A stretch of 64,000 bases of DNA from contig NZ_JANLCN010000002.1 of assembly GCF_024979255.1 (NCBI RefSeq), positions 434,001 to 498,000 on the forward strand. The letters run 5' to 3'. The translations under genes were made by a program, and so were the position numbers. The stretch comes from Herbiconiux moechotypicola. Its GTDB lineage: Bacteria; Actinomycetota; Actinomycetes; Actinomycetales; Microbacteriaceae. The notes beneath the pieces were generated by a model that did not search any database, had not been told where the DNA came from, and worked only from the letters and a program-made list of their open reading frames with translations. Of the stretch, positions 1 to 64,000 are shown in pieces (within the stretch, counting starts at the first letter, position 1; every line of letters begins with the position of its first letter).

Positions 1-259
1 TTGCGAACGGTGCGGCTCCGGGTGTGGCGGCGGCTGTGTAGGTGGCGGCAGGTGTGGGCGTTGCGGTCGCCGCGGTCACGGTGGAGGCGGCCTCGGCGGC
101 GCTCGCCTCGACAGGGGTGGCATCGGCGACGGCGTCGTCGTGGGCTGCGATGTCGGAGGCGGCGGTGTTGAGGACCGCAGTGTCGGCGGCGGCCGTGTCG
201 AGGGCGGCCGTGTCGAGGGCGGCCTCGTCGAGGACGGTGGTGTCGGTGTCTTTCGTCAT
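1..259 (-). CDS. Partial Ala/Thr/Pro-rich protein, N-terminus only
   Basis: The reading frame starts at ATG 259 and runs off the left edge, giving 86 residues. It begins MTKDTDTTVLDEAALDTAAL and stays rich in Ala, Thr, Asp and Pro throughout, with a short repeat of the DTAAL type. No signal peptide or membrane segment is visible in this part. Such acidic disordered leaders can precede membrane enzymes, but nothing here identifies one. It lies downstream of the LCP gene on the same strand, separated by a strong hairpin at 312-348, so it may have its own promoter. Function unknown. Confidence 0.6.
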   Translation of the reverse strand, partial: MTKDTDTTVLDEAALDTAALDTAAADTAVLNTAASDIAAHDDAVADATPVEASAAEAASTVTAATATPTPAATYTAAATPGAAPFA

Positions 260-311
260 GTCCTCGACGCTACGCGGGCGCCCGGGCCGGGGAGTCCGAC
301 CCCGGCATCAT

Positions 312-348
312 CGCGTGGTACCGCGGGATGAATCCCCGGTACCACGCG
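312..348 (-). terminator. Long hairpin after the LCP gene, probable terminator
   Basis: A 12-bp perfect inverted repeat (CGCGTGGTACCG at 312-323, complement at 337-348) encloses a second, inner 5-bp stem (GGGAT/ATCCC at 325-336). It begins about 12 nt past the stop codon of the LCP gene on the minus strand. There is no T-tract on either side. Terminators lacking a T-tract are common in actinobacteria, so termination is the simplest reading. A protein-binding palindrome is the alternative. Confidence 0.6.
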
Positions 349-359
349 TGCCCCGAGCA

Positions 360-1619
360 CTACCCCCAGAACGCGTTGGCGCAGGTCTGCTCGGCCGCGG
401 TCTGGCCGGTGACGCCCTCGAGCACCTCGGGCGCCGACGTCACGGGCGCATCCGTCGCAGTGGGATCGGCCGGGTCCGTCGTGGTGGTCGGATCCGGCGT
501 CTCCGTGGTGGGATCGGCGACCACAGTCGAGCCCGTTCCCGTGGAGTCCTCGGCAAGTGTGAAGGGCTGGTCGGCGAGGATCTTCGCGAACAGCGCATCC
601 GCCGTCGACTGCACCGGCACGACCTTGCCCGGCCAGTCCGCGTCACCCTGGGCAGGGTACTGCACGAACACGATGTTGTTGAGATCGACGTCTTTCATGG
701 TGAGCGCGAGCGACACCATCGAGTCGAGGCTCGTGAGCGAGGTGGAGAGCTGGATGTTCTGCGCGGCGGCCGAGGCGAGCCCGTACAGCTTCGTGATGTC
801 GGTGAGCGTGTCGGCGCTCTTCAGCGTGCGCGCCATCGACGAGAGGTACTGCTGCTGCGAGGCGATGCGCGCGAGGTCGCTGCCATCGCCGACGCCGTGA
901 CGGTTGCGGAGGAACGCGAGGGCCATCTGCCCCTGGATGACGCTGGTGCCGGCCGGGAGATCGAGGCCGGAGTCCGAGTCGAAGATGGGCTCGACGAGGC
1001 ACACGGGCACGCCGCCGACGGCGTTGGTCATCTCGATCACGCCGTTGAACGAGGTCGCCGCGGCGTAGTTGATGTCGAGGCCCGTGAGGCTCTCGATGGT
1101 GGTGTTGACGCACGCCAGACCGCCTCGGCTGAACGCCTCGTTGAGCGGCTGCGCGCTCATGGCATCGTAGGTCTCGCCGGTCTGCGGGTCGGTGCACTCC
1201 GGATGCGCGATGACGAGGTCGCGCGGAAAGCTCACGACCACCGCGTTCTTGTGGTCGGCGGAGACGTGCAGCAGGATGTTGACGTCGTTCAGCGTCGCGT
1301 CGCGCTCACCATAGGTGTCGCCCTGGTTGGGGTCGTTGTCGGTGCCGATGACGAGCAGGTTGAAGCCGCCCTCGAACGCCCCGAGAACCGGAGGGGCCGC
1401 GATCACCTCGCCGCCGGAGATGTCGACGGCGTTCTCGTTGACCTGCTGAGCGAGGTTCGTGATGGCGTAGGCGGCGACACCGCTCACGCTCACCAGCACG
1501 ACGGCGAGCGCCACGGCGAGGCTCTTCACCACGAGGCCGACGGCCGAGGGCGTGTGCAGGCGGCCGTGACGCACGGGGCCTGACGCGTGACGCCTGGGGC
1601 GTGCGTCGATCTCGCTCAA
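360..1619 (-). CDS. LCP (LytR-CpsA-Psr) family cell-wall glycopolymer ligase
   Basis: Length 419 residues. LCP proteins transfer polyprenyl-linked glycopolymers to peptidoglycan on the outer face of the membrane. One N-terminal membrane segment (SLAVALAVVLVSVSGVAAYA) is followed by the LCP domain: the NLLVIGTDN strand, an Asp and Arg cluster (GERDATLNDVNILLH), VVVSFPRDLVI, and later ALAFLRNRHGVGDGSDLARI, whose arginines bind the pyrophosphate of the lipid donor in this family. A Thr/Pro/Asp-rich tail follows. I place the start at TTG 1619 because GGAGGA lies 8 nt upstream; an ATG at 1664 has no such site. A hairpin follows the gene. The family is secure; the glycopolymer substrate is not known. 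Confidence 0.88.
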   Translation of the reverse strand: MSEIDARPRRHASGPVRHGRLHTPSAVGLVVKSLAVALAVVLVSVSGVAAYAITNLAQQVNENAVDISGGEVIAAPPVLGAFEGGFNLLVIGTDNDPNQGDTYGERDATLNDVNILLHVSADHKNAVVVSFPRDLVIAHPECTDPQTGETYDAMSAQPLNEAFSRGGLACVNTTIESLTGLDINYAAATSFNGVIEMTNAVGGVPVCLVEPIFDSDSGLDLPAGTSVIQGQMALAFLRNRHGVGDGSDLARIASQQQYLSSMARTLKSADTLTDITKLYGLASAAAQNIQLSTSLTSLDSMVSLALTMKDVDLNNIVFVQYPAQGDADWPGKVVPVQSTADALFAKILADQPFTLAEDSTGTGSTVVADPTTETPDPTTTTDPADPTATDAPVTSAPEVLEGVTGQTAAEQTCANAFWG

Positions 1620-1843
1620 ATCAGGAATCCTCCGTGCCGGGCGGTGCGCCCCGGGTCGGCACACCGCTTCGCCGGTCGATACTAGCCGACGCTCATATCA
1701 CGGCACCGAGCACTTTCCCAGCCTCGACACGTGTCTCGGGCCGGCCCACCTCGGGTCTCCCCATCTCGGGCTGGCAGAAATTACACGTACTCAGGCAGTG
1801 CTGCCACTCGTGGCGCGAACGCGATGCTCATAGCGTTGCTGCC

Positions 1844-2083
1844 ATGACCATCGCACTCGTGTTCTTCGTCCTCCTCGCCCTCGCGGGCATCGTCGGCACC
1901 CTCGTCGAGCTGCGTCGCGACGGGCACCGCCGCGTGCCCACCCGCCCGACTGCGGCGACCCGCTCCGAGACACCCGCTGAGCTTGCCGAGCCCTCCGAGC
2001 CCGTCGTGTCCGCCCGTGCCACCGTGCGCACTCGACGCGCCCCCGCTCGCGCCACGGCCACCGCCCGCCGCACCGTGGTCTAA
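1844..2083 (+). CDS. Small single-pass membrane protein
   Basis: Length 79 residues. It starts MTIALVFFVLLALAGIVGTL, a clear membrane segment, followed by a basic, Arg/Pro/Ala-rich cytoplasmic tail (VELRRDGHRR, then ARATVRTRR). No domain is recognised. TAGCGT at 1831-1836 ends 7 nt before the ATG, so the mRNA may be leaderless. The stop codon lies only 7 nt before the GTG of the Lrp regulator, and the -10-like hexamer of that gene overlaps the stop. The 224 nt before it (1620-1843), back to the LCP start, hold no other gene I can support. Confidence 0.55.
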   Translation: MTIALVFFVLLALAGIVGTLVELRRDGHRRVPTRPTAATRSETPAELAEPSEPVVSARATVRTRRAPARATATARRTVV

Positions 2084-2090
2084 TGGTGCC

Positions 2091-2606
2091 GTGGAGCTCG
2101 AGGCCGTCGACGTGATCGATCGCAAGATCATCGATCAGCTCCGCCTCGACGGCCGCCGCTCCTTCGGCCAGATCGCCCGCTACGTCGGCCTCTCCGAGGG
2201 CAGTGTGCGCCAGCGCTACAACCGCCTCCTGGCCCTCGGCGTGGTGCAGGTGGTGGGCATGCCCAACAGCACTCGCCTCGGCTACGTGGAAGCGCACCTC
2301 TCCATCCGCGTGCGCGGCGCCACCGTCGAGCACGTGGCGCGGGCGCTCGCCGCCCTTCCCGAGGTGAAGTACGTGGGGGCGTGCATCGGCTCCTACGACC
2401 TCAGCGCCGACGTGCGCTGCGCCGACCAGGCCGGCATGAACAGCTTCCTCGCCGACACGGTGCGGTCGATCACCGGGGTGGACACCCTCGAGACCGCCGC
2501 CGTGCTCGAGGTGATCAAAGACGAGTACCTCTGGTCGGGCTTCCGCGAGCCTGTCGGCCGGCCTACCCGCCCGCATCCGTCGGCCGGCTCCGTGAGCCGC
2601 CCGTAA
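2091..2606 (+). CDS. Lrp/AsnC family transcriptional regulator (first copy)
   Basis: Length 171 residues. An N-terminal winged helix (VDVIDRKIIDQLRLDGRRSF, with helix-turn-helix IARYVGLSEGSVRQRYNRL) precedes the RAM ligand domain, which has the usual strands (VVQVVGMPNSTRLGYVEAHL) and a VKYVGACIGSYDL segment. Lrp proteins sense amino acids or related metabolites. Start GTG 2091 is chosen because TCTAAT at 2079-2084 ends 6 nt upstream, a five-of-six match to the -10 consensus; a start at GTG 2112 is possible. The 3' end overlaps the 3' end of a second Lrp gene on the other strand by 44 bp. Its target is unknown; the nearby polyamine genes are candidates. Confidence 0.85.
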   Translation: MELEAVDVIDRKIIDQLRLDGRRSFGQIARYVGLSEGSVRQRYNRLLALGVVQVVGMPNSTRLGYVEAHLSIRVRGATVEHVARALAALPEVKYVGACIGSYDLSADVRCADQAGMNSFLADTVRSITGVDTLETAAVLEVIKDEYLWSGFREPVGRPTRPHPSAGSVSRP

Positions 2607-3090
2607 CCGCCCCGCCCACCGCTCGCTCGCCCGACTGGTCGCGCAGCCCGTTCCACGAGTAGTCCTTGTACAGCCGCGTGAGCACGAACTGGTCGATGCG
2701 CACCACCCCCGGGGTGCGCCGGATGTCGTCGAGCAGGTCGGCGAGCTGCCCCAGATCGCGCGGGGTGGCTTCGAGGTAGATGTCGTGCGCTCCCGAGGTG
2801 AGCGCCACATGCCCGATCATCGGCAGGCTGGTGAGCGACTTCGCCACGTTGCGCGGGCTCAGCCCGTGCACGGTGAGCAGCAACCGCACCGACTGGTGAC
2901 CCAGCGTGAGCGGGTTGCACAGCGCGACGATGCGCAGCGTGCCGTTCGAGGTGAGCCTCTGGATGCGCGCCCGCACGGTCGCCTCCGACACCCCCACGAT
3001 CGAGGCGATGTCGGTGTAGGCGCGCCGGCCGTCCTCGCCGAGCAGCTCGACGAGGCGTCGGTCCAGATCGTCGGCGGCCACGACACCCAT
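2563..3090 (-). CDS. Lrp/AsnC family transcriptional regulator (second copy)
   Basis: Length 175 residues. It starts MGVVAADDLDRRLVELLGED and has the helix-turn-helix IASIVGVSEATVRARIQRL, then the RAM domain (TLRIVALCNPLTLGHQSVRL, then GHVALTSGAHDIYLEATP). It is only distantly similar to the convergent Lrp gene, so this is not a recent duplication. The last 44 bp are shared tail to tail. A perfect 18-bp tandem duplication lies 12-47 bp upstream of the start. Located at the end of the leftward polyamine and fusion-enzyme gene row, it may sense a product of that pathway; this is inference. Confidence 0.85.
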   Translation of the reverse strand: MGVVAADDLDRRLVELLGEDGRRAYTDIASIVGVSEATVRARIQRLTSNGTLRIVALCNPLTLGHQSVRLLLTVHGLSPRNVAKSLTSLPMIGHVALTSGAHDIYLEATPRDLGQLADLLDDIRRTPGVVRIDQFVLTRLYKDYSWNGLRDQSGERAVGGAVTGGSRSRPTDAGG

Positions 3091-3101
3091 TCTCGCGCGG
3101 G

Positions 3102-3137
3102 AACGGGCCCGGGTCAGCCAACGGGCCCGGGTCAGCC
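3102..3137. repeat. Perfect 18-bp tandem duplication
   Basis: Two abutting identical copies of an 18-bp unit containing ACGGGCCCGGGTCAGCC lie at 3102-3119 and 3120-3137. The second copy contains the stop codon of the hypothetical gene at 3132-3629; the first carries the same TGA again on the minus strand. The repeat fills the short gap in front of the second Lrp gene, so it may also alter that promoter. It looks like recent replication slippage. Confidence 0.8.
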
Positions 3138-3629
3138 CTCGAGCAGTCCCAGCACGACCTTGTCGCCCGCCGACTGCGCCGAGAGCCACGACACCGAGCC
3201 GTGCAGCTCGACGGTGGCGCCGGATGCGGGCTCGGTGAGGGTGAGGATGCGGCTGAGCCCGACCTTCGAGACGGTCGCGGTGGTGGTCGACCGCGGGAAC
3301 GACGCGACCACCGTCTGCAGCCGGCCCCCGGTGTCGCGGTTGAGCAGGTGGATGGTGTCGGCGGTGACGGCGACGAGCATCTTCACGGTGACGCCCTGCG
3401 CCTCGGCCGCCGAGTGGGTGGCGGCGAGACCGCCGAGCCCGGCCCCGAGCGCTCCGCTAAGCACATCGTCGACCGCCACCGCGCCCGCGAGGCCGCCCAC
3501 CACGCCGCCTGCCAGGTGCGCCCCGCGGAGCGACGCCAGGCCGAAATGCCCCGCCGCCACGACCTTCTCGCCGTCGCCGAGCAGCCCTTCGGCCTCGGCG
3601 ATCAGTGCGGCCTCGCTGGAGTCTGCCAT
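3132..3629 (-). CDS. Hypothetical protein with Gly/Ala-rich segment
   Basis: Length 165 residues. An acidic N-terminus (MADSSEAALIAEAEGLLGDG) leads into a Gly/Ala/Leu-rich stretch (LAGGVVGGLAGAVAVDD) that could insert into or lie on a membrane, then beta-strand-like sequence ending STTTATVSKVGLSRILTLTE. The second half resembles domains that test a substrate against the membrane (PH-like), but this is weak. ATG 3629 is preceded by GAGG at 5 nt; an upstream ATG at 3689 is less likely. Same strand as the fusion enzyme 67 bp upstream. Function unknown. Confidence 0.55.
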   Translation of the reverse strand: MADSSEAALIAEAEGLLGDGEKVVAAGHFGLASLRGAHLAGGVVGGLAGAVAVDDVLSGALGAGLGGLAATHSAAEAQGVTVKMLVAVTADTIHLLNRDTGGRLQTVVASFPRSTTTATVSKVGLSRILTLTEPASGATVELHGSVSWLSAQSAGDKVVLGLLEG

Positions 3630-3696
3630 GGGGTCCTCGTCTCGTGCGGCGGTGGCGGCCTGGCGCTCGGGTCGCGCCTCCGGGTTCACTGCAAGG

Positions 3697-5127
3697 CTAT
3701 CGACCCTGTTCGAGGCGCCGCGCCAGCTCCACCATCGCGGCGTTGTCGGGGGCGAACGACCCGTCGTCGAGCGTGAGCATGTCTTCGAACCCCACCCGCA
3801 CCTCGGCGCCGTCGTCGAGCGCGGCTCGCACGAGCGGCCAGGCGGTCGCGTCGTAGCCGTGGTACAGCAGCGGTGTGGTCACTCCCGCGGCGCGCACCGC
3901 GGCGGCGATGGCGCGGGCGTGGGCGACGGCCTCGGCCGGGTCTTCGTCCTCGGGTTCGATGAGGATGCGCACGTTGCGGTGCAGCGTCGGCGACGCGAGC
4001 AGGGCGGGCACCTCGTCGAGGTGCCACACGGCGCTCTCGAGCACCATGCCGCGGGCGAGCACGAGTTCGGCGGCCTCGGCGGCCCCCTCCTCCGAGAACG
4101 CGACGGAGGCGAAGTCGGGCAGGGCGTCGGCCGGCCATGCGGCCAGGTGCCGCATGCGCTCCTCGTGGCCCGAACACGTCCAGAGCCCGGTGGTGGTGCC
4201 GACGACGATCGACGGGTCGGCCGCCTTGACGGCGCGCACCATGGCGGCGACGGCGTCGGGCGCGATGGTCTGGCCGCCGTCGGGGGTGCGCACGTGGGCG
4301 TGCACCACGTCGGCTCCGGCGGCGACGGATGCGCGTGCCGCGTCGGCGATCTCGGCGTCGGTGAGCGGGATGGAGGGGTGCTCGGTGCGGGTGCGGCCGC
4401 CGTTCACCGCGGCCTTCACGAGGGTGCGGGCGGCGGCAGACGTGGCGGCGGCCGGGACGGTGGCCGTGAAGCCTCGCACCGCATCCGACGCCCCGGTCAA
4501 CTCGCCCAGGCGGGCGCCTTGGCGCAGCTCCTCGACCAGGTCGGGCTCCTCGGCGTCGTCGGCGAGCGCGGTGTCGATGAGCGCGGCCACGACGGAGGGT
4601 GTGCCGAAGAACACGCCGTTGCGGTCGGCGAGCACGACGTCGCCCGGCGACACCGTCACCCCGCCGCACACGACGGGCACGTTCACGCCGCCCGCGTCGA
4701 CGGAGAGCAGCTTCGTGGTGAGCACGCTCGAGCCCCGCGCATACACCGGCAGGCCGAAGTGCTCCACCTCGTCGAGGTCGGTCACCACGCCGTCGACGAT
4801 CACGCCGGCGGCTCCGCGGAGGGCCAGCGTGGCGGCGAGCACCTCGCCGACGGGCGCGTGCCGGGTGTCGCCGCCGGTGTCGATGACGAACACGTCTCCG
4901 GGCTCGCACCAGCCGGCGGCGTGGTGCAGCACGGTGGAGTCCTGGGCGGTGATGCGTACGGTGACGGCGCGGCCGACCACGCGAGCGGTGCCGGCGAGGC
5001 GGCGGATGCCGAAGTCGGCGAACCCCTCCTCGAGGTAGTGGCCGAGCGTGGGGAACGAGACGCGGGAGAGCTTCTCGAGCAGCTCGGGGTCGAGCGGCTC
5101 GGGGGCGGGGCCGGCGTGGAAGGGCAT
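3697..5127 (-). CDS. Fusion enzyme: RraA-like aldolase domain plus BKACE (beta-keto acid cleavage) domain
   Basis: Length 476 residues. Residues about 1-215 are RraA-like (4-hydroxy-4-methyl-2-oxoglutarate aldolase / oxaloacetate decarboxylase family): PTLGHYLEEGFADFGIRR, GEVLAATLALRGAAGVIVDG, then VVTDLDEV. The family normally has Arg-Asp after DGxx; here it is Thr-Asp. The remainder is BKACE/DUF849: LVKAAVNGGRTRTEHPSIPL, the zinc-type HxH in GADVVHAHVR, GTTTGLW and VRVGFEDML. BKACE enzymes join a beta-keto acid with acetyl-CoA to give acetoacetate and a new CoA ester. ATG 5127 has GGAG 7 nt upstream and is preferred to GTG 5163. It lies 70 bp downstream of the nitrilase of the polyamine operon. 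The two families are usually separate proteins. The substrate is unknown. Confidence 0.8.
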   Translation of the reverse strand: MPFHAGPAPEPLDPELLEKLSRVSFPTLGHYLEEGFADFGIRRLAGTARVVGRAVTVRITAQDSTVLHHAAGWCEPGDVFVIDTGGDTRHAPVGEVLAATLALRGAAGVIVDGVVTDLDEVEHFGLPVYARGSSVLTTKLLSVDAGGVNVPVVCGGVTVSPGDVVLADRNGVFFGTPSVVAALIDTALADDAEEPDLVEELRQGARLGELTGASDAVRGFTATVPAAATSAAARTLVKAAVNGGRTRTEHPSIPLTDAEIADAARASVAAGADVVHAHVRTPDGGQTIAPDAVAAMVRAVKAADPSIVVGTTTGLWTCSGHEERMRHLAAWPADALPDFASVAFSEEGAAEAAELVLARGMVLESAVWHLDEVPALLASPTLHRNVRILIEPEDEDPAEAVAHARAIAAAVRAAGVTTPLLYHGYDATAWPLVRAALDDGAEVRVGFEDMLTLDDGSFAPDNAAMVELARRLEQGR

Positions 5128-5197
5128 GGTGGGACTCCGGGGTGGTGCGGGTTGGGTGGTCACGCGGTCGGGTGAGCGCGGGGCGGGGCGGCAGCGC

Positions 5198-6015
5198 TCA
5201 GGCGGGCAGCGGCTGCACCTCGACGGTGGAGAGGAGGCGCCGATTCGCCAGCGCGGGCAGGCTCTCGCGCACCTCGGCGGTGCGGTCGAGGGAGAGCTCG
5301 ACGAGGGCGATCCCGGCCCGCACGGGGCCGAGCCCGGCGCGTTCGACGCCGAGCGGGTCGACCACGAGGCTGTTGCCGATGCAGTCGGGCGACGACGACG
5401 AGGAGGCGAGCACCCAGCAGGTGTTCTCGATGGCCCTGGCCTTCACCAGGGTCGACCAGTGCTCCTCTTTGCGAGCGCCGGCCACCCACGCGGCCGACAC
5501 CGAGAGCACGTCGGCACCGCGCGCCACGAGATCGCGGCTGAGCTCGGGGAAGCGGATGTCGTAGCAATTGACCAGGCCCAGTGCGACGCCCTCGATCATG
5601 ACGACGGGTGGCAGTTCGGTGCCCCCGGTGACGTAGTCGCTCTCCCGGTACGAGAACGCGTCGTAGAGGTGCAGCTTGCGGTACGACTCGACGACCTCGC
5701 CGCGCGGGTTCACCACGACGAGCGTGTTGTAGGGGCGGTCGCTGCCGCTCGGCTCGTAGCCGCCGGCGATGATCCACAGCTCGTGCTCCACCGCGAGCAC
5801 CGAGAGCTGGGCGAGGAAGAGGGGCCACTCGTTCTCCACGACCTCCCGCAGCGACCCCTCCACGTCGCCGGCCAGCAGCATGGCCTCCTCGGGGAAGACG
5901 ACGAGCCGTGCGCCCGCACCGGCCGCCTCGGCGGCCAGCGCGGAGAGCGTCTCGCGGTTCGCGACGGCGTCGGTGGTGGGGGCGAGCTGCGCCACGGCGG
6001 CGACGAGCGCGGGGT

Positions 6016-6019
<4 letters not shown>
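5198..6019 (-). CDS. Nitrilase-superfamily carbon-nitrogen hydrolase
   Basis: Length 273 residues. The Glu-Lys-Cys triad is visible: Glu in VVFPEEAML, Lys in ESYRKLHLYDAFSYRES and Cys in LGLVNCYDIRFPE. Members hydrolyse C-N bonds of amides or carbamoyl compounds. The ATG overlaps the potA stop as ATGA, so it is co-translated with the polyamine transporter. This context fits an amidase acting on an acylated or carbamoylated amine such as N-carbamoylputrescine; an omega-amidase or the related RamA-type amidase is also possible. The superfamily is certain, the substrate inferred only from position. Confidence 0.85.
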
Positions 6020-7263
<1,244 letters not shown>

Positions 7264-7306
7264 GGTTCTGCCTTCCAGAGGACGGATGTGCGCGGAACGG
7301 GCGTGC

Positions 7307-8377
7307 CTAGGAGGCGCGCACCCGGGTCCAGCCGTCCTGGAAGTACGCCAGCGCGTCTCCCGGGTCGACGATGAACTCCGACTTCACGAGCGAGTCGGCC
7401 GGAGCGTAGATGGCGGGGTTCTCCACCTGCGACTGGTCGGCGACCAGCGGCAGTGCGGCCTCGTTGGTGGACGCGAGCGACGCCTCGTCGGTGAGCAGTG
7501 CGGCCACCTCGGGGCGGAGGGTGTAGTTCAGCCACTGGTAGGCCGCATCCTCATTGGAGGTGCCCTTCACGATCGAGAAGCTGTCGGTCCAGAGCGTGCC
7601 GCCCTCTTCGGGGATGATGTAGTGCACGTCGGGGTTGGCCTCGACGGCCTTGGCCGCGGTGGTGCCCGAGTAGGCCTCGGCGATGCAGGCATCGCCGGTG
7701 CCCACGAGGTCGGCGTAGTTGGTGCTGTTGTAGCCGCCGAGGAGGGGCTTCTGCTCGAGCAGCGAGTCGGTCGCGGTCTCGATCTCGGCCTGGTCGGTGG
7801 TGGTGGCGGAGAGGCCGTTCACCTGCAGGCCCGCGATGTAGGCCGAGAGCATGTTGTCGAGCATGTAGACCTTGCCGGTGAACTCCGGGTCCCACATGTC
7901 GGCCCAGCCGGTGATCTCGCGGCCGGTGCAGGCCTCGTTGTAGAGGATGCCGGTGGTGCCCCAGGCCCACGGGATGCTGTGGGCGTTGCCCGGGTCGAAC
8001 GAGGGGTCGACGAACTTCTCGGCGAGGTTGTCGAAGCCCTCGAGCTTCGATTGGTCGATCTCGGCCACGAGGTCGCGCTCCACCATGAGCTGCACGGCGT
8101 ACTGGCTGGGCTCGACCACGTCGTAGCCCGAGTTGCCGGCGGCGAGCTTGGAGATCATGGTCTCGTTGCTGTCGAAGGTGTCGACGGTCACCTGGATGCC
8201 GGTCTCCTCCTCGAAGCCCGAGATGACCGAGTCGGGGATCTCGCCCGCCCAGGCGTAGATGCTGAGCGTGCCGTCGCCGGCGGCGCCGGTGCTGGAGGCG
8301 TCGCCCGACGAGCAGGCGGTGAGCACGGTGGCGGAGGCCACGGCCACGGCCGCGAGGGCCAGTGCTGTCTTCTTCAT
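7307..8377 (-). CDS. potD: Polyamine-type ABC substrate-binding lipoprotein
   Basis: Length 356 residues. The signal peptide MKKTALALAAVAVASATVLT ends in the lipobox LTAC, so the mature protein should be anchored to the outer face of the membrane. The PotD fold is clear: LSIYAWAGEIPDSVISGFEE, GYDVVEPSQYAVQLMVERDL, SIPWAWGTTGILYN, LWTDSFSIVKG and a C-terminal PGDALAYFQDGWTRVRAS. AAGG lies 7 nt before the ATG. The preceding potC stop is 99 nt away. Putrescine or spermidine is the expected ligand given the divergent putrescine oxidase; GABA or a related amine remains possible. Confidence 0.9.
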   Translation of the reverse strand: MKKTALALAAVAVASATVLTACSSGDASSTGAAGDGTLSIYAWAGEIPDSVISGFEEETGIQVTVDTFDSNETMISKLAAGNSGYDVVEPSQYAVQLMVERDLVAEIDQSKLEGFDNLAEKFVDPSFDPGNAHSIPWAWGTTGILYNEACTGREITGWADMWDPEFTGKVYMLDNMLSAYIAGLQVNGLSATTTDQAEIETATDSLLEQKPLLGGYNSTNYADLVGTGDACIAEAYSGTTAAKAVEANPDVHYIIPEEGGTLWTDSFSIVKGTSNEDAAYQWLNYTLRPEVAALLTDEASLASTNEAALPLVADQSQVENPAIYAPADSLVKSEFIVDPGDALAYFQDGWTRVRAS

Positions 8378-8476
8378 GATGGGACCTTCGTGTTCGGGAT
8401 GATGGATGGAGCGGGAGGGGTGGAGCAGGGGGAGTGGTGCGGGTGGTGCGGGGCCCGGTTCGGAGCGGGGGGAGGT

Positions 8477-9268
8477 CTACGAACCGGGGGACTGAGGGCC
8501 GGCAAGGATGCGGCGCATCTGCGAGACGCCCACGACGAGGATGACGCCGAGGGTCGCCACGACCAGCAGGGTGCCGAGCGCGTTGAGCTCGGGGGTGAGG
8601 CCGGTGCGCAGCGTGGAGTAGATGCGCAGCGGGAGCGTCGTGGTGCCGACGCCGGCGGTGAAGGTGGAGATGACGATGTTCGAGAACGAGGTGGTGAAGC
8701 TCAGCAGGAAGGCGGCGAGGATGCTCGGCCGCAGCAGGGGGAACAGCACCCGCCGGAAGGTGACCCAGGGCGACGCCCCGAGATCGGTCGCGGCCTCGGA
8801 GAGGCTCGGGTCGAGCGACGACATCGCGCCCAGGAGCACGAGGGTGGCCAGCGGCAGCGTGATGACCACGTGCCCGAGCACCAGCGTGAGAAGGCCCGTG
8901 GGCACGTTCGCCGTGCTGAACACCGTGAGCAGCGCCACGCCGAGCACGATCTCGGGCACGATCAGTGGGATGAGGATGGCCCCCACGAAGAACGCGCGCC
9001 CCTTCACCCGGAACCGCACCAGTGCGAACGCCGTGAGGAAGCCGATCACGGTGGCCGCGAGAGCCGCGATGAGGCCCACCACCGCGCTGGTGCGCAGCGA
9101 GTCGAGCAGCATCTCGTCGCGGAACAGCTCGGCGTACCAGCCCAGGGTGAACCCGTCGAACCGGTAGCTCACCTCGGAGGAGTTGAACGAGTAGATGATC
9201 AGTGCGGCGATCGGCAGGTAGAGGAACACGAACACGAGTCGTGCGATCCAGGAGGTCAGGCGGTCCAT
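8477..9268 (-). CDS. potC: Polyamine ABC transporter permease, PotC type
   Basis: Length 263 residues with six predicted membrane helices, beginning RLVFVFLYLPIAALIIYSFN. The cytoplasmic EAA loop is seen as EAATDLGASPWVTFRRVLFP, the contact site for the ATPase. The start ATG shares one base with the potB stop (TGATG), indicating coupled translation. It pairs with the PotB-type permease immediately upstream. Confidence 0.92.
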   Translation of the reverse strand: MDRLTSWIARLVFVFLYLPIAALIIYSFNSSEVSYRFDGFTLGWYAELFRDEMLLDSLRTSAVVGLIAALAATVIGFLTAFALVRFRVKGRAFFVGAILIPLIVPEIVLGVALLTVFSTANVPTGLLTLVLGHVVITLPLATLVLLGAMSSLDPSLSEAATDLGASPWVTFRRVLFPLLRPSILAAFLLSFTTSFSNIVISTFTAGVGTTTLPLRIYSTLRTGLTPELNALGTLLVVATLGVILVVGVSQMRRILAGPQSPGS

Positions 9269-10167
9269 CAGGCGGCGCTCCCCTTCTCCCCGCGCTCCGC
9301 GGTCTTCGCGCGGCGGCGCAGCAGCAGTCCCGCTCCGGCCACCGAGGCGAGCATGAGCACGAGCACCACCATCGACAGCGCGGCGCCGAGCGGCTCGTTG
9401 CGGAACTCGGTGAACAGGGTCACGATGAGGTTCCCCACGAGCGGGTCCTTCCCGCCGCCGAGCAGCACGGGGATGACGAACACGCCGAGCGACGGCACGA
9501 AGGTGAGCATCACCGACGAGGCCAGGCCGGATGCGGACAGCGGCACGAACACGCGGGCGTGGGTCTGCCACCACCCGGCGCCGAGGTCGGCCGCCGCCTC
9601 GCGCAGCGACGGGTCGATCGACCGCATCGAGGCGTAGATGGGGAACACGGCCACGGGGAGGAACGCGTAGAGGAGTGAGAGGGTCACCGCCAGCTGCGAG
9701 GGCACGAGCGACTGGGCGTCGATGCCGAGCAGCCGGGCGAGCGTGATGAAGGGTCCGCCCGAACCGAGCAGCGTGATCCACGCGAAGGTGCGCACCAGGA
9801 AGTCGGTGAGGAAGGGGATGATGACCAGCACGAGGAGCACCGGCTGCCGGCCGGCCGGGCGGGTGGCGATGTAATAGGCCACGATGTAGCCCACCACCGT
9901 GCACACCACTGCGTTGAGCGCGGCCATGCCGAGGCTGTAGCCGAGGGTCTTGGCGTAGACGGGGTCGATGAGCTTGGCGTAGTTGTCGAGGGTGAAGCCG
10001 CCGAGGTTTCCGCCGAGCGGGTCGCTCACGGCGAAGCTGTCGCGGGCGATCACGAGCATGGGCACGATCACCAGCAGCACGATCACGGCCACGGCCGGCA
10101 CGAGCATCAGGTAGCCGGCGGCCGACGGCGCGAACCGGCGTCTCGTCGCGGGTGTCGATGCGTTCAC
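9268..10167 (-). CDS. potB: Polyamine ABC transporter permease, PotB type
   Basis: Length 299 residues with six predicted helices (first YLMLVPAVAVIVLLVIVPML). The EAA loop reads EAAADLGAGWWQTHARVFVP. Start GTG 10167 is chosen because GAGGAA lies 6 nt upstream; longer in-frame starts up to 10377 would add an unsupported Pro/His/Arg-rich leader. First gene of the leftward operon. It is divergent from the putrescine oxidase gene across a 300-bp intergenic region with repeated motifs. Confidence 0.9.
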   Translation of the reverse strand: MNASTPATRRRFAPSAAGYLMLVPAVAVIVLLVIVPMLVIARDSFAVSDPLGGNLGGFTLDNYAKLIDPVYAKTLGYSLGMAALNAVVCTVVGYIVAYYIATRPAGRQPVLLVLVIIPFLTDFLVRTFAWITLLGSGGPFITLARLLGIDAQSLVPSQLAVTLSLLYAFLPVAVFPIYASMRSIDPSLREAAADLGAGWWQTHARVFVPLSASGLASSVMLTFVPSLGVFVIPVLLGGGKDPLVGNLIVTLFTEFRNEPLGAALSMVVLVLMLASVAGAGLLLRRRAKTAERGEKGSAA

Positions 10168-10467
10168 GGGTTGTTCCTCGTTCGTGGGTGGTGCCGGAAG
10201 GGGAGGGTGCCCCGGCGGGTCGGTGTGCCGTCCATCATGCGGCACGCGGATGCGCGGTGCGGGGGCGGGGTGCCTCGAAATCCGTGGCGCGCACGTTTCG
10301 TGCTTGCGCATTTCGCAGGGTGGGCGACCGCGCCGGCGGGTGTGCCCCGCGAACACGGGCCGCAGCGGCTTTCGCACTTCGCAGAGCTATCGAAATCCGC
10401 TGTCCACATGGCATCATGGTTCTGCATCCATCGTTTCGCGGGTGCTTTCACAACGAAAAGAGTTGTC
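10168..10467. promoter_or_regulatory. Divergent control region between the pot operon and putrescine oxidase
   Basis: This 300-bp gap has no supported gene. It contains two near-copies of a 16-mer, TGCGCATTTCGCAGGG (10305-10320) and TTCGCACTTCGCAGAG (10371-10386; 13 of 16 identical), and an exact direct repeat TCGAAATCCG at 10275-10284 and 10390-10399. A short GCACG/CGTGC inverted repeat lies just left of the first 16-mer. Paired repeats between divergent transporter and catabolic genes suggest operators for a shared regulator, which I cannot name. No confident -35/-10 pair was found. Confidence 0.5.
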
Positions 10468-11856
10468 GTGGAGAAGATCGAACGCGATGTCGTCATCGTG
10501 GGCGCCGGGGCCACCGGCCTCACCGCCGCCCACCGCCTGCAACAGGCGGGCAAGTCGGTGCTGGTGCTCGAGGCGCGCGACCGCATCGGCGGCCGGCTCT
10601 GGACCGACCACATCGACGGCCAGCTCTACGAGATCGGCGGCCAGTGGGTGTCGCCCGACCAGACCGCCCTCATCGACATGCTCGACGAACTGGGCCTCGA
10701 CACCTACTCGCGGTACCGGGAGGGTGAGAGCGTGTACGTCAGCCCCGACGGCACCGCGCACCGCTTCACGGGCGACATCTTCCCCGCCGGGGCGACCACC
10801 GAGGCCGAGCTCGAGCGACTCATCGGCGTGCTCGACGGCCTCGTGGCCGAGATCGACCCGGCCGCGCCCTGGGAGCACCCCCGCGCATCCGAGTTCGACC
10901 ACATCTCGTTCACGCTCTGGCTCGAGCAGCAGAGCGACGACGCCGAGGCGCGCGACAACATCGCGCTGTTCATCGCCGACGCCATGCTCACCAAGCCCGC
11001 GCACTCCTTCTCGCTGCTGCAGGCGCTGCTCATGGCGGCCAGCGCGGGCAGCTTCAGCCACCTCGTCGACGCCGACTTCATCCTCGACAAGCGCGTGGTG
11101 GGCGGCCTGCAGCAGGTGCCGCTCGCGCTCGGTGAGAGGGTCGGTGCCGAGAACGTGCTGCTGGGGCGGCCGGTGCGCCGCATCGAGTGGTCGGAGACCG
11201 CGGCACCGGGCACCCCCGGCGCGGTTCGGGTGCTGACCGACGAGCTCGAGGTGACGGCCGGGCACGTGATCGTGGCCGTGCCGCCGAACCTCTACAACCG
11301 CATCGAGTACGCCCCCAACCTGCCGCGTCTGCGTCAGCAGCTGCAGCAGCATCAGTCGCTCGGCCTCGTCATCAAGGTGCACGCCACCTATCCCACTCCG
11401 TTCTGGCGTGCGGCGGGGCTCTCGGGCACCGCGTTCAGCCCCTACCAGCTCGTGCACGAGGCCTACGACAACACCAACTTCGGCGAGGAGCAGGGCACGC
11501 TCGTGGGCTTCGTCTCCGATGAGAAGGCGGATGCGGTGTTCCGGCTGCCCGCCGAGGAGCGCAAGCGCCGCATCCTCACCTCGCTCGCCGCCTACTACGG
11601 GCCCGAGGCGCTGTCGCCGACCGTGTACTACGAGAGCGACTGGGCCGCGGAGGAGTGGACGCAGGGCGCCTACGCCGCGAGCTTCGACCTCGGCGGCCTC
11701 ACCCGCTACGGGGCGTTGCAGCTCGAGCCGGTCGGGCCGATCCGCTTCGGTTCGAGCGACCTCGCGGCCGAGGGCTACCAGCACGTCGACGGCGCGATCC
11801 GGGTGGGGGCCAGGCTCGCGGCCGAGATCCTCGCGGAGTCGCCCGCTGCCCAGTAG
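10468..11856 (+). CDS. puo: FAD-dependent amine oxidase, probable putrescine oxidase
   Basis: Length 462 residues. The N-terminal FAD-binding motif is VVIVGAGATGLTAAHRLQQA with LEARDRIGGRLWTD, typical of the monoamine oxidase family; the C-terminal FAD segment is GYQHVDGAIRVGARLAAEIL. It converts putrescine to 4-aminobutanal, ammonia and H2O2. Where covalent MAOs have a flavin-linked Cys near the C-terminus, this protein appears to have Ala (GAYAASFDLGG), in line with non-covalent FAD in actinobacterial putrescine oxidases. Start GTG 10468 follows an AAAGAG-like site. Followed 58 bp later by an aldehyde dehydrogenase and divergent from pot genes, so the substrate call is well supported by context. 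Confidence 0.85.
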   Translation: MEKIERDVVIVGAGATGLTAAHRLQQAGKSVLVLEARDRIGGRLWTDHIDGQLYEIGGQWVSPDQTALIDMLDELGLDTYSRYREGESVYVSPDGTAHRFTGDIFPAGATTEAELERLIGVLDGLVAEIDPAAPWEHPRASEFDHISFTLWLEQQSDDAEARDNIALFIADAMLTKPAHSFSLLQALLMAASAGSFSHLVDADFILDKRVVGGLQQVPLALGERVGAENVLLGRPVRRIEWSETAAPGTPGAVRVLTDELEVTAGHVIVAVPPNLYNRIEYAPNLPRLRQQLQQHQSLGLVIKVHATYPTPFWRAAGLSGTAFSPYQLVHEAYDNTNFGEEQGTLVGFVSDEKADAVFRLPAEERKRRILTSLAAYYGPEALSPTVYYESDWAAEEWTQGAYAASFDLGGLTRYGALQLEPVGPIRFGSSDLAAEGYQHVDGAIRVGARLAAEILAESPAAQ

Positions 11857-11914
11857 CCTCGGGCGTGAGCCGCCCGCCCATCCGACCCTCTCGAACACCC
11901 CGAAGGAAACACGC

Positions 11915-13294
11915 ATGAGCCTCTACGCCGTCATCAACCCCGCCACGGGCGAGACCCTGGCCGAGTACCCCACCATCACCGCCGCCGAGCTCTCGGAGGC
12001 CATCGCGTCGGCGAGCTCGGCCTACGAGACGTGGCTGCGCAAGGTGGGCGTGGCCGAGCGCAGCGCGCTCATCGCGAAGGTGGCCGAGCTGCACACCGAG
12101 CGCCGCGACGAGCTCGCCGCCATCGCCGTGCGCGAGATGGGCAAGCCGCTCGAGCAGGCGCTCGGCGAGGTCGACTTCGCCGCCGCCATCTACCAGTACT
12201 ACGTCGACCACGGCGCGGAGTACCTCGCCGACGAGCCGATCGAGCTCTCCGACGGCACCGGCTCCGCGTTCATCCGCCGCGCCGGCCTCGGTGTGCTGCT
12301 CGGCATCATGCCCTGGAACTTCCCCTACTACCAGGTGGCTCGCTTCGCCGGGCCGAACATCGTGGCCGGCAACAGCATCCTGCTCAAGCACGCGCCGCAG
12401 TGCCCCGAGTCGGCGGCCGCGATGGCCGCCATCTTCGCCGAGGCCGCGGAGGCCGTCGGGGCGCCGGCCGGCGTCTACGTGAACATCTTCGCCACCAACG
12501 AGCAGATCGCCGACGTGATCGCCGACCCGCGCGTGCAGGGCGTGTCGGTCACCGGCTCCGAGCGTGCGGGCGCGGCCGTGGCCGAGATCGCCGGCCGCCA
12601 CCTCAAGAAGGTCGTGCTCGAGATGGGCGGCTCCGACCCGTTCATCCTGCTCTCCACCGACGACCTCGACGCGGTGGTGACGGATGCGGTGAACGCCCGC
12701 CTCGACAACAACGGGCAGTCGTGCAACGCCGCCAAGCGCTTCATCGTGATCGACGGGCTCTACGAGGAGTTCGCGGCGAAGTTCACCGCGGCGTTCACCG
12801 CCGTGCAGCCGTCGGACCCGTTCGCCGACGGTTCCGAGCTCGGGCCGCTCTCCTCGGCCGCCGCCGCGTCGCGCCTGGGCGAGCAGGTCGACCGTGCCGC
12901 TGCGCAGGGCGCCACGGTCGCCGTCGCCGGCACGCGTGACGGCAACTACTTCGGCCCGACCGTGCTGGCCGACGTGAAGCCGGGCATGGACGCCTACCGC
13001 GAGGAGTTCTTCGGGCCGGTCGCCTCGCTCTACCGGGTGTCGTCGGAGGCAGAGGCGGTGGCGCTGGCCAACGACACGCCCTTCGGGCTCGGCTCCTACG
13101 TGTACACCACCGACTCCGAGCAGGCGATGCGGGTGGCCGACGCCATCGATGCCGGCATGGTGTGGGTGAACCTCGTGCTCGGCGACGCCGTCGAACTGCC
13201 CTTCGGCGGCGTGAAGCGCTCCGGCTCGGGCCGCGAGATGGGCCGCTTCGCGCTCGAGGAGTTCGTGAACAAGAAGCTCATCCGCATCGCCTGA
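11915..13294 (+). CDS. gabD: NAD(P)-dependent succinate-semialdehyde dehydrogenase, GabD1 type
   Basis: Length 459 residues, matching the short mycobacterial GabD1 class that starts YAVINPATGE. Catalytic Cys is in DNNGQSCNAAKRF, catalytic Glu in VLEMGGSDPF, and the NAD-binding segments MPWNFPYYQ and VSVTGSERAG are present. AAGGAA lies 6 nt before the ATG. It probably oxidises the aldehyde from putrescine oxidase (4-aminobutanal) or, after transamination, succinate semialdehyde. No GABA transaminase is present in the window, so which step it serves is not settled. Confidence 0.87.
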   Translation: MSLYAVINPATGETLAEYPTITAAELSEAIASASSAYETWLRKVGVAERSALIAKVAELHTERRDELAAIAVREMGKPLEQALGEVDFAAAIYQYYVDHGAEYLADEPIELSDGTGSAFIRRAGLGVLLGIMPWNFPYYQVARFAGPNIVAGNSILLKHAPQCPESAAAMAAIFAEAAEAVGAPAGVYVNIFATNEQIADVIADPRVQGVSVTGSERAGAAVAEIAGRHLKKVVLEMGGSDPFILLSTDDLDAVVTDAVNARLDNNGQSCNAAKRFIVIDGLYEEFAAKFTAAFTAVQPSDPFADGSELGPLSSAAAASRLGEQVDRAAAQGATVAVAGTRDGNYFGPTVLADVKPGMDAYREEFFGPVASLYRVSSEAEAVALANDTPFGLGSYVYTTDSEQAMRVADAIDAGMVWVNLVLGDAVELPFGGVKRSGSGREMGRFALEEFVNKKLIRIA

Positions 13295-13304
13295 CGCGCG
13301 CGGG

Positions 13305-14102
13305 TCAGAGCTCGGTCTCGAAGGGCTCCTGGGCGAGGAGCTCGGCGACCGAGTCGAGGATCTCGGAGGGGCGGAACGGGTACTTCGCGATCTCGGCGTC
13401 GTCGCTGATGCCCGTGCGCACGAGGATCGTGTGCAGGCCCGCCTCGATGCCGGCCACCACATCCGTGTCCATGCGGTCGCCGATCATGCCGGTGTTCTCG
13501 GAGTGCGCGCCGATGCGGTTCATCGCCGAGCGGAACATCATCGGGTTGGGCTTGCCCACCACGTAGGGCTCCTTGTTGGTGGCCTTCGTGATCAGCGCGG
13601 CGATCGCGCCGGTCGCGGGCAGCGGGCCCTCGGTGCTGGGGCCCGTCGCATCCGGGTTCGTCACGATGAACCGCGAGCCGGCGTTGATGAGCCGGATCGC
13701 CTTCGTGATGGCCTCGAAGGAGTAGTTGCGGGTCTCGCCGATCACCACGTAGTCGGGCGCCGTCTCGGTCATGATGAAGCCGGCCTCGTGCAGGGCCGTG
13801 GTGATGCCCGCCTCGCCGATGACGAAGGCGCTGCCGCCCGGCATCTGGTCTTTGAGGAAGGCGGCCGTGGCGAGCGCGCTGGTCCAGATGAACTCCTCCG
13901 GCACCTCGAGACCGGATGCGCGGAGCCGGGCGCTGAGGTCGCGCGGCGTGAAGATGGAGTTGTTGGTGAGCACGAGGTAGGGCTTGCCCTGGTCACGCCA
14001 CTGCTGCAGCAGCTCGGCCGCGCCGGGGATGGGGGCGTTCTCGTGCACGAGCACGCCGTCCATGTCGGTGAGCCAGCATTCGATCTCGTCACGGCGGGAC
14101 AT
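13305..14102 (-). CDS. HAD-IIA (NagD-like) phosphatase
   Basis: Length 265 residues. Motif I is CWLTDMDGVLVHENAPIPGA (both Asp present), motif II YLVLTNNSIF, the Lys is in YVVGKPNPMMFRSA, and motif IV is MIGDRMDTDVVAGIEAGL. These soluble phosphatases act on phosphosugars, nucleotides or phosphoglycolate. AAGGAG is 7 nt before the ATG. Convergent with gabD, only 10 bp apart, with no terminator hairpin between. The substrate cannot be told from sequence. Confidence 0.9.
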   Translation of the reverse strand: MSRRDEIECWLTDMDGVLVHENAPIPGAAELLQQWRDQGKPYLVLTNNSIFTPRDLSARLRASGLEVPEEFIWTSALATAAFLKDQMPGGSAFVIGEAGITTALHEAGFIMTETAPDYVVIGETRNYSFEAITKAIRLINAGSRFIVTNPDATGPSTEGPLPATGAIAALITKATNKEPYVVGKPNPMMFRSAMNRIGAHSENTGMIGDRMDTDVVAGIEAGLHTILVRTGISDDAEIAKYPFRPSEILDSVAELLAQEPFETEL

Positions 14103-14191
14103 CGTGGTTCTCCTTCTCGAGGCGTCGCCCCCAGGCTACCGGTGCGGCATGGGCGGCTCCCAGGTGCGGGCTTCGAGGCGGCCACGCGTGC

Positions 14192-17100
14192 TCAGAGGTT
14201 GCGCACGTAGGCGGTGGGATAGGTGAAGTACTCGCCCGCGACGAAATAGTGGGCTGCCGTCGTGCCGACGTAGTGCAGACGCACCGGGTAGTACGACCAG
14301 TTGTCGTAGCGGATCTGCCACCAGCCCGCCGACGGAACCGTGACAGTGCCGCAGTTCCGCGCATCCAGCTGCACCGAGTTGCCGTACGGCGTGAAGCTCT
14401 GCCCGTCGGCGGAGAACTGCAGGGAGGCGAGCCCGTTCGACGGGATGGCCCCCGCGCCGGAGGCCGCGAAGCAGACTCTGGCGGTGGCGGTCTGCGACAC
14501 CGGTGGGGTGGGGGCGAGGGTGGTCGAGGCCGTCAGCGCGACCCCGGGCTGCACGTCGAACGGGGTGGTGGAGTACCAGCCGGCGCCGAAGTTCGGTGTG
14601 CCGTCGAAGTAGACGTTGTAGCGCCCCGAGGTGAGGCCGGTGAACCGGTAGCGGCCGTTCGTGTCGGTCGCGGTCGCGACGAGGTCTCGGTAGCTGCCGT
14701 CGGTGAGCAGCTGTTTCAGGGTCACCCTCACGCCTGAGATGACCTGACCCGAGGTGCTCGTGACTACGCCGTCGAGGGTGCTCGTGGCCGCCGCGAGCAC
14801 CTTGTTCGCGGTGTACGACGTGCCGCCCGCCACGGTGAAGGGCGCGGTGGAGTACCACGCGCCGCCGTAGGTCGAGCCGCCGTCGTAGTAGACGTTGTAG
14901 CGGCCGGGCTGCAGGCCGGTGAACGAGAACGCGCCGTTCGCCCCCGTGGTCACCGTGGAGTCGCCGGTGGTGCCGTCGTCGAAGAAACGGCGGAGGGTAA
15001 CCGTCACGCCCGAGATCGGGGCCCCGGATGCGGTGACCGTGCCGCCGAGGGTGCTGGTGACCGAGGCCAGGGTGCGATCGGCGGTGTAGCTGCTGCCGCC
15101 CTCCACGCTGAACGCCGCCGTCGAGTACCAGGCCGAGACGAACGCCGTGCCGCCGTCGAACAGGAGGTTGTAGCGGCCGGGAGTCACTCCGCGGAAGGCG
15201 TAGCGGCCGGTCGCGTCGGTGGAGGTGGCGACGACGTCGCGGTAGCTGCCGTCGGTGAGCAGCTGCTTGAGGGTGACCCGCACGCCCGAGATGGCCTGGC
15301 CCCCGGTGGTCCTCGCGGTGCCGCCGATGCTGCTCGTCGCGTAGGCGAGCGTGGTGTCGGCGGTGTAGCTGGAGCTGCCGGTCACCGAGAACGCCGAGGA
15401 GGAGTACCAGGCCGCGACGTAGTTCGGCGGGGCCGACACGTGCAGGTTGTACCGGCCGGGCGTGAGGCCGGTGAACTGGAAGCGCCCGTCGCTGGTGGTG
15501 CGGGCGGTGGAGACGTCGCGGTAGCTGCCGTCGGTGAGCAGCTGTTTGAGCGTCACGGTGGCGCCGGCGACGGCACCGGCCGGCCCCGTGACCCTGCCGC
15601 CGAGGGTGCTCACCGGTTGCCGCACGACGGCGGTGGCGGCGGAGATCTTCGTCGCCGAGGAGTAACCGGTCTTCGCGCCGGTGATCCGCACGCTGAGCGT
15701 GGAGCCGACGTCGGCCGCGGTGGGGGTGTAGCTCTTCGCGGTCGCGCCGGGGATGGCGGCGGTGCCGCGGTACCAGGCGTAGGTGAACGACACGGGTGCG
15801 GGGCCCCATGTGCCGGGTGAGGCGGTGAGGGTCGAGCCGGTCAGTGCCTGGCCGGTGACGGTGGGGGTGGCGATGGTGAGGGTGCCCTTCGCGATCGCCG
15901 CCGTCGGTGTGCTCGTGCGGGTGGTCGTGGTGTAGCCGCTCCGCTTGACGGTCACCGTCACCGTGACGGTGGTGCCCGCGTCAGCCCCGACGAGGAGATA
16001 CGTCGAGGCGGTGGCGCCCGGGATGCTTGCGCCGCCGCGCTTCCACTGGAACGCGGTCGTCGTCGCGGCCGGTGACCACGTTCCCGGCTTCGCGGTGAGG
16101 GTCGAGCCCACCTTGGCGGTACCCGTGACCGCCGGAGTGGGCGCCGTGGTGAAGGGGCGCGTGGCGACCGTCGGGGTCGCGGCACTGGTTCGGGTCGTGG
16201 TGGTGTAGCCGGCCCGCGACGCCGTGACGGTGACGGTGATGCGGTGCCCCGCATCCGCGGCGCCGAGCGTGAGGCTCTGGCCGGTCGCACCGGTGATCGG
16301 GGCGCCGTCGCGGTTCCACTGCAGGCGGAGGGTGGGTGCCGGCGACCAGGTGCCCGTGGTGGCGGTGAGGGTGGCGCCCACGCGGGCCGTGCCGGCGACG
16401 GTCGGGGTGGGGGCCGTGGTGAAGGCGAGCGGCTTCGCGACCTTGGCGGTGGCCGCGCTGGTCTTGCTGGTGGTGGTGTAGCCGGTGCGGGATGCGCTGA
16501 CGGTCACGGTGATGGTCGACCCGACGTCGGCGGCGGTGAGCCGGTACGTCGACGCGGTGGCGCCCGGGATGGAGGTGGTGCCGCGTGTCCACTGGTAGGC
16601 GAGGGTGGTCGGCTTCGGCGTCCAGGTGCCCGCGCTCGCGGTGAGGGCGAGTCCGGCGCGTGCGGTGCCGCTCACGATGGGGGTCGGTGCGCTCGTGAAG
16701 CGGGAGCGGGCGGCGTTGGTGACGGCGGGGGTGGCGGGAGTGAGGGTGGGTGCGGGTGTCGCGGGGGCTTTGGTGGGAGTGGGGGCGGGTGTCGTGGGGA
16801 GTTTGGTGGGCGTTGTGGGGGGTTTGGTCGAGGTGGGAGTCGGGGTCGCCGGTGCTGGTGTGGGTGCGGGGCCGGGCGTGGTGGGGGGTCTGGTCGGGGT
16901 GGGCGCCGGGGTCGCCGGTGCTGGTGTGGGTGTGGGTGTGCTCGACTCAGCGGGCTGGGTGGGTGTGGGTGTGGGTGTGGGTGCCGGTGTCGGGGTGGGC
17001 GCCGGTGCGGCAGCGGCCGGGGAGGGTGTGGAGGTCGGGCTCGGTGTGGCGGGGAGGGGCGCGGCCGTCGGGGTGACGGCGGATGCCGTCGCCGTCGGGA

Positions 17101-17272
17101 GGGCCTGGGGTGGTGCGGCGAGGGCTTGGGCCGGCACGGCGAGAGTGGCGAGGAGAGCGGCGAGCACGGTCGTGGTCAGGGTGAGCGCGATGCGGCGGGG
17201 TCGCGACCGGCGGGGTCGTTGCCGGCGGGCGCGGTCTCTCGCGGCGGGGTGGAGCGGGCGGCGCGTCGTCAC
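14192..17272 (-). CDS. Large secreted repeat surface protein
   Basis: Length 1026 residues. A basic leader and hydrophobic segment (residues 1-52, IALTLTTTVLAALLATLAVP) form a signal peptide. Residues 53-190 are a Pro/Thr/Ala stalk. Residues 191-552 hold four Ig-like repeats of about 90 residues, each with a TLTAxxGTWxP strand and an SIPGATASTYxLxxADxG turn. Residues 554-920 hold four Cna-B/carboxypeptidase-regulatory-like repeats with GVRVTLKQLLTDGSYRD, FxGLTPGRYN and AWYS motifs. Residues 925-1026 are a Trp/Tyr-rich end module with two Cys. There is no LPxTG signal, so release or binding through repeats is likely. GTG 17272 has GGAGG at 5 nt. Adhesion or envelope binding is inferred from architecture. 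Confidence 0.82.
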   Translation of the reverse strand: MTTRRPLHPAARDRARRQRPRRSRPRRIALTLTTTVLAALLATLAVPAQALAAPPQALPTATASAVTPTAAPLPATPSPTSTPSPAAAAPAPTPTPAPTPTPTPTQPAESSTPTPTPAPATPAPTPTRPPTTPGPAPTPAPATPTPTSTKPPTTPTKLPTTPAPTPTKAPATPAPTLTPATPAVTNAARSRFTSAPTPIVSGTARAGLALTASAGTWTPKPTTLAYQWTRGTTSIPGATASTYRLTAADVGSTITVTVSASRTGYTTTSKTSAATAKVAKPLAFTTAPTPTVAGTARVGATLTATTGTWSPAPTLRLQWNRDGAPITGATGQSLTLGAADAGHRITVTVTASRAGYTTTTRTSAATPTVATRPFTTAPTPAVTGTAKVGSTLTAKPGTWSPAATTTAFQWKRGGASIPGATASTYLLVGADAGTTVTVTVTVKRSGYTTTTRTSTPTAAIAKGTLTIATPTVTGQALTGSTLTASPGTWGPAPVSFTYAWYRGTAAIPGATAKSYTPTAADVGSTLSVRITGAKTGYSSATKISAATAVVRQPVSTLGGRVTGPAGAVAGATVTLKQLLTDGSYRDVSTARTTSDGRFQFTGLTPGRYNLHVSAPPNYVAAWYSSSAFSVTGSSSYTADTTLAYATSSIGGTARTTGGQAISGVRVTLKQLLTDGSYRDVVATSTDATGRYAFRGVTPGRYNLLFDGGTAFVSAWYSTAAFSVEGGSSYTADRTLASVTSTLGGTVTASGAPISGVTVTLRRFFDDGTTGDSTVTTGANGAFSFTGLQPGRYNVYYDGGSTYGGAWYSTAPFTVAGGTSYTANKVLAAATSTLDGVVTSTSGQVISGVRVTLKQLLTDGSYRDLVATATDTNGRYRFTGLTSGRYNVYFDGTPNFGAGWYSTTPFDVQPGVALTASTTLAPTPPVSQTATARVCFAASGAGAIPSNGLASLQFSADGQSFTPYGNSVQLDARNCGTVTVPSAGWWQIRYDNWSYYPVRLHYVGTTAAHYFVAGEYFTYPTAYVRNL
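14513..15616 (-). repeat. Four tandem ~275-bp repeats encoding Cna-B-like domains
   Basis: Each unit encodes about 92 residues. Three of the four units (first, second and fourth) carry near-identical DNA for the TLKQLLTDGSYRD segment; the third has diverged to TLRRFFDDGTTGD. Homogeneity of three units with one outlier suggests gene conversion or recent unit duplication within the surface-protein gene. Confidence 0.75.
15617..16702 (-). repeat. Four tandem ~270-bp repeats encoding Ig-like domains
   Basis: Each unit encodes about 90 residues built around a strand of TLTA-GTW type, a QWxR strand, an IPGATxxxY turn, and a terminal GYTTTTRTSAAT strand. The four units are diverged from one another more than the Cna-B-like set further downstream in the gene. 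Confidence 0.7.
16703..17116 (-). repeat. Low-complexity Pro/Thr/Ala stalk coding sequence
   Basis: The plus strand shows long runs of GGTGTGGGTG and similar short repeats. On the coding strand they give PTPTPAPTPT-type sequence in a stalk of about 138 residues. Such tracts change length by slippage and usually lift surface domains away from the wall. Confidence 0.8.
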
Positions 17273-17439
17273 GGTGTCCTCCGGGGCGGCCCTGGGCCGC
17301 GTGCGCTCACTGTAGCGGTCCGGGTGTTCGGGCGCTGCCACCCGAACGGGTGACGGGGTGCCCTCGGCGCGGCGAGGGGAGAGCGACTCGCTTAGGATGG
17401 CGCTGGCTGAGCCGACGACGGCGCGGTCGAGGGGGAGAG

Positions 17440-18234
17440 ATGGCTCGTGTGAAGAGTTCGGCGTGGGGTTCGGCGGCCGGAGTGATGCTCGTCGTGGGGG
17501 TGCTCGCGGGGGCGCTCGGCGGATGCGCGGGGCCGACGACAGGTGGTGACACGGGATCGCCGCCCGGTGAGGTGCCGACGGTGGCTACCGCAGAGCCGTC
17601 GCCCGTACCGATCGAAGAGGTCGTCGAGATCGACCCCGGGGCGGAGCAGCTCGTGACGGATGCGCGGGAGCTCGTCACTGCATCCGACGGCTGGGCGACG
17701 CTCGAGGCGCGCACCGCCCTCGACGCGGCGACGCAAGCACTGGCGAGGGACATCGAGGTGGCGCAGCTGTCGATGGCCGGAGGGCCCGCGGCGAGCCAGG
17801 CCGACCCGCCCGTGACCGCCGAGTCGGCCGCAGTCGACTTCGAGTCGGTGCTGACCGCGACGGGCGTGGTGCGCGACGGCGTCGTGGCCACCGCGATCGA
17901 GGTGGTGAACGTGGGGGCGGCGCAGGCCGAGCAGACGCTCCGGGACGCGCTCTACACTGCGATCGTCACGCAGCAGCAGAGCGGCGTGACGGCCGAGACG
18001 CCGCGCGCGCTCGTGGCTCTGCTCGCGGCGGGCCGCGCCGCGCAGGACTCGCAACTCGCCTACAACGAGGAGCAGGCGCGCCTCGCGGCCGAGCAGGCGG
18101 CCGCGGGCGGGTCGGGCGAAAGCGGCTCGGGCGGGGAGATCGTCTGGCGTGCGCCCCCTGGCTACTACGACAACCCGCACGAGGTGTGCAATGTGGTCGA
18201 GGGTACGGAGTTCTGCTGGATCGCGCCGTGGTGA
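17440..18234 (+). CDS. Putative lipoprotein, function unknown
   Basis: Length 264 residues. The signal peptide (VMLVVGVLAGALGG) ends in lipobox LGGC, predicting a lipid-anchored extracellular protein. The mature region is Ala/Glu-rich and helical (ELVTASDGWATLEARTALDA, then AEQTLRDALYTAIVTQQQSG), with a Gly/Ser spacer (GGSGESGSGGE). It ends in a distinct module, APPGYYDNPHEVCNVVEGTE then FCWIAPW, with two Cys that could pair. A G-rich SD-like run GAGGGGGAGAG directly precedes the ATG. It is divergent from the surface protein and upstream of the NAD operon. No family recognised. Confidence 0.6.
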   Translation: MARVKSSAWGSAAGVMLVVGVLAGALGGCAGPTTGGDTGSPPGEVPTVATAEPSPVPIEEVVEIDPGAEQLVTDARELVTASDGWATLEARTALDAATQALARDIEVAQLSMAGGPAASQADPPVTAESAAVDFESVLTATGVVRDGVVATAIEVVNVGAAQAEQTLRDALYTAIVTQQQSGVTAETPRALVALLAAGRAAQDSQLAYNEEQARLAAEQAAAGGSGESGSGGEIVWRAPPGYYDNPHEVCNVVEGTEFCWIAPW

Positions 18235-18246
18235 GCATCCGCATGT

Positions 18247-18295
18247 TTGGGTGTTCTCGACCTTAAGGGTTATAGTCAGTCCTACCTTTAGGTCG
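18247..18295 (+). promoter_or_regulatory. NAD operon promoter with inverted-repeat operator
   Basis: A promoter is read as -35 TTGGGT (18247-18252), 18-nt spacer, -10 TATAGT (18271-18276). An 11-bp inverted repeat flanks and overlaps the -10: CGACCTTAAGG (18258-18268) and CCTTTAGGTCG (18285-18295), 10 of 11 pairs matching, arm starts 27 bp apart. The left arm also contains the perfect palindrome CCTTAAGG. Predicted transcription start is near 18283, 45 nt before the regulator ATG. The position suits autoregulation by the Nudix-type regulator encoded first in the operon. Confidence 0.75.
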
Positions 18296-18327
18296 GGCCG
18301 GTGCCCGGCCGGTGAACGGACGGCGAC

Positions 18328-19143
18328 ATGAGCGAGCGCACCACCCCGAGCGGCGCCTCCGCTGCGCCCGTCGTGCCCGCCGTGGCCGGCGTGCTGCTCG
18401 CCGTCTCGACGGTCATCTTCGCCCTCCGCCCCGACGCCGACCGGGTCGCGAGCGGCGGCATCGACGCCGACCACACCGCCCCGTCGCTGCCCTCCCTCTG
18501 GCTCCCGCTGGTGCGCCGCATCCGGCCGCCCTACGAGGGCCAGTGGGCCCTCCCCGGCGGCCCCCTCCAGCGCGACGAAGACCTCGAGGCCGCCGCAGCC
18601 CGCACCCTCGCCGCCACCACGGCGCTCGACCCGAACTACCTCGAACAGCTCTACGCCTTCGGCACCCTCGACCGTGCGCCCGGCGATCTCGACGATCGGG
18701 TCGTGTCGATCGTCTACTGGGCCCTCGTCAGCTCCGACGAGGCGGCGCAGAGCGCCCGCGCCGAGGGGCTCGAGAACGTGGCCTGGTTCTCGGTCGACGA
18801 CCTGCCCGACCTCGCCTTCGACCACGACGTCATCATCGAGTACGCCCTCTGGCGCCTGCGCAACAAGGTGGAGTACAGCCGCATCGCGCACGCCTTCCTC
18901 GGCGACGTGTTCACCCTCGCCGAGCTGCGTGAGGTGCACGAGGCCGTGCTCGGCCGCACCCTCGACCCGGCGAACTTCCGGCGCCAGATCGAGTCGTCGA
19001 ACTCGGTGGTGCCCACGGGCAAGCGCGTCACCGGCACCAGCTACCGTCCGCCCAGGCTGTACCGCTACAACAACAGCGCGGAACCCGTCGATCGCGGGCC
19101 CCTCGCACGAACCACCGTTCCTCTGAGAAAGCCGCAACCATGA
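18328..19143 (+). CDS. nrtR: NrtR-type Nudix-related regulator of NAD synthesis
   Basis: Length 271 residues. The N-terminal Nudix fold (VSTVIFALRPDADRV, YEGQWALPGGPLQRDEDLEA) carries a degenerate Nudix box: after GGP-x5-E-x7-R the expected E-U-x-E-E is replaced by TLAAT, so hydrolysis should be lost. The C-terminal part (EYSRIAHAFLGDVFTLAELR, HEAVLGRTLDPANFRRQI, TGKRVTGTSYRPPRLYRYN) is the winged helix of NrtR regulators, which sense ADP-ribose or NAD metabolites. Its stop overlaps the nadA start as ATGA. A catalytic Nudix enzyme is unlikely given the missing glutamates. Confidence 0.85.
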   Translation: MSERTTPSGASAAPVVPAVAGVLLAVSTVIFALRPDADRVASGGIDADHTAPSLPSLWLPLVRRIRPPYEGQWALPGGPLQRDEDLEAAAARTLAATTALDPNYLEQLYAFGTLDRAPGDLDDRVVSIVYWALVSSDEAAQSARAEGLENVAWFSVDDLPDLAFDHDVIIEYALWRLRNKVEYSRIAHAFLGDVFTLAELREVHEAVLGRTLDPANFRRQIESSNSVVPTGKRVTGTSYRPPRLYRYNNSAEPVDRGPLARTTVPLRKPQP

Positions 19144-20432
19144 CCACGTCCACCCTGTCGGTCGACACCGAGATCCAGCTCATAGCCGCCGGCGCTCCCG
19201 GCGCCACGGGCTCCACCTGCACCCCCGGCCTCGCCGACGGCCCCTGGGTGTTCGACCTGCAGCCCGCCCCGAGCTACGGGCCGGGGGCGTCGCTGGCCGA
19301 CCCCATCCCGGCCGACACCCCGCGGCAGGGCGTGCTGCCCGAGGTCTACAAGACCGCGTCGAAAGACGAACTGGATGCGCGCATCCGGGCCGCGAAGGCC
19401 ACCCTGGGCGACCGCGTGGTCATTCTCGGCCACTTCTACCAGCGCGACGAGGTGGTGCAGTACGCCGACTTCGTGGGGGACTCCTTCCAGCTGGCGAACG
19501 CGGCGCTCACCGTGCCGCAGGCCGAGGCGATCGTGTTCTGCGGTGTGCACTTTATGGCCGAGACCGCGGACATCCTCGCGGGCGAGTCGCAGAGCGTCAT
19601 CCTGCCGAACCTCGCGGCCGGCTGCTCGATGGCCGACATGGCTGACATCGACTCGGTCGAGGAGGCCTGGGCGCAGCTCGCCGAGCTCTACGGCACCGAG
19701 CCCGACGCAGACGGTCGCGTGCCCGTCATCCCGGTCACCTACATGAACTCCTCAGCCGACCTCAAGGGCTTCTGCGGCCGCAACGGCGGCATCGTGTGCA
19801 CCTCGTCGAACGCCGCCACGGTGCTCGAGTGGGCCTTCGAGCGGGGGCAGCGGGTGCTGTTCTTCCCCGACCAGCACCTCGGCCGCAACACCGCGAAGGC
19901 GATGGGGGTGCCCCTCGAGCAGATGCCCATGTGGAACCCGCGCAAAGAGCTCGGCGGCTCGACCGAGGCCGAGCTGCTCAATGCGCGCGTGATTCTCTGG
20001 CACGGCTTCTGCTCGGTGCACAAGCGGTTCTCGGTGGCGCAGATCGAGCGCGCCCGCGCGGCGTACCCGGGCGTGCAGGTGATCGTGCACCCCGAGTGCC
20101 CGATGCCGGTGGTCGACGCCGCCGACTCGGCCGGCTCGACCGACTTCATCGTGAAGGCGATCGCCGCGGCCCCCGCCGGCACCACCTTCGCCATCGGCAC
20201 CGAGATCAACCTCGTGCAGCGCCTCGCCAACGAGTACCCGCAGCACACCATCTTCTGCCTCGACGACGTCATCTGCCCCTGCTCCACCATGTACCGCATC
20301 CACCCCGGCTACCTCGCCTGGGTGCTCGAGGAGCTCGTCGAGGGTCGCGTCGTGAACCAGATCTCGGTGTCCGCCGACGTGGCGGTGCCGGCGCGCGTGG
20401 CGCTCGACCGGATGCTCGCGGCCCGGCCGTGA
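19140..20432 (+). CDS. nadA: Quinolinate synthase
   Basis: Length 430 residues. NadA condenses iminoaspartate with dihydroxyacetone phosphate to quinolinate and carries a [4Fe-4S] cluster. Hallmarks are ILGHFYQRDEVVQYADFVGD, IVFCGVHFMAETADIL, YMNSSADLKGFCGRNGGIVC, FFPDQHLGRNTA, VHPECP and the final CLDDVICPCSTMYRIHP. Cys residues suited as cluster ligands are in the CGVHF, CTSSN and CPCS segments. The N-terminal 70 residues are an extension typical of the long actinobacterial form. Overlaps nrtR and nadB by 4 bp each. Confidence 0.95.
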   Translation: MTTSTLSVDTEIQLIAAGAPGATGSTCTPGLADGPWVFDLQPAPSYGPGASLADPIPADTPRQGVLPEVYKTASKDELDARIRAAKATLGDRVVILGHFYQRDEVVQYADFVGDSFQLANAALTVPQAEAIVFCGVHFMAETADILAGESQSVILPNLAAGCSMADMADIDSVEEAWAQLAELYGTEPDADGRVPVIPVTYMNSSADLKGFCGRNGGIVCTSSNAATVLEWAFERGQRVLFFPDQHLGRNTAKAMGVPLEQMPMWNPRKELGGSTEAELLNARVILWHGFCSVHKRFSVAQIERARAAYPGVQVIVHPECPMPVVDAADSAGSTDFIVKAIAAAPAGTTFAIGTEINLVQRLANEYPQHTIFCLDDVICPCSTMYRIHPGYLAWVLEELVEGRVVNQISVSADVAVPARVALDRMLAARP

Positions 20433-22336
20433 GCGCGGAGTCGGGTGGGCGCCCGGCCGAGGTGGCGGCTGGGGCCGCGGGGGCTGTGCCCGTCGGGGCT
20501 GGGCCTGCCGGAGCTGGGCCCTCGGGGGCGCGACGCGCGCGCGTCGTGGTGGTGGGCAGCGGCATCGCCGGGCTCGTCACGGCGCTCGAGTGCGCTCGCG
20601 CCGGGCTCGACGTCACCGTCGTGACGAAGGGTGCGATCGACGAGGGCAACACCCGGCACGCCCAGGGTGGCATCGCGGCGGCCGTCATGCCCGGCGACAC
20701 CGTGGCGTCGCACGTGGCCGACACGCTCGTGGCCGGCGCGGGCCTCAGCGACCCGGATGCGGTCGGCGTGCTCTGCGAGGAGGGCCCGGCGGGGATCGCG
20801 GCCCTGGTGGAGTGGGGGGTGTCGTTCGACCGGGTCGGCGGGGTGGACGCGGCGCCCGATGCCCCATTCGACTCCGGGCTGGAGGGCGCGCACTCGTTCC
20901 ACCGCATCCTGCACGCGGGCGGCGACGCCAGCGGGCTCGCGGTGGAGCAGGCGCTCCTGCGGTCGGTTCGGGCGGCGGGGATCGCCGTTCGCGAGCACAC
21001 GTTCCTGATCGACCTCGTTCGGGAGGATGTGCCGCAGGGCGGAGCGGCTCGGCGCGACGCTTCGCCGAATGTCCTCCCGAACTCCACGAGCTCGACGGCC
21101 GGGGGCGGCATCGACGCGGCGGTGTGCGGTGTTCGGGTGCGCACGCCGGCCGGCGTCGAGACCCTCCGTGCCGATGCTGTGGTGCTCGCGAGCGGCGGGC
21201 TCGGGCAGCTCTACGCGCAGACCACCAACCCCGCGGTCACCACCGGCGACGGCGCGGCGGCCGCATGGCGCGCGGGTGCCGTGCTCGCCGACGTCGAGTT
21301 CGTGCAGTTCCACCCCACGGCGCTCGCGGTGCCGGGCTCGTTCCTCGTGTCGGAGGCGGTGCGCGGCGACGGCGCCGTGCTGCGCAACACGCGGGGCGAG
21401 CGGTTCATGACGTCCGTGCATCCGCTCGCCGAGCTCGCGCCGCGCGACATCGTGGCGCGGGCCATCGCGGCCGAGATGCGCCGCACGGGTTCCCCCGTCT
21501 ACCTCGACGCCACCGCGCTCGGAGCCGAGGAGCTGGAGCACCGCTTCCCCACCATCTCCGCCGCCTGCCGCGAGGCCGGATTCGACTGGGCGCACGACCC
21601 CGTCCCGGTGGCGCCCGCGGCCCACTACTGGATGGGCGGGGTCGCCACCGACCTCGACGGCCGTACCAGCATCCCGGGCCTCTACGCGGTGGGCGAGGTC
21701 GCCTGCACCGGCGTGCACGGCGCGAACCGGCTCGCCTCGAACTCGCTGCTCGAGGGCCTGGTGTTCGCCCGTCGCTGCGCTCGCGCGCTCGCGGCGCTCC
21801 CCGCTCCCTCCGCGCTCGCGCCCTACGCTTCCCCCGTCGAGTGGGCGCAATCGGTCGCTCAGGCTGGTCGGGATGCGACGGATCGCGCCCACTCAATCGC
21901 CAGCGAGGGGCGCGTGACGACGCGACACGAGCTCCGTGAGCTCATGCAGCGCGCCGCCGGAGTGGTGCGGGATGCGGACGGGCTGCGCTCGGCGCTCGCC
22001 GCCCTCGAGGGGCGCGCGGCGGTCGACGGCGACCGCGAGTCGGCGTCGGTCGAGCAGCTCGAGACCGAGAACCTGCTGCAGCTCGCCCGCCTGCTGCTGC
22101 ACTCTGCGCTCGCGCGGGAGGAGTCGAGGGGTGCCCACTCCCGAGACGACTTCGCGGAGACGTCGCCCGCGTTCGACGGCCACCTCGTGGTGTCGCGGAT
22201 GCGCCCCCGGCCCGCGCTCGCCGCCACGGTCGCCGAGGCGGTGGCGCCCTGGCCGAGCAACCCGGCCCGCGCATCCGGTCTCACCTCCACCATAGCCCCG
22301 ACCGCCATCGACCCCAGCGAGAGGATCGCCAGCTGA
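20429..22336 (+). CDS. nadB: L-aspartate oxidase
   Basis: Length 635 residues. NadB oxidises L-aspartate to iminoaspartate with FAD. The dinucleotide-binding motif is VVVVGSGIAGLVTALECARA (after a 35-residue Ala/Gly-rich leader). Then come TRHAQGGIAAA, FHRILHAGGDASGL, FVQFHPTAL, APAAHYWMGGVATDLDGRTS and LYAVGEVACTGVHGANRLAS, all typical of the succinate dehydrogenase/aspartate oxidase family; a helical C-terminal domain follows. GTGA overlap with nadA; TGATG overlap with nadC. Confidence 0.94.
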   Translation: MSAESGGRPAEVAAGAAGAVPVGAGPAGAGPSGARRARVVVVGSGIAGLVTALECARAGLDVTVVTKGAIDEGNTRHAQGGIAAAVMPGDTVASHVADTLVAGAGLSDPDAVGVLCEEGPAGIAALVEWGVSFDRVGGVDAAPDAPFDSGLEGAHSFHRILHAGGDASGLAVEQALLRSVRAAGIAVREHTFLIDLVREDVPQGGAARRDASPNVLPNSTSSTAGGGIDAAVCGVRVRTPAGVETLRADAVVLASGGLGQLYAQTTNPAVTTGDGAAAAWRAGAVLADVEFVQFHPTALAVPGSFLVSEAVRGDGAVLRNTRGERFMTSVHPLAELAPRDIVARAIAAEMRRTGSPVYLDATALGAEELEHRFPTISAACREAGFDWAHDPVPVAPAAHYWMGGVATDLDGRTSIPGLYAVGEVACTGVHGANRLASNSLLEGLVFARRCARALAALPAPSALAPYASPVEWAQSVAQAGRDATDRAHSIASEGRVTTRHELRELMQRAAGVVRDADGLRSALAALEGRAAVDGDRESASVEQLETENLLQLARLLLHSALAREESRGAHSRDDFAETSPAFDGHLVVSRMRPRPALAATVAEAVAPWPSNPARASGLTSTIAPTAIDPSERIAS

Positions 22337-23283
22337 TGCTCACCACCCAGATCGTCGACGACGTCGTCTCGCGGGCGCTCGCTGAAGACGCGCCGTGGGG
22401 CGACATCACCTCCGAGCTGCTCATCCCCGCCGAGGCGCGCGCCACCGCGGCCCTCGTCGCGCGGGAGCCCGGTGTGCTGAGCGGCGGCTCCGTGTTCGCA
22501 GCGGCGATGCGGCTGGTCGACCCGGGCATCCGGTGCGAACTGCTCGTCGCCGACGGCTCGCGGTTCGAGGCGGGTGAGCGCTTGGCCGTGGTCGACGGTC
22601 CGGCCCGAGGGGTGCTGCGCGCGGAACGGGTGGGCCTCAACCTGGTGCAGCGGATGAGCGGGGTCGCCACGCTCACCGCGCGGTACGTGGCCGAGGTGCA
22701 GGGCACGCGTGCCCGCATCGTCGACACCCGCAAGACAACGCCGGGCCTGCGCGCGCTCGAGCGCCAGGCGGTGCGTGACGGCGGCGGGCACAACCACCGC
22801 TTCTCGCTCTCGGACGCGGTGATGGCCAAGGACAACCACCTCGCCGTGCTCGCCGCGCAACACGACGGCGACGTGACGGCCGCCCTGCGGTCGGTGCGCG
22901 AGCGGATGTCGCACACCACGCACCTCGAGGTGGAGGTCGACCGCATCGACCAGATCGAGCCCGTGCTCGCCGCCGGGGTCGACACGATCATGCTCGACAA
23001 CTTCTCGGTCGATCAGCTGCGCGAGGGCGTCGCGCTGGTGGGCGGACGGGCCCTCGTGGAGGCCAGTGGCGGCGTGAACCTCGACACGGTCGCGGCGATC
23101 GCGGCGACCGGGGTGGACGTGATCTCGGTGGGCGCGCTCACCCACAGCGTGCGGGCGCTCGACCTGGGGCTCGACGTGGAGTTCGCGGCGGCGGGGCCGG
23201 CCGAGGCCGTGAGTCCCGCTGAGGCCGTGAGTCCCGCTGAGGCCGTGAGCCCCGTCACCGCCCTCGGCGACGGGGCGAACTGA
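22336..23283 (+). CDS. nadC: Nicotinate-nucleotide diphosphorylase (carboxylating)
   Basis: Length 315 residues. NadC makes nicotinate mononucleotide from quinolinate and PRPP. Key segments are EDAPWGDITSELL, the RVGLNLVQRMSGVATLT helix, IVDTRKTTPGLRALERQAVR, GGGHNHRFSLSDAVMAKDNH and DTIMLDNFSVDQL with VEASGGVNLDTV. The C-terminus is longer than usual and carries a repeated PAEAVS hexapeptide encoded by an 18-bp tandem repeat. Translationally coupled to nadB. Confidence 0.94.
   Translation: MLTTQIVDDVVSRALAEDAPWGDITSELLIPAEARATAALVAREPGVLSGGSVFAAAMRLVDPGIRCELLVADGSRFEAGERLAVVDGPARGVLRAERVGLNLVQRMSGVATLTARYVAEVQGTRARIVDTRKTTPGLRALERQAVRDGGGHNHRFSLSDAVMAKDNHLAVLAAQHDGDVTAALRSVRERMSHTTHLEVEVDRIDQIEPVLAAGVDTIMLDNFSVDQLREGVALVGGRALVEASGGVNLDTVAAIAATGVDVISVGALTHSVRALDLGLDVEFAAAGPAEAVSPAEAVSPAEAVSPVTALGDGAN
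23201..23254 (+). repeat. 18-bp tandem repeat in the nadC 3' end
   Basis: About three copies of GAGGCCGTGAGTCCCGCT, the last with one change, encode PAEAVS repeats in the tail of NadC. The frame is kept because the unit is a multiple of three. Slippage is the likely origin; the tail lies beyond the conserved fold. Confidence 0.8.
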
Positions 23284-23290
23284 GCCGGCC

Positions 23291-24508
23291 GTGATCTACC
23301 TCGACGCCGCTGCCACGACCCCCGTGCGCCGCGAGGTGCTGGAGGCGATGTGGCCGCACCTGACGGGCGACTTCGGCAACCCGTCGAGCCACCACGGTGT
23401 GGGGGAGTCGGCGGCGCGCGCGCTGGCGGCGGCGCGGGCGGGCGTGGCGGGCGTGCTGGGCTGCCGGCCTGCCGAGGTGGTGTTCACCTCGGGGGGCACG
23501 GAGGCCGACAACCTCGCGGTCAAGGGCATCGCGCTCGCGGCGGTCTCGGGGCGCGCGGTGGCAGGTGCGGGCGCGGTGGCGGGTGCGCGTGCGCCGGATG
23601 CGGTCTCCGGAGGCCGCCCACCTCGTGACCGTCACGTCGTGATCAGCGCGGTCGAGCATCCGGCGGTCGTGGAGTCGGCCGAGTACCTGCAGCGCGTGCA
23701 CGGGTTCGAGGTCACGACCGTTCCCGTCGACTCCGACGGACTCGTCGTGCCCGCCGAGTTCGCGGCGGCGCTCCGGCCGACGACGGCGCTCGCCGCCGTG
23801 ATGTACGCCAACAACGAGGTGGGCACCGTGCAACCGATCGCCGAGCTCGCGGCCCTCGCGCGCGAACAGGGCGTGCCGTTCCACACCGACGCCGTGCAGG
23901 CCGCCGGCTGGCTCGACCTGCGGCTCGACGCGCTCGGCGTCGACTCCCTCGGACTCTCCGGCCACAAGCTCGGCGCACCGAAGGGCGTGGGGGCGCTGGC
24001 CGTGCGCCAGCGCGTGCGGGTCGAGCCCCTCGTGCACGGCGGCGGGCAGGAGCGGGGGCGGCGCTCCGGCACCGAGAACGTGGCGTTCGCCGTGGGGCTG
24101 GCGGCGGCGCTCACGCTCGCCGAGGCGGAGCGTGCCGAGGCCGCAGCGCGCACGACCGCGCTGCGCGACCGTTTCATCGAGGCGGTGCTGGCGCGGGTTC
24201 CGGATGCGCGTCTCACCGGGCATCCCACGTCGCGTCTGCCCTCGGTCGCCTCCTTCACCTTCGGCGCCACCAGCGGCGAGGCGGTGCTGCTCCAGCTCGA
24301 AGAGCGCGGCGTGATCGTCTCCAGCGGGTCGGCGTGCGCGGCGGGCGACGACGACCCGTCACCCGTGCTGCTCGCGATGGGCGTCGACCCCGTCGAGGCG
24401 CAGACCGCAGTGCGCTTCACGCTCGCCTCCTCCACCACTGCTGCCGACCTCGACACCGCCGCCGACGCCCTCGTCGCCTCGGTCTCCGCGCTCCGCGCCC
24501 TCCGTTGA
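23291..24508 (+). CDS. nadS: Cysteine desulfurase (NifS/IscS family), NAD-operon copy
   Basis: Length 405 residues. PLP-dependent removal of sulfur from cysteine. IYLDAAATTPVRREVLEAMW is the N-terminal motif; the PLP lysine is in GLSGHKLGAPKGVGAL; His is in ISAVEHPAVVES; the active Cys is in VIVSSGSACAAGDDDPS. A low-complexity insert AVAGAGAVAGARAPDA sits in the N-terminal third. Starts at GTG 7 nt after nadC. In NAD operons this enzyme is thought to supply the Fe-S cluster of NadA, which fits the order here. Confidence 0.9.
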   Translation: MIYLDAAATTPVRREVLEAMWPHLTGDFGNPSSHHGVGESAARALAAARAGVAGVLGCRPAEVVFTSGGTEADNLAVKGIALAAVSGRAVAGAGAVAGARAPDAVSGGRPPRDRHVVISAVEHPAVVESAEYLQRVHGFEVTTVPVDSDGLVVPAEFAAALRPTTALAAVMYANNEVGTVQPIAELAALAREQGVPFHTDAVQAAGWLDLRLDALGVDSLGLSGHKLGAPKGVGALAVRQRVRVEPLVHGGGQERGRRSGTENVAFAVGLAAALTLAEAERAEAAARTTALRDRFIEAVLARVPDARLTGHPTSRLPSVASFTFGATSGEAVLLQLEERGVIVSSGSACAAGDDDPSPVLLAMGVDPVEAQTAVRFTLASSTTAADLDTAADALVASVSALRALR

Positions 24509-24536
24509 GGAGCGTGACCGCTCGCTCGTCGTGATC

Positions 24537-24557
24537 ACTCGCTCGCGGGGAGCGAGT
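24537..24557 (+). terminator. Hairpin after the NAD operon
   Basis: A 7-bp perfect stem ACTCGCT/AGCGAGT encloses a 7-nt loop, 28 nt after the desulfurase stop. No T-tract follows. It could end the NAD operon, but it also lies close upstream of the next gene on the same strand, so attenuation or coincidence is possible. Confidence 0.4.
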
Positions 24558-24571
24558 ATCCTTCATGTTCT

Positions 24572-25834
24572 GTGAGCCGGAGTTCGTGGAAGACCGTGCT
24601 GCGGGGGCCCGCGGGTCAGGTGGCGGCGGGCAGCGGGCTGTCGGCGGCGGTCGGGTTCGTGGTGCTGATCGTCGCCGCGCGTTCGTTGGCGCCGGCGGAG
24701 AACACGGTGTTCCTCACCTTCTGGTCGATGCTGCTCACCGGGTTCGGGGTGCTCGGAGGGCTCTCGACGGAGGCGATCCGGTCGGTGAGTCTCGCCGCCC
24801 GCGGTGCCCGGTCTCGTCACGGCGGTGCGGATGTGCGCCGGACCTCCCTTCTCGCGGCGGGCGCGATCTGGGGCGCGGTGCTCGGAGGGGTGGTCGCCGT
24901 CGTGTGCCTGCTCGGTCGGGAGGCGCTCCTCGGGGCCGACTGGCCGGTGCTCGCGGCGGCGCTCGTGGTGGCGATGGTGCTCGGGTCGGGATGGGCGGTG
25001 GTGGTCGGCGGTCTCGGTGGGCGCGGACGGTGGTCGGTCTTCGCTGCGATGACCGGTTGCGACGCACTGCTGAGGCTGGCGGTCGTGGCGGTGCTGACTT
25101 CGAGTGGTGCGGGCTCGACGGCGATGGCGATCGGGGTCGCGGTCACGCCGGGGATCTGGGTGATCGCGTTGTCGGCGTCCGCATCCGTTCGGCGCGCTGC
25201 CCGGGCCGAGGCGCCGGCGAGGCTCACGCAGGTGCTCGCGCTTGACGCGCACGCGATAGCGGCCGCCGCGTCGAGCGCGGTGCTCGTAGCGGGGTTGCCG
25301 CTGCTGATCGCGCTCACGGCCGGCGAGGGGGAGGGCGGGGTGGAGGGTCTCGGTGCGCTCATGCTGGCGGTCACGCTCGTGCGCGCGCCGCTGTTGGTGC
25401 CGCTGACCGCGTTTCAAGGGTTGATCGTGCGGCGGGCGGCGCTGCAGCCGGAGGGGGTCGAGCGGATGCTCGCGTGGGCGGGTGCCGGCTTGGCGGCGGT
25501 CGCGGTGCTGGGCACTGGAGCTGCGGCTGCCTGGGGTGAGGGAGTTCTCCGGTGGGTCTCGGGCGTCGGCGTGCCGGGCCTGGCGCTCGCCACCCTCGTT
25601 CCCGGGGCGGCGGCGCTCGCCGGGCTGACCCTGACGGGGGCGCTGGCGCTCGCGCGGTCGCGCCATCGTCGCGCCACCGCGGGCTGGCTGGTCGCGGCTG
25701 TCGTGACGGGTGGTGCGCTCTGTCTTCCGCTCCCATTGGAACTCCGCGTGGCCGGTGCCACCTTCGTGGGGCCGGTCGCCGGGATCGTCGTACACCAGGT
25801 GAAGTGGATCCGGTTGCACAGCGCTGAGCATTAA
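24572..25834 (+). CDS. Polytopic membrane protein, flippase-like
   Basis: Length 420 residues, about 12 hydrophobic segments in pairs (LSAAVGFVVLIVAARSLAPA, then FLTFWSMLLTGFGVLGGLST and others) and short basic loops. The pattern and the N-terminal GLSAAVGFVVLIVAARSL resemble the MOP/Wzx family that flips lipid-linked saccharides, but no motif proves it. No glycosyltransferase lies nearby. Start GTG 24572. The last hydrophilic residues are KWIRLHSAEH. Transport of a glycolipid is an inference. Confidence 0.6.
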   Translation: MSRSSWKTVLRGPAGQVAAGSGLSAAVGFVVLIVAARSLAPAENTVFLTFWSMLLTGFGVLGGLSTEAIRSVSLAARGARSRHGGADVRRTSLLAAGAIWGAVLGGVVAVVCLLGREALLGADWPVLAAALVVAMVLGSGWAVVVGGLGGRGRWSVFAAMTGCDALLRLAVVAVLTSSGAGSTAMAIGVAVTPGIWVIALSASASVRRAARAEAPARLTQVLALDAHAIAAAASSAVLVAGLPLLIALTAGEGEGGVEGLGALMLAVTLVRAPLLVPLTAFQGLIVRRAALQPEGVERMLAWAGAGLAAVAVLGTGAAAAWGEGVLRWVSGVGVPGLALATLVPGAAALAGLTLTGALALARSRHRRATAGWLVAAVVTGGALCLPLPLELRVAGATFVGPVAGIVVHQVKWIRLHSAEH

Positions 25835-25871
25835 TCAGATACTGAGATCTCGCTAGGTAAGAAGTTCAACG

Positions 25872-26234
25872 ATGATTTCGAGAGGTGGGGTGGCCGCGGT
25901 GCTTTCCAGATGCGGACTGATGGGCACACTGTTCTTGGCTGCAGTGTGCACCGCCGTCGGGGTCGCCGGTCCGGCAGCCGCCTCGGACTCGACCGGTGTC
26001 GATGCCAGAGGCGTGGCGGCGTGCACGAGTGGTGGGTCGTTGGTCAAGGAACTAGTCGGCCAGACGTTGTATGTGCGGAACTGCAGCGGTGCGACCAGAC
26101 GTGTGACCGCGCAGTACTTCTCGCCAGGGAACCCGCTCCCCAACGATTACGCGTGCACGTCGGTGAGAGCCAACGGTGTCGCGTCTTGGTTCGTGCACGC
26201 TGGCTTCAGCGTGGGCTCCGCAAAGTTCTGCTGA
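25872..26234 (+). CDS. Small secreted Cys-containing protein
   Basis: Length 120 residues. A signal peptide (CGLMGTLFLAAVCTAVGVAG then PAAAS) should yield a mature protein of about 80 residues with four Cys: ACTSGG, VRNCSG, DYACTS and a C-terminal KFC. These could form two disulfides. The sequence between them (TRRVTAQYFSPGNPLPNDY) is beta-rich. GC content is visibly lower than in neighbours and codons such as AAG, TTG and GAT are more frequent, hinting at acquisition. No family is recognised; a small secreted inhibitor or envelope protein is only a guess. Confidence 0.6.
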   Translation: MISRGGVAAVLSRCGLMGTLFLAAVCTAVGVAGPAAASDSTGVDARGVAACTSGGSLVKELVGQTLYVRNCSGATRRVTAQYFSPGNPLPNDYACTSVRANGVASWFVHAGFSVGSAKFC

Positions 26235-26258
26235 TACAGCGGCGACAGGTGGGTGCGG

Positions 26259-26939
26259 TCAGGCGGTGAGCCAGATGGAGTCGGTGGCGTCGGGGGTGAG
26301 GGAGACGCCGGCGGGAGCAGCGATGGCGGCGGGCAGGGGGATGAGGGTGGCGCCGGGTGCGGCATCCGGGTCGGTGGGTTCTACGCGGACGCGGGTGCCG
26401 GGGCCGATGCCATGGGCGGCGAGGGATTCGAGGAGGGAGGGGTCGCGGTCGCTGATGCGCACGACGGTGCCCTCGTGGCCGGGGCGCGCATCCTGGAGCA
26501 CCACGGCGTCGAACACCGGCACGGTGCCGTCGGCGGCGGGGATGGGGTCGCCGTGCGGGTCTTGGGCGGGGCGGCCGAGGCGGGCGTCGATGGCGTCGAG
26601 GAGGCGGTCGCTGAGGGCGTGCTCGAGCACCTCGGCCTCGTCGTGCACTTCGTGCCAGCCGTAGCCCATCTCCTGCACCAGCCAGGTCTCGATGAGGCGG
26701 TGCCGGCGCACCACGCCCATGGCGCGCATCCGGCCCGCCGCGGTGAGCGTGAGCGGCCCGTACGGCACGTGGCTGAGGTAGCCGGCCGCCGCGAGCTTCT
26801 TCACCATCTCGGTGACCGACGAGGGGGCCACTCCGAGCCGTGCGGCCAGCGCCGAGGGCGTGATGGGGTCGGGCTGCCACTCGGTGTGCGCGTAGATCGT
26901 CTTGAGGTAGTTCTCGGTGGCGGTCTCGGGCTCAGGCAT
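26259..26939 (-). CDS. mntR: DtxR-family manganese-type metalloregulator
   Basis: Length 226 residues. Helix-turn-helix ITPSALAARLGVAPSSVTEM, then the dimer/metal domain RRHRLIETWLVQEMGYGWHE, then DEAEVLEHALSD, and an SH3-like FeoA domain (RPGHEGTVVRISDRDPSLLE). The metal motif reads E-A-E-V-L-E-H, whereas iron-type DtxR/IdeR has Cys at the third position; Glu there is the manganese type (as in MntR). It probably represses mntH at 31629. The start overlaps a palindrome AGGCAT-G-ATGCCT at 26934-26946, related to the mntH operator. Co-directional with the upstream yitT/hisC-like pair, 32 bp away. Confidence 0.87.
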   Translation of the reverse strand: MPEPETATENYLKTIYAHTEWQPDPITPSALAARLGVAPSSVTEMVKKLAAAGYLSHVPYGPLTLTAAGRMRAMGVVRRHRLIETWLVQEMGYGWHEVHDEAEVLEHALSDRLLDAIDARLGRPAQDPHGDPIPAADGTVPVFDAVVLQDARPGHEGTVVRISDRDPSLLESLAAHGIGPGTRVRVEPTDPDAAPGATLIPLPAAIAAPAGVSLTPDATDSIWLTA

Positions 26940-26954
26940 GATGCCTCAAGCCTA
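26934..26954 (-). promoter_or_regulatory. mntR start-region palindrome and -10
   Basis: On the minus strand TTTAGGCT (containing -10-like TAGGCT, 26954-26949) is followed 9 nt later by the mntR ATG. The ATG lies inside AGGCAT-C-ATGCCT, a 6-bp-arm palindrome. Both blocks share TTTAGGC and AGGCAT with the perfect palindrome on mntH, so MntR autoregulation is plausible. No convincing -35 is seen. Confidence 0.5.
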
Positions 26955-26971
26955 AAGCCGGGGCTGGGTGC

Positions 26972-27709
26972 TCACGCCCCGAGATACCTGCCCGGCCGGT
27001 GGTTCACCGCGAGCACGAGGTTGAGCACCACCGCGCCCGCGGCCGACAGCAGCACGGTGAGCGGCGCCACCACGGCGAACGAGACCAGCACGATCGCCAC
27101 GTCGAGCCCCATCTGCACATATCCGGCGCGCCAGCCGAGACGCTCCTGCGCGAGCAGCGCCAGGATATTGAACCCGCCGAGACTCGCCCGGTGCCTGAAC
27201 AGAACCAGCAGTCCCACACCGGCCAGCAGGTTGCCCGCGATCGCGGCGTACACCGGGTCGAGGCGGTCGATCACGAGCGCGAGCGGGTTGAGCAGCGAGA
27301 ACGCCGACACCAGGGCGACGCTCGCGGCGGTGCGGAGGGTGAAGTTCCAGCCCTTGCGCCAGGCGGCGAGGGCGAAGAACGGCAGGTTCACGGCGAGGAA
27401 GATCACGCCGAACGGCACGGGCACGACGTAGCTCACGAGCAGTGCGAGCCCCGCGGTGCCGCCGGTGACCGCGCCGCTGGACTTGAGCAGGAAGATCCCG
27501 ATCGAGGCGATGACCGTGCCGGTGAGGATGCCCAGCACGTCGTCGAGCGGCGAGTGCGCCAGCGGGTCGCGACCGGGGTGGGGCGTGCGGGAGTCGCGCG
27601 TTGCCGCCGGGGTGGCGCCGACGGCGTCGGCGCCCGGGCGGGTGGCGCCGGGCGTCGGCGTGGCCGCATCCGTCGACGTGGGCGTGGCCGCATCTGTCGT
27701 CGTGGTCAT
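26972..27709 (-). CDS. YitT/DUF161-family membrane protein
   Basis: Length 245 residues. A hydrophilic Thr/Ala/Pro-rich leader of about 50 residues precedes five to six membrane segments, including GILTGTVIASIGIFLLKSSG, GGTAGLALLVSYVVPVPFGV and LGGFNILALLAQERLGWRAG. The GxTGGTAGLALL and LGGFNILA motifs are characteristic of YitT-like proteins, whose substrate is unknown. GGAG lies 7 nt before ATG 27709. The start overlaps the stop of the aminotransferase as ATGA. Confidence 0.8.
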   Translation of the reverse strand: MTTTTDAATPTSTDAATPTPGATRPGADAVGATPAATRDSRTPHPGRDPLAHSPLDDVLGILTGTVIASIGIFLLKSSGAVTGGTAGLALLVSYVVPVPFGVIFLAVNLPFFALAAWRKGWNFTLRTAASVALVSAFSLLNPLALVIDRLDPVYAAIAGNLLAGVGLLVLFRHRASLGGFNILALLAQERLGWRAGYVQMGLDVAIVLVSFAVVAPLTVLLSAAGAVVLNLVLAVNHRPGRYLGA

Positions 27710-28896
27710 CGCGGGGCTCCGGATGCGCTGAGCGGCCTCGTGGGACGCGCGCCGGCTGAGCCTTCGAGGCCGCGGCGGCTCTGCAGTTCGAGCGGGTCGA
27801 ACCCCGCGAGGACGGCCAGCACGCGGTCGCCGGCGGCACGATCGGCCACCGAGATGCGCACCCCGGCGTCGGCGTAGCCGCGCACGAGGATGTCGTCGGC
27901 GGCGAGGGCGGCGATGACGCGGTCGCGGGCGTCGTCGCGCATCCGGAGCCAGATGAAGTTGGCGGCGCTGTCGGTGGTGGTCCAGCCGCGCGCGCGGAGG
28001 GTGCCGATGAGACGGGCGCGTTCGGCGCGCACCTGGGCCAGCCGTTGCGCGATCTCGGTGTCGGCCGCCGGTTCGAGGGACGCGATCGCCGCCTGCTGCG
28101 CGAGCGCGCTCACCGCGAAGGGCATGGCCGTGCGGCGCAGTCCCTCGGCGACCTGGGGGTCGGCGACCGCGTACCCCACGCGGAGACCGGCGAGCCCGTA
28201 GGCCTTCGAGAAGGTGCGCAGCACGCACACATTGGGGTGTCGGCGGCGCAGGGCGATGGCGTCGATCGTGTCGGCGGTGCCGGGGGGTGCTTCTGCGTAC
28301 TCGAGGTAGGCCTCGTCTATGACGACGAGCACGGTGGGCGGAAGCCGGTCGAGGAAGTGCTGGAGCTCCGCGGCGCCGATCGAGACCCCGGTGGGGTTGT
28401 TGGGGGTGCACAGCAGCACCACGCGCGTGCGTTCGGTGACCGCGTCGAGCAGGGCGTCGAGGTCGTGACCCTCGTCGGCGCCGAGGGGCACCTGCACGGC
28501 GGAGGCGCCGACGAGGCGGGTGAGGATCGGGTAGGCGTCGAAGGAACGCCAGGCGAACAGCACCTCGTCGCCGGGCTCGCAGTAGCCGGTGAGGATCTGC
28601 TGCAGCACGCCGGTGCTGCCGGGACCGACGGCGAGTTCGTCGACGGTGACGCCGGCGCCGAGCCGGGCGGCGAGGCGGGTGCGGAGCTCGAGCGCGGCGT
28701 TGTCGGGGTAGCGGTTGAGGCGGCCCGCAGCCTCGTGCACGGTGTCGAGCACGGAGGGCAGCGGAGGGAAGTGACTCTCGTTCGAGGCCAGAGCCGCCAC
28801 GAGCCCGGCATCGACGAGCGCGGAGTCGGCCCGGCGGCCGGGCACGTAGGCGGGCAGGTCGCGCACAGCGGTGCGGGGCAGGGGCGGGGGAGTCAT
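27706..28896 (-). CDS. HisC-like class I/II aminotransferase
   Basis: Length 396 residues. PLP enzyme with SNESHFPPLPSVLDTVHEAA, RYPDNAALELRTRLAARLGA, CTPNNPTGVSIG, VVIDEAYLEYAE and the PLP lysine in LRTFSKAYGLAGLRVGYAVA, all diagnostic of histidinol-phosphate/aromatic aminotransferases. The C-terminal RISVADRAAGDRVLAVLAGF carries the carboxylate-binding Arg. The last 30 residues are a basic Pro/Arg tail outside the family fold. The gene is divergent from an Lrp regulator, not in a his operon, so an aromatic or other amino acid role (PatA type) is more likely than histidine synthesis. Confidence 0.85.
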   Translation of the reverse strand: MTPPPLPRTAVRDLPAYVPGRRADSALVDAGLVAALASNESHFPPLPSVLDTVHEAAGRLNRYPDNAALELRTRLAARLGAGVTVDELAVGPGSTGVLQQILTGYCEPGDEVLFAWRSFDAYPILTRLVGASAVQVPLGADEGHDLDALLDAVTERTRVVLLCTPNNPTGVSIGAAELQHFLDRLPPTVLVVIDEAYLEYAEAPPGTADTIDAIALRRRHPNVCVLRTFSKAYGLAGLRVGYAVADPQVAEGLRRTAMPFAVSALAQQAAIASLEPAADTEIAQRLAQVRAERARLIGTLRARGWTTTDSAANFIWLRMRDDARDRVIAALAADDILVRGYADAGVRISVADRAAGDRVLAVLAGFDPLELQSRRGLEGSAGARPTRPLSASGAPR

Positions 28897-28945
28897 GGGT
28901 CCAGCTTGAGAAGCGGATGCGGGTGTGCGCAAGTGAGATGGATTC

Positions 28946-28996
28946 TGCTGGGCATATTGCCCTCTTTGGGTGGTCTGTGTGTCAAAATGCCCAGCA
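28946..28996. promoter_or_regulatory. Inverted repeat between aminotransferase and Lrp gene
   Basis: An exact 9-bp inverted repeat, TGCTGGGCA at 28946-28954 and TGCCCAGCA at 28988-28996, with arms 42 bp apart (four helical turns); the right arm covers the Lrp start codons. A smaller palindrome GGGCA-TAT-TGCCC sits at the left arm. Lrp octamers bind phased sites, so this is a likely operator controlling both divergent genes. Confidence 0.65.
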
Positions 28997-29466
28997 TGGA
29001 GCAGCTTGACGATCTGGATGCGCGCATCCTTCTCGCCCTCGACGCCGACCCGGATGCGACGGTGCTGGGCCTCGCCCACGCGCTCGGCGTGGCGCGCAAC
29101 ACGGTGCACGCGCGGCTCAGGCGCATGGCGGCCAGCGGGGCGCTCGGCTCGTTCAGCAAGCGGATCGACCCGGCGGCGCTCGGCTACCCCCTCGTGGCCT
29201 ACGTGTGGATCGCGGTGAGCCAGGCGTCGAACGACCCCGTCGTGGAGGGGCTGCAGAAGATCGCGCAGATCGTCGAGATCCACACCACGACGGGCGACGC
29301 CGACCTGCTCGTGAAGGTGGTGGCGCGCGATCCGGCGCATCTGCACCGGCTCACGCGGCAGATGCTCGCGGTGGAGGGGGTGATGCGCACGAACACGACG
29401 CTGTCGCTCGTGGAGTCGATGCCGCACCGTGTGAGGGCGTTGCTCGAGGAGCGGGCGCGGGAGTAG
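28987..29466 (+). CDS. Lrp/AsnC family regulator, divergent from aminotransferase
   Basis: Length 159 residues (156 from the second ATG at 28996). Helix-turn-helix VLGLAHALGVARNTVHARLR within LDDLDARILLALDADPDATV, followed by the RAM domain (PLVAYVWIAVSQASNDPVVE, IVEIHTTTGDADLLVKVVAR). Divergent orientation and the phased inverted repeat point to control of the HisC-like aminotransferase, as is usual for local Lrp regulators of amino acid genes. Confidence 0.87.
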   Translation: MPSMEQLDDLDARILLALDADPDATVLGLAHALGVARNTVHARLRRMAASGALGSFSKRIDPAALGYPLVAYVWIAVSQASNDPVVEGLQKIAQIVEIHTTTGDADLLVKVVARDPAHLHRLTRQMLAVEGVMRTNTTLSLVESMPHRVRALLEERARE

Positions 29467-29526
29467 GTGCGGAGTGGCGCGATCCGACGGAGGGATCGGC
29501 CGATGTCGGTGGCATGGTGTTGACTG

Positions 29527-30981
29527 ATGCTCATGAACGATCGGATGCTCCGCCTGGACGCGATCCTCGACGAGCTCGTCGAGGTGGAGCGCTCGCTCGC
29601 GCGCGGTGCGGCCCGGCGGGCCCGCCTGCTGGCGGAGGCGACGGCGGTGCGGCTCGCCCAGGCGGAGCGGGGTTCGGAGGGGCTCGCGATGAGGTCGCTG
29701 GTGGCCGAGATCGGATGCGCGACGCGGGTGTCGGAGGGAACGGTCGCCCGTCTGGTCAATGAGGCGGAGATCCTCGTCGGTTCGTTGCCGGGAACGCTCG
29801 AGGCACTGTCGTCGGGGGCGATCTCGTATCGGCACGCGCAGGTGGTGGCGCGGCACGCCGTGAGTGTTCCGGTCGGGGCGCGTGCCGGGTTCGAGGCTGT
29901 GGTGTTGCACGAGGCGGAGGTGCTCACGCCGTCCCGGTTCGAGCGGGTGGTGCGGCGGGAGCGGGAGCGGGTGCATCCGGAGTCGATCGAGGAGCGCACG
30001 GTGGCCGCGCAGGCTGAGCGGAGTGTGCGGTTCGAGCCTGATGTCGACGGCATGGCGTGGTTGGTGTGCCATCTGCCGGCCGTGGTGGCGGTGGCGGTCG
30101 ATGACCGGCTCGATCGTCTGGCGCGGGCTGCTCGCTCGGCCGGTGAGGGGCGCACGCACGGGCAGTTGCGAGCGGATGCGTTGGGTGAGCTGCTGCTGGG
30201 CGGTGGCGCAGGCGCGGGCGCAGGCGCGGGCAGCGACACCGGCTCCGGTTCGGGCGTGGGTGATGGTTGCGACCGTATCGTGCCGACGGTGGTGCTCACG
30301 GTTCCTGCGCTGACACTGCTGGGGCATGATGCAGGGCAGGCGCGGCTCGAGGGGTATGGTCCAATCGATGTGCCGACCGCGCGCCGTCTTGCTGCGAGGG
30401 CTCCGAGTTTCGTGCGAATCCTGACTCATCCTGAGTCGGGGGAGACGGTCTCGGTGGGACGAACCCGGTACCGGCCTCCGGCTGATCTGCGGTTGGCGTT
30501 GGAGCTCGCGGACGAGTTCTGCCGGTTCCCTGGGTGCGCGCGGCGGGCTTCCCGCTGTGAGCTCGACCACACGGAGGACTGGGCGGGTGGGGGCGAGACC
30601 TCGCGGGCGAATCTGCATCACCTGTGTGTGCGGCACCACCACGTGAAACACGACTCGACCGGGTGGAGGGTCGCGGCGGGTCGTGATCGCATCCTGCGCT
30701 GGACCTCCCCGACCGGTCGCACCTACGAGACCCGGCCGTCGGGGTCGCCGGCGTCTCCATGGCCCCGATCGGCGGTCCGCGCTCCGCTGCCCGCCCGCTC
30801 GACCCCTCTGGATTCGTGCACCCGAGGTCCCGAGCGTCGGCGAAGGCCTGTCTTCCGCGACGAGAGCGCTCGAGACCACCTGCTCGTGGGTTCGCCCGGG
30901 AGGTCACTCACCACCGGGCGGCCAACCACGCGTGGAACGAGCGCGCCGGATCCACGACTCGACGAACCGCCTCCGTTCTAG
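29527..30981 (+). CDS. DUF222 (13E12-type) protein with C-terminal HNH nuclease
   Basis: Length 484 residues. The DUF222 region is helical (AILDELVEVERSLARGAARR onwards), followed by a Gly/Ala/Ser linker (GGGAGAGAGAGSDTGSGSG) and a C-terminal HNH domain with four zinc-type residues: FCRFPGCARRASRCELDHTE, then ANLHHLCVRHHHVKHDSTGW. The catalytic HNH residues are the His of LDHTE, Asn of ANLHH and His of HHHVKH. About 110 residues beyond the HNH are Arg/Pro/Ser-rich. This family is multi-copy in many actinobacteria; its role is not established and no mobile-element ends are visible here. Confidence 0.85.
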   Translation: MLMNDRMLRLDAILDELVEVERSLARGAARRARLLAEATAVRLAQAERGSEGLAMRSLVAEIGCATRVSEGTVARLVNEAEILVGSLPGTLEALSSGAISYRHAQVVARHAVSVPVGARAGFEAVVLHEAEVLTPSRFERVVRRERERVHPESIEERTVAAQAERSVRFEPDVDGMAWLVCHLPAVVAVAVDDRLDRLARAARSAGEGRTHGQLRADALGELLLGGGAGAGAGAGSDTGSGSGVGDGCDRIVPTVVLTVPALTLLGHDAGQARLEGYGPIDVPTARRLAARAPSFVRILTHPESGETVSVGRTRYRPPADLRLALELADEFCRFPGCARRASRCELDHTEDWAGGGETSRANLHHLCVRHHHVKHDSTGWRVAAGRDRILRWTSPTGRTYETRPSGSPASPWPRSAVRAPLPARSTPLDSCTRGPERRRRPVFRDESARDHLLVGSPGRSLTTGRPTTRGTSAPDPRLDEPPPF

Positions 30982-31060
30982 CGGCGGCACTCTCCTCTCG
31001 CGCTCGACGCTTCCCCTTGTGTGCTCGGTGTCTCTGCGCGAGCCCCTCGGCGTAGGGTGC

Positions 31061-31111
31061 CGCACCCGCACCCGCACCCGCACCCGCACCCGCACCCGCA
31101 CCTGCACCTGC
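31061..31111. repeat. Hexanucleotide tandem repeat (CCGCAC)n
   Basis: About eight copies of the 6-bp unit, the last two changed to CTGCAC, lie between the HNH gene and the convergent PPOX gene. This intergenic sequence (30982-31149) shows no gene. The repeat is too short and regular for CRISPR. Confidence 0.85.
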
Positions 31112-31149
31112 GCTGACTGCTGACGCTGGGTGCTGATGTGGACGCGGTG

Positions 31150-31551
31150 TCAGTGGGGGCGCGCGATGAGTTCGGGGGAGCCGAGGAGGCGGGTGGTCTC
31201 GAAGGCGAGTGCGACACGGAGGGGGTTGGGGCGTGGGGCGCGGTAGCGCACGGTGTAGCGCTCGACGGCGTCGCGCACGGAGGCCTCGTCGGTGAGCACC
31301 TGGGCTCTGCCGCTGAAGGTGAGCCAGCGGCCGCCGTCGACCTGGCTCACGGCCACCCGTGGATCGCGTCGCGCGTTGAGCGCCTTCTGGCTGGTGCCCG
31401 AGGTGATGACGCGCACGATGCCCGTGGCGGCGTCGAAGGTGAAGCCGACCGGGACGACGTGGGGTGAACCGTCACCGAGAAGGGTGGTGAGGGTCGCGAG
31501 GTGGTACTCGCTCACGAACGACAGTCCGGCGGGGGTGAGCAGCTCGGGCAT
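31150..31551 (-). CDS. PPOX-fold F420- or FMN-dependent oxidoreductase
   Basis: Length 133 residues. Split-barrel flavoprotein: FVSEYHLATLTTLLGDGSPH, VVPVGFTFDAATGIVRVITS, GTSQKALNARRDPRVAVSQV, DGGRWLTFSGRAQVLTD. The TSGTSQKALNARRDPRVA segment is the cofactor phosphate-binding site of PPOX class F420 enzymes. The substrate is unknown. TAGGCT at 31563-31558 ends 6 nt before the ATG and no Shine-Dalgarno is present, so a leaderless mRNA is predicted. Confidence 0.82.
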   Translation of the reverse strand: MPELLTPAGLSFVSEYHLATLTTLLGDGSPHVVPVGFTFDAATGIVRVITSGTSQKALNARRDPRVAVSQVDGGRWLTFSGRAQVLTDEASVRDAVERYTVRYRAPRPNPLRVALAFETTRLLGSPELIARPH

Positions 31552-31593
31552 GCCCTCAGCCTAGGCGCGACACGCCGGACGAGAGCCCAAGGG

Positions 31594-31640
31594 TTGCGTG
31601 CCCCTCGGCCGATCGCTAATTTTTAGGCATGCCTAAAAAT
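31594..31640 (+). promoter_or_regulatory. mntH promoter with 22-bp perfect palindrome over the start codon
   Basis: The promoter reads -35 TTGCGT (31594-31599), 17-nt spacer, -10 TAATTT (31617-31622), and the ATG at 31629 is 6 nt further on, exactly where transcription should start. A perfect 22-bp palindrome (left half ATTTTTAGGCA) spans 31619-31640 with its centre in the start codon, overlapping the -10. It resembles DtxR-family boxes (TTAGG...CCTAA). It should be the MntR operator, shutting off transcription when manganese is plentiful. Confidence 0.85.
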
Positions 31641-33056
31641 GCGCCGCCGACGTTGCCGACGCCACCGCACTCCCGCGCCGGCGAGCTCGACGGGGGTGCC
31701 GTCGTTCGCCCTCGCTGGTGGCACGGCGTCGTGCTCCTGGGCCCGGCCTTCGTCGCCTCCATCGCCTACGTCGACCCGGGCAACGTAGCCGCCAACCTCA
31801 CCGCGGGCGCGCAGTACGGCTACCTGCTCGTGTGGGTGCTGGTGCTCGCCAACCTCATGGCCATGCTCATCCAGTACCAGTCGGCGAAGCTGGGCCTCGT
31901 CACCGGCCGCACCCTGCCCGAGCACGTCGGCGCGCGGGCACGACCCTGGACCCGCCGCGCCTACTGGCTCCAGGCCGAGCTCGTCGCCGCCGCCACCGAC
32001 ATCGCCGAGGTCATCGGCGGGGCCCTCGCCCTCAACCTCCTCTTCGGCCTGCCGCTGGTGCTGGGCGGGCTCATCGTCGGGGTGGTGTCGCTCGTTCTGC
32101 TGATCGTGCAGTCGAGTCGCCGTCAGCGCAGTTTCGAATTCGTGATCATCGGGATGCTCGCGGTGATCGCTTTCGGCTTCCTCACCGGCACCTTCGTGTC
32201 GGGCGTCGACTGGCCCGAGGCGGTCGATGGACTCGTCCCCCGGTTCGAGGGCACCCCCACCGTGCTGCTCGCCGCGAGCATGCTGGGCGCCACCGTCATG
32301 CCGCACGCCATCTATTTGCACTCCGCCCTCGCCCGCGACCGCCACCACGCCGCCTTCGCCGCCACCGCCGAGAAGACCGACTTCACGCGTCGCGCCGCTG
32401 CCAATCCGGCAGCCGCGACAGCGAACCCGGCTGCCGACGCCGCCGTGAACCCGGCCCCCGACCCAGCGAGCATCGGCACCGAGCTCGACGTCGCGCCGAG
32501 CCGCGTGCGCCGCCTCCTCAGGGCCACCCGCTTCGACGTGATCGTCGCCCTCCTCCTCGCCGGCGCCGTCAACATCGCCATGCTCCTGCTCGCCGCCTCC
32601 AGCCTCCGCGGCGTCGAGGGCACCGACACCATCCCGGGCGCCTACGACGCCATCGCCGCCGCCCTCGGCCCGGCCGTCGCCACCATCTTCGCCATCGGCC
32701 TCCTCGCCTCGGGGCTCGCCTCCACCTCGGTGGGCGCCTACGCCGGCTCGGTCATCATGAAGGGGCTCCTGCGGGTGCGCATCCCGGTGGTGGCCCGCCG
32801 TGCCGTCACGCTCATCCCGGCCCTCGTCGTGCTCGGCGCCGGCATCGACCCCACCTGGGCCCTCGTGCTCAGCCAGGTGCTGCTGAGCATCGGCATCCCG
32901 TTCGCCCTCATCCCGCTCATCCGCCTCACCGGCAACCGGATGCTCATGGGCGAGTTCGCCGACCGCCTCCCGGTGCGCCTGGTCGCCTGGGCGGTCGCGG
33001 CGCTCATCGTGGCCCTCAACGTGGTGCTCATCGCCCTCACGCTGACCGGGTCGTGA
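31629..33056 (+). CDS. mntH: Nramp-family Mn(2+)/Fe(2+) transporter
   Basis: Length 475 residues. Eleven or so membrane segments. The helix-1 metal motif is VASIAYVDPGNVAANLTAGA (DPGN); the helix-6 motif is GATVMPHAIYLHSALARD (MPH). The loop after helix 6 contains an unusual NPAAATANPAADAAVNPAP low-complexity insert. Proton-driven uptake of manganese is expected. It is leaderless by prediction and lies under a 22-bp palindrome, with a manganese-type regulator 4.7 kb away. N-terminal residues are hydrophilic (MPKNAPPTLPTPPHSRAGEL). Confidence 0.93.
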   Translation: MPKNAPPTLPTPPHSRAGELDGGAVVRPRWWHGVVLLGPAFVASIAYVDPGNVAANLTAGAQYGYLLVWVLVLANLMAMLIQYQSAKLGLVTGRTLPEHVGARARPWTRRAYWLQAELVAAATDIAEVIGGALALNLLFGLPLVLGGLIVGVVSLVLLIVQSSRRQRSFEFVIIGMLAVIAFGFLTGTFVSGVDWPEAVDGLVPRFEGTPTVLLAASMLGATVMPHAIYLHSALARDRHHAAFAATAEKTDFTRRAAANPAAATANPAADAAVNPAPDPASIGTELDVAPSRVRRLLRATRFDVIVALLLAGAVNIAMLLLAASSLRGVEGTDTIPGAYDAIAAALGPAVATIFAIGLLASGLASTSVGAYAGSVIMKGLLRVRIPVVARRAVTLIPALVVLGAGIDPTWALVLSQVLLSIGIPFALIPLIRLTGNRMLMGEFADRLPVRLVAWAVAALIVALNVVLIALTLTGS

Positions 33057-33131
33057 CACTCACGGGATCCTGACGCCGCCCGCACCCGTGGCGTCGCCGG
33101 CCGTTCACCCACGCGTCGTATCGTCGAGCCC

Positions 33132-34190
33132 ATGACCCTCATCGACAACGCCGTGTACGTCGACGGCGTGCGCGTTCCCGACCCTCACACGCTCGACGAG
33201 ACCTACTCGCTCATGCACGAGCGTGGAGGCATGGCGTGGATCGGCCTCTACCGGCCCGACGCCGGGGAGATCCACTCGATCGAGACCGAGTTCGGCCTGC
33301 ACCACCTCGCCGTCGAAGACGCGCTCACCGGCCATCAGCGCGCCAAGCTGGAGCGCTACGGCGACACCCTGTTCGTGGTGTTGCGCCCCGCCCGCTACCT
33401 CGACGCCGAGGAGCGCGTGGAGTTCGGCGAGGTGCACGTGTTCATCGGCCCGAGCTTCGTCGTGACCGTGCGTCACGCCGAGAAGCCCGACCTCGGCGCG
33501 GTGCGGCACAGGCTCGAGGGCAACCCCGAGCTGCTGAAGCTCGGGCCCGAGGCGGTGCTCTACGCGATCGTCGACGAGGTGGTCGACGAGTACGGCCCGG
33601 TGGTGGCCGGCCTGCAGAACGACATCGACGAGATCGAGAAGCAGCTGTTCGGCGGAGACCCCGACGTGTCACGCCGCATCTACGACCTCATCGGCGAGGT
33701 GATGGACTTCCAGCGCGCCGCGCATCCGCTCGCCGCCATGCTCGAAGCGCTCCTGCGCGGCGCCGAGAAGTACCACGTCGACCTCGAGGTGCAGCGGGGC
33801 CTGCGCGACGTGCTCGACCACGCGCTCTCGCTGGCCGGCCACGCGGACGCGTTCCGCGCCACCCTGCAGAACGCCCTCACCGTTCACTCCACGCTCACCA
33901 CGCAGCAGCAGAACGACGAGATGCGGCGCATCTCGGAGGCCAACCTCACCCTCGCCGAAGACACCCGCAAGCTCGCCGAGGCCAGCATCGCGCAGGGCGA
34001 CCAGGTGAAGAAGATCTCGTCGTGGGCGGCCATCATCTTCGCACCGAGCCTCATCGCCGGCATCTACGGCATGAACTTCGACTACATGCCCGAGCTGCAC
34101 TGGGTGTTCGGGTACCCGATGGCGATCGGTGGGATGGTGGTGCTGGCGGGAGCGCTGTATACGGTGTTCCGGCGCAACCACTGGCTGTAG
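33132..34190 (+). CDS. corA: CorA-family Mg(2+)/Co(2+) channel
   Basis: Length 352 residues. A large cytoplasmic domain (FGLHHLAVEDALTGHQRAKL, FVVLRPARYLDAEERVEFGE) leads to two C-terminal membrane helices; the first ends in GIYGMNFDYMPEL with the GMN selectivity motif, and the protein ends FRRNHWL. TATCGT at 33119-33124 lies 7 nt before the ATG, so it may be leaderless. 75 bp after mntH, same strand, but with its own promoter-like site. Divalent cation uptake next to a manganese transporter is a sensible pairing. Confidence 0.93.
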   Translation: MTLIDNAVYVDGVRVPDPHTLDETYSLMHERGGMAWIGLYRPDAGEIHSIETEFGLHHLAVEDALTGHQRAKLERYGDTLFVVLRPARYLDAEERVEFGEVHVFIGPSFVVTVRHAEKPDLGAVRHRLEGNPELLKLGPEAVLYAIVDEVVDEYGPVVAGLQNDIDEIEKQLFGGDPDVSRRIYDLIGEVMDFQRAAHPLAAMLEALLRGAEKYHVDLEVQRGLRDVLDHALSLAGHADAFRATLQNALTVHSTLTTQQQNDEMRRISEANLTLAEDTRKLAEASIAQGDQVKKISSWAAIIFAPSLIAGIYGMNFDYMPELHWVFGYPMAIGGMVVLAGALYTVFRRNHWL

Positions 34191-34285
34191 CAGGGGTGCG
34201 GATGTGCGGGGGTGCGGATGCGCCGGGTTGCGGATGCGCGAGGTTGCGGATGTGATTGACGAGCCTCAGCGCGGTCGGCTCAGCC

Positions 34286-34888
34286 TCAGCGCCGTCGCTC
34301 GAGCGCCGCGTCGAGCCCGAACCGCACGGTGGGCCACTCGTCGTCGAGGATGGAGTAGACCACCGTGTCGCGCACGGTGCCGTTCTCGAACACGGTGTGC
34401 TTGCGCAGCACGCCGTCCTGCTTCGCGCCCAGCCGCTCGATCGCCGCGCGGGACTGTCGGTTGTGCCAGTGGGCGCGGAACTCCACCGCGAGGCAGCCGA
34501 GCGTGTCGAAGGCGCGTTCCAGCAGCATTCGCTTCGCCTCGGTGTTGACGCCCGTGCGCTGGAAGGCGGCGCCGAGCCAGGTCGACCCGATCTCCACCCG
34601 GCGGTTCGCGGGGTCGAGGGTGCAGTAGCTGGTCATGCCTACCGTGCGACCGCTGTCGAGATCGCGCACGGCCCACGGCGCCATGCGGCCGAGCGTCTGC
34701 AGCCCGAGACGGCGGTCGATCTCCGCCTCCATGGACTCAGGGGCGGGGATGTGGGTGTACCAGGTGCGCCAGAGCGCGTCGACGGCGACGGCCTCGGCGA
34801 GGTCGGCGGCGTGGGTGTGGGCGAGCGGTTCCAGCGCGACCCGCGTGCCCGTCAGCGTCGGGGTGGTGGAGTACTCCTCGGCGACCAT
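34286..34888 (-). CDS. GNAT-family N-acetyltransferase (RimJ/RimL-like)
   Basis: Length 200 residues. The fold reads GTRVALEPLAHTHAADLAEA, then VGMTSYCTLDPANRRVEIGS, the acetyl-CoA loop GAAFQRTGVNTEAKRMLLER and AVEFRAHWHNRQSRAAIERL with GAKQDGVLRKH. This is the subgroup that acetylates protein N-termini or small amines. TAGGCT at 34900-34895 ends 6 nt before the ATG (leaderless pattern). The 95-bp gap to corA has three GCGGATG repeats. Substrate unknown. Confidence 0.85.
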   Translation of the reverse strand: MVAEEYSTTPTLTGTRVALEPLAHTHAADLAEAVAVDALWRTWYTHIPAPESMEAEIDRRLGLQTLGRMAPWAVRDLDSGRTVGMTSYCTLDPANRRVEIGSTWLGAAFQRTGVNTEAKRMLLERAFDTLGCLAVEFRAHWHNRQSRAAIERLGAKQDGVLRKHTVFENGTVRDTVVYSILDDEWPTVRFGLDAALERRR

Positions 34889-34925
34889 GCGCCCAGCCTA
34901 GAGCGGGATGTGACCCCGCGGCCCA

Positions 34926-35828
34926 CTACAGCGGCCGCACCCCGAAGGCCCGGGCGAGCTTGTCGATCTTCTCGGCGCGGCCGAGGCGGGGCAGGTCGCT
35001 GCCGTCGCGGATGACCCGGCCCCTGGCCTCGAAGTCGTCGAGGAAGTCGCGCGCCCAGGTGACGTCGGACTGCGTGGGGCTGATGACCTCGTTGATGACC
35101 GGCAGCTGCTCCACGTCGAGGCAGAGCTTGCCCGTGAGCCCGAGCGCGACGGCCACCGCCGACTGCTCGCGCAGCACCGGGTGACTCGACGAGACCGTGG
35201 GGCCGTCGATCGGGCCGGGGAGCTTGCCCACCCGGCTCGCCACCACGAGGCGGGAGCGAGGGTAGGCCATCGCGATGTCTTCGGCGCTGGTGCCGGTGTC
35301 GCGGCGGTAGTCGCCGCTGCCGAACGCGAGCCTGAAGGCTCCGCGGGCCCGGGCGATGGAGACGGCCTCCTCGATGCCGAGGGCCGACTCGATGAGTACG
35401 AGCACGGGCGTGGTGCCGCCGAGCCGGTCGAAGGTCTCGGTGACGTCGGCCGCCGACTCGGTCTTGGCGAGCATCACACCGCGGAGGCCGGGCACGCCCT
35501 TGAGCTCGTCGACGTCGTCGCTCCAGAAGTCGCTGGCGCGGTCGTTGATGCGCACCCAGCCGCTGCCGCCACCCGACAGCCAGTCGACCACGTCGCCTCG
35601 GGCGTGAGCCTTGTGGCTCGGGTCGACCGCGTCTTCGATGTCGAGCACGATCTGGTCGGCCCGCGAGCGCGCCGCAGAATCGAAGAGCTCGGTGCGCCGG
35701 CCCGAGACGAGCAGCCACGATCGTGCGATCTCCGGAGGGACGGTCGCGACGGCTGCGGGGGCGGTTCCGGGCTGCGGAGTCGCGTCGGTCTGGATCTCGT
35801 CGTTCTGCGTCACGTCGTCTCTCAGCAT
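34926..35828 (-). CDS. CitE-like HpcH/HpaI-family acyl-CoA lyase or thioesterase
   Basis: Length 300 residues. LLVSGRRTELFDSAARSRAD, IVLDIEDAVDPSHKAHARGD, WVRINDRASDFWSDDV, VLVLIESALGIEEAVSIARA and RLAFGSGDYRRDTG are CitE-family signatures; the Glu and Asp of ESAL and GSGDY fit the Mg(2+) site. Stand-alone CitE proteins split citramalyl- or malyl-CoA or hydrolyse such esters. There is no citrate lyase CitD/CitF nearby, so this is not the citrate lyase complex. The first 35 residues are low-complexity. Confidence 0.82.
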   Translation of the reverse strand: MLRDDVTQNDEIQTDATPQPGTAPAAVATVPPEIARSWLLVSGRRTELFDSAARSRADQIVLDIEDAVDPSHKAHARGDVVDWLSGGGSGWVRINDRASDFWSDDVDELKGVPGLRGVMLAKTESAADVTETFDRLGGTTPVLVLIESALGIEEAVSIARARGAFRLAFGSGDYRRDTGTSAEDIAMAYPRSRLVVASRVGKLPGPIDGPTVSSSHPVLREQSAVAVALGLTGKLCLDVEQLPVINEVISPTQSDVTWARDFLDDFEARGRVIRDGSDLPRLGRAEKIDKLARAFGVRPL

Positions 35829-35902
35829 CGGGAGTGGTGGGCGTCGGGGGTGGTGAGTGGGCGCCGCGGGCGCACGACCTCCAGTCTAAGCCGAGCGCGG
35901 CC

Positions 35903-36976
35903 TCACGCCGGGGTTGCGACCGCCTCGGACGCCTCGGGTGCGGTCGCGCCGGCGGGCTCCTCGAGCGCATCCTGGGCGGGCAGGATGGCGCGGTTGCGCG
36001 CGTGGCCGACCGCCATGAGCACCACGCCGAGCGCGATCCAGCTCGCGAGCACGAGCCACGGCTGCAGCGTCGACGCCGACGGGAAGTACGACAGATCGCG
36101 CAGCAGCGTGGCCCCGGCGCCGGGCGGGAAGAACTGCCCGATGGCGCCCCACGGCTCGGGCAGGAACTGCCAGGGCTGCGCGGCACTCGAGATGGGGTTG
36201 CCGATGAGCAGCGACAGCACCGCGCCGATCGCGATGCCGCGCGGGCCCAGCACCGCGGTGAGGCCCACGATGAACGCGCTGATCGCGAGGATCGACGCGG
36301 CGACGGCGAGCGCGTTGAGCACGGGCGAACCCTGCAGGATGCCGAACCAGGCCTGGCCGATGAGGGTCACGACCACCCCACCGGCGACCCCGTAGAGCAC
36401 CACGGCGGTCAGGCGCCGCCAGACGCCGGCCACGAGCAGGCTCACCACGACACCGCCGATCATGCCGCCGATGACGAGCGGGAACGACATGGTGGTGAGG
36501 CCGGTGCCCCGCGCGTCGGTGTCGGCGAGCGGCACGACGTCGGTGACGGTGATCGTCGGCACCGCATCCGCCGCGACGCCCTGCGCCGCGAGCTGCTGGG
36601 TGAAGCTGCTCTGCAGCGTGGCGGCCAGCTGCGAGAGCACCTGGCTCACGACCACGCCGTTGGCCGAGGCGGTGAGCACCTCGGGAACCGACTCGTCGAG
36701 CACGACCGCGCCGTACGCATCCCGGGTCTCGATGAGGTCGACGGCCTCGGCCCGGGTGTCGACCCGCACCACGTCGAACTGCTCGCCGGCGTTCTGCTCG
36801 ATCTGCTCGGCCACCGTGTCGGCCGTAGTCGAGTCACCCGAGACGGCGAGCGGGATGCTGTGCACGGTCGACGTGATGGACGGCCAGGAGAAGGCGAGCA
36901 CGAACACCCCCACGATGAGTGAGGCGCCGAGGCCGATGAGCAGCACGCGGCTCCATCGGGTGTGGGGACGGTTCAT
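35903..36976 (-). CDS. ABC-2/YhgE-type membrane protein
   Basis: Length 357 residues. One N-terminal helix (LLIGLGASLIVGVFVLAFSW), an extracellular domain of about 130 residues (EQNAGEQFDVVRVDTRAEAV), then five membrane segments from VIGGMIGGVVVSLLVAGVWR to a final LASWIALGVVLMAVGHARNR. This is the ABC-2 permease layout used in drug or lipid export. No ATPase lies next to it. GGAGG is 7 nt before the ATG. Divergent from a TetR regulator through a shared operator at 36999-37010, so it is very likely the target of that repressor. Confidence 0.72.
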   Translation of the reverse strand: MNRPHTRWSRVLLIGLGASLIVGVFVLAFSWPSITSTVHSIPLAVSGDSTTADTVAEQIEQNAGEQFDVVRVDTRAEAVDLIETRDAYGAVVLDESVPEVLTASANGVVVSQVLSQLAATLQSSFTQQLAAQGVAADAVPTITVTDVVPLADTDARGTGLTTMSFPLVIGGMIGGVVVSLLVAGVWRRLTAVVLYGVAGGVVVTLIGQAWFGILQGSPVLNALAVAASILAISAFIVGLTAVLGPRGIAIGAVLSLLIGNPISSAAQPWQFLPEPWGAIGQFFPPGAGATLLRDLSYFPSASTLQPWLVLASWIALGVVLMAVGHARNRAILPAQDALEEPAGATAPEASEAVATPA

Positions 36977-36998
36977 GGATAGGCCTCCGAAGAAAAAC

Positions 36999-37042
36999 GA
37001 ATGATCGTTCTTTATGATGCGTCAGAAGCGCTAGAGTGTCAA
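36999..37042. promoter_or_regulatory. Divergent promoters and TetR operator
   Basis: On the minus strand a perfect -35 TTGACA (37042-37037) is followed, 17 nt on, by -10 CATCAT (37019-37014). On the plus strand TATGAT (37013-37018) is a -10 for the tetR gene. The near-palindrome GAATGATCGTTC (36999-37010, 10 of 12 symmetrical) covers the minus transcription start, the expected place for repression by the divergent TetR protein. Confidence 0.65.
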
Positions 37043-37043
37043 C

Positions 37044-37646
37044 ATGCCGAAGGTCACCGAAGATCACCGTGTGGAGCGCCGACGGCAGATCGCCCGCGCC
37101 GCCCTGGTGTGCTTCGCGCGCAAGGGATTCGACGCCACCTCGATGGCCGACATCATCGCCGAGTCGGGGCTCTCGGCCGGGGCCATCTACCTGCACTACG
37201 CCAACAAGCACGACCTCGTCACCCACGTGGTGTCGGATGTGCTGCGTGGCAAAGCCGACGACCTCGCGGCGATGATCGCGCGCGATCCGCTGCCGGCGCC
37301 GGTCGAGGTGGTGAAGGTGTTCGTGGGATCGATCGACGCCACCATGGGCGGGCCGTCCATTCTCGTGCAGGTGTGGTCGATCGCGGCGCGAGAGCCCGTG
37401 CTCAGCGACGTGGTCGCCGGATTCGTGAGCGAGCTGCGCACCCTCTACGAGCGCTATCTCACCGCCTGGTTCGAGCGTGGCGGCTCCGAACCTGCCGTGG
37501 CCGCCCAGCGTGCGGAGGCCCTGGTGCCTGTCGTCGTGGGCATCTGCCAGGGTTACATCGTGCAGTCCGCGATCTTCCCCGGCTTCGACCCCGACGACTA
37601 TTTCGCAGCGCTCGGCCTGATCGATCTCGCCGCGGTGCCCTCGTGA
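37044..37646 (+). CDS. TetR-family regulator (of the divergent ABC-2 gene)
   Basis: Length 200 residues. HTH region RRQIARAALVCFARKGFDAT then MADIIAESGLSAGAIYLHYA and NKHDLVTHVVSD, the classic TetR DNA-binding pattern. The ligand domain (VQVWSIAAREPVLSDVVAGF, LTAWFERGGSEPAVAAQRAE) is less conserved. The TrmH-like gene begins inside its stop codon (GTGA). Likely represses the divergent transporter until a hydrophobic ligand binds. Confidence 0.87.
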   Translation: MPKVTEDHRVERRRQIARAALVCFARKGFDATSMADIIAESGLSAGAIYLHYANKHDLVTHVVSDVLRGKADDLAAMIARDPLPAPVEVVKVFVGSIDATMGGPSILVQVWSIAAREPVLSDVVAGFVSELRTLYERYLTAWFERGGSEPAVAAQRAEALVPVVVGICQGYIVQSAIFPGFDPDDYFAALGLIDLAAVPS

Positions 37647-38319
37647 CCGAAGTCGGGCAGGCCGGGGACGCCGGGCATCCCGGGCCGCCGAGCCCCGAGC
37701 GCACGGCGGGAGGCGTCGGGCCGTGGGTGGGCCCGCATCCCGAGGGCCCGCAGTACGACCCCGAACTGCTCGCCCAGGGCGACACCCGCAACGTGATCGA
37801 CCGCTACCGCTACTGGAGCATGGAGGCGATCGTCGCCGACCTCGACCAGCGGCGGCATCCCTTTCACGTGGCCATCGAGAACTGGCAGCACGACCTCAAC
37901 ATCGGGTCGATCGTGCGCAGCGCGAACGCCTTCGCCGCCGACACCGTGCACATCATCGGCCGCCGGCGCTGGAACAAGCGCGGGGCGATGGTCACCGACC
38001 GCTATCAGCACGTCGAGAACCACCCCGACGTCGCGACGTTCGTGGCGGCGATGAAGGAGGCGGGGCTGCCGATCGTGGCGATCGACAACGTGCCGGGGAG
38101 CGTCATCATCGAGACCTTCGACTTTCCCGAGCGCTGCGTGCTGCTGTTCGGGCAGGAGGGCCCTGGTCTCTCGGCCGAGGCGATCGCGGCGGCGGACGCC
38201 GTGGTGGAGATCTCGCAGTTCGGCTCGACGCGCTCGATCAACGCGTCGGCCGCGGCCGCGGTGGCGATGCACGCGTGGATCGTGCAGCACGTGCCGTTCG
38301 GCGGAAGAGGGAGCGCCGG

Positions 38320-38329
<10 letters not shown>
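37643..38329 (+). CDS. TrmH/SpoU-family RNA methyltransferase
   Basis: Length 228 residues. The SPOUT knot signatures are present: VAIENWQHDLNIGSIVRSAN (motif 1 with N and R), CVLLFGQEGPGLSAEAI (motif 2) and ISQFGSTRSINASAAAAVAM (motif 3, S-adenosylmethionine binding). It 2'-O-methylates a tRNA or rRNA ribose; which one cannot be told. Start GTG 37643 overlaps the TetR stop. The first 50 residues are Pro/Gly-rich. Its 3' end overlaps the convergent hydrolase gene by 10 bp. Confidence 0.85.
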
Positions 38330-41620
<3,291 letters not shown>

Positions 41621-41625
41621 GGCGA

Positions 41626-41675
41626 CACCGGTTGAGCCCGGTGCCGACTGAGTGCGGCGCGGGCTGAGCTCAGCC
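41626..41675. terminator. Hairpins between convergent argG and DMT genes
   Basis: CACCGG/CCGGTG with a 6-nt loop (41626-41643) lies 6 nt after the argG stop, and the perfect 14-bp palindrome GGCTGAGCTCAGCC (41662-41675) covers the stop of the convergent transporter gene. Neither has a T-tract. Together they could end transcription from both sides. Copies of CCGACTGAG at 41613-41621 and 41644-41652 suggest a small duplication. Confidence 0.45.
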
Positions 41676-42596
41676 GGCGGTCGCGGTGGGGGACTCCTCG
41701 GCGTCGAGATCGCGGGGGAGGCGGCGGCGCGGGCGCCAGGCGACCGTCGCGATGAACACGCCGGCCACCACGACGGCACCGCCCACGAGGTCGCCGACGG
41801 CGGGCACCTCGCCGAGGATGAGCCACGCGCTCGTGAAGCCGGCCACGGGCACGAGCATGGAGAACGGCGCCACCCGGCTCGACGGGTTGCGCTTCATGAG
41901 GGCCGTCCAGATGCCGGTTCCCACCACGGTGCCCAGGATGCTCGTATAGGCCAGGCCGAGAACGGCCGGAAGCGCCTCGATCGTGAACACCGTGCCGAGC
42001 GCCTGCCCGATCTCGGCGGGCCCCTCCACCAGCAGCGACAGCGCGAGCATCGGCAGCGGCGGCACCACCGACATCCACAGCGTGAGCCGCAGCGGGTTCT
42101 CGGGGCGGGCCTGCCGGCTGCAGATATTGCCGAACGCCCAGCCGAGCGCCCCGCACAGCGTGAGGATGACCGGCAGCAGCGCCGAGACGCCCGCCCGTTC
42201 GGCGGCGATGATGCCGAGCCCCGCCACGGCCACCCCGATGCCGATGCCCTGCACGAGACTGAGCCGCTCGCGCAGCCACACCGCCGCGAGCACCACGGTG
42301 AACGGCGCCGACGCCTGCAGAACCAGCGAGGCCAGCCCGGGTGGCATGCCCGCATCCATCGCTGCGAAGAGGAACGCGAACTGCAGGATGCCGAAACCGA
42401 GACCGTAGCCGAGCAGCCAGCGCAGCTTCACGTTCGGCCGCTTCACGAACAGCAGCGTGGGGATCGCGATCACCGCGAAGCGGAGCGCCACCAGGAAGAA
42501 CGGCGGGAAGTGCTCGAGCGAGAAGTGGATCGCGACGAAGTTCACGCCCCACAGCACCGCCACGAGCACGGCGAGGAGGCGGTCACGGGCGGGCAC
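41670..42596 (-). CDS. DMT-superfamily (EamA) transporter
   Basis: Length 308 residues with ten predicted helices in two EamA repeats; the first opens RLLAVLVAVLWGVNFVAIHF with FPPFFLVALRFAVIAIPTLL and the second SALLPVILTLCGALGWAFGN. Such proteins export amino acids or other metabolites. Start GTG 42596. It is convergent with argG, overlapping its terminator region. A C-terminal basic/acidic tail (WRPRRRLPRDLDAEESPTAT) is cytoplasmic. Substrate not determinable. Confidence 0.85.
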   Translation of the reverse strand: MPARDRLLAVLVAVLWGVNFVAIHFSLEHFPPFFLVALRFAVIAIPTLLFVKRPNVKLRWLLGYGLGFGILQFAFLFAAMDAGMPPGLASLVLQASAPFTVVLAAVWLRERLSLVQGIGIGVAVAGLGIIAAERAGVSALLPVILTLCGALGWAFGNICSRQARPENPLRLTLWMSVVPPLPMLALSLLVEGPAEIGQALGTVFTIEALPAVLGLAYTSILGTVVGTGIWTALMKRNPSSRVAPFSMLVPVAGFTSAWLILGEVPAVGDLVGGAVVVAGVFIATVAWRPRRRLPRDLDAEESPTATAG

Positions 42597-42695
42597 CCCT
42601 CAAGCCTCGCCGTCGCCGGCTCGCGCCACAAGCGAGCGTCGCTTCACCCTGCCTGTGGCGGAGCTTGACAGTCGGGTGCCCTGCGCGGCCCCGCG

Positions 42696-42959
42696 CTACT
42701 TGCCGTGCTCGGCGAGGATGGTGTCGAGGTCGATGCGCGAGAGCACGCCCGCCCAGTCGAAGGCGCGGGCCGCCTCGATCGCGTGGTCTTCGGCCAGCAC
42801 CTTGCCCGAGCGCTCCACGGTCACCCCGGCGGGGGCCGCGGCGTTGACGATGCGGAGGATCTCGTCGTTCACCGCCTCCGGGTCGAAGTCGGCGCCGTAG
42901 CGCGCGTAGACGTCGGCGTTCACGGTGTAGGGCAGGACGGTGATCTCGGTGTGCGTCAC
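42696..42959 (-). CDS. Small hypothetical acidic protein
   Basis: Length 87 residues from GTG 42959. Sequence VTHTEITVLPYTVNADVYAR, DFDPEAVNDEILRIVNAAAP, VTVERSGKVLAEDHAIEAAR suggests a small alpha/beta fold; it ends LDTILAEHGK. Soluble, no signal. GATGAT ending 6 nt upstream may be a -10 for a leaderless mRNA. No family recognised. Confidence 0.55.
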   Translation of the reverse strand: MTHTEITVLPYTVNADVYARYGADFDPEAVNDEILRIVNAAAPAGVTVERSGKVLAEDHAIEAARAFDWAGVLSRIDLDTILAEHGK

Positions 42960-43088
42960 CTGTCCATCATCGCCCCTCGGGCTCTCCCGCGGTAGCGGTG
43001 TGGGTGGTGGCGGGTGGGCGACCCGGGCGGGATGCGCGGAATGCGCGGGCGGATGCGCGTGCCGGGCGGACGCGCGGCCGGGCGAGCC

Positions 43089-43094
43089 TAGACT
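43089..43094 (+). promoter_or_regulatory. -10 element of the DUF3054/oxidoreductase pair
   Basis: TAGACT ends exactly 6 nt before the GTG of the DUF3054 gene, with no Shine-Dalgarno, giving another leaderless pattern. The GGATGCG motif occurs twice just upstream (43030-43060). Confidence 0.5.
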
Positions 43095-43100
43095 CGTGCG

Positions 43101-43505
43101 GTGAGCAGATCGTCGCGCGTCGGAGCCGCGGCACCGCCCTGGGTGGCCGTGCTGCTCGACACCGCACTGGTCGTCGTGTTCGTCGCCATCGGCCGACGGT
43201 CGCACGACGAAGACGCGGCGTTGCTGGGCTTCCTGGTGACCCTGTGGCCGTTCCTGGTGGGCGCGCTCGCCGGCTGGCTCGTGGCCGCCGCGCTGAGACG
43301 GCCGCTCGCCGCCGTCGTGCCGTCGGGGCTCGTGGTCTGGGGCGCATCCGTGCTTCTCGGCATGGTGCTGAGGGTGCTGTCGGGCCAGGGCGTGCAGCCG
43401 AGCTTCGTGCTGGTGACGGCCGTGGTGCTCGGGGTGTTCCTCGTGGGCTGGCGCGCGGTCGCGTCACTGGTGCAACGGCTTCGCGGGAGGCGCTCAGCCG
43501 CGTGA
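43101..43505 (+). CDS. DUF3054 membrane protein
   Basis: Length 134 residues and four membrane helices (PPWVAVLLDTALVVVFVAIG with RRSHDED, TLWPFLVGALAGWLVAAALR, VVPSGLVVWGASVLLGMVLR, SFVLVTAVVLGVFLVGWRAV). The D and RRSHDE motif after helix 1 identify DUF3054, of unknown function. The stop overlaps the next gene as GTGA, so the two are co-translated; a link to the molybdenum enzyme is suggested by position only. Confidence 0.82.
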   Translation: MSRSSRVGAAAPPWVAVLLDTALVVVFVAIGRRSHDEDAALLGFLVTLWPFLVGALAGWLVAAALRRPLAAVVPSGLVVWGASVLLGMVLRVLSGQGVQPSFVLVTAVVLGVFLVGWRAVASLVQRLRGRRSAA

Positions 43506-45088
43506 GCCTACGATGGCGCATGCGTTCGAAGCTGTGGGCCTCGGCGGCCGGTCTGGTCTCGGCCGCGGTGGTGCTCGCGGTCGCTGAGATCGCCGCCGTG
43601 GTCGCCGGCGCGGAGACGAGCCCGCTGTTCGCCGTCGGCTCCTTCGTGATCGACCTCGCGCCGGCCGGCGTGAAGGAGTTCGTCATCGCCCTGTTCGGCA
43701 CGGGCGACAAGGCCGCCTTGCTCGTGCTGCTCGGGCTCGTGGTGGCGGCGCTCGCCGTGGCCGCGGGGCTGCTCGAGCGTCGTCGCCCACCGTTCGGCGT
43801 GGTGGTGCTCGTGGCCGTCTCGGGCGTCGCGGTGCTCGCGGTCACGACGCGCGCGGGTGCTTCGGGCTTCGCGGCGGTGCCGACCGTGCTCGGCATGGTG
43901 GCCGGTGTGCTGGTGCTGCGGATGCTCATCGGCCGGCTCGCGGCGTGGGAGCGCGCGGAGAGCGTGGAGCGTCTCTCCCCCTCCGTCGGCACCACGGGCC
44001 CGTCGACGCAGGCGCGGCTCGACCGCCGGCGCTTTCTCGGTGCCACCGGCGTGGCCGCGGTGGCCGCGGTGTTCGGCGGGGTGCTGGCACGGAGCATGAA
44101 CGCCACGGCGACCGCGGTGAGCGCCGTGCGCGAGGCCATCACGCTCCCGGTCGCCTCGACCGCCGCCCCGGCCGTGCCCGCCGGCGCCTCGCTCGACGTG
44201 GCGGGCATCACGCCGTACGTCACCGGCAACGACTCCTTCTACCGTATCGACACCGCACTGCAGGTGCCCCAGGTGGACTCCTCGAACTGGGCGCTGCGCA
44301 TCACGGGCATGGTCGAGCAGGAGATCGAGCTCGGCTACGACGAACTGCTCGCGCTCCCGCTCGAGGAGCACCTCGTGACCCTCGCCTGCGTCTCGAACGA
44401 GGTGGGCGGCGACCTCATCGGCAACGCGCTCTGGCTCGGCTACCCCATCCGGCTGCTGCTCGAGCGGGCGAAGCCGCTCGCCGGTGCCGACATGGTGCTC
44501 TCCACGAGCACCGACGGGTTCACCGCAGGGTCTCCCCTCGAGTCGCTCACCGACCCCGACCGGGTGGCGTTGCTGGCCGTCGGCATGAACGGCGACCCGC
44601 TGCCGGTGGAGCACGGCTTCCCGGTGCGGATGGTCGTGGCCGGCCTGTACGGCTACGTCTCGGCCACGAAATGGGTGGTGGAGCTGAAGGTGACCCGCTT
44701 CGCCGACGCCGAGGGGTACTGGACACCGCGCGGCTGGTCGGCGCTCGGCCCCATCAAGACCGAGTCGCGCATCGACGTGCCGAGCGCCGGGGCCTCGGTA
44801 GAGGCGGGCACGGTGGCCGTGGCGGGGGTGGCCTGGGCCCAGCACACCGGCATCACCGCCGTGGAGGTGCGCATCGACGACGGCGAGTGGAGTCCGGCCC
44901 GCCTGGCCGACACGGCGGGGGTGGACACCTGGGTGCAGTGGGTCTACGAGTGGGACGCCCCGAGCGGCGAGCACATGATCTCGGTGCGCGCGACCGATGC
45001 TTCGGGCTACACCCAGACCTCGGCCGAGGCTCCTCCGGCTCCCGACGGAGCCACGGGCTGGGACTCGCACAGAGTGATCGTGACCTGA
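43502..45088 (+). CDS. Membrane-anchored molybdopterin oxidoreductase (sulfite-oxidase family)
   Basis: Length 528 residues. Four membrane helices fill residues 10-145. A twin-arginine-like motif then appears internally (DRRRFLGATGVAAVAAVFGG, residues about 174-193), followed by the Mo-cofactor domain with its Cys ligand in HLVTLACVSNEVGG (about residue 296), and MVVAGLYGYVSATKWVVELK. A C-terminal Mo-co dimerisation domain ends the protein (VEVRIDDGEWSPARLADTAG). The catalytic part should face outside. GTG 43502 overlaps the DUF3054 stop; ATG 43520 is an alternative. It probably oxidises or reduces a small sulfur or N-oxide compound; substrate unknown. Confidence 0.85.
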   Translation: MSLRWRMRSKLWASAAGLVSAAVVLAVAEIAAVVAGAETSPLFAVGSFVIDLAPAGVKEFVIALFGTGDKAALLVLLGLVVAALAVAAGLLERRRPPFGVVVLVAVSGVAVLAVTTRAGASGFAAVPTVLGMVAGVLVLRMLIGRLAAWERAESVERLSPSVGTTGPSTQARLDRRRFLGATGVAAVAAVFGGVLARSMNATATAVSAVREAITLPVASTAAPAVPAGASLDVAGITPYVTGNDSFYRIDTALQVPQVDSSNWALRITGMVEQEIELGYDELLALPLEEHLVTLACVSNEVGGDLIGNALWLGYPIRLLLERAKPLAGADMVLSTSTDGFTAGSPLESLTDPDRVALLAVGMNGDPLPVEHGFPVRMVVAGLYGYVSATKWVVELKVTRFADAEGYWTPRGWSALGPIKTESRIDVPSAGASVEAGTVAVAGVAWAQHTGITAVEVRIDDGEWSPARLADTAGVDTWVQWVYEWDAPSGEHMISVRATDASGYTQTSAEAPPAPDGATGWDSHRVIVT

Positions 45089-45196
45089 ACGATGCCGAAG
45101 CGGCGTCCGGCCTGGGCCGCACGGGTGGACCCTGCTGATAGTCTGCGGCCACAGCCCAGGAGATGAGAGTGCCCGGGGCGGTTCCAAGGGGGTGCG

Positions 45197-47962
45197 GTGG
45201 TGGGATCCGAACGGGCCTCCGGCCGGCCCGCGCACATCGTCGCCGTCCCGTCCCCCGCGGCCGGGCCGCAACCGGGTGAAAGCCTCGGTGGCATCCTCGA
45301 GTCGGGCACCGCGCATCCGCGCCTCGACCGCCTTGGCGCCCGTATCGCCGGCGCCCCCCGTCTGCCGCGCCTGCTCGTGGACCGGCCGCGATTGACGAGC
45401 CTGCTCGACTCGCCGTCGCCCCTCGTGGTGGTGCAGGGCATGGGAGGCGCGGGCAAGACCGTGCTTCTCGCCGACTGGGCGCGGCGAGTCCCGCCCGAGG
45501 GCGGGGCACCGCAGAACGGGGCGTGGGTGCCGATCCGCCGACGGCATCCCTCTCGGCAGAGCTTCTGGGCCGAGGTCGGCCAGGGCCTGCTCGACGCCGG
45601 GATCGTGGGCGCAGGCTCCCCGGCGGCCGAGCTCGGCGTCGCGTTGGGGAGCTCCACCGACCCGCGTTCCACGATCGTGCGGGCCTTCGCGGCCGTCGAC
45701 CAGGGTGTGCATCTGGTCATCGACAACTATGAGCGGGTCGTCGATACCGAGGTGCATCTCGACCTGATCGAGTTGCTCGAGTTCGACGAACGGATGCGCG
45801 TGACCCTGGCCACGCGGTCGATCAGCCGTCTCGAGCACGACCTCGCGTCGTTGCGCGTCGACACCGACGTCATCCCGGCCGCCGCCCTCCGTTTCACCGA
45901 GGCCGAGATCGCCGAGTTCCTCACCCTCGGCGGGGCGTCCCCCGCAGCGGCCTCTTCGTCGGGGGCGCTCGTCGACTCCATCCAGCACACCACCGGCGGG
46001 CTGGCACTGCCCGTGCGCGCGGCCGTCACCGCGTACCTGGCGGGAGGCGATGTGATCGGCCCGGCGAGCGTGCGTCTGCCGCAGGCACTCATCGGATACG
46101 TCGCGAGCACCGTGGAGGGTGAGAGCGAGGGGGACGGCTTCCGCGAGTTCCTCACCCGCATCGCCGTGCCCGAGGGGGTCACCGCCGAGCTCGCCGAGAC
46201 GCTCTCGAACGACCCTGCCGTGCGCCAGCATCTCGCGGTGGCCGAGGCGAGGGGCCTCGGGTTGTGGTCGACGGAGGAGGGCGAACGGGTCTTCCATCTC
46301 TCTGCCGTCGTGCGCGCTGCGCTCCGCGACGAGATCGCTGCTCAGGCGCCGGCCCACCTGGCGGAGCTCCGACGGCGCTACGCGATCTGGGCCGACGAGC
46401 ACGGCCGGCCGCTCACCGCGCTGCGTGCGGCCGTCGAGGGAGGCGACCTCGAGCTCGCCTCCCACATCGTGCTGCGCGACTGGGCGGTCCTGGTCGAGAG
46501 CGAGCTCGCCGCGACCGTGGAGGTGCTCTCGGTGCTGCCGCTCGGCCGCATCCGCCAGCAGCCGCTGCTCGCCATGATGCTCGGCATCGGTCTCACGACG
46601 CTCGGCGAGTCCGCGATGCGGGCGATCGACCTGTTCACCCTGGCGATCGCCGCGTCTCGAGTGAGGGGGTCGCGCTCGGGGTCGGTGGAACGGTTCGTCC
46701 TGCTCGTGGGCGAGAGCACCGCCTACCGGCTGACCGGGCGCTTCGAGCAGGCCGGGCGGTCGGCGGAACAGGCGCTGCGGCTCTACGACGAGCTCGCGCC
46801 CGCCGACCGCGACGAGCTGAGCCGCAACGCCCACGTCCACCTCGGCCAGCTGGGGCTCTCGATGCTGTACTGGGGCGACGGGGCACGGGCGCTCGAGGCC
46901 TTCTCGTCGGCGTATGCCTCGGCGAGCCATCTTCCGCAGCAGCGAGCCCGCATGCACCCCCTCTCGCTCATGGCGGGAACCCTGGCCATCTCGGGCGACC
47001 TCGCCCGGGCCGAAGAGCTGGTGCGCCGGCTCGACGCCGCCCACTGGCCCGACGGCTGGCGGTCGGGCTACATCGGGGCCTATTACCATCTCGCGCGCGG
47101 GCTGCTCGCCGTGCAGGCCTTCGACTTCGACGAGGCCACGCGGCAGCTCGCCGCGGTCGACGGGGCGCGGTCGTCGGAGCATCGAGCCGTGTTCCTGCTG
47201 CTGCAGGGGCAGATCGACCTCGGCACCGGCCGGCACCGCGCCGGCAGCATCGAGCTCGAGCTGGAGCTCGATGCCACGCGAACACCCGAGTTCGCGCGCG
47301 TGCACGCCGACGCCTTGCGCGGGGTGCTCGCGATCGAGTTCATCGCCTCGGGCCGCACCGCGAAAGCGGAGTCGGTGCTGGCGGCGGGCTCGATCGACGC
47401 CCCCATCATCTGCCTGGCGCGGGCGCTCATCGCCCTGCTGGCCGACGACGCCTCCGAGGCGCTGCGGCTGCTCAACGGCATCAAGCACCGACCTGGCGCG
47501 TCGCAGCACATCGGTGCGGCACTCAGCTGGGCCCGCGCCGCCGTGTTCCTCCGGCTCGGCAGCGAAGAGGTGGCCATCGACATCGCCATCGAGACGGTGG
47601 CGCTCGTGGAGCGGCTCGGGCTGCCCTTCTCGGTGCTCTTCCTCCCCAGGGTCGACCGCGATGCGTTGCTCGAGCTCGCCTCCCGTCGTGGGGTGCACGA
47701 GGTGGTCGACTTCTTCGCATCCGTCTCGGAGCGACCGTCTTTTCTGCCCGACTCGCTGGAGCGCGTGCGGCTCACCGAGCGCGAGTCGGCTGTGCTCGTG
47801 CAGCTCCTGGATACCGGGAGCGCCGCCGAGATCGCCTCAGCGCTGTTCGTGTCGGTGAACACCGTGAAGTCGCAGTTGCGCAGCCTCTATCGCAAGTTGA
47901 ACGTCACCTCGCGCGAGGAGGCCCTCATCGCGGCGGCCGAGCTGGGGCTGCTGGCCGGCTGA
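45197..47962 (+). CDS. Large ATP-dependent LuxR-family regulator (LAL/MalT-like)
   Basis: Length 921 residues. Walker A VVVQGMGGAGKTVLLADWAR (about residue 80) and Walker B VHLVIDNYERVVDTE mark a STAND ATPase; a long helical, TPR-like middle follows (LGESTAYRLTGRFEQAGRSA-like repeats, residues about 400-830). The C-terminal LuxR HTH is VRLTERESAVLVQLLDTGSA then IASALFVSVNTVKSQLRSLY. It is probably a signal- and ATP-gated activator; the inducer is unknown. AAGGGGG precedes GTG 45197. It is not adjacent to obvious catabolic genes; it ends 7 bp from the convergent YhgE gene. Confidence 0.87.
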   Translation: MVGSERASGRPAHIVAVPSPAAGPQPGESLGGILESGTAHPRLDRLGARIAGAPRLPRLLVDRPRLTSLLDSPSPLVVVQGMGGAGKTVLLADWARRVPPEGGAPQNGAWVPIRRRHPSRQSFWAEVGQGLLDAGIVGAGSPAAELGVALGSSTDPRSTIVRAFAAVDQGVHLVIDNYERVVDTEVHLDLIELLEFDERMRVTLATRSISRLEHDLASLRVDTDVIPAAALRFTEAEIAEFLTLGGASPAAASSSGALVDSIQHTTGGLALPVRAAVTAYLAGGDVIGPASVRLPQALIGYVASTVEGESEGDGFREFLTRIAVPEGVTAELAETLSNDPAVRQHLAVAEARGLGLWSTEEGERVFHLSAVVRAALRDEIAAQAPAHLAELRRRYAIWADEHGRPLTALRAAVEGGDLELASHIVLRDWAVLVESELAATVEVLSVLPLGRIRQQPLLAMMLGIGLTTLGESAMRAIDLFTLAIAASRVRGSRSGSVERFVLLVGESTAYRLTGRFEQAGRSAEQALRLYDELAPADRDELSRNAHVHLGQLGLSMLYWGDGARALEAFSSAYASASHLPQQRARMHPLSLMAGTLAISGDLARAEELVRRLDAAHWPDGWRSGYIGAYYHLARGLLAVQAFDFDEATRQLAAVDGARSSEHRAVFLLLQGQIDLGTGRHRAGSIELELELDATRTPEFARVHADALRGVLAIEFIASGRTAKAESVLAAGSIDAPIICLARALIALLADDASEALRLLNGIKHRPGASQHIGAALSWARAAVFLRLGSEEVAIDIAIETVALVERLGLPFSVLFLPRVDRDALLELASRRGVHEVVDFFASVSERPSFLPDSLERVRLTERESAVLVQLLDTGSAAEIASALFVSVNTVKSQLRSLYRKLNVTSREEALIAAAELGLLAG

Positions 47963-47969
47963 GCGGGGC

Positions 47970-49949
47970 TCACCCGATCAGCGACGGCCGCAGGTCGCGC
48001 AGGGTGCGGTGGCGGGTGAGCCGCCGGGCGCCGAGGTACGACACGAGCAGGGCGCCGACCAGCCAGAAGAAGAGTGCCCCGGCGTCGGCTCCGGCCATCT
48101 CGAGGTTGCCCCCGTACATCAGCTGACGGATGCCATCGACGGCGTGACTCATCGGCAGCACCTGGTGCAGCACCTGCAGCGGGCCGGGCAGCGTCTGCCA
48201 CGGGAAGGTGCCGCCCGCGGTCACCAGCTGCAGCACCATGAGCACCAGGCCCAAGAACTGGCCGACGCTGCCGAGCAGGATGTTGAGGGCCAGGATGATC
48301 GTGGCGAACGTCGCCGAGGTGAGCGCCATGAAGCCGAGCATCCCCCACGGGTGCTCCACCTGGTAGCCGAGCGCGAGGGTGATGATGCCGAACACCACCA
48401 CCATCTGGATGGCGCCGAGAACGGCGGGGGTGGCCCAGCCTGCGGTCGTGACGGTGAACGGGCGCTTGAGCGCGGTCACCGCGCGGCGCGAGAGCGGCTT
48501 GACGATGAGGAAGAGCGCGTAGATGCCGATCCAGGCGGCGAGGCTGATGAAGAACGGCGCCATGCCGGCGCCGTAGTTGCTCGCCTTGGTGACCGCGCTG
48601 GTGTCGAGCGCCACCGGGTCGGAGATGGTCTGGGCCGAGGCCTCGCGCTGCTCGGCGGTCTGGTTCGGCACGTCGTCGAGACCGGCGGCGAGGCCGTCGC
48701 GCAGGGTGCCCGCGCCGCTGTCGATCGAGTTGAGGCCGCTGCTGAGATCGGCGCTGCCCTGGCGGAGCTGCTGCATGCCGGTGCTGAGGTCGAGGGCCCC
48801 CTGAGCCACCTGCTGCAGGCCGCCGCTCAACTGCGACGAGCCGGCGGCGGCGGAGGCGATGCCGTTCGTGAGGGCGGGAGCGCTGTCGGCGAGCTGCTGG
48901 GTGCCGGCCGCGAGCTGGGCGCTGCCCGTGGCGAGCGCGCCGATCTGGGCGTCGGCCTCCTGCACCTTCGCGTTGCCGTCATCGATCGCGGTGCCTACCT
49001 CGTCGAGCCGCGCCAGCACGGCGGCCTTCTGCTCGGGCGTGAGCGAGGAGGCGTCGAGGATGGCGACGATCTCGGCGCGGGCCGCGGGAACCTGGTTCAC
49101 CGCATCCTGAACCGCGACGGCCACCTGGTCGGCGGTCGTGGCCAGCTGGGCGTTGCCCGCGGCCACCTGCTGGGCGCCGGCATTGAGCTGCGCGGTCTGC
49201 GAGGGGAGGTCGGCCGAGCCGGCTCGCAGCTGCTGCAGCCCGGCGTCGAGCTGCTGAGCGCCCACGTTCGCCGAGCCCGAACCCTGAGCGAGGGAGTAGG
49301 CGCCGTCGCTCGCCGTGGCGATGCCCGCCGCGAGCGTCGCCGCGCCCTCGGCGGCCGTGGTGGTGCCGTCGGCGAGGGTGGTGGCGCCGTCCACGGCCTC
49401 CACGAGGTTGCTGCGCACGGTGGCGAAGCCGTTCAGCAGGGTGAGCGCGGCCTCCTTGCCCACCCGCTCGGTGATGCTCGCGCGCACCTTCTCGGCCACC
49501 TGGCCGGCGATGGTGGTGGCGAGGAAGCTGTTGGTGTCGTTGGTGGTGAGCTGCACCACGGCCTGGGTGGGGGAGTCGCCGCTCGCCGAGGTGAGCGCGC
49601 TCGAGAAGTCGGGTCCGAGGGTGAGGATGAAGTCGAACTCGCCGTCGCGCACGCCCGCGGCCGCCTCTTCGGCGGTGGTCACGTGCCAGCCCACGCTCGC
49701 GTCGTCGAGCAGCTGGTCGCGCACCTCTTCGCCGTAGTTGACGGCCTTGCCGTCGAGGGTCGACCCGGTGTCCTCCACGACCAGGGCGACGGGCACGTCT
49801 TTGAGGCTGCCGTAGGGGTCGTTGTTGGCCCAGAGGTAGAGCCCGGCGTAGAGCACGGGCACGAGCATGAGCGCCACGAGCGCCAGGCGGGCCATGCCGG
49901 TGGCGGTGAGGCGCCGCAGCTCGGTGGCGACCAGGTGGAGGATCTTCAT
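47970..49949 (-). CDS. YhgE/Pip-type ABC-2 export protein with long coiled-coil domain
   Basis: Length 659 residues. Helix near the N-terminus (MARLALVALMLVPVLYAGLY) then an extracellular region of about 400 residues made of repeated QLAAGTQQLADSA / QLSGGLQQVAQGALDLSTGM-type units, i.e. the X-heptad coil of YhgE/Pip proteins, then five or six C-terminal helices (FFISLAAWIGIYALFLIVKP, GFMALTSATFATIILALNIL). These belong to the ESX/phage-receptor-like family, thought to export proteins or lipids. ATGA overlap with the preceding ATPase-like gene; third gene of the TetR operon. Confidence 0.85.
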   Translation of the reverse strand: MKILHLVATELRRLTATGMARLALVALMLVPVLYAGLYLWANNDPYGSLKDVPVALVVEDTGSTLDGKAVNYGEEVRDQLLDDASVGWHVTTAEEAAAGVRDGEFDFILTLGPDFSSALTSASGDSPTQAVVQLTTNDTNSFLATTIAGQVAEKVRASITERVGKEAALTLLNGFATVRSNLVEAVDGATTLADGTTTAAEGAATLAAGIATASDGAYSLAQGSGSANVGAQQLDAGLQQLRAGSADLPSQTAQLNAGAQQVAAGNAQLATTADQVAVAVQDAVNQVPAARAEIVAILDASSLTPEQKAAVLARLDEVGTAIDDGNAKVQEADAQIGALATGSAQLAAGTQQLADSAPALTNGIASAAAGSSQLSGGLQQVAQGALDLSTGMQQLRQGSADLSSGLNSIDSGAGTLRDGLAAGLDDVPNQTAEQREASAQTISDPVALDTSAVTKASNYGAGMAPFFISLAAWIGIYALFLIVKPLSRRAVTALKRPFTVTTAGWATPAVLGAIQMVVVFGIITLALGYQVEHPWGMLGFMALTSATFATIILALNILLGSVGQFLGLVLMVLQLVTAGGTFPWQTLPGPLQVLHQVLPMSHAVDGIRQLMYGGNLEMAGADAGALFFWLVGALLVSYLGARRLTRHRTLRDLRPSLIG

Positions 49950-50638
49950 GCGTCGGTCTCCAGAGCGAGGGAGTCGTTCGGTTCGAGGAGTGCCAGCAGC
50001 TCGGCGGAGGCGGCGCCGGTGACAACCAGCACGGCCACGTCGCGGGAGGCGAGGTCGTGAGCGATGGCGTTCCAGACGAAGGGGGAACCGCCGTGGCGGT
50101 CGGGTGAGGAGAGCACCAGCGCCTCGACGCCCGGGCGGGAGAGCGCGAGCTCGGTGAGGAGACGGATGCGGAGGGCGGGTGGGACGTCGCGCACCGGGAT
50201 GCGGGCGAGCTGGGCCGGGGTGCGGTCGTCGATGTCGCCGTCGACGTCTCCCTCGACGGTCAGGCCGAGCTCGCGGTTGGCGTGCAGCGCATCCGTGATG
50301 GCCTGCTCGACGGCGCGGCGGCCGGAGGGGCGGTTCGCGTAGGCGAGCTCCTCGCGGAGGACCGTCGCGAGGGCGAGGTCGGGGGCGGGCTCGCTCACCT
50401 CGGGCGCGTCGACCAGGGCGACGCGGTCGCGCAGCGGGGCGGTGGCCGGCGCACCGTCGAGGGTGACCGAGCCGGAGTCGGGGTGCATGCGGCCGGCCGC
50501 GATGAGCGCGAGCACGACCGGCTGGTCGCCCTGCTCGGCGACCGCCACGGTGACGGCACCCGACTCGTAGGAGAGGGTGGTGGACGGCAGGGGGACGCCG
50601 TTCTTGCCCTTGGTGATGCCGATCGCGTCGATTCTCAT
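49946..50638 (-). CDS. Degenerate ABC-ATPase-like protein
   Basis: Length 230 residues. It aligns by eye to an ABC ATPase: the LIAAGRMHPDSGSVTLDGAP segment is the normal region after Walker A, but Walker A itself (expected GxxGxGKST) is AEQGDQPVVLALI, lacking GK-S/T. The signature is PPALRIRLLTELALS without SGGQ. Walker B is ALVLSSPD, lacking the Asp-Glu pair. ATP hydrolysis is therefore unlikely. It starts within the TetR stop and overlaps the YhgE gene, so it is retained as an operon member, perhaps as a structural or regulatory partner. A decayed gene is unlikely since the frame is intact. Confidence 0.72.
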   Translation of the reverse strand: MRIDAIGITKGKNGVPLPSTTLSYESGAVTVAVAEQGDQPVVLALIAAGRMHPDSGSVTLDGAPATAPLRDRVALVDAPEVSEPAPDLALATVLREELAYANRPSGRRAVEQAITDALHANRELGLTVEGDVDGDIDDRTPAQLARIPVRDVPPALRIRLLTELALSRPGVEALVLSSPDRHGGSPFVWNAIAHDLASRDVAVLVVTGAASAELLALLEPNDSLALETDA

Positions 50639-51279
50639 GCGTGTTCCCCGTCCCGTTCATCCCACTCGTCCAGCAGCGCCGCGGTGTCGCGCCACGACAG
50701 TCCCGCCACCGACAGCCCGACCGACATCACCAGGCGCCGGCCGTCGTTCTCACCCAGGTCGGAGCGCACGGCCTCGTCGAGCACGGCGATGGCCGCGTCT
50801 TCCACGAGCCGCGCGAGCGACTCGACCGACAGGTCGGGCCGGAACCAGCCGGCCGCGATCCCGTCGCGGGCGGCCTCGCGCACCGCGGCGCGCACCGGTC
50901 GCAGGGCGTCGGCGACGGTGCGTTCGAGCGGGCCGTGCAGGGCGAGCTGGGCGATCACGCGCACCTCCTGCACCTCCTGCCAGAGCGCGGCCCCGATCAG
51001 GGCGAGCCGCCGGCGGGGGTCGTCGTCGCGCACCTCGGCCACGGCGGAGGAGATGCGGGCTCCGCCGCGGGTGAGGAGCTCGGCGAGCAGCTCGTCGCGC
51101 GAGGCGAAGTGACCGTAGAGCGCGCGGCGGGAGAGGCCCGCCTCGACGGCCACCGCATCCAGCGACGCCTCGGGTTCGCGCCGGAACACGCTCGACGCGG
51201 CGCGCAGGATCGCCTCGCGGTTCTCGGCCGCGTCGCGCCGCGGGGCGCGGGCTCGCGTGTGCAGGGTCGTGCTCGTCAC
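50635..51279 (-). CDS. TetR-family regulator of the YhgE operon
   Basis: Length 214 residues. HTH: DAAENREAILRAASSVFRRE, then SLDAVAVEAGLSRRALYGHF and ASRDELLAELL. First gene of a three-gene operon (4-bp overlaps downstream), so it probably autoregulates the degenerate ATPase and YhgE genes. TACGAT (51291-51286) is 6 nt before the GTG and a consensus-like -35 is 17 nt above: a leaderless promoter. Confidence 0.87.
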   Translation of the reverse strand: MTSTTLHTRARAPRRDAAENREAILRAASSVFRREPEASLDAVAVEAGLSRRALYGHFASRDELLAELLTRGGARISSAVAEVRDDDPRRRLALIGAALWQEVQEVRVIAQLALHGPLERTVADALRPVRAAVREAARDGIAAGWFRPDLSVESLARLVEDAAIAVLDEAVRSDLGENDGRRLVMSVGLSVAGLSWRDTAALLDEWDERDGEHA

Positions 51280-51285
51280 TCCGCG

Positions 51286-51319
51286 ATCGTACTAAAGTGC
51301 ACACAGCTGTGCAAGTTAG
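51286..51319 (-). promoter_or_regulatory. TetR promoter with 28-bp interrupted palindrome
   Basis: -35 TTGCAC (51314-51309), 17-nt spacer, -10 TACGAT (51291-51286), start codon 6 nt on. The symmetric block CTAA-AG-TGCACA-CAGC-TGTGCA-AG-TTAG (51292-51319) covers the -35 and the spacer; all arm positions are paired except the AG spacers and four central bases. Its position suits repression by the TetR protein encoded next. Confidence 0.75.
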
Positions 51320-51348
51320 CGTTCACCGCGTCATCGCCGGCCGAGGGC

Positions 51349-51696
51349 TCAGATGCCGATCGACAGCCGCACGCCCTCCATGACGCGATTGAGCAGATAT
51401 CGTGGCGTCTTGCCGACCGGGTAGGGATCGAGGAACTCGCGGCTCACCGGGCCGAGCTGGGAGACCACCGCGACCGAGTCCTTCTCGAGTCCGGAAGCCT
51501 CCGCGGGCAGCAGCACGTTGCCGGGGAAGGCTTCGAGCCCAGTATTGGGGGTGAGGGGAACCACGGTCACCGTGCTGATCGTGGTCTCGAGCAGCCAATC
51601 CTCCTGCAGCACGATCGCGGGCCGCACCTTCGCCGGCTCGGACCCTCGGGGGGTTCCGAAGTCGACCCAGACGATGTCGCCGCGCGCGATCACCAC
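51349..51696 (-). CDS. MazF/PemK-family toxin (mRNA interferase)
   Basis: Length 115 residues. ARGDIVWVDFGTPRGSEPAK then VRPAIVLQEDWLLETTISTV, with VVPLTPNT and SVAVVSQLGPVSREFL, the PemK/MazF beta-barrel pattern; the conserved Arg of VRPAIVLQ and the Thr/Ser of VVPLTPNT fit the RNA-cleaving site. Starts GTG 51696 (or GTG 51693), overlapping the antitoxin gene end by 7 bp. Should cleave mRNA at a short sequence when the antitoxin is lost. Confidence 0.9.
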   Translation of the reverse strand: MVIARGDIVWVDFGTPRGSEPAKVRPAIVLQEDWLLETTISTVTVVPLTPNTGLEAFPGNVLLPAEASGLEKDSVAVVSQLGPVSREFLDPYPVGKTPRYLLNRVMEGVRLSIGI

Positions 51697-51935
51697 TCGG
51701 TGCCGGCCTGGATGCGCGCCTGCGACTCGGAGAGGAACGCGCCGTCTCGGCTCGGCTGACCCGCCCGCTCGATCGCGGCGTTGGCGAGGGCCGTGAGCTG
51801 CTTGTCTCCCTCGAGATCGTCGGCGAACCTGCTCGCGGCGACGCGGAAGAACTCGGACCGGTTCATGCCGTTGCGAGCCGCCACGCGATCGAAGCGCTCG
51901 AAGTCGCCGTCTGAGAGGGAGATCGCTGTCTTCAT
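51690..51935 (-). CDS. Ribbon-helix-helix antitoxin
   Basis: Length 81 residues. MKTAISLSDGDFERFDRVAA then RNGMNRSEFFRVAASRFADD is a ribbon-helix-helix DNA-binding domain; the remainder (ALANAAIERAGQPSRDGAFL and on) is the toxin-neutralising tail. Antitoxin-first order with the 7-bp overlap is standard. Autoregulation is likely through the palindrome at 51943-51958. Confidence 0.9.
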   Translation of the reverse strand: MKTAISLSDGDFERFDRVAARNGMNRSEFFRVAASRFADDLEGDKQLTALANAAIERAGQPSRDGAFLSESQARIQAGTEW

Positions 51936-51941
51936 GCGCTC

Positions 51942-51970
51942 AGTATAACGAGTTATACCGGCGGACTCCA
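51942..51970 (-). promoter_or_regulatory. Antitoxin promoter and operator
   Basis: -10 TATACT (51947-51942) is 6 nt before the ATG; -35 TGGAGT (51970-51965) lies 17 nt above. The perfect 7-bp inverted repeat GTATAAC-GA-GTTATAC (51943-51958) covers the -10. This is the expected antitoxin-binding operator and predicts a leaderless mRNA. Confidence 0.78.
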
Positions 51971-51973
51971 GGG

Positions 51974-52270
51974 TCACGTCAGGCGGCGGATGAGGTGCAG
52001 CTCGACGTCGTCGCCGACGGCCTTGCCGAGCTTCTTGCGCAGGGCGGCGCTCACCGAGACCATGTGGCCGCCGCGACCGGTCGGCATGAAGCCCGAGGTA
52101 AAGGGGATGCCGTCGATCGTGCCCTCGATCTTCACCGAGCGGCCGGTGCCGAAGAACTCGGCCGAGCCGCGCATCTCGACGCAGCTCCACGTCTCACCCT
52201 TCACGTCGACGCCGATGGGTGCTGTGAAGCGATGGTCGAGGTCGTGGGGCGGAGCCGGCGCGTCGGTCAT
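51974..52270 (-). CDS. DUF1905 domain protein
   Basis: Length 98 residues. HRFTAPIGVDVKGETWSCVE, MRGSAEFFGTGRSVKIEGTI, DGIPFTSGFMPTGRGGHMVS and VSAALRKKLGKAVGDDVELH match DUF1905, an AbrB-like small barrel of unknown function. It sits just upstream of the toxin-antitoxin operon on the same strand but has no known link. No clear Shine-Dalgarno. Confidence 0.82.
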   Translation of the reverse strand: MTDAPAPPHDLDHRFTAPIGVDVKGETWSCVEMRGSAEFFGTGRSVKIEGTIDGIPFTSGFMPTGRGGHMVSVSAALRKKLGKAVGDDVELHLIRRLT

Positions 52271-52378
52271 GTTCCGACGGTACGGGAGGATGTGTACGAT
52301 GTCCACATATCGCGCGAGTGCTGTCGTGAGGCGAGCGGATGCGCGGTGGGCGCGGCGAGGAAGAGGGTGACGGTCGTG

Positions 52379-53179
52379 ATGGAGCGGACGGTCTCGAAGG
52401 ACGGCACGTCGATCGCCTACCAGCGGTCGGACGTTGGCGCCGAGGGTGGGGCGGCGATCGTCTTCGTCGGCGGGGCGTTCAACCTCCGCGACACCTGCCT
52501 CCCGATCGCCGAGTTGCTCGCCCCCGAGGGCATCGCGACGGTGGTCTACGACCGCAGGGCCCGCGGCGACAGCGGCGACATCCGGCCGTACGCGATCGAG
52601 CGCGAGATCGACGACCTCGCCGCGGTCATCGATCTCGTCGGAGGGCGCGCATCCGTGTTCGGTTTCTCGTCGGGCGGCGTGCTGGCGCTGGCCGCCGCCG
52701 CGGCGGGCGTGGGGGTCGACCGGGTGTTCCTCTACGAAGCACCGTTCCGGTTCGATCCGGATGCGCGGGCGCAGCTCGACCCCGGGCTCCCCGCGAGACT
52801 CCAGGCGCTCGTCGACGACGGCCGCCCGGGTGACGCGGTGTCGCTGTTCCAGCGCGAGGGCATCGGATTGCCGGCCGAGGTGGTGGAGCAGATCAAACAC
52901 GCCCCGTTCTTCCCGGCGCTCGAGGCGATCGCCCAGTCGGTCGTCTACGACGCCACGATCACCACCACTCTGGCGGTGCCCACCCGGGAGATGGTGGCGG
53001 TCACGACCCCCGTGACCGTGATGCGCGGCGAGCGCACCTGGCCACTGCTCGAGTCGGCCGCCGAGGAGCTCGTGCGCCTGCTGCCCGGCGCCCGCCTCGA
53101 GGTGATCCCGGGCGCCGCCGACCACGGTCTCCCCGCCGAACCGCTCGCCGCCCATCTCCGCGCGGCCCTCGCTCGCTGA
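52379..53179 (+). CDS. Alpha/beta hydrolase
   Basis: Length 266 residues. The core is IVFVGGAFNLRDTCLPIAEL, then VVYDRRARGDSGD, the nucleophile motif VFGFSSGGVLALAAAAAGVG (Ser in GFSSG), VTVMRGERTWPLLESAAEEL (with catalytic-acid region) and a final His in GAADHGLPAEPL. Soluble; substrate unknown. ATG 52379 chosen with AGAGGG upstream; GTG 52376 is equally in frame. GGATGCG occurs just before it. Confidence 0.83.
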   Translation: MERTVSKDGTSIAYQRSDVGAEGGAAIVFVGGAFNLRDTCLPIAELLAPEGIATVVYDRRARGDSGDIRPYAIEREIDDLAAVIDLVGGRASVFGFSSGGVLALAAAAAGVGVDRVFLYEAPFRFDPDARAQLDPGLPARLQALVDDGRPGDAVSLFQREGIGLPAEVVEQIKHAPFFPALEAIAQSVVYDATITTTLAVPTREMVAVTTPVTVMRGERTWPLLESAAEELVRLLPGARLEVIPGAADHGLPAEPLAAHLRAALAR

Positions 53180-53215
53180 CGCTGGGCGCGGACGCCGTCG
53201 CCGCCGCTCCGGCCG

Positions 53216-53968
53216 TCACGGGGTGTGGGCGAGACCCCAGAGGCGCTGCAGCGTGAGCTCGTCGAAGCCGTCGTCGGCGAGGTCGGAGGCGCCGTGCACC
53301 TCAGCGTGCAACTGCTCCATCCGATCGTCGAGCGCCGCCGCCGACGCCGCTGCGGCAGCGAGCTCGGCGCGCAGCCGCTCGGGCACCTCGCCGTCGTACT
53401 TGTAGAAGATCTTGTGCTCGAGACTCGCCCAGAAGTCCTGCGCCACCGACCGGATCTGGATCTCGACCGCCAGCGGCAGCGCCCCCGACGAGAGGAACAC
53501 CGGCACCTCGACGATGGCGTGCAGACTCCGGTACCCGTTCGCCTTCGGCTCGGCGATGTAGTCCTTGATCTCGAGCACCCGCAGGTCGTCCTGCGCCGTG
53601 AGCGCCTCGAGCACCCGGTAGCAGTCCTGGATGAACGAGCACGTCACCCGCACTCCCGCGATGTCGCGGATCGATGCCCGGATCGCCTCCGCATCCGGTG
53701 CGCAACCCTTGCGCAGCACCTTCTCGATGAGGCTCTTCGGCGACTTCACCCGCGACTTCACGTGCTCGATCGGGTTGTAGCGATGCAGGTGCAAGAACTC
53801 CTCGCGGAGGATCATCACCTTCGTCTCCACCTCGGCCACGGCGAAGCGGTGCTCCATCGAGAGCCGCTGCACGGTGTCGCGCAGGCCCACCGCGAAGGCG
53901 AGCATCTCCTGGGTGCCGACGGCGGGGCGGGTGGCGAGGGTGCCGGCTGGTGCGGCGCTGACGTCCAT
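53216..53968 (-). CDS. Small alarmone synthetase (RelA/SpoT synthetase domain only)
   Basis: Length 250 residues. Synthetase motifs: HVKSRVKSPKSLIEKVLRKG, IRDIAGVRVTCSFIQDCYRV, KDYIAEPKANGYRSLHAIVE (G-loop with Tyr) and VEIQIRSVAQDFWASLEHKI. No hydrolase, TGS or ACT domain is present, so this is a RelP/RelQ-type enzyme making (p)ppGpp. ATG 53968 lacks a Shine-Dalgarno. Its start is separated from the upstream flavoprotein gene by 62 bp. Expected to be active in stress or cell-wall damage responses. Confidence 0.88.
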   Translation of the reverse strand: MDVSAAPAGTLATRPAVGTQEMLAFAVGLRDTVQRLSMEHRFAVAEVETKVMILREEFLHLHRYNPIEHVKSRVKSPKSLIEKVLRKGCAPDAEAIRASIRDIAGVRVTCSFIQDCYRVLEALTAQDDLRVLEIKDYIAEPKANGYRSLHAIVEVPVFLSSGALPLAVEIQIRSVAQDFWASLEHKIFYKYDGEVPERLRAELAAAAASAAALDDRMEQLHAEVHGASDLADDGFDELTLQRLWGLAHTP

Positions 53969-54030
53969 GAACCCAGTCAACCGTGGCGCTCTTGCGGTCT
54001 CCGGGGCGGTGCCTGGGATGCGCCTGAGAG

Positions 54031-55338
54031 TCAGCGGGGCAGGCCCAGAACCCGCTCGAGGTACGGGTTGCGAAAGCGGCGCCCGGGATCGAGCTGCTCG
54101 GCGAGCTCCGCGAAGCGGCCGAGCGTCGGGTAGCGCGCCGCCACGGCCCCGCCGTCGAGCGCGAACCACTTGCCCCAGTGCGGCCGCGGCTCGAACGGCT
54201 CCAGCGCCGCCTCCACCACGGGGAGCAGCTCGCGCACCGCCTCGGGGTGGTTCTGCCAGGTGAAGTGGATGCCGACGCTCGCCGCACCCCGGGTGGGGCT
54301 CAGCCATTGCCCGTCTCCCGCGACCGTGCGCACCTCCGACACGAGCAGGTGGGGCCGGATGCGCGACGCCAGCGACCGCACCGCCTCCAGCGCGGCGGGC
54401 GCGACGGAGCGGTCGACGAAGTACTCGGTCTGGATCTCGTCGCCGTTCGACGGGGTGGCGTCGATGCGGAAGTGCGGCAGCCGCTCGCACCAGGGGCCCT
54501 CCACCCCGCCCTGCACGGTCGTGTTGTCGTGCCCCTCGTCGGCGGGTGACATCACCTTCGCGCCGGCGGAGCGCGCCCCGAACCAGCCGGCGTCCGCATC
54601 CACGGGCCCGTCGTCGACGCGCGACTTCACCCACACCTGGTGCACGCCCGAGTCCCGCCAGTCGGTGAACAGGCTCACGCTGTAGGCGCCGCCCATCACC
54701 TCGTCGAAACGGCCGAGCGCGGTCTCCCAGGGCAGGTCGAGGTACACGTCCTGCCGCATGCGATAGCTGGGCCGGATGCGCAGGGTGAGCCGGGTGGTGA
54801 CGCCGAGGGCGCCGAGGGCGATGACGGCACCGCCGAACCGCTCGTCGCCGTCGTCGATCCGCACGAGCGATCCGGTGCCGTCGATCAGCTCGACTCCGAC
54901 CACCGCGGCCGACAGGTTGCGGTTGCGGTCACCCGAGCCGTGGGTGCCGGTCGCGACGGCGCCACCGACCGAGATGTGCGGGAGCGACCCCATGTTCTCG
55001 AGCGCCCAGCCGGCCGCCTCGAGGTGCGTGGCCAGCGTGGCGTAGCGGGTGGCGGAGGGTACGGAGACCGTGCGGGCGAGGGGGTCGATGCGCAGCTCGC
55101 GGTCGGCCTCCGCGTCGAGCGCTTCGAGACTGAGCAGCACTCCGCCGTCGCCCGGGTCGGCGAGGTCGTTGAAGGAGTGCCGTGACCCGAGGGCGCGCAC
55201 GCGCCGGGACGCCGCGACCACCTCCTGCGCCTCGGCCACCGATCTCGGCTCGACGAGCGCGCCGGCGGCGAAGCGGTGCGTGCCCGCCCAGTTCGATCCT
55301 GGCCAGTTCGATCCTGGCGAGTTCGATCCTGGCTGCAT
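54031..55338 (-). CDS. FAD-linked alditol oxidase (xylitol/sorbitol oxidase-like)
   Basis: Length 435 residues. The FAD domain shows ALGSRHSFNDLADPGDGGVL (the His is the usual covalent flavin site), LPHISVGGAVATGTHGSGDR and GALGVTTRLTLRIRP. The C-terminal HFTWQNHPEAVRELLPVVEA and RPHWGKWFALDGG are the D-arabinono-lactone/alditol oxidase signature. It should oxidise a sugar alcohol with H2O2 release. The first 18 residues contain three repeats of PGSN/W, coded by a 15-bp tandem repeat. AGGAG is 5 nt before the ATG. Adjacent to an aldo/keto reductase. Confidence 0.85.
   Translation of the reverse strand: MQPGSNSPGSNWPGSNWAGTHRFAAGALVEPRSVAEAQEVVAASRRVRALGSRHSFNDLADPGDGGVLLSLEALDAEADRELRIDPLARTVSVPSATRYATLATHLEAAGWALENMGSLPHISVGGAVATGTHGSGDRNRNLSAAVVGVELIDGTGSLVRIDDGDERFGGAVIALGALGVTTRLTLRIRPSYRMRQDVYLDLPWETALGRFDEVMGGAYSVSLFTDWRDSGVHQVWVKSRVDDGPVDADAGWFGARSAGAKVMSPADEGHDNTTVQGGVEGPWCERLPHFRIDATPSNGDEIQTEYFVDRSVAPAALEAVRSLASRIRPHLLVSEVRTVAGDGQWLSPTRGAASVGIHFTWQNHPEAVRELLPVVEAALEPFEPRPHWGKWFALDGGAVAARYPTLGRFAELAEQLDPGRRFRNPYLERVLGLPR
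55290..55334 (-). repeat. 15-bp tandem repeat at the N-terminus of the alditol oxidase gene
   Basis: Three copies of AGTTCGATCCTGGCN (55290-55304, 55305-55319, 55320-55334), differing only at the last base, encode PGSN-type repeats just after the start codon. Frame is preserved. Likely slippage. Confidence 0.85.
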
Positions 55339-55406
55339 CCCGGCTCCTCTTCGCGCCTGTCTCGGCCTGCCCGGCCTACCTGCCTGCTTACTTTGCTCGC
55401 CCGGCG

Positions 55407-56417
55407 CTACGCCGTGCGGCCGGTGCCGTGCACCGCGTAGGGCTCGATCGCGGCGATCTCGTCGGCGTCGAGCGGTGCCGCGTCGAGGGCGGCCACGTTC
55501 TGCTCGAGCTGGGTCACGCTCGAGGCGCCGATGAGCGCCGAGGTCACCTGCGGGTGCCGCAGCACCCAGCTCAGCGCGAGCTGCGCGAGCGTCTGCCCAC
55601 GGCCCGCGGCGATCTCGTTGAGTGCCCGGGCGCGGCCGAGGTACTCCTCGTCGATGCCCTTCTGCGAGAGGAAGTGCGAGGTCGCCGCCCGCGAGTCGGC
55701 GGGCACGTGGCCGTCGAGGTAGCGGTCGGTGAGCAGGCCCTGCGCGAGCGGTGAGAAGACGATGCTGCCGGCTCCCACCTCGTCGAGCACGGGCAGCAGC
55801 CCGTCTTCGATGTGGCGGTCGAACATGGAGTAGCGGGGCTGGTGGATGGTGAGCGGGATCTTGTGCTCGGCCAGGATGCGCGCGGCCTCCCGGGTCTGCT
55901 CGGGCGAGTAGTTCGACACGCCCACGTAGAGCGCCTTGCCGGAGTGCACGGCGGTGGCCAGCGCCCCCATGGTCTCGTCGAGCGGGGTGTCGGGGTCGAA
56001 GCGGTGGGAGTAGAAGATGTCGACGTAGTCGAGGCCGAGACGGCCGAGGGACTGGTCGAGCGAGGCGAGCAGGTTCTTGCGCGAGCCCCACTCGCCGTAC
56101 GGCCCGGGCCACATGTGGTAGCCGGCCTTCGACGACACGATGATCTCGTCGCGGTAGGGCCCCAGGTCTTCGGCGAAGATGCGGCCGAAGTTCGTCTCGG
56201 CCGAGCCGGGGGGCGGCCCGTAGTTGTTCGCGAGGTCGAAGTGGGTGATGCCGAGGTCGAAGGCGCGGCGCAGGATGGCGCGCTGGGTGTCGATCGGGCG
56301 TTCGTGCCCGAAGTTGTGCCAGAGGCCGAGGGAGAGGCCGGGCAGGAGCAGTCCACTGCGCCCCGAGCGCTTGTAGACCATGGATTCGTAGCGGGCATCG
56401 GCGGCGATGTAAGTCAC
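55407..56417 (-). CDS. Aldo/keto reductase (YghZ-like)
   Basis: Length 336 residues. YIAADARYESMVYKRSGRSG, LGLWHNFGHERPIDTQ, DLANNYGPPPGSAE (catalytic Tyr), IIVSSKAGYHMWPGPYGEWG (Lys) and DIFYSHRFDPDTPLDETMGA (His) complete the AKR tetrad. The GPYGEWGSRKNL block identifies the L-glyceraldehyde 3-phosphate/methylglyoxal reductase subgroup. GTG 56417 is preferred to ATG 56381 since YghZ homologues begin TYxA; CATGAT ends 6 nt before it. NADPH-dependent removal of toxic aldehydes is likely. Confidence 0.87.
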   Translation of the reverse strand: MTYIAADARYESMVYKRSGRSGLLLPGLSLGLWHNFGHERPIDTQRAILRRAFDLGITHFDLANNYGPPPGSAETNFGRIFAEDLGPYRDEIIVSSKAGYHMWPGPYGEWGSRKNLLASLDQSLGRLGLDYVDIFYSHRFDPDTPLDETMGALATAVHSGKALYVGVSNYSPEQTREAARILAEHKIPLTIHQPRYSMFDRHIEDGLLPVLDEVGAGSIVFSPLAQGLLTDRYLDGHVPADSRAATSHFLSQKGIDEEYLGRARALNEIAAGRGQTLAQLALSWVLRHPQVTSALIGASSVTQLEQNVAALDAAPLDADEIAAIEPYAVHGTGRTA

Positions 56418-56479
56418 CCCTCGATCATGGCACGCCCCGCGCATCTCATGTTCACGTCACCATGGGGCGGATGTCCCCC

Positions 56480-56526
56480 TTGCGGGGGTGGCTGAACCGG
56501 TCTAGGGTTCTTCTAAACCGGTTCAG
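56480..56526 (+). promoter_or_regulatory. LacI-operon promoter with two 14-bp operators
   Basis: -35 TTGCGG (56480-56485), 17-nt spacer, -10 TAGGGT (56503-56508). Two near-identical palindromes with a central CG, CTGAACCGGTCTAG (56492-56505) and CTAAACCGGTTCAG (56513-56526), start 21 bp apart, two helical turns. The first covers the spacer and edge of the -10, the second the transcription start. Central CpG half-sites are typical of LacI-family operators. Confidence 0.82.
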
Positions 56527-56549
56527 AGTGGAGCGAGGAGGTGGATGAC

Positions 56550-57623
56550 GTGAATCAGGCCGTGAACCCGAAGCCCACCATCACCGACGTCGCCCGCGCG
56601 GCGGGGGTGAGCAAGGGCCTCGTCTCCTTCGCCCTCAACGACCGGCCGGGCGTCTCCGCCCGCTCGCGCGATCACATCCTGCGGGTCGCCCGCGAGCTCG
56701 GCTACCGCCCGAGCGTGAGCGCGCGCTCCCTCTCCACCAGCACGTCGTACGCCTGCGGGCTCGTCATCGCCCGCGACCCCGAGATCATCTCGGCCGACCC
56801 GTTCTTCCCGTCGTTCATCGCCGGGGTCGAGCGGGTGCTCGTCGCCGAGGGGCGGGCCCTCGTGCTCAGCGTGGTCGGCGGAGACGAGCACGAGGATGCG
56901 GTCTACCGCACCCTCGCTGCCGACAAGCGGGTCGACGGGGTCTTCCTCACCGACCTGCGGCGGGATGACCCGCGCATCCCGCTGCTCGCCGAGCTCGGGC
57001 TCCCCGCCGTCACGCTCGGCCGCACCCCCGGCTCGCCGTTCCCGGCCGTCGCGCTGGACGACACCCCGGGCACCGCCGCGGCCACGCAGCACCTCATCGA
57101 GCAGGGGCACCGCCGCATCGCCCACGTGATCGGCCCGCTGCGCATGATGCACGCCCAGCGCAGGCACGCGGCCTTCGCCGCGACCATGGCGGCGGCCGGG
57201 CTCGATGCCGGGCTCGTCGAAGAGACCGACTTCACCGCGGCCCACGGCGCCGCCGCGACGGCGCGGCTGCTCGATCTCGCGAACCCGCCCACCGCGATCG
57301 TCTACGACAACGACCCGATGGCCATCGCCGGTCTCGGTGTGGCCCACGAGCGGGGCCTGCGGGTGCCGGGCGATCTCTCGATCACGGGGTTCGACGACTC
57401 CGAGATCGCCCGCTACGTCTACCCCGCGCTGACCTCGGTGCGGTCCGACCCTCAGTTGTGGGGCGAGGCGGCCGCCCGGTCGCTGCTCGCGGCCATCGCC
57501 GACCGTGACCCGGTCGCCGACGTCGACCTCCCGCCCGCGCACCTCGTGGTGCGCGCCTCGACCGGCCCGGTCTCCACCGGGCCCTCCCCGTCCGGCCCCG
57601 CGCCCACCGGCGCGCGCGCCTGA
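56550..57623 (+). CDS. LacI-family regulator of the sugar operon
   Basis: Length 357 residues. HTH and hinge: TITDVARAAGVSKGLVSFAL, NDRPGVSARSRDHILRVARE, LGYRPSVSARSLSTS. Periplasmic-binding-like ligand domain: VDGVFLTDLRRDD, HVIGPLRMMHAQRRHAAFAA, ITGFDDSEIARYVYPALTSV. GTG 56550 is chosen because GAGGAGGT lies 7 nt before it; GTG 56541 abuts that site. Operators sit on its own promoter, and the transporter operon follows 38 bp downstream, so it likely represses the whole unit in the absence of the sugar. Confidence 0.9.
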   Translation: MNQAVNPKPTITDVARAAGVSKGLVSFALNDRPGVSARSRDHILRVARELGYRPSVSARSLSTSTSYACGLVIARDPEIISADPFFPSFIAGVERVLVAEGRALVLSVVGGDEHEDAVYRTLAADKRVDGVFLTDLRRDDPRIPLLAELGLPAVTLGRTPGSPFPAVALDDTPGTAAATQHLIEQGHRRIAHVIGPLRMMHAQRRHAAFAATMAAAGLDAGLVEETDFTAAHGAAATARLLDLANPPTAIVYDNDPMAIAGLGVAHERGLRVPGDLSITGFDDSEIARYVYPALTSVRSDPQLWGEAAARSLLAAIADRDPVADVDLPPAHLVVRASTGPVSTGPSPSGPAPTGARA

Positions 57624-57661
57624 GAACCGCGGCCCCGGCCGCCACCGAAAGGAGCACCACC

Positions 57662-59035
57662 GTGCACATCCGCAAGGCCTCAGCGACGAGGCCGCCTGAG
57701 GGCATCGCCCCGCACGCACCCCGCCCATCCGTCACCCGTTCCGCCCGGCGCTCCGCCGGCCGCACCGTCGCGGTCGCCGGCGCGCTGGCCGCCTCGCTCG
57801 TGCTGGCCGCCTGCTCGGGCGGTGGCGGCGGTTCCTCCGACGACCTCACGGCCACCGGCCCCATCACCATCTGGTACTCCAACAACGAGGCCGAGGTGAC
57901 CTGGGGCAAGCAGATGGTCGAGGCGTGGAACGCCGAGCATCCGGATGAGCAGATCACCGCCCAGGAGATCCCCGCCGGCAAGTCGAGCGAAGAGGTGATC
58001 GGCGCCGCCATCACCGCGGGCAACGCGCCCTGTCTCGTGCTCAACACGGCTCCGAGCGCCGTGGGACAGTTCGAGAAGCAGGGCGGACTCGTCGACCTCT
58101 CGAGCTTCCCCGACGGCGCCTCCTACATCGAGGAGCGCTCCGGCGCGCTCGCCGAGCAGTACCAGAACGCCGACGGCGACTACTTCCAGTTCCCGTGGAA
58201 GTCGAACCCCGTCGTCATCTTCTACAACAAGGCCCTGTTCGCCCAGGCCGGCCTCGACCCCGAGAACCCGGCGCTGTCGACCTACGACGACTTCCTCGCC
58301 ACCTCGAAGGCGCTGGTCGACGCCGGGGTCTCGCCCTACGCCATCCAGCCGGCTCCCACGAGCGAGTTCTACCAGATGCAGTTCGACTTCTACCCGCTCT
58401 ACGCGGCGGCCACCGGTGGCTCGCAGATCGTGGAGGACGGCGCAGCAACCTTCGCCGACGACGCCGGCTACGAGGTGGCGCAGTTCTGGCGCGAGCTCTA
58501 CGACCAGAAGCTGGCCGGCCAGGAGATGTACCAGGGCGACGCCTTCGCCGACGGTCAGGCCGCGATGGCCATCGTGGGCCCGTGGGCCATCTCGGTCTAC
58601 GGCGACATGGACTTCGGTGCCGTTCCGGTGCCCACCCCCGACGGCACGCCGGCCGACGAGACCTGGACCTTCAGCGATGCGAAGAACATCGGTCTGTTCT
58701 CGGCCTGCGAGAACAAGGGCACGGCCTGGGAGGTGCTGAAGTTCGCCACCAGCGAGGAGCAGGACGGCGCCTTCCTCGAGGCCACCGGCCAGATGCCGCT
58801 GCGGCAGGACCTGCCGACCGTCTACGCCGACTACTTCGCCGCGCATCCCGAATACGTGCAGTTCGGCGACCAGGCGAGCCGCACCGTCGAGGTGCCGGCC
58901 GGGCCCAACACCGTCCAGATCATGCAGACCTTCCGCGACGCGTGGAGCAAGGCCGTGATCTTCGGCGAGGGAGACGTCGACACCGCACTCGACGACGCCG
59001 CCGCGAAGATCGACGACCTGGCCTCGCAGCCCTAG
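57662..59035 (+). CDS. Sugar ABC transporter substrate-binding lipoprotein
   Basis: Length 457 residues. Signal peptide RTVAVAGALAASLVLAAC with lipobox LAAC preceded by a long basic leader; then a Gly/Ser linker. The CUT1-type binding fold: ITIWYSNNEAEVTWGKQMVE, FYNKALFAQAGLDPENPALS, FADGQAAMAIVGPWAISVYG, FGAVPVPTPDGTP. AAGGAG is 7 nt before the GTG. The ligand is a di- or oligosaccharide, likely a beta-mannoside given the GH130 gene in the same operon. Confidence 0.9.
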   Translation: MHIRKASATRPPEGIAPHAPRPSVTRSARRSAGRTVAVAGALAASLVLAACSGGGGGSSDDLTATGPITIWYSNNEAEVTWGKQMVEAWNAEHPDEQITAQEIPAGKSSEEVIGAAITAGNAPCLVLNTAPSAVGQFEKQGGLVDLSSFPDGASYIEERSGALAEQYQNADGDYFQFPWKSNPVVIFYNKALFAQAGLDPENPALSTYDDFLATSKALVDAGVSPYAIQPAPTSEFYQMQFDFYPLYAAATGGSQIVEDGAATFADDAGYEVAQFWRELYDQKLAGQEMYQGDAFADGQAAMAIVGPWAISVYGDMDFGAVPVPTPDGTPADETWTFSDAKNIGLFSACENKGTAWEVLKFATSEEQDGAFLEATGQMPLRQDLPTVYADYFAAHPEYVQFGDQASRTVEVPAGPNTVQIMQTFRDAWSKAVIFGEGDVDTALDDAAAKIDDLASQP

Positions 59036-59043
59036 GAGTCACC

Positions 59044-59925
59044 ATGAAGCGCCTCCTCGGGCGCCAGCCGCTCGGGCTGCTGTTCAGCTCGCCCTACCTG
59101 GCGTTCGTGATCCTCGTGTTCGCGTTCCCCATCGTCTACGCGGTGTGGATCTCGTTCCACGACTTCTTCTTCGCCGCTCCGGGGGCGGAGCCCGACCGGC
59201 CGTTCGTGGGGCTGGACAATTACGTCTACGCCTTCACCAACGACCAGGTGCTCCGCTCCTTCGCGAACGTCGGGGTGTTCCTCGTCATCAACGTGCCGCT
59301 CACGGTGGTGCTGTCGCTGCTGCTGGCCTCCGCCCTCAATCGGGCGGTGCACGCCCGCACCTTCCTGCGGGTGAGCTACTACGTGCCCTACGTCACGGCG
59401 AGCGTGGCGGTGGTGGCGGTGTGGCTGTTCCTGTTCAGCGGCAGCGGCCTCGTCAACACGATCCTCGGGCCGCTCGCGCCCGACCCGTCGTGGCTCATCA
59501 ACGAGCAGCTCGCCATGCCGGTGATCGCCCTCTACGTCACCTGGAAGCAGCTGGGCTTCTACATCCTGCTCTACCTCGCGGCGCTGCAGAACGTGCCCAA
59601 GGAGCTCTACGAGTCGGCCGCGACCGACGGCGCCGGGCGCATCCGTCAGTTCTTCGCGGTGACGGTGCCGGGAGTGCGGCCGGCGACCCTGCTGGTGCTG
59701 CTCATCTCGACCGTCACCGGGGCGAACCTCTTCACCGAGCCCTACCTGCTCACCGCGGGCGGCGGCCCGAACGGGGCCTCCACCTCGCCGGTGCTCATGA
59801 TGTACCAGCTCGGCATCCAGCAGGGGCAGCCCGACGTGGCCGCGGCCATCGGCATCGTGCTGGTGATCGGCGTGCTCGTCATCGCCTTCATCCAGAACCG
59901 CTTCGTGGGGGAGAGGGAGTCATGA
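59044..59925 (+). CDS. Sugar ABC permease (MalF-like)
   Basis: Length 293 residues, six helices. It starts MKRLLGRQPLGLLFSSPYLA; the EAA loop reads YESAATDGAGRIRQFFAVTV. AGGAG is 5 nt upstream of the ATG. It pairs with the downstream MalG-like permease. Overlap ATGA with that gene. Confidence 0.92.
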   Translation: MKRLLGRQPLGLLFSSPYLAFVILVFAFPIVYAVWISFHDFFFAAPGAEPDRPFVGLDNYVYAFTNDQVLRSFANVGVFLVINVPLTVVLSLLLASALNRAVHARTFLRVSYYVPYVTASVAVVAVWLFLFSGSGLVNTILGPLAPDPSWLINEQLAMPVIALYVTWKQLGFYILLYLAALQNVPKELYESAATDGAGRIRQFFAVTVPGVRPATLLVLLISTVTGANLFTEPYLLTAGGGPNGASTSPVLMMYQLGIQQGQPDVAAAIGIVLVIGVLVIAFIQNRFVGERES

Positions 59926-60755
59926 CCAGACGCGGCGCCGTGCTGAGGTACGTCGTGCTCTTCGCGGGCGCGATCGTGTTCCTCTTCCCCTTCTACTACA
60001 TGGTGATCGGGTCGTTGCAGAAGGAGACCGACCCCACCCTCGCGGGTGCCTTCCCGAACCCGGCGAACCTCACCCTCGACAACTACGTCAACGTGAACGA
60101 GCGCATCGACCTCGTGTCGGGCCTGGTGAACTCGGGCATCTTCACGGGCGGAGTGCTGCTCGGCACGGTGGTGTTCGGCGTGCTCGCGGGCTACGCGCTC
60201 GCCATGCTGCAGTGGCGCGGGCGCAACGCCACCTTCGCGCTGGCGCTGCTGGTGCAGGTCATTCCGTTCCAGCTGCTGCAGATTCCGCTCTACGTGCTGA
60301 TCGCCCGCGACTACGGGCTGAGCGACACCCACCTGGGCATGATCCTGCCCTTCCTCATCAACTCGACGGCGGTGATCATCTTCAGGCAGTACTTCTTGCA
60401 ACTGCCCAAGGAGCTGTTCGAGGCGGCCCGGATCGACGGGGCGGGCGAGCTGCGCCTGCTCTGGAGCGTGGCCCTGCCCCTGGTGCGCCCGGCGCTCGTG
60501 ACGGCCGTGCTGCTCACCTTCATCGGCCCGTGGAACGAATTCCTCTGGCCGTTCCTCATCACCAAAGACGCCTCGATGCAGCCCCTGGCCGTGTCGCTGG
60601 CGAACTACATCTCCACGGTCGCAGCGTCGACCGACAACCCCTTCGGCGCGATCCTCGCCGGCGCGGTGGTGCTCGCGGCCCCGGTGGTCGTGCTGTTCAT
60701 CGTGTTCCAGCGGTACTTCGTGTCGAGCGACCTCGGATCGGGAGTGAAAGGATGA
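59922..60755 (+). CDS. Sugar ABC permease (MalG-like)
   Basis: Length 277 residues, six helices (VLFAGAIVFLFPFYYMVIGS first). EAA loop: FEAARIDGAGELRLLWSVAL. The two permeases and the binding protein lack a matching ATPase in the window, as in other CUT1 systems that share a multi-sugar ATPase such as MsiK. ATGA overlaps at both ends. Confidence 0.92.
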   Translation: MTRRGAVLRYVVLFAGAIVFLFPFYYMVIGSLQKETDPTLAGAFPNPANLTLDNYVNVNERIDLVSGLVNSGIFTGGVLLGTVVFGVLAGYALAMLQWRGRNATFALALLVQVIPFQLLQIPLYVLIARDYGLSDTHLGMILPFLINSTAVIIFRQYFLQLPKELFEAARIDGAGELRLLWSVALPLVRPALVTAVLLTFIGPWNEFLWPFLITKDASMQPLAVSLANYISTVAASTDNPFGAILAGAVVLAAPVVVLFIVFQRYFVSSDLGSGVKG

Positions 60756-61879
60756 CCATGACCCCCACCACCAGCAGCAGCACCGCCGGCGCAACCGGCG
60801 CCACCGGCACCGTGTCCACCGAGGTGCCCTACCGCCTCGAGCGGGCCGGCATCGTGATGGAGCCGGAGCCCGGCAGCGAACTCGAGGCCGAGGGGGTGCT
60901 GAACCCCGCCTCGGGCCGCGGCACGGACGGCGAGCTCTACCTGCTGCCGCGGCTCGTGGCCTCCGGCAACGTGTCGCGGGTCGGCCTCGCCAGGGTCGTC
61001 GTGGAGGGTGGTGTGCCGACCGGAGTCGAACGGCAGGGCGTCGTGCTCGCACCCGACCGGGAGTTCGAGCGGGGCGCCCACAACGCGGGCGTCGAAGACC
61101 CGCGGGTCACGTTCATTCCGTCACTCGGCGCATCCGGTCTGCACCTGATGACCTACGTCGCCTACGGTCCGCTCGGGCCGCGGACGGCGCTCGCCGTGTC
61201 GGACGACCTGCGGTCGTGGCGCCGCCTCGGGCCCGTCACCTTCGCCTACGACGACGAGCTGTCGATCGACCTCGGGCTCTTCCACAACAAGGACACCGTG
61301 TTCTTCCCCACCCCGGTCACGGCCCCCGATGGCACGCCGTCGTACGCGGTGCTGCACCGGCCGATGTGGGACCTCGGCGAGACCAAGCCGGGCGAGGGCG
61401 TGCGGCTGCCGGCGGGGGTGACGGATGCGCGTCAGAGCATCTGGATCTCGTACGTGCCGGTCGAGGCCGTCGCGCGCGACCTCTCCGAGCTCACGCGCTG
61501 GACGAGGCACCGCTTTCTCGCCGGCCCCGCGTTCCCGTTCGAGGAGCTCAAGATCGGTGGAGGACCGGCGCCGCTGCGGGTGCCAGAGGGCTGGCTGCTC
61601 ATCCACCACGGCGTGACCGGGGTGATCGACAGCGCCTTCTCGCAGCAGCAGAAGGTGAACTACGCGGCGGGAGCCCTTCTGCTCGACGCCGACGACCCGT
61701 CGATCGTGCTGGCGCGCACGGCGGAGCCGCTGCTCGCCCCCGAGACCGAGGAGGAGCGCAGCGGCATCGTGCCGAACGTGGTGTTCCCCACCGCGATCGA
61801 GGAGATCGACGGGCAGCACTTCGTGTTCTACGGCATGGCCGACTCCAAGATCGGGGTCGCGAGACTGCTGCACACCTGA
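60752..61879 (+). CDS. GH130-family mannoside phosphorylase or mannosidase
   Basis: Length 375 residues. Five-bladed beta-propeller signatures: GVLNPASGRGTDGELYLLPR, HNAGVEDPRVTFIPSLGAS, YVAYGPLGPRTALAVSDDLR, FPFEELKIGGGPAPLRVPEG and FVFYGMADSKIGVARLLHT. GH130 enzymes act on beta-mannosides (phosphorolysis of beta-1,4 or beta-1,2 mannobiose, or hydrolysis). No signal peptide, so it works on the imported sugar. Which linkage is unknown. Confidence 0.88.
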   Translation: MTMTPTTSSSTAGATGATGTVSTEVPYRLERAGIVMEPEPGSELEAEGVLNPASGRGTDGELYLLPRLVASGNVSRVGLARVVVEGGVPTGVERQGVVLAPDREFERGAHNAGVEDPRVTFIPSLGASGLHLMTYVAYGPLGPRTALAVSDDLRSWRRLGPVTFAYDDELSIDLGLFHNKDTVFFPTPVTAPDGTPSYAVLHRPMWDLGETKPGEGVRLPAGVTDARQSIWISYVPVEAVARDLSELTRWTRHRFLAGPAFPFEELKIGGGPAPLRVPEGWLLIHHGVTGVIDSAFSQQQKVNYAAGALLLDADDPSIVLARTAEPLLAPETEEERSGIVPNVVFPTAIEEIDGQHFVFYGMADSKIGVARLLHT

Positions 61880-61919
61880 GGCATCCCACCCACCACCCCC
61901 TTCTGGAAGGCGCTCGACG

Positions 61920-64000
61920 ATGAGAAACCTGTCCTTGCGGCTCGCGGCGGCCGCCGCATCCGTCACCCTCGTGCTCGGAGGAGCGGGGGTGGTGGGGGCG
62001 TCGGCGGCGGCCGCTGCACCTGCCGCGCCTGCTTCGCCCGCTGCGCCTGCGACCGACACTGCCGCGCCCCTCACGAACCTCGACCACCTCGACTTCCTGC
62101 TCGACGAGGTGTCGCCGGGCACCGTCGAGGGTCACACGAGCTACCGCCTCGACACCGAGCCCTCGCTCACCCTGCCGTGGACCTATGCGGATGCGCGCGA
62201 CGGAGGCACCTTCGAGCGTGTCGGCGGCGGCCCGCTCGACCCCGAGACCGGCGACTACGCCCAAGGTGCCTTCAACAGCGACGACGTGGCCCGGGCGGCC
62301 GTCGTGTACCTGCGTGCCTGGCAGCAGGGCGATCCCGCTGCTCGTGACAAGGCGTATGAGGTTCTACGCGCGCTCGCCTACTTCCAGACCGACTCGGGTG
62401 AGGATGCGGGCAACGTGGTGCTCTGGATGCAGCCCGACGGCGAGCTCAACCCGAGCGCCGAGCCGGTGGAGCTGCCCGACCCGAGCGACTCCGAGGAGAG
62501 CTACTGGCTGGCGCGCACCCTCTGGGCCTTCGGCGAGGGGTGCGCGGCGTTCCGCGACACCGATCCCGAGTTCGCCGCGTTCCTGCAGGAGCGGCTGCGG
62601 CTCGGGGTCGCCGCCGTCGACCGGGAGGTGCTCGTGCGCTACGGCGAGACCGTGCAGGCCGACGGCGTCGAGGTGCCGGCGTGGCTGATCGTCGACGGGG
62701 CGGATGCGACGGCCGAGGCGGTGCTCGGGCTGAGCGCCTACGTCGCGGCGGCTCCCGACGACGACGCCGTGCGCGCGTCTACGGCCAAGCTCGCCGAGGG
62801 GGTCGCGGCGATGGCCGCCACCACGGCCACGCCGGCCGCCGCCGAGTCGTGGCCCTACGGGGCCGCGCTGCCGTGGGCGCAGTCGCGGTCGATGTGGCAC
62901 GCCTGGTCGTCGCAGATGTCGGGGGCGCTCGCCCGCGCATCCGTCGCCCTGGGTGAGCCCGCACTGCTGGAGCCCGCCGTCGTGGAGTCGGCCCGGTTCG
63001 CGCCCACGCTGCTCGCCGCCGGCGGGCCCGACAACGGGTGGTACCCCACCCCCACCGAGACGGTGCAGATCGCCTACGGGGTGGACTCGCGGGTGCAGAA
63101 CCTGCTCGCGACGGCCGATGCCTCGGGCTCAGGCGGCTTCGACGAGCTGGCGGGGCTGCAGGCCGCCTGGTACTTCGGACTCAACCCGGTGGGCGAGCCG
63201 ATGTACGACCCGGTGACCGGGGTGACGTTCGACGGCATCCAGCCCGACGGGTCGATCAACCGCAACTCGGGGGCCGAGTCGACCATCCACGGGCTGCTGT
63301 CGATGCTCGCGCTCGACGCGCATCCCGAGGTGGCGGCGCTGGCGAACTCGGTGAGCGTGCTCGACTCGCGATCGGGGCTGTCGGTGGTGCAGGCCGAGGA
63401 CGCGGTGGTGACCGACGGCGAGGTGGTGACGCCGGAGTCGAGTTGGACGGAGGAGTCGTCGTGGAACGGGGCGGTGCTCGAACTCGAGGCGGGGGAGAGT
63501 GCGACGTTCGGGCTGGATGCGGCGGAGGAATCTCGTTCGCGCGGGAGCGGGTCGGCGGGTGCAGGCCACGGTGCAGCGGCGGGCGAACTGCTCGGCGCGG
63601 TGGCGGATGCGGTGGCGGGCCTCCGGATCGTGGAGCCGGTGACCTGGCACGTGGAGAGCGGATCGGAGACGACGCCGGTCACGCGATGGACGGCCGGGCG
63701 ACTGCCGCTCGGCACGATCGAGTCGGAGGTGGGCGCGCAGGGCATCACGCCGGTGCCGGGAGCGCTGCTGCCCGTTCGGCTGCCGGTGCCCGTACCGGCC
63801 GGCGCTCCGGAGGTGCGCGTGACGGCGACCGACGGCACCGCGCAGCTGGACGCTCTGCTCGTGCGGCCTGCGGTGGCGACCTTCGCGGCCTCGGGTGAGC
63901 ACGCGGCGGTGCAGCTCGTGCAGAACGGGCTGCGGACGCCCGTGCCCGTGCGTATCGGGCCCGCCGATCGGGAGGCGACCGTGCACGTGTACGACTCGTC
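61920..64000 (+). CDS. Secreted helical protein of the mannoside operon, C-terminus cut off
   Basis: Open from ATG 61920 to the window edge, 693 residues seen. GGAAGG is 9 nt upstream. A signal peptide (LAAAAASVTLVLGGAGVVGA) and Ala/Pro linker precede repeated helix-hairpin sequence rich in Trp/Tyr: TLPWTYADARDGGTFERVGG, RAAVVYLRAWQQGDPAARDK, ESYWLARTLWAFGEG, PWAQSRSMWHAWSSQMSGAL. Further on come ELAGLQAAWYFGLNPVGEPM and SGAESTIHGLLSMLALD, motifs seen in alpha/alpha-barrel glycosidases. After residue about 480 a beta-rich part with an Ala/Gly linker starts (SVVQAEDAVVTDGEVVTPES). It is most likely an extracellular glycan-degrading or -binding protein feeding the transporter; I do not recognise the family. 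Confidence 0.72.
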   Translation, partial: MRNLSLRLAAAAASVTLVLGGAGVVGASAAAAAPAAPASPAAPATDTAAPLTNLDHLDFLLDEVSPGTVEGHTSYRLDTEPSLTLPWTYADARDGGTFERVGGGPLDPETGDYAQGAFNSDDVARAAVVYLRAWQQGDPAARDKAYEVLRALAYFQTDSGEDAGNVVLWMQPDGELNPSAEPVELPDPSDSEESYWLARTLWAFGEGCAAFRDTDPEFAAFLQERLRLGVAAVDREVLVRYGETVQADGVEVPAWLIVDGADATAEAVLGLSAYVAAAPDDDAVRASTAKLAEGVAAMAATTATPAAAESWPYGAALPWAQSRSMWHAWSSQMSGALARASVALGEPALLEPAVVESARFAPTLLAAGGPDNGWYPTPTETVQIAYGVDSRVQNLLATADASGSGGFDELAGLQAAWYFGLNPVGEPMYDPVTGVTFDGIQPDGSINRNSGAESTIHGLLSMLALDAHPEVAALANSVSVLDSRSGLSVVQAEDAVVTDGEVVTPESSWTEESSWNGAVLELEAGESATFGLDAAEESRSRGSGSAGAGHGAAAGELLGAVADAVAGLRIVEPVTWHVESGSETTPVTRWTAGRLPLGTIESEVGAQGITPVPGALLPVRLPVPVPAGAPEVRVTATDGTAQLDALLVRPAVATFAASGEHAAVQLVQNGLRTPVPVRIGPADREATVHVYDS

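Follow-up and report, generated by a model that had tools for sequence, protein, structure and literature searches.

The accessible part of the work on MntR of Mycobacterium tuberculosis describes control of both mntH and mntABCD by this regulator (PMC5855569). In Corynebacterium diphtheriae, genes repressed by DtxR have sites that lie over the -10 box or downstream of the start, the -10 boxes are well conserved and the -35 boxes are weak, and 20% of genes are leaderless, according to the available portion of the paper (PMC5784534). For AcuR of Rhodobacter sphaeroides, the accessible text gives experimental evidence both that the acuR-acuI-dddL transcript is leaderless and begins exactly at the AUG, and that the operator overlaps the promoter; the transcripts of lambda cI and Tn1721 tetR are leaderless as well (PMC3017554).

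The window considered here is the whole 64-kb stretch of Herbiconiux moechotypicola DNA that was analysed. The palindrome at 31619-31640 is very probably an MntR operator that encloses the start codon of a leaderless mntH gene, a reading based on sequence and genome comparison. The target pair is the same as in the M. tuberculosis MntR regulon, an NRAMP importer and an ABC manganese importer, as far as the available text of that study goes (PMC5855569). The DtxR sites of C. diphtheriae lie over the -10 box or downstream of the start, so the mode of action at mntH would be ordinary; the accessible part of that paper does not describe start codons held at the centre of an operator in several species and gene families (PMC5784534). 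The nearest experimental parallel seen is acuR, which has the leaderless start and the repressor operator over the promoter that are predicted for mntH. AcuR differs in that it belongs to the TetR family and responds to the inducer acrylate instead of a metal, and the legend of Figure 5 gives the 36 bp upstream of the ATG; the accessible text does not place the start codon in the operator. Lambda cI and Tn1721 tetR are leaderless repressor genes, whereas mntH encodes a metal transporter, and the likeness considered is that of leaderlessness (all from the accessible part of PMC3017554). A search of mostly non-subscription literature for leaderless MntR or mntH, for MntR in Microbacteriaceae and for operators over start codons found no description of such a layout. 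As judged from the genomes compared below, what is unusual is that two gene families keep their start codon exactly at the centre of the operator, with a predicted effect on the protein.

The mntH gene and its start region

The mntH gene (31629-33056, + strand) encodes an NRAMP-family Mn2+ importer with the N-terminus MPKN. The product contains the NRAMP domain PF01566 (Pfam, 349.6 bits) and passes the MntH subfamily model NF001923 of NCBIfam (442.2 bits against a cut-off of 430). A gene for a CorA-family transporter (Mg2+/Co2+ type) is located directly 3' of mntH on the same strand (33132-34190).

The original prediction placed a 22-bp perfect palindrome with its centre in the mntH start codon, and ATTTTTAGGCATGCCTAAAAAT is found at 31619-31640 (no strand assigned) with its centre between 31629 and 31630, within the ATG (31629-31631). 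No other perfect palindrome in the window is as long. From base composition alone, about 0.10 perfect palindromes of 22 bp are expected per 64 kb and 6.8 per 4.28-Mb genome; therefore, the length alone proves little, and placement and conservation carry the case. The window also has a 20-bp perfect palindrome (CCTCGACGAGCTCGTCGAGG, 29565-29584), located within a 484-aa ORF (29527-30981) near its start.

The promoter elements named in the same prediction are all at the positions claimed. The -10 hexamer TAATTT (31617-31622, + strand) is separated by 6 nt from the ATG and by a 17-nt spacer from a -35-like hexamer TTGCGT (31594-31599, + strand). The -35 is weak, since it matches TTGACA at only 3 of 6 bases and a promoter scan of 31100-33200 returned no sigma-70-type match. 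A conserved -35 was also not found in a profile of 26 relatives outside the genus whose mntH start is centred on the operator. With this 6-nt gap after TAATTT, transcription is expected to begin at the A of the start codon; the codon at 31629-31631 (+ strand) would be both the start codon at the operator centre and the first triplet of the transcript. A -10 box about 6 nt before the start, without a Shine-Dalgarno (SD) sequence, is taken here to mark a leaderless gene, and mntH fits this pattern, as do most of its centred relatives (see below). The TAA of the -10 hexamer, at 31617, is an in-frame stop just 5' of the ATG, which makes an upstream mntH start impossible in the window.

Conservation of the proposed operator in the genus and family

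The genus sample comprised 16 Herbiconiux-genus genomes, all of which have mntH, and in 16/16 the pattern TTHGG-N-ATG/GTG-CCDAA lies over its start. The half-sites are of the A/T form in 11 of these operators and of the C/T form in 5. The strict pattern TTTHGGNNNNCCDAAA occurs at 20 sites in the 16 genomes, compared to 3 for the reversed control. Genome-wide, the H. moechotypicola assembly has a single TTTHGGNNNNCCDAAA site, the one at mntH, so a wider regulon was not found there with this pattern. In the same genome, GTAGGCATGCCTAA spans the ATG of a prophage-like gene (MPKSVARL..., contig C22; L005 1501-1514), with a single mismatch to the operator core. A scan allowing two mismatches in the core was at chance level, with 3 forward matches, the mntH site included, against 5 for the reversed control, and matches of this quality arise by chance.

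In the family sample of 150 genomes, 105 genomes yielded 107 mntH starts, for a total of 123 genes with the 16 from the genus. The count takes in 105 of the 106 family genomes outside the genus with an mntH match (G025 was left out), and C-terminal fragments of split matches (e.g. L038-L040) were excluded from the counts. The conserved core TTAGGCATGCCTAA (31623-31636, no strand assigned) corresponds to the family motif TTHGGNNNNCCDAA, and the search motif keeps the start-codon positions free (NNN). The motif is present at 67/123 mntH genes, and 56 have no strict motif. An in-frame start codon lies exactly at the motif centre in 42 of the 67 (ATG in 26, GTG in 16), and in the other 25 the operator is present yet not centred on the start. 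The motif thus recurs over mntH starts throughout the genus and in most motif-bearing genes of the combined sample, and the centred genes also support the predicted placement of a putative operator over the -10 box and start codon. By genus label, the 42 centred genes are spread over 17 genera. Named examples besides Herbiconiux are Microbacterium testaceum (read by eye) and M. fluvii, both with GTG. A second operator is found 27-28 bp upstream in 12 of the 42 (e.g. L092, L107, L118).

A second family of genes with the same layout

The genus scans and the scans of genomes with a close MntR (see below) also list sites away from mntH, and 19 distinct loci of this kind were examined; the non-mntH sites of G103, G050 and G021 were left out of this set. 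Twelve of the 19 have a gene of 299-315 codons with its start codon at the operator centre (ATG in 9, GTG in 3), and the remaining 7 have no gene with this layout. All 12 genes have a TANNNT box within 1 nt of the place expected for a leaderless gene, and in 11 the spacing is exact. The proteins begin with Met/Val-Pro-Lys followed by a signal sequence and a lipobox, as read by eye. All 4 that were scanned with Pfam match PF01297 (ZnuA), and the other 8 are alike by eye; the 3 compared to NCBIfam match models of manganese or zinc ABC transporters, all below cut-off. By these matches, the 12 centred genes outside mntH are predicted to encode ABC-type metal-binding lipoproteins (mntA type), a family unrelated to NRAMP. 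Tandem operators also precede some mntA-type genes (e.g. L156, L164, L259).

The DtxR-family regulator

The gene at 26259-26939 (- strand), proposed to be mntR, encodes a DtxR-family regulator as originally predicted: the Pfam domains Fe_dep_repress (PF01325, 66 bits), Fe_dep_repr_C (PF02742, 97.5 bits) and FeoA (37.7 bits) all score over cut-off. The MntR equivalog model NF047407 is the best NCBIfam match, yet its score of 170.6 bits is below the cut-off of 350, and two further MntR models are also below cut-off. The nearest solved chain is 5zr4/5zr6 (E 2e-58), which we take to be M. tuberculosis MntR. In MntR-type proteins a glutamate replaces the cysteine ligand of DtxR (EAEVLEH compared to EACRWEH), and the protein has HDEAEVLEH, as does 5zr4, versus HDEACRWEH in the iron-type paralogue L148. 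Two DtxR-family proteins were found in the genome; the other is an iron-type DtxR (NF053665, 307 bits against a cut-off of 290).

Family-wide, the scores against the 26259-26939 protein split into two tiers, and the threshold for the close-MntR tier was placed at 226 bits, at the gap from 226 to 216, after the scores had been seen. For the 107 genes outside the genus, the motif is found at 44/45 mntH genes in close-MntR genomes versus 7/62 in the others (Fisher p 2e-21, uncorrected for shared ancestry). Genome-wide scans of 55 close-MntR genomes gave 84 sites versus 20 for the reversed pattern, with a site in 53/55. The same scan of 55 other family genomes gave 17 sites versus 18 reversed, with a site in 13/55, but this set is biased. 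It was drawn from 92 genomes with a weaker MntR match (47 of 54 taken) or none (8 of 38), and all 7 weaker-tier genomes with a motif-bearing mntH are among the 37 not taken. Since 3 of these 7 also match the stricter pattern, the fair comparison figure is at least 16/62. Eleven close-tier genomes have no mntH match, and in the 8 examined the site lies over an mntA-type start in 8/8, with the regulator gene within about 3 kb of it in 7/8 (G119 is the exception).

The inverted repeat lies over a promoter, occurs at more than one gene and tracks the regulator, which is the pattern taken here to identify a repressor operator. The co-occurrence at 44/45 versus 7/62 supports the prediction that the palindrome is an operator for the 26259-26939 protein. 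Binding of the operator by a different regulator, for instance the iron-type DtxR/IdeR or a protein of Zur/Fur type, is improbable. The genome does encode an iron-type DtxR, IdeR boxes also contain TTAGG-type half-sites, and the genomes of 7 motif-bearing mntH genes have no more than the weaker MntR match. However, the motif follows close orthologues of the 26259-26939 protein (the one regulator compared in this way), mntH and the regulator gene adjoin in some relatives (G039, G092, G162), and the second Nramp gene of the genome is preceded by a different palindrome.

That palindrome (GGTAAGGCTAGCCTTACC, contig C6) ends 17 nt before the likely GTG start of the second Nramp gene (L001 1337-1374) and resembles an IdeR/DtxR box. 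The two Nramp genes of the genome may respond to two different DtxR-family repressors. Several weaker-tier mntH genes (L045, L047, L049, L052, L062, L079) also have a different palindrome, e.g. TTAGGCTGGTCTAA, located 10-34 nt before the nearest in-frame start; this is perhaps the operator of a diverged MntR.

The start region of mntR itself was predicted to share TTTAGGC and AGGCAT blocks with mntH around its ATG. Both blocks are present just before the ATG, but a shared operator is not supported. The TTTAGGC block holds TAGGCT (26949-26954, - strand), a probable -10 box: a TANNNT box occurs 6-12 nt before an ATG in 16/16 genus mntR genes and is TAGGCT in 13/16, while AGGCATCATG is kept in just 2/16. 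Autoregulation of mntR through an mntH-type element was therefore rejected for the genus, and the shared blocks probably reflect a promoter element and chance.

Leaderless geometry and the position of the start

The leaderless promoter predicted for mntH is supported by its relatives. A TANNNT box lies within 1 nt of the leaderless-spacing place in 40 of the 42 centred mntH genes, versus 1.5% of random positions in the same regions; the other 2 are without the box. The best SD match is 3 nt or shorter in 40/42. A match of 4 nt or longer occurs in 2/42 centred genes versus 11/25 non-centred ones, a comparison in which taking the best of several candidate starts favours the non-centred genes. 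Eleven of the 25 non-centred genes likewise seem to be leaderless, their operator lying 27-30 nt before the start, and in the remaining ones the start is 10-60 nt past the operator centre, some with strong SD sequences. One putative operator is thus used in three layouts: with its centre on the start, some 28 bp before a leaderless start, and at a leadered gene.

An alternative accepts the operator but puts the true mntH start at another position, e.g. the in-frame TTG 24 nt downstream (31653), and takes the ATG in the palindrome as incidental; this is very unlikely. The variability of MntH N-termini past residue 3 would suit such a start, and in 9/42 centred genes an in-frame ATG or GTG occurs upstream, within 90 nt and before any stop. 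However, the upstream option is excluded in the window by the TAA at 31617, and an in-frame downstream GTG with an SD-like match of 4 nt or longer is present in just 3/42. In addition, an in-frame ATG or GTG fills the free central positions in 42/67 mntH genes and in the 12 mntA-type genes, and in the mntA-type proteins the signal sequence and lipobox come after the centred start (by eye).

The least probable alternative, that the palindrome is an RNA hairpin which masks the start codon within a longer transcript with a leader, was rejected as unlikely: the whole palindrome could pair if transcribed (50-nt fold of -10.4 kcal/mol) and the same base matching is expected from a DNA palindrome and an RNA hairpin, but shuffled sequences fold equally well (z -0.15), a -10 at leaderless spacing would leave the left arm outside the transcript, 40/42 centred genes have no SD longer than 3 nt, and the motif tracks a DNA-binding regulator and is also found upstream of genes whose nearest start is 10-60 nt downstream.

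The preferred reading is thus an MntR operator on a leaderless mntH, one that would reach from the end of the -10 box over the transcription start and into the first codons. The observed sequence, conservation, geometry and co-occurrence suggest how it may work. With abundant Mn2+, metal-loaded MntR would bind and deny RNA polymerase access to the -10/start region. Under Mn2+ shortage the operator would be free; transcription would then begin at the A of the start codon and yield a leaderless mRNA that is translated directly. With the start codon at the operator centre, codons 2-3 would also be operator sequence, and the proline wobble base tends to match the opposite half-site.

Predicted effect on the N-terminus

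Residues 2-3 (Pro-Lys) are invariant and residues 4-15 are variable in both the MntH and the mntA-type proteins, although the invariance is partly built in, since CC and AA are part of the search motif, which includes neither the central start codon nor the -10 box. Within the operator these codons are CCG or CCT for proline and AAA or AAG for lysine. The prediction that the operator constrains the N-terminal residues of MntH is supported by this fixed pair in two gene families. In the 42 centred mntH genes, the upstream half-site base and the proline wobble base are paired as C-G in 21, A-T in 14, C-T in 6 and A-G in 1. Outside the genus the counts are C-G 21, A-T 3, C-T 1 and A-G 1 (Fisher p 0.006, with few independent events). 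Such a match would be expected if the palindrome were maintained by way of a synonymous position.

Origin of the centred layout

The operator is also common outside the family, but it is rarely centred there. Among the matches listed, it is found at 9/40 mntH genes of a class sample outside the family, with none centred, and at 55/104 of an order sample outside the family, with 1 centred (L269). Taken together, the two samples outside the window's family have 64 motif-bearing mntH genes, and in 1 of these the start codon is centred on the motif. Many of the non-family genes with the operator have a candidate start exactly 28 nt past the central position. Additional family genes are centred in the class sample (L186, L188, L192) and in 2 of 3 from the order sample, where L273-L275 alone were taken in from the Microbacteriaceae rows; the counts of both samples leave out unlisted or low-ranking rows. 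The sequence of L304 is just 219 bases long. Since the operator is common but seldom centred outside the family, it probably predates the centred layout. The one centred mntH from another family in the order sample, and those of two Demequina species (Demequinaceae), which are likewise centred on the operator, would fit a layout that arose more than once.

Conclusions

With moderate confidence, it may be proposed that Microbacteriaceae have fused the MntR operator with the translation start in two unrelated importer families. Recognition by the regulator, not protein function, would then dictate the N-terminal Met/Val-Pro-Lys, the proline wobble base would co-evolve with the far half-site, and the central bases of the operator would set the choice of ATG or GTG. 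The layout would be derived, probably more than once, from an older operator that in other lineages precedes a leaderless start by about 28 bp or covers the point where transcription of a leadered gene begins.

Since leaderless genes are common in actinobacteria, a repressor located at the transcription start must act on codons. The centred operators would be a clear case, in many genera of one family, of regulatory DNA setting protein sequence. The three layouts of the operator, with its centre on the start, 28 bp before the start or at a leadered gene, form a natural comparison set, and the centred layout predicts where N-termini need checking. The MntR motif can be searched genome by genome, and the centred operators would provide a simple test of the limits that operator choice places on synonymous and amino-acid change.
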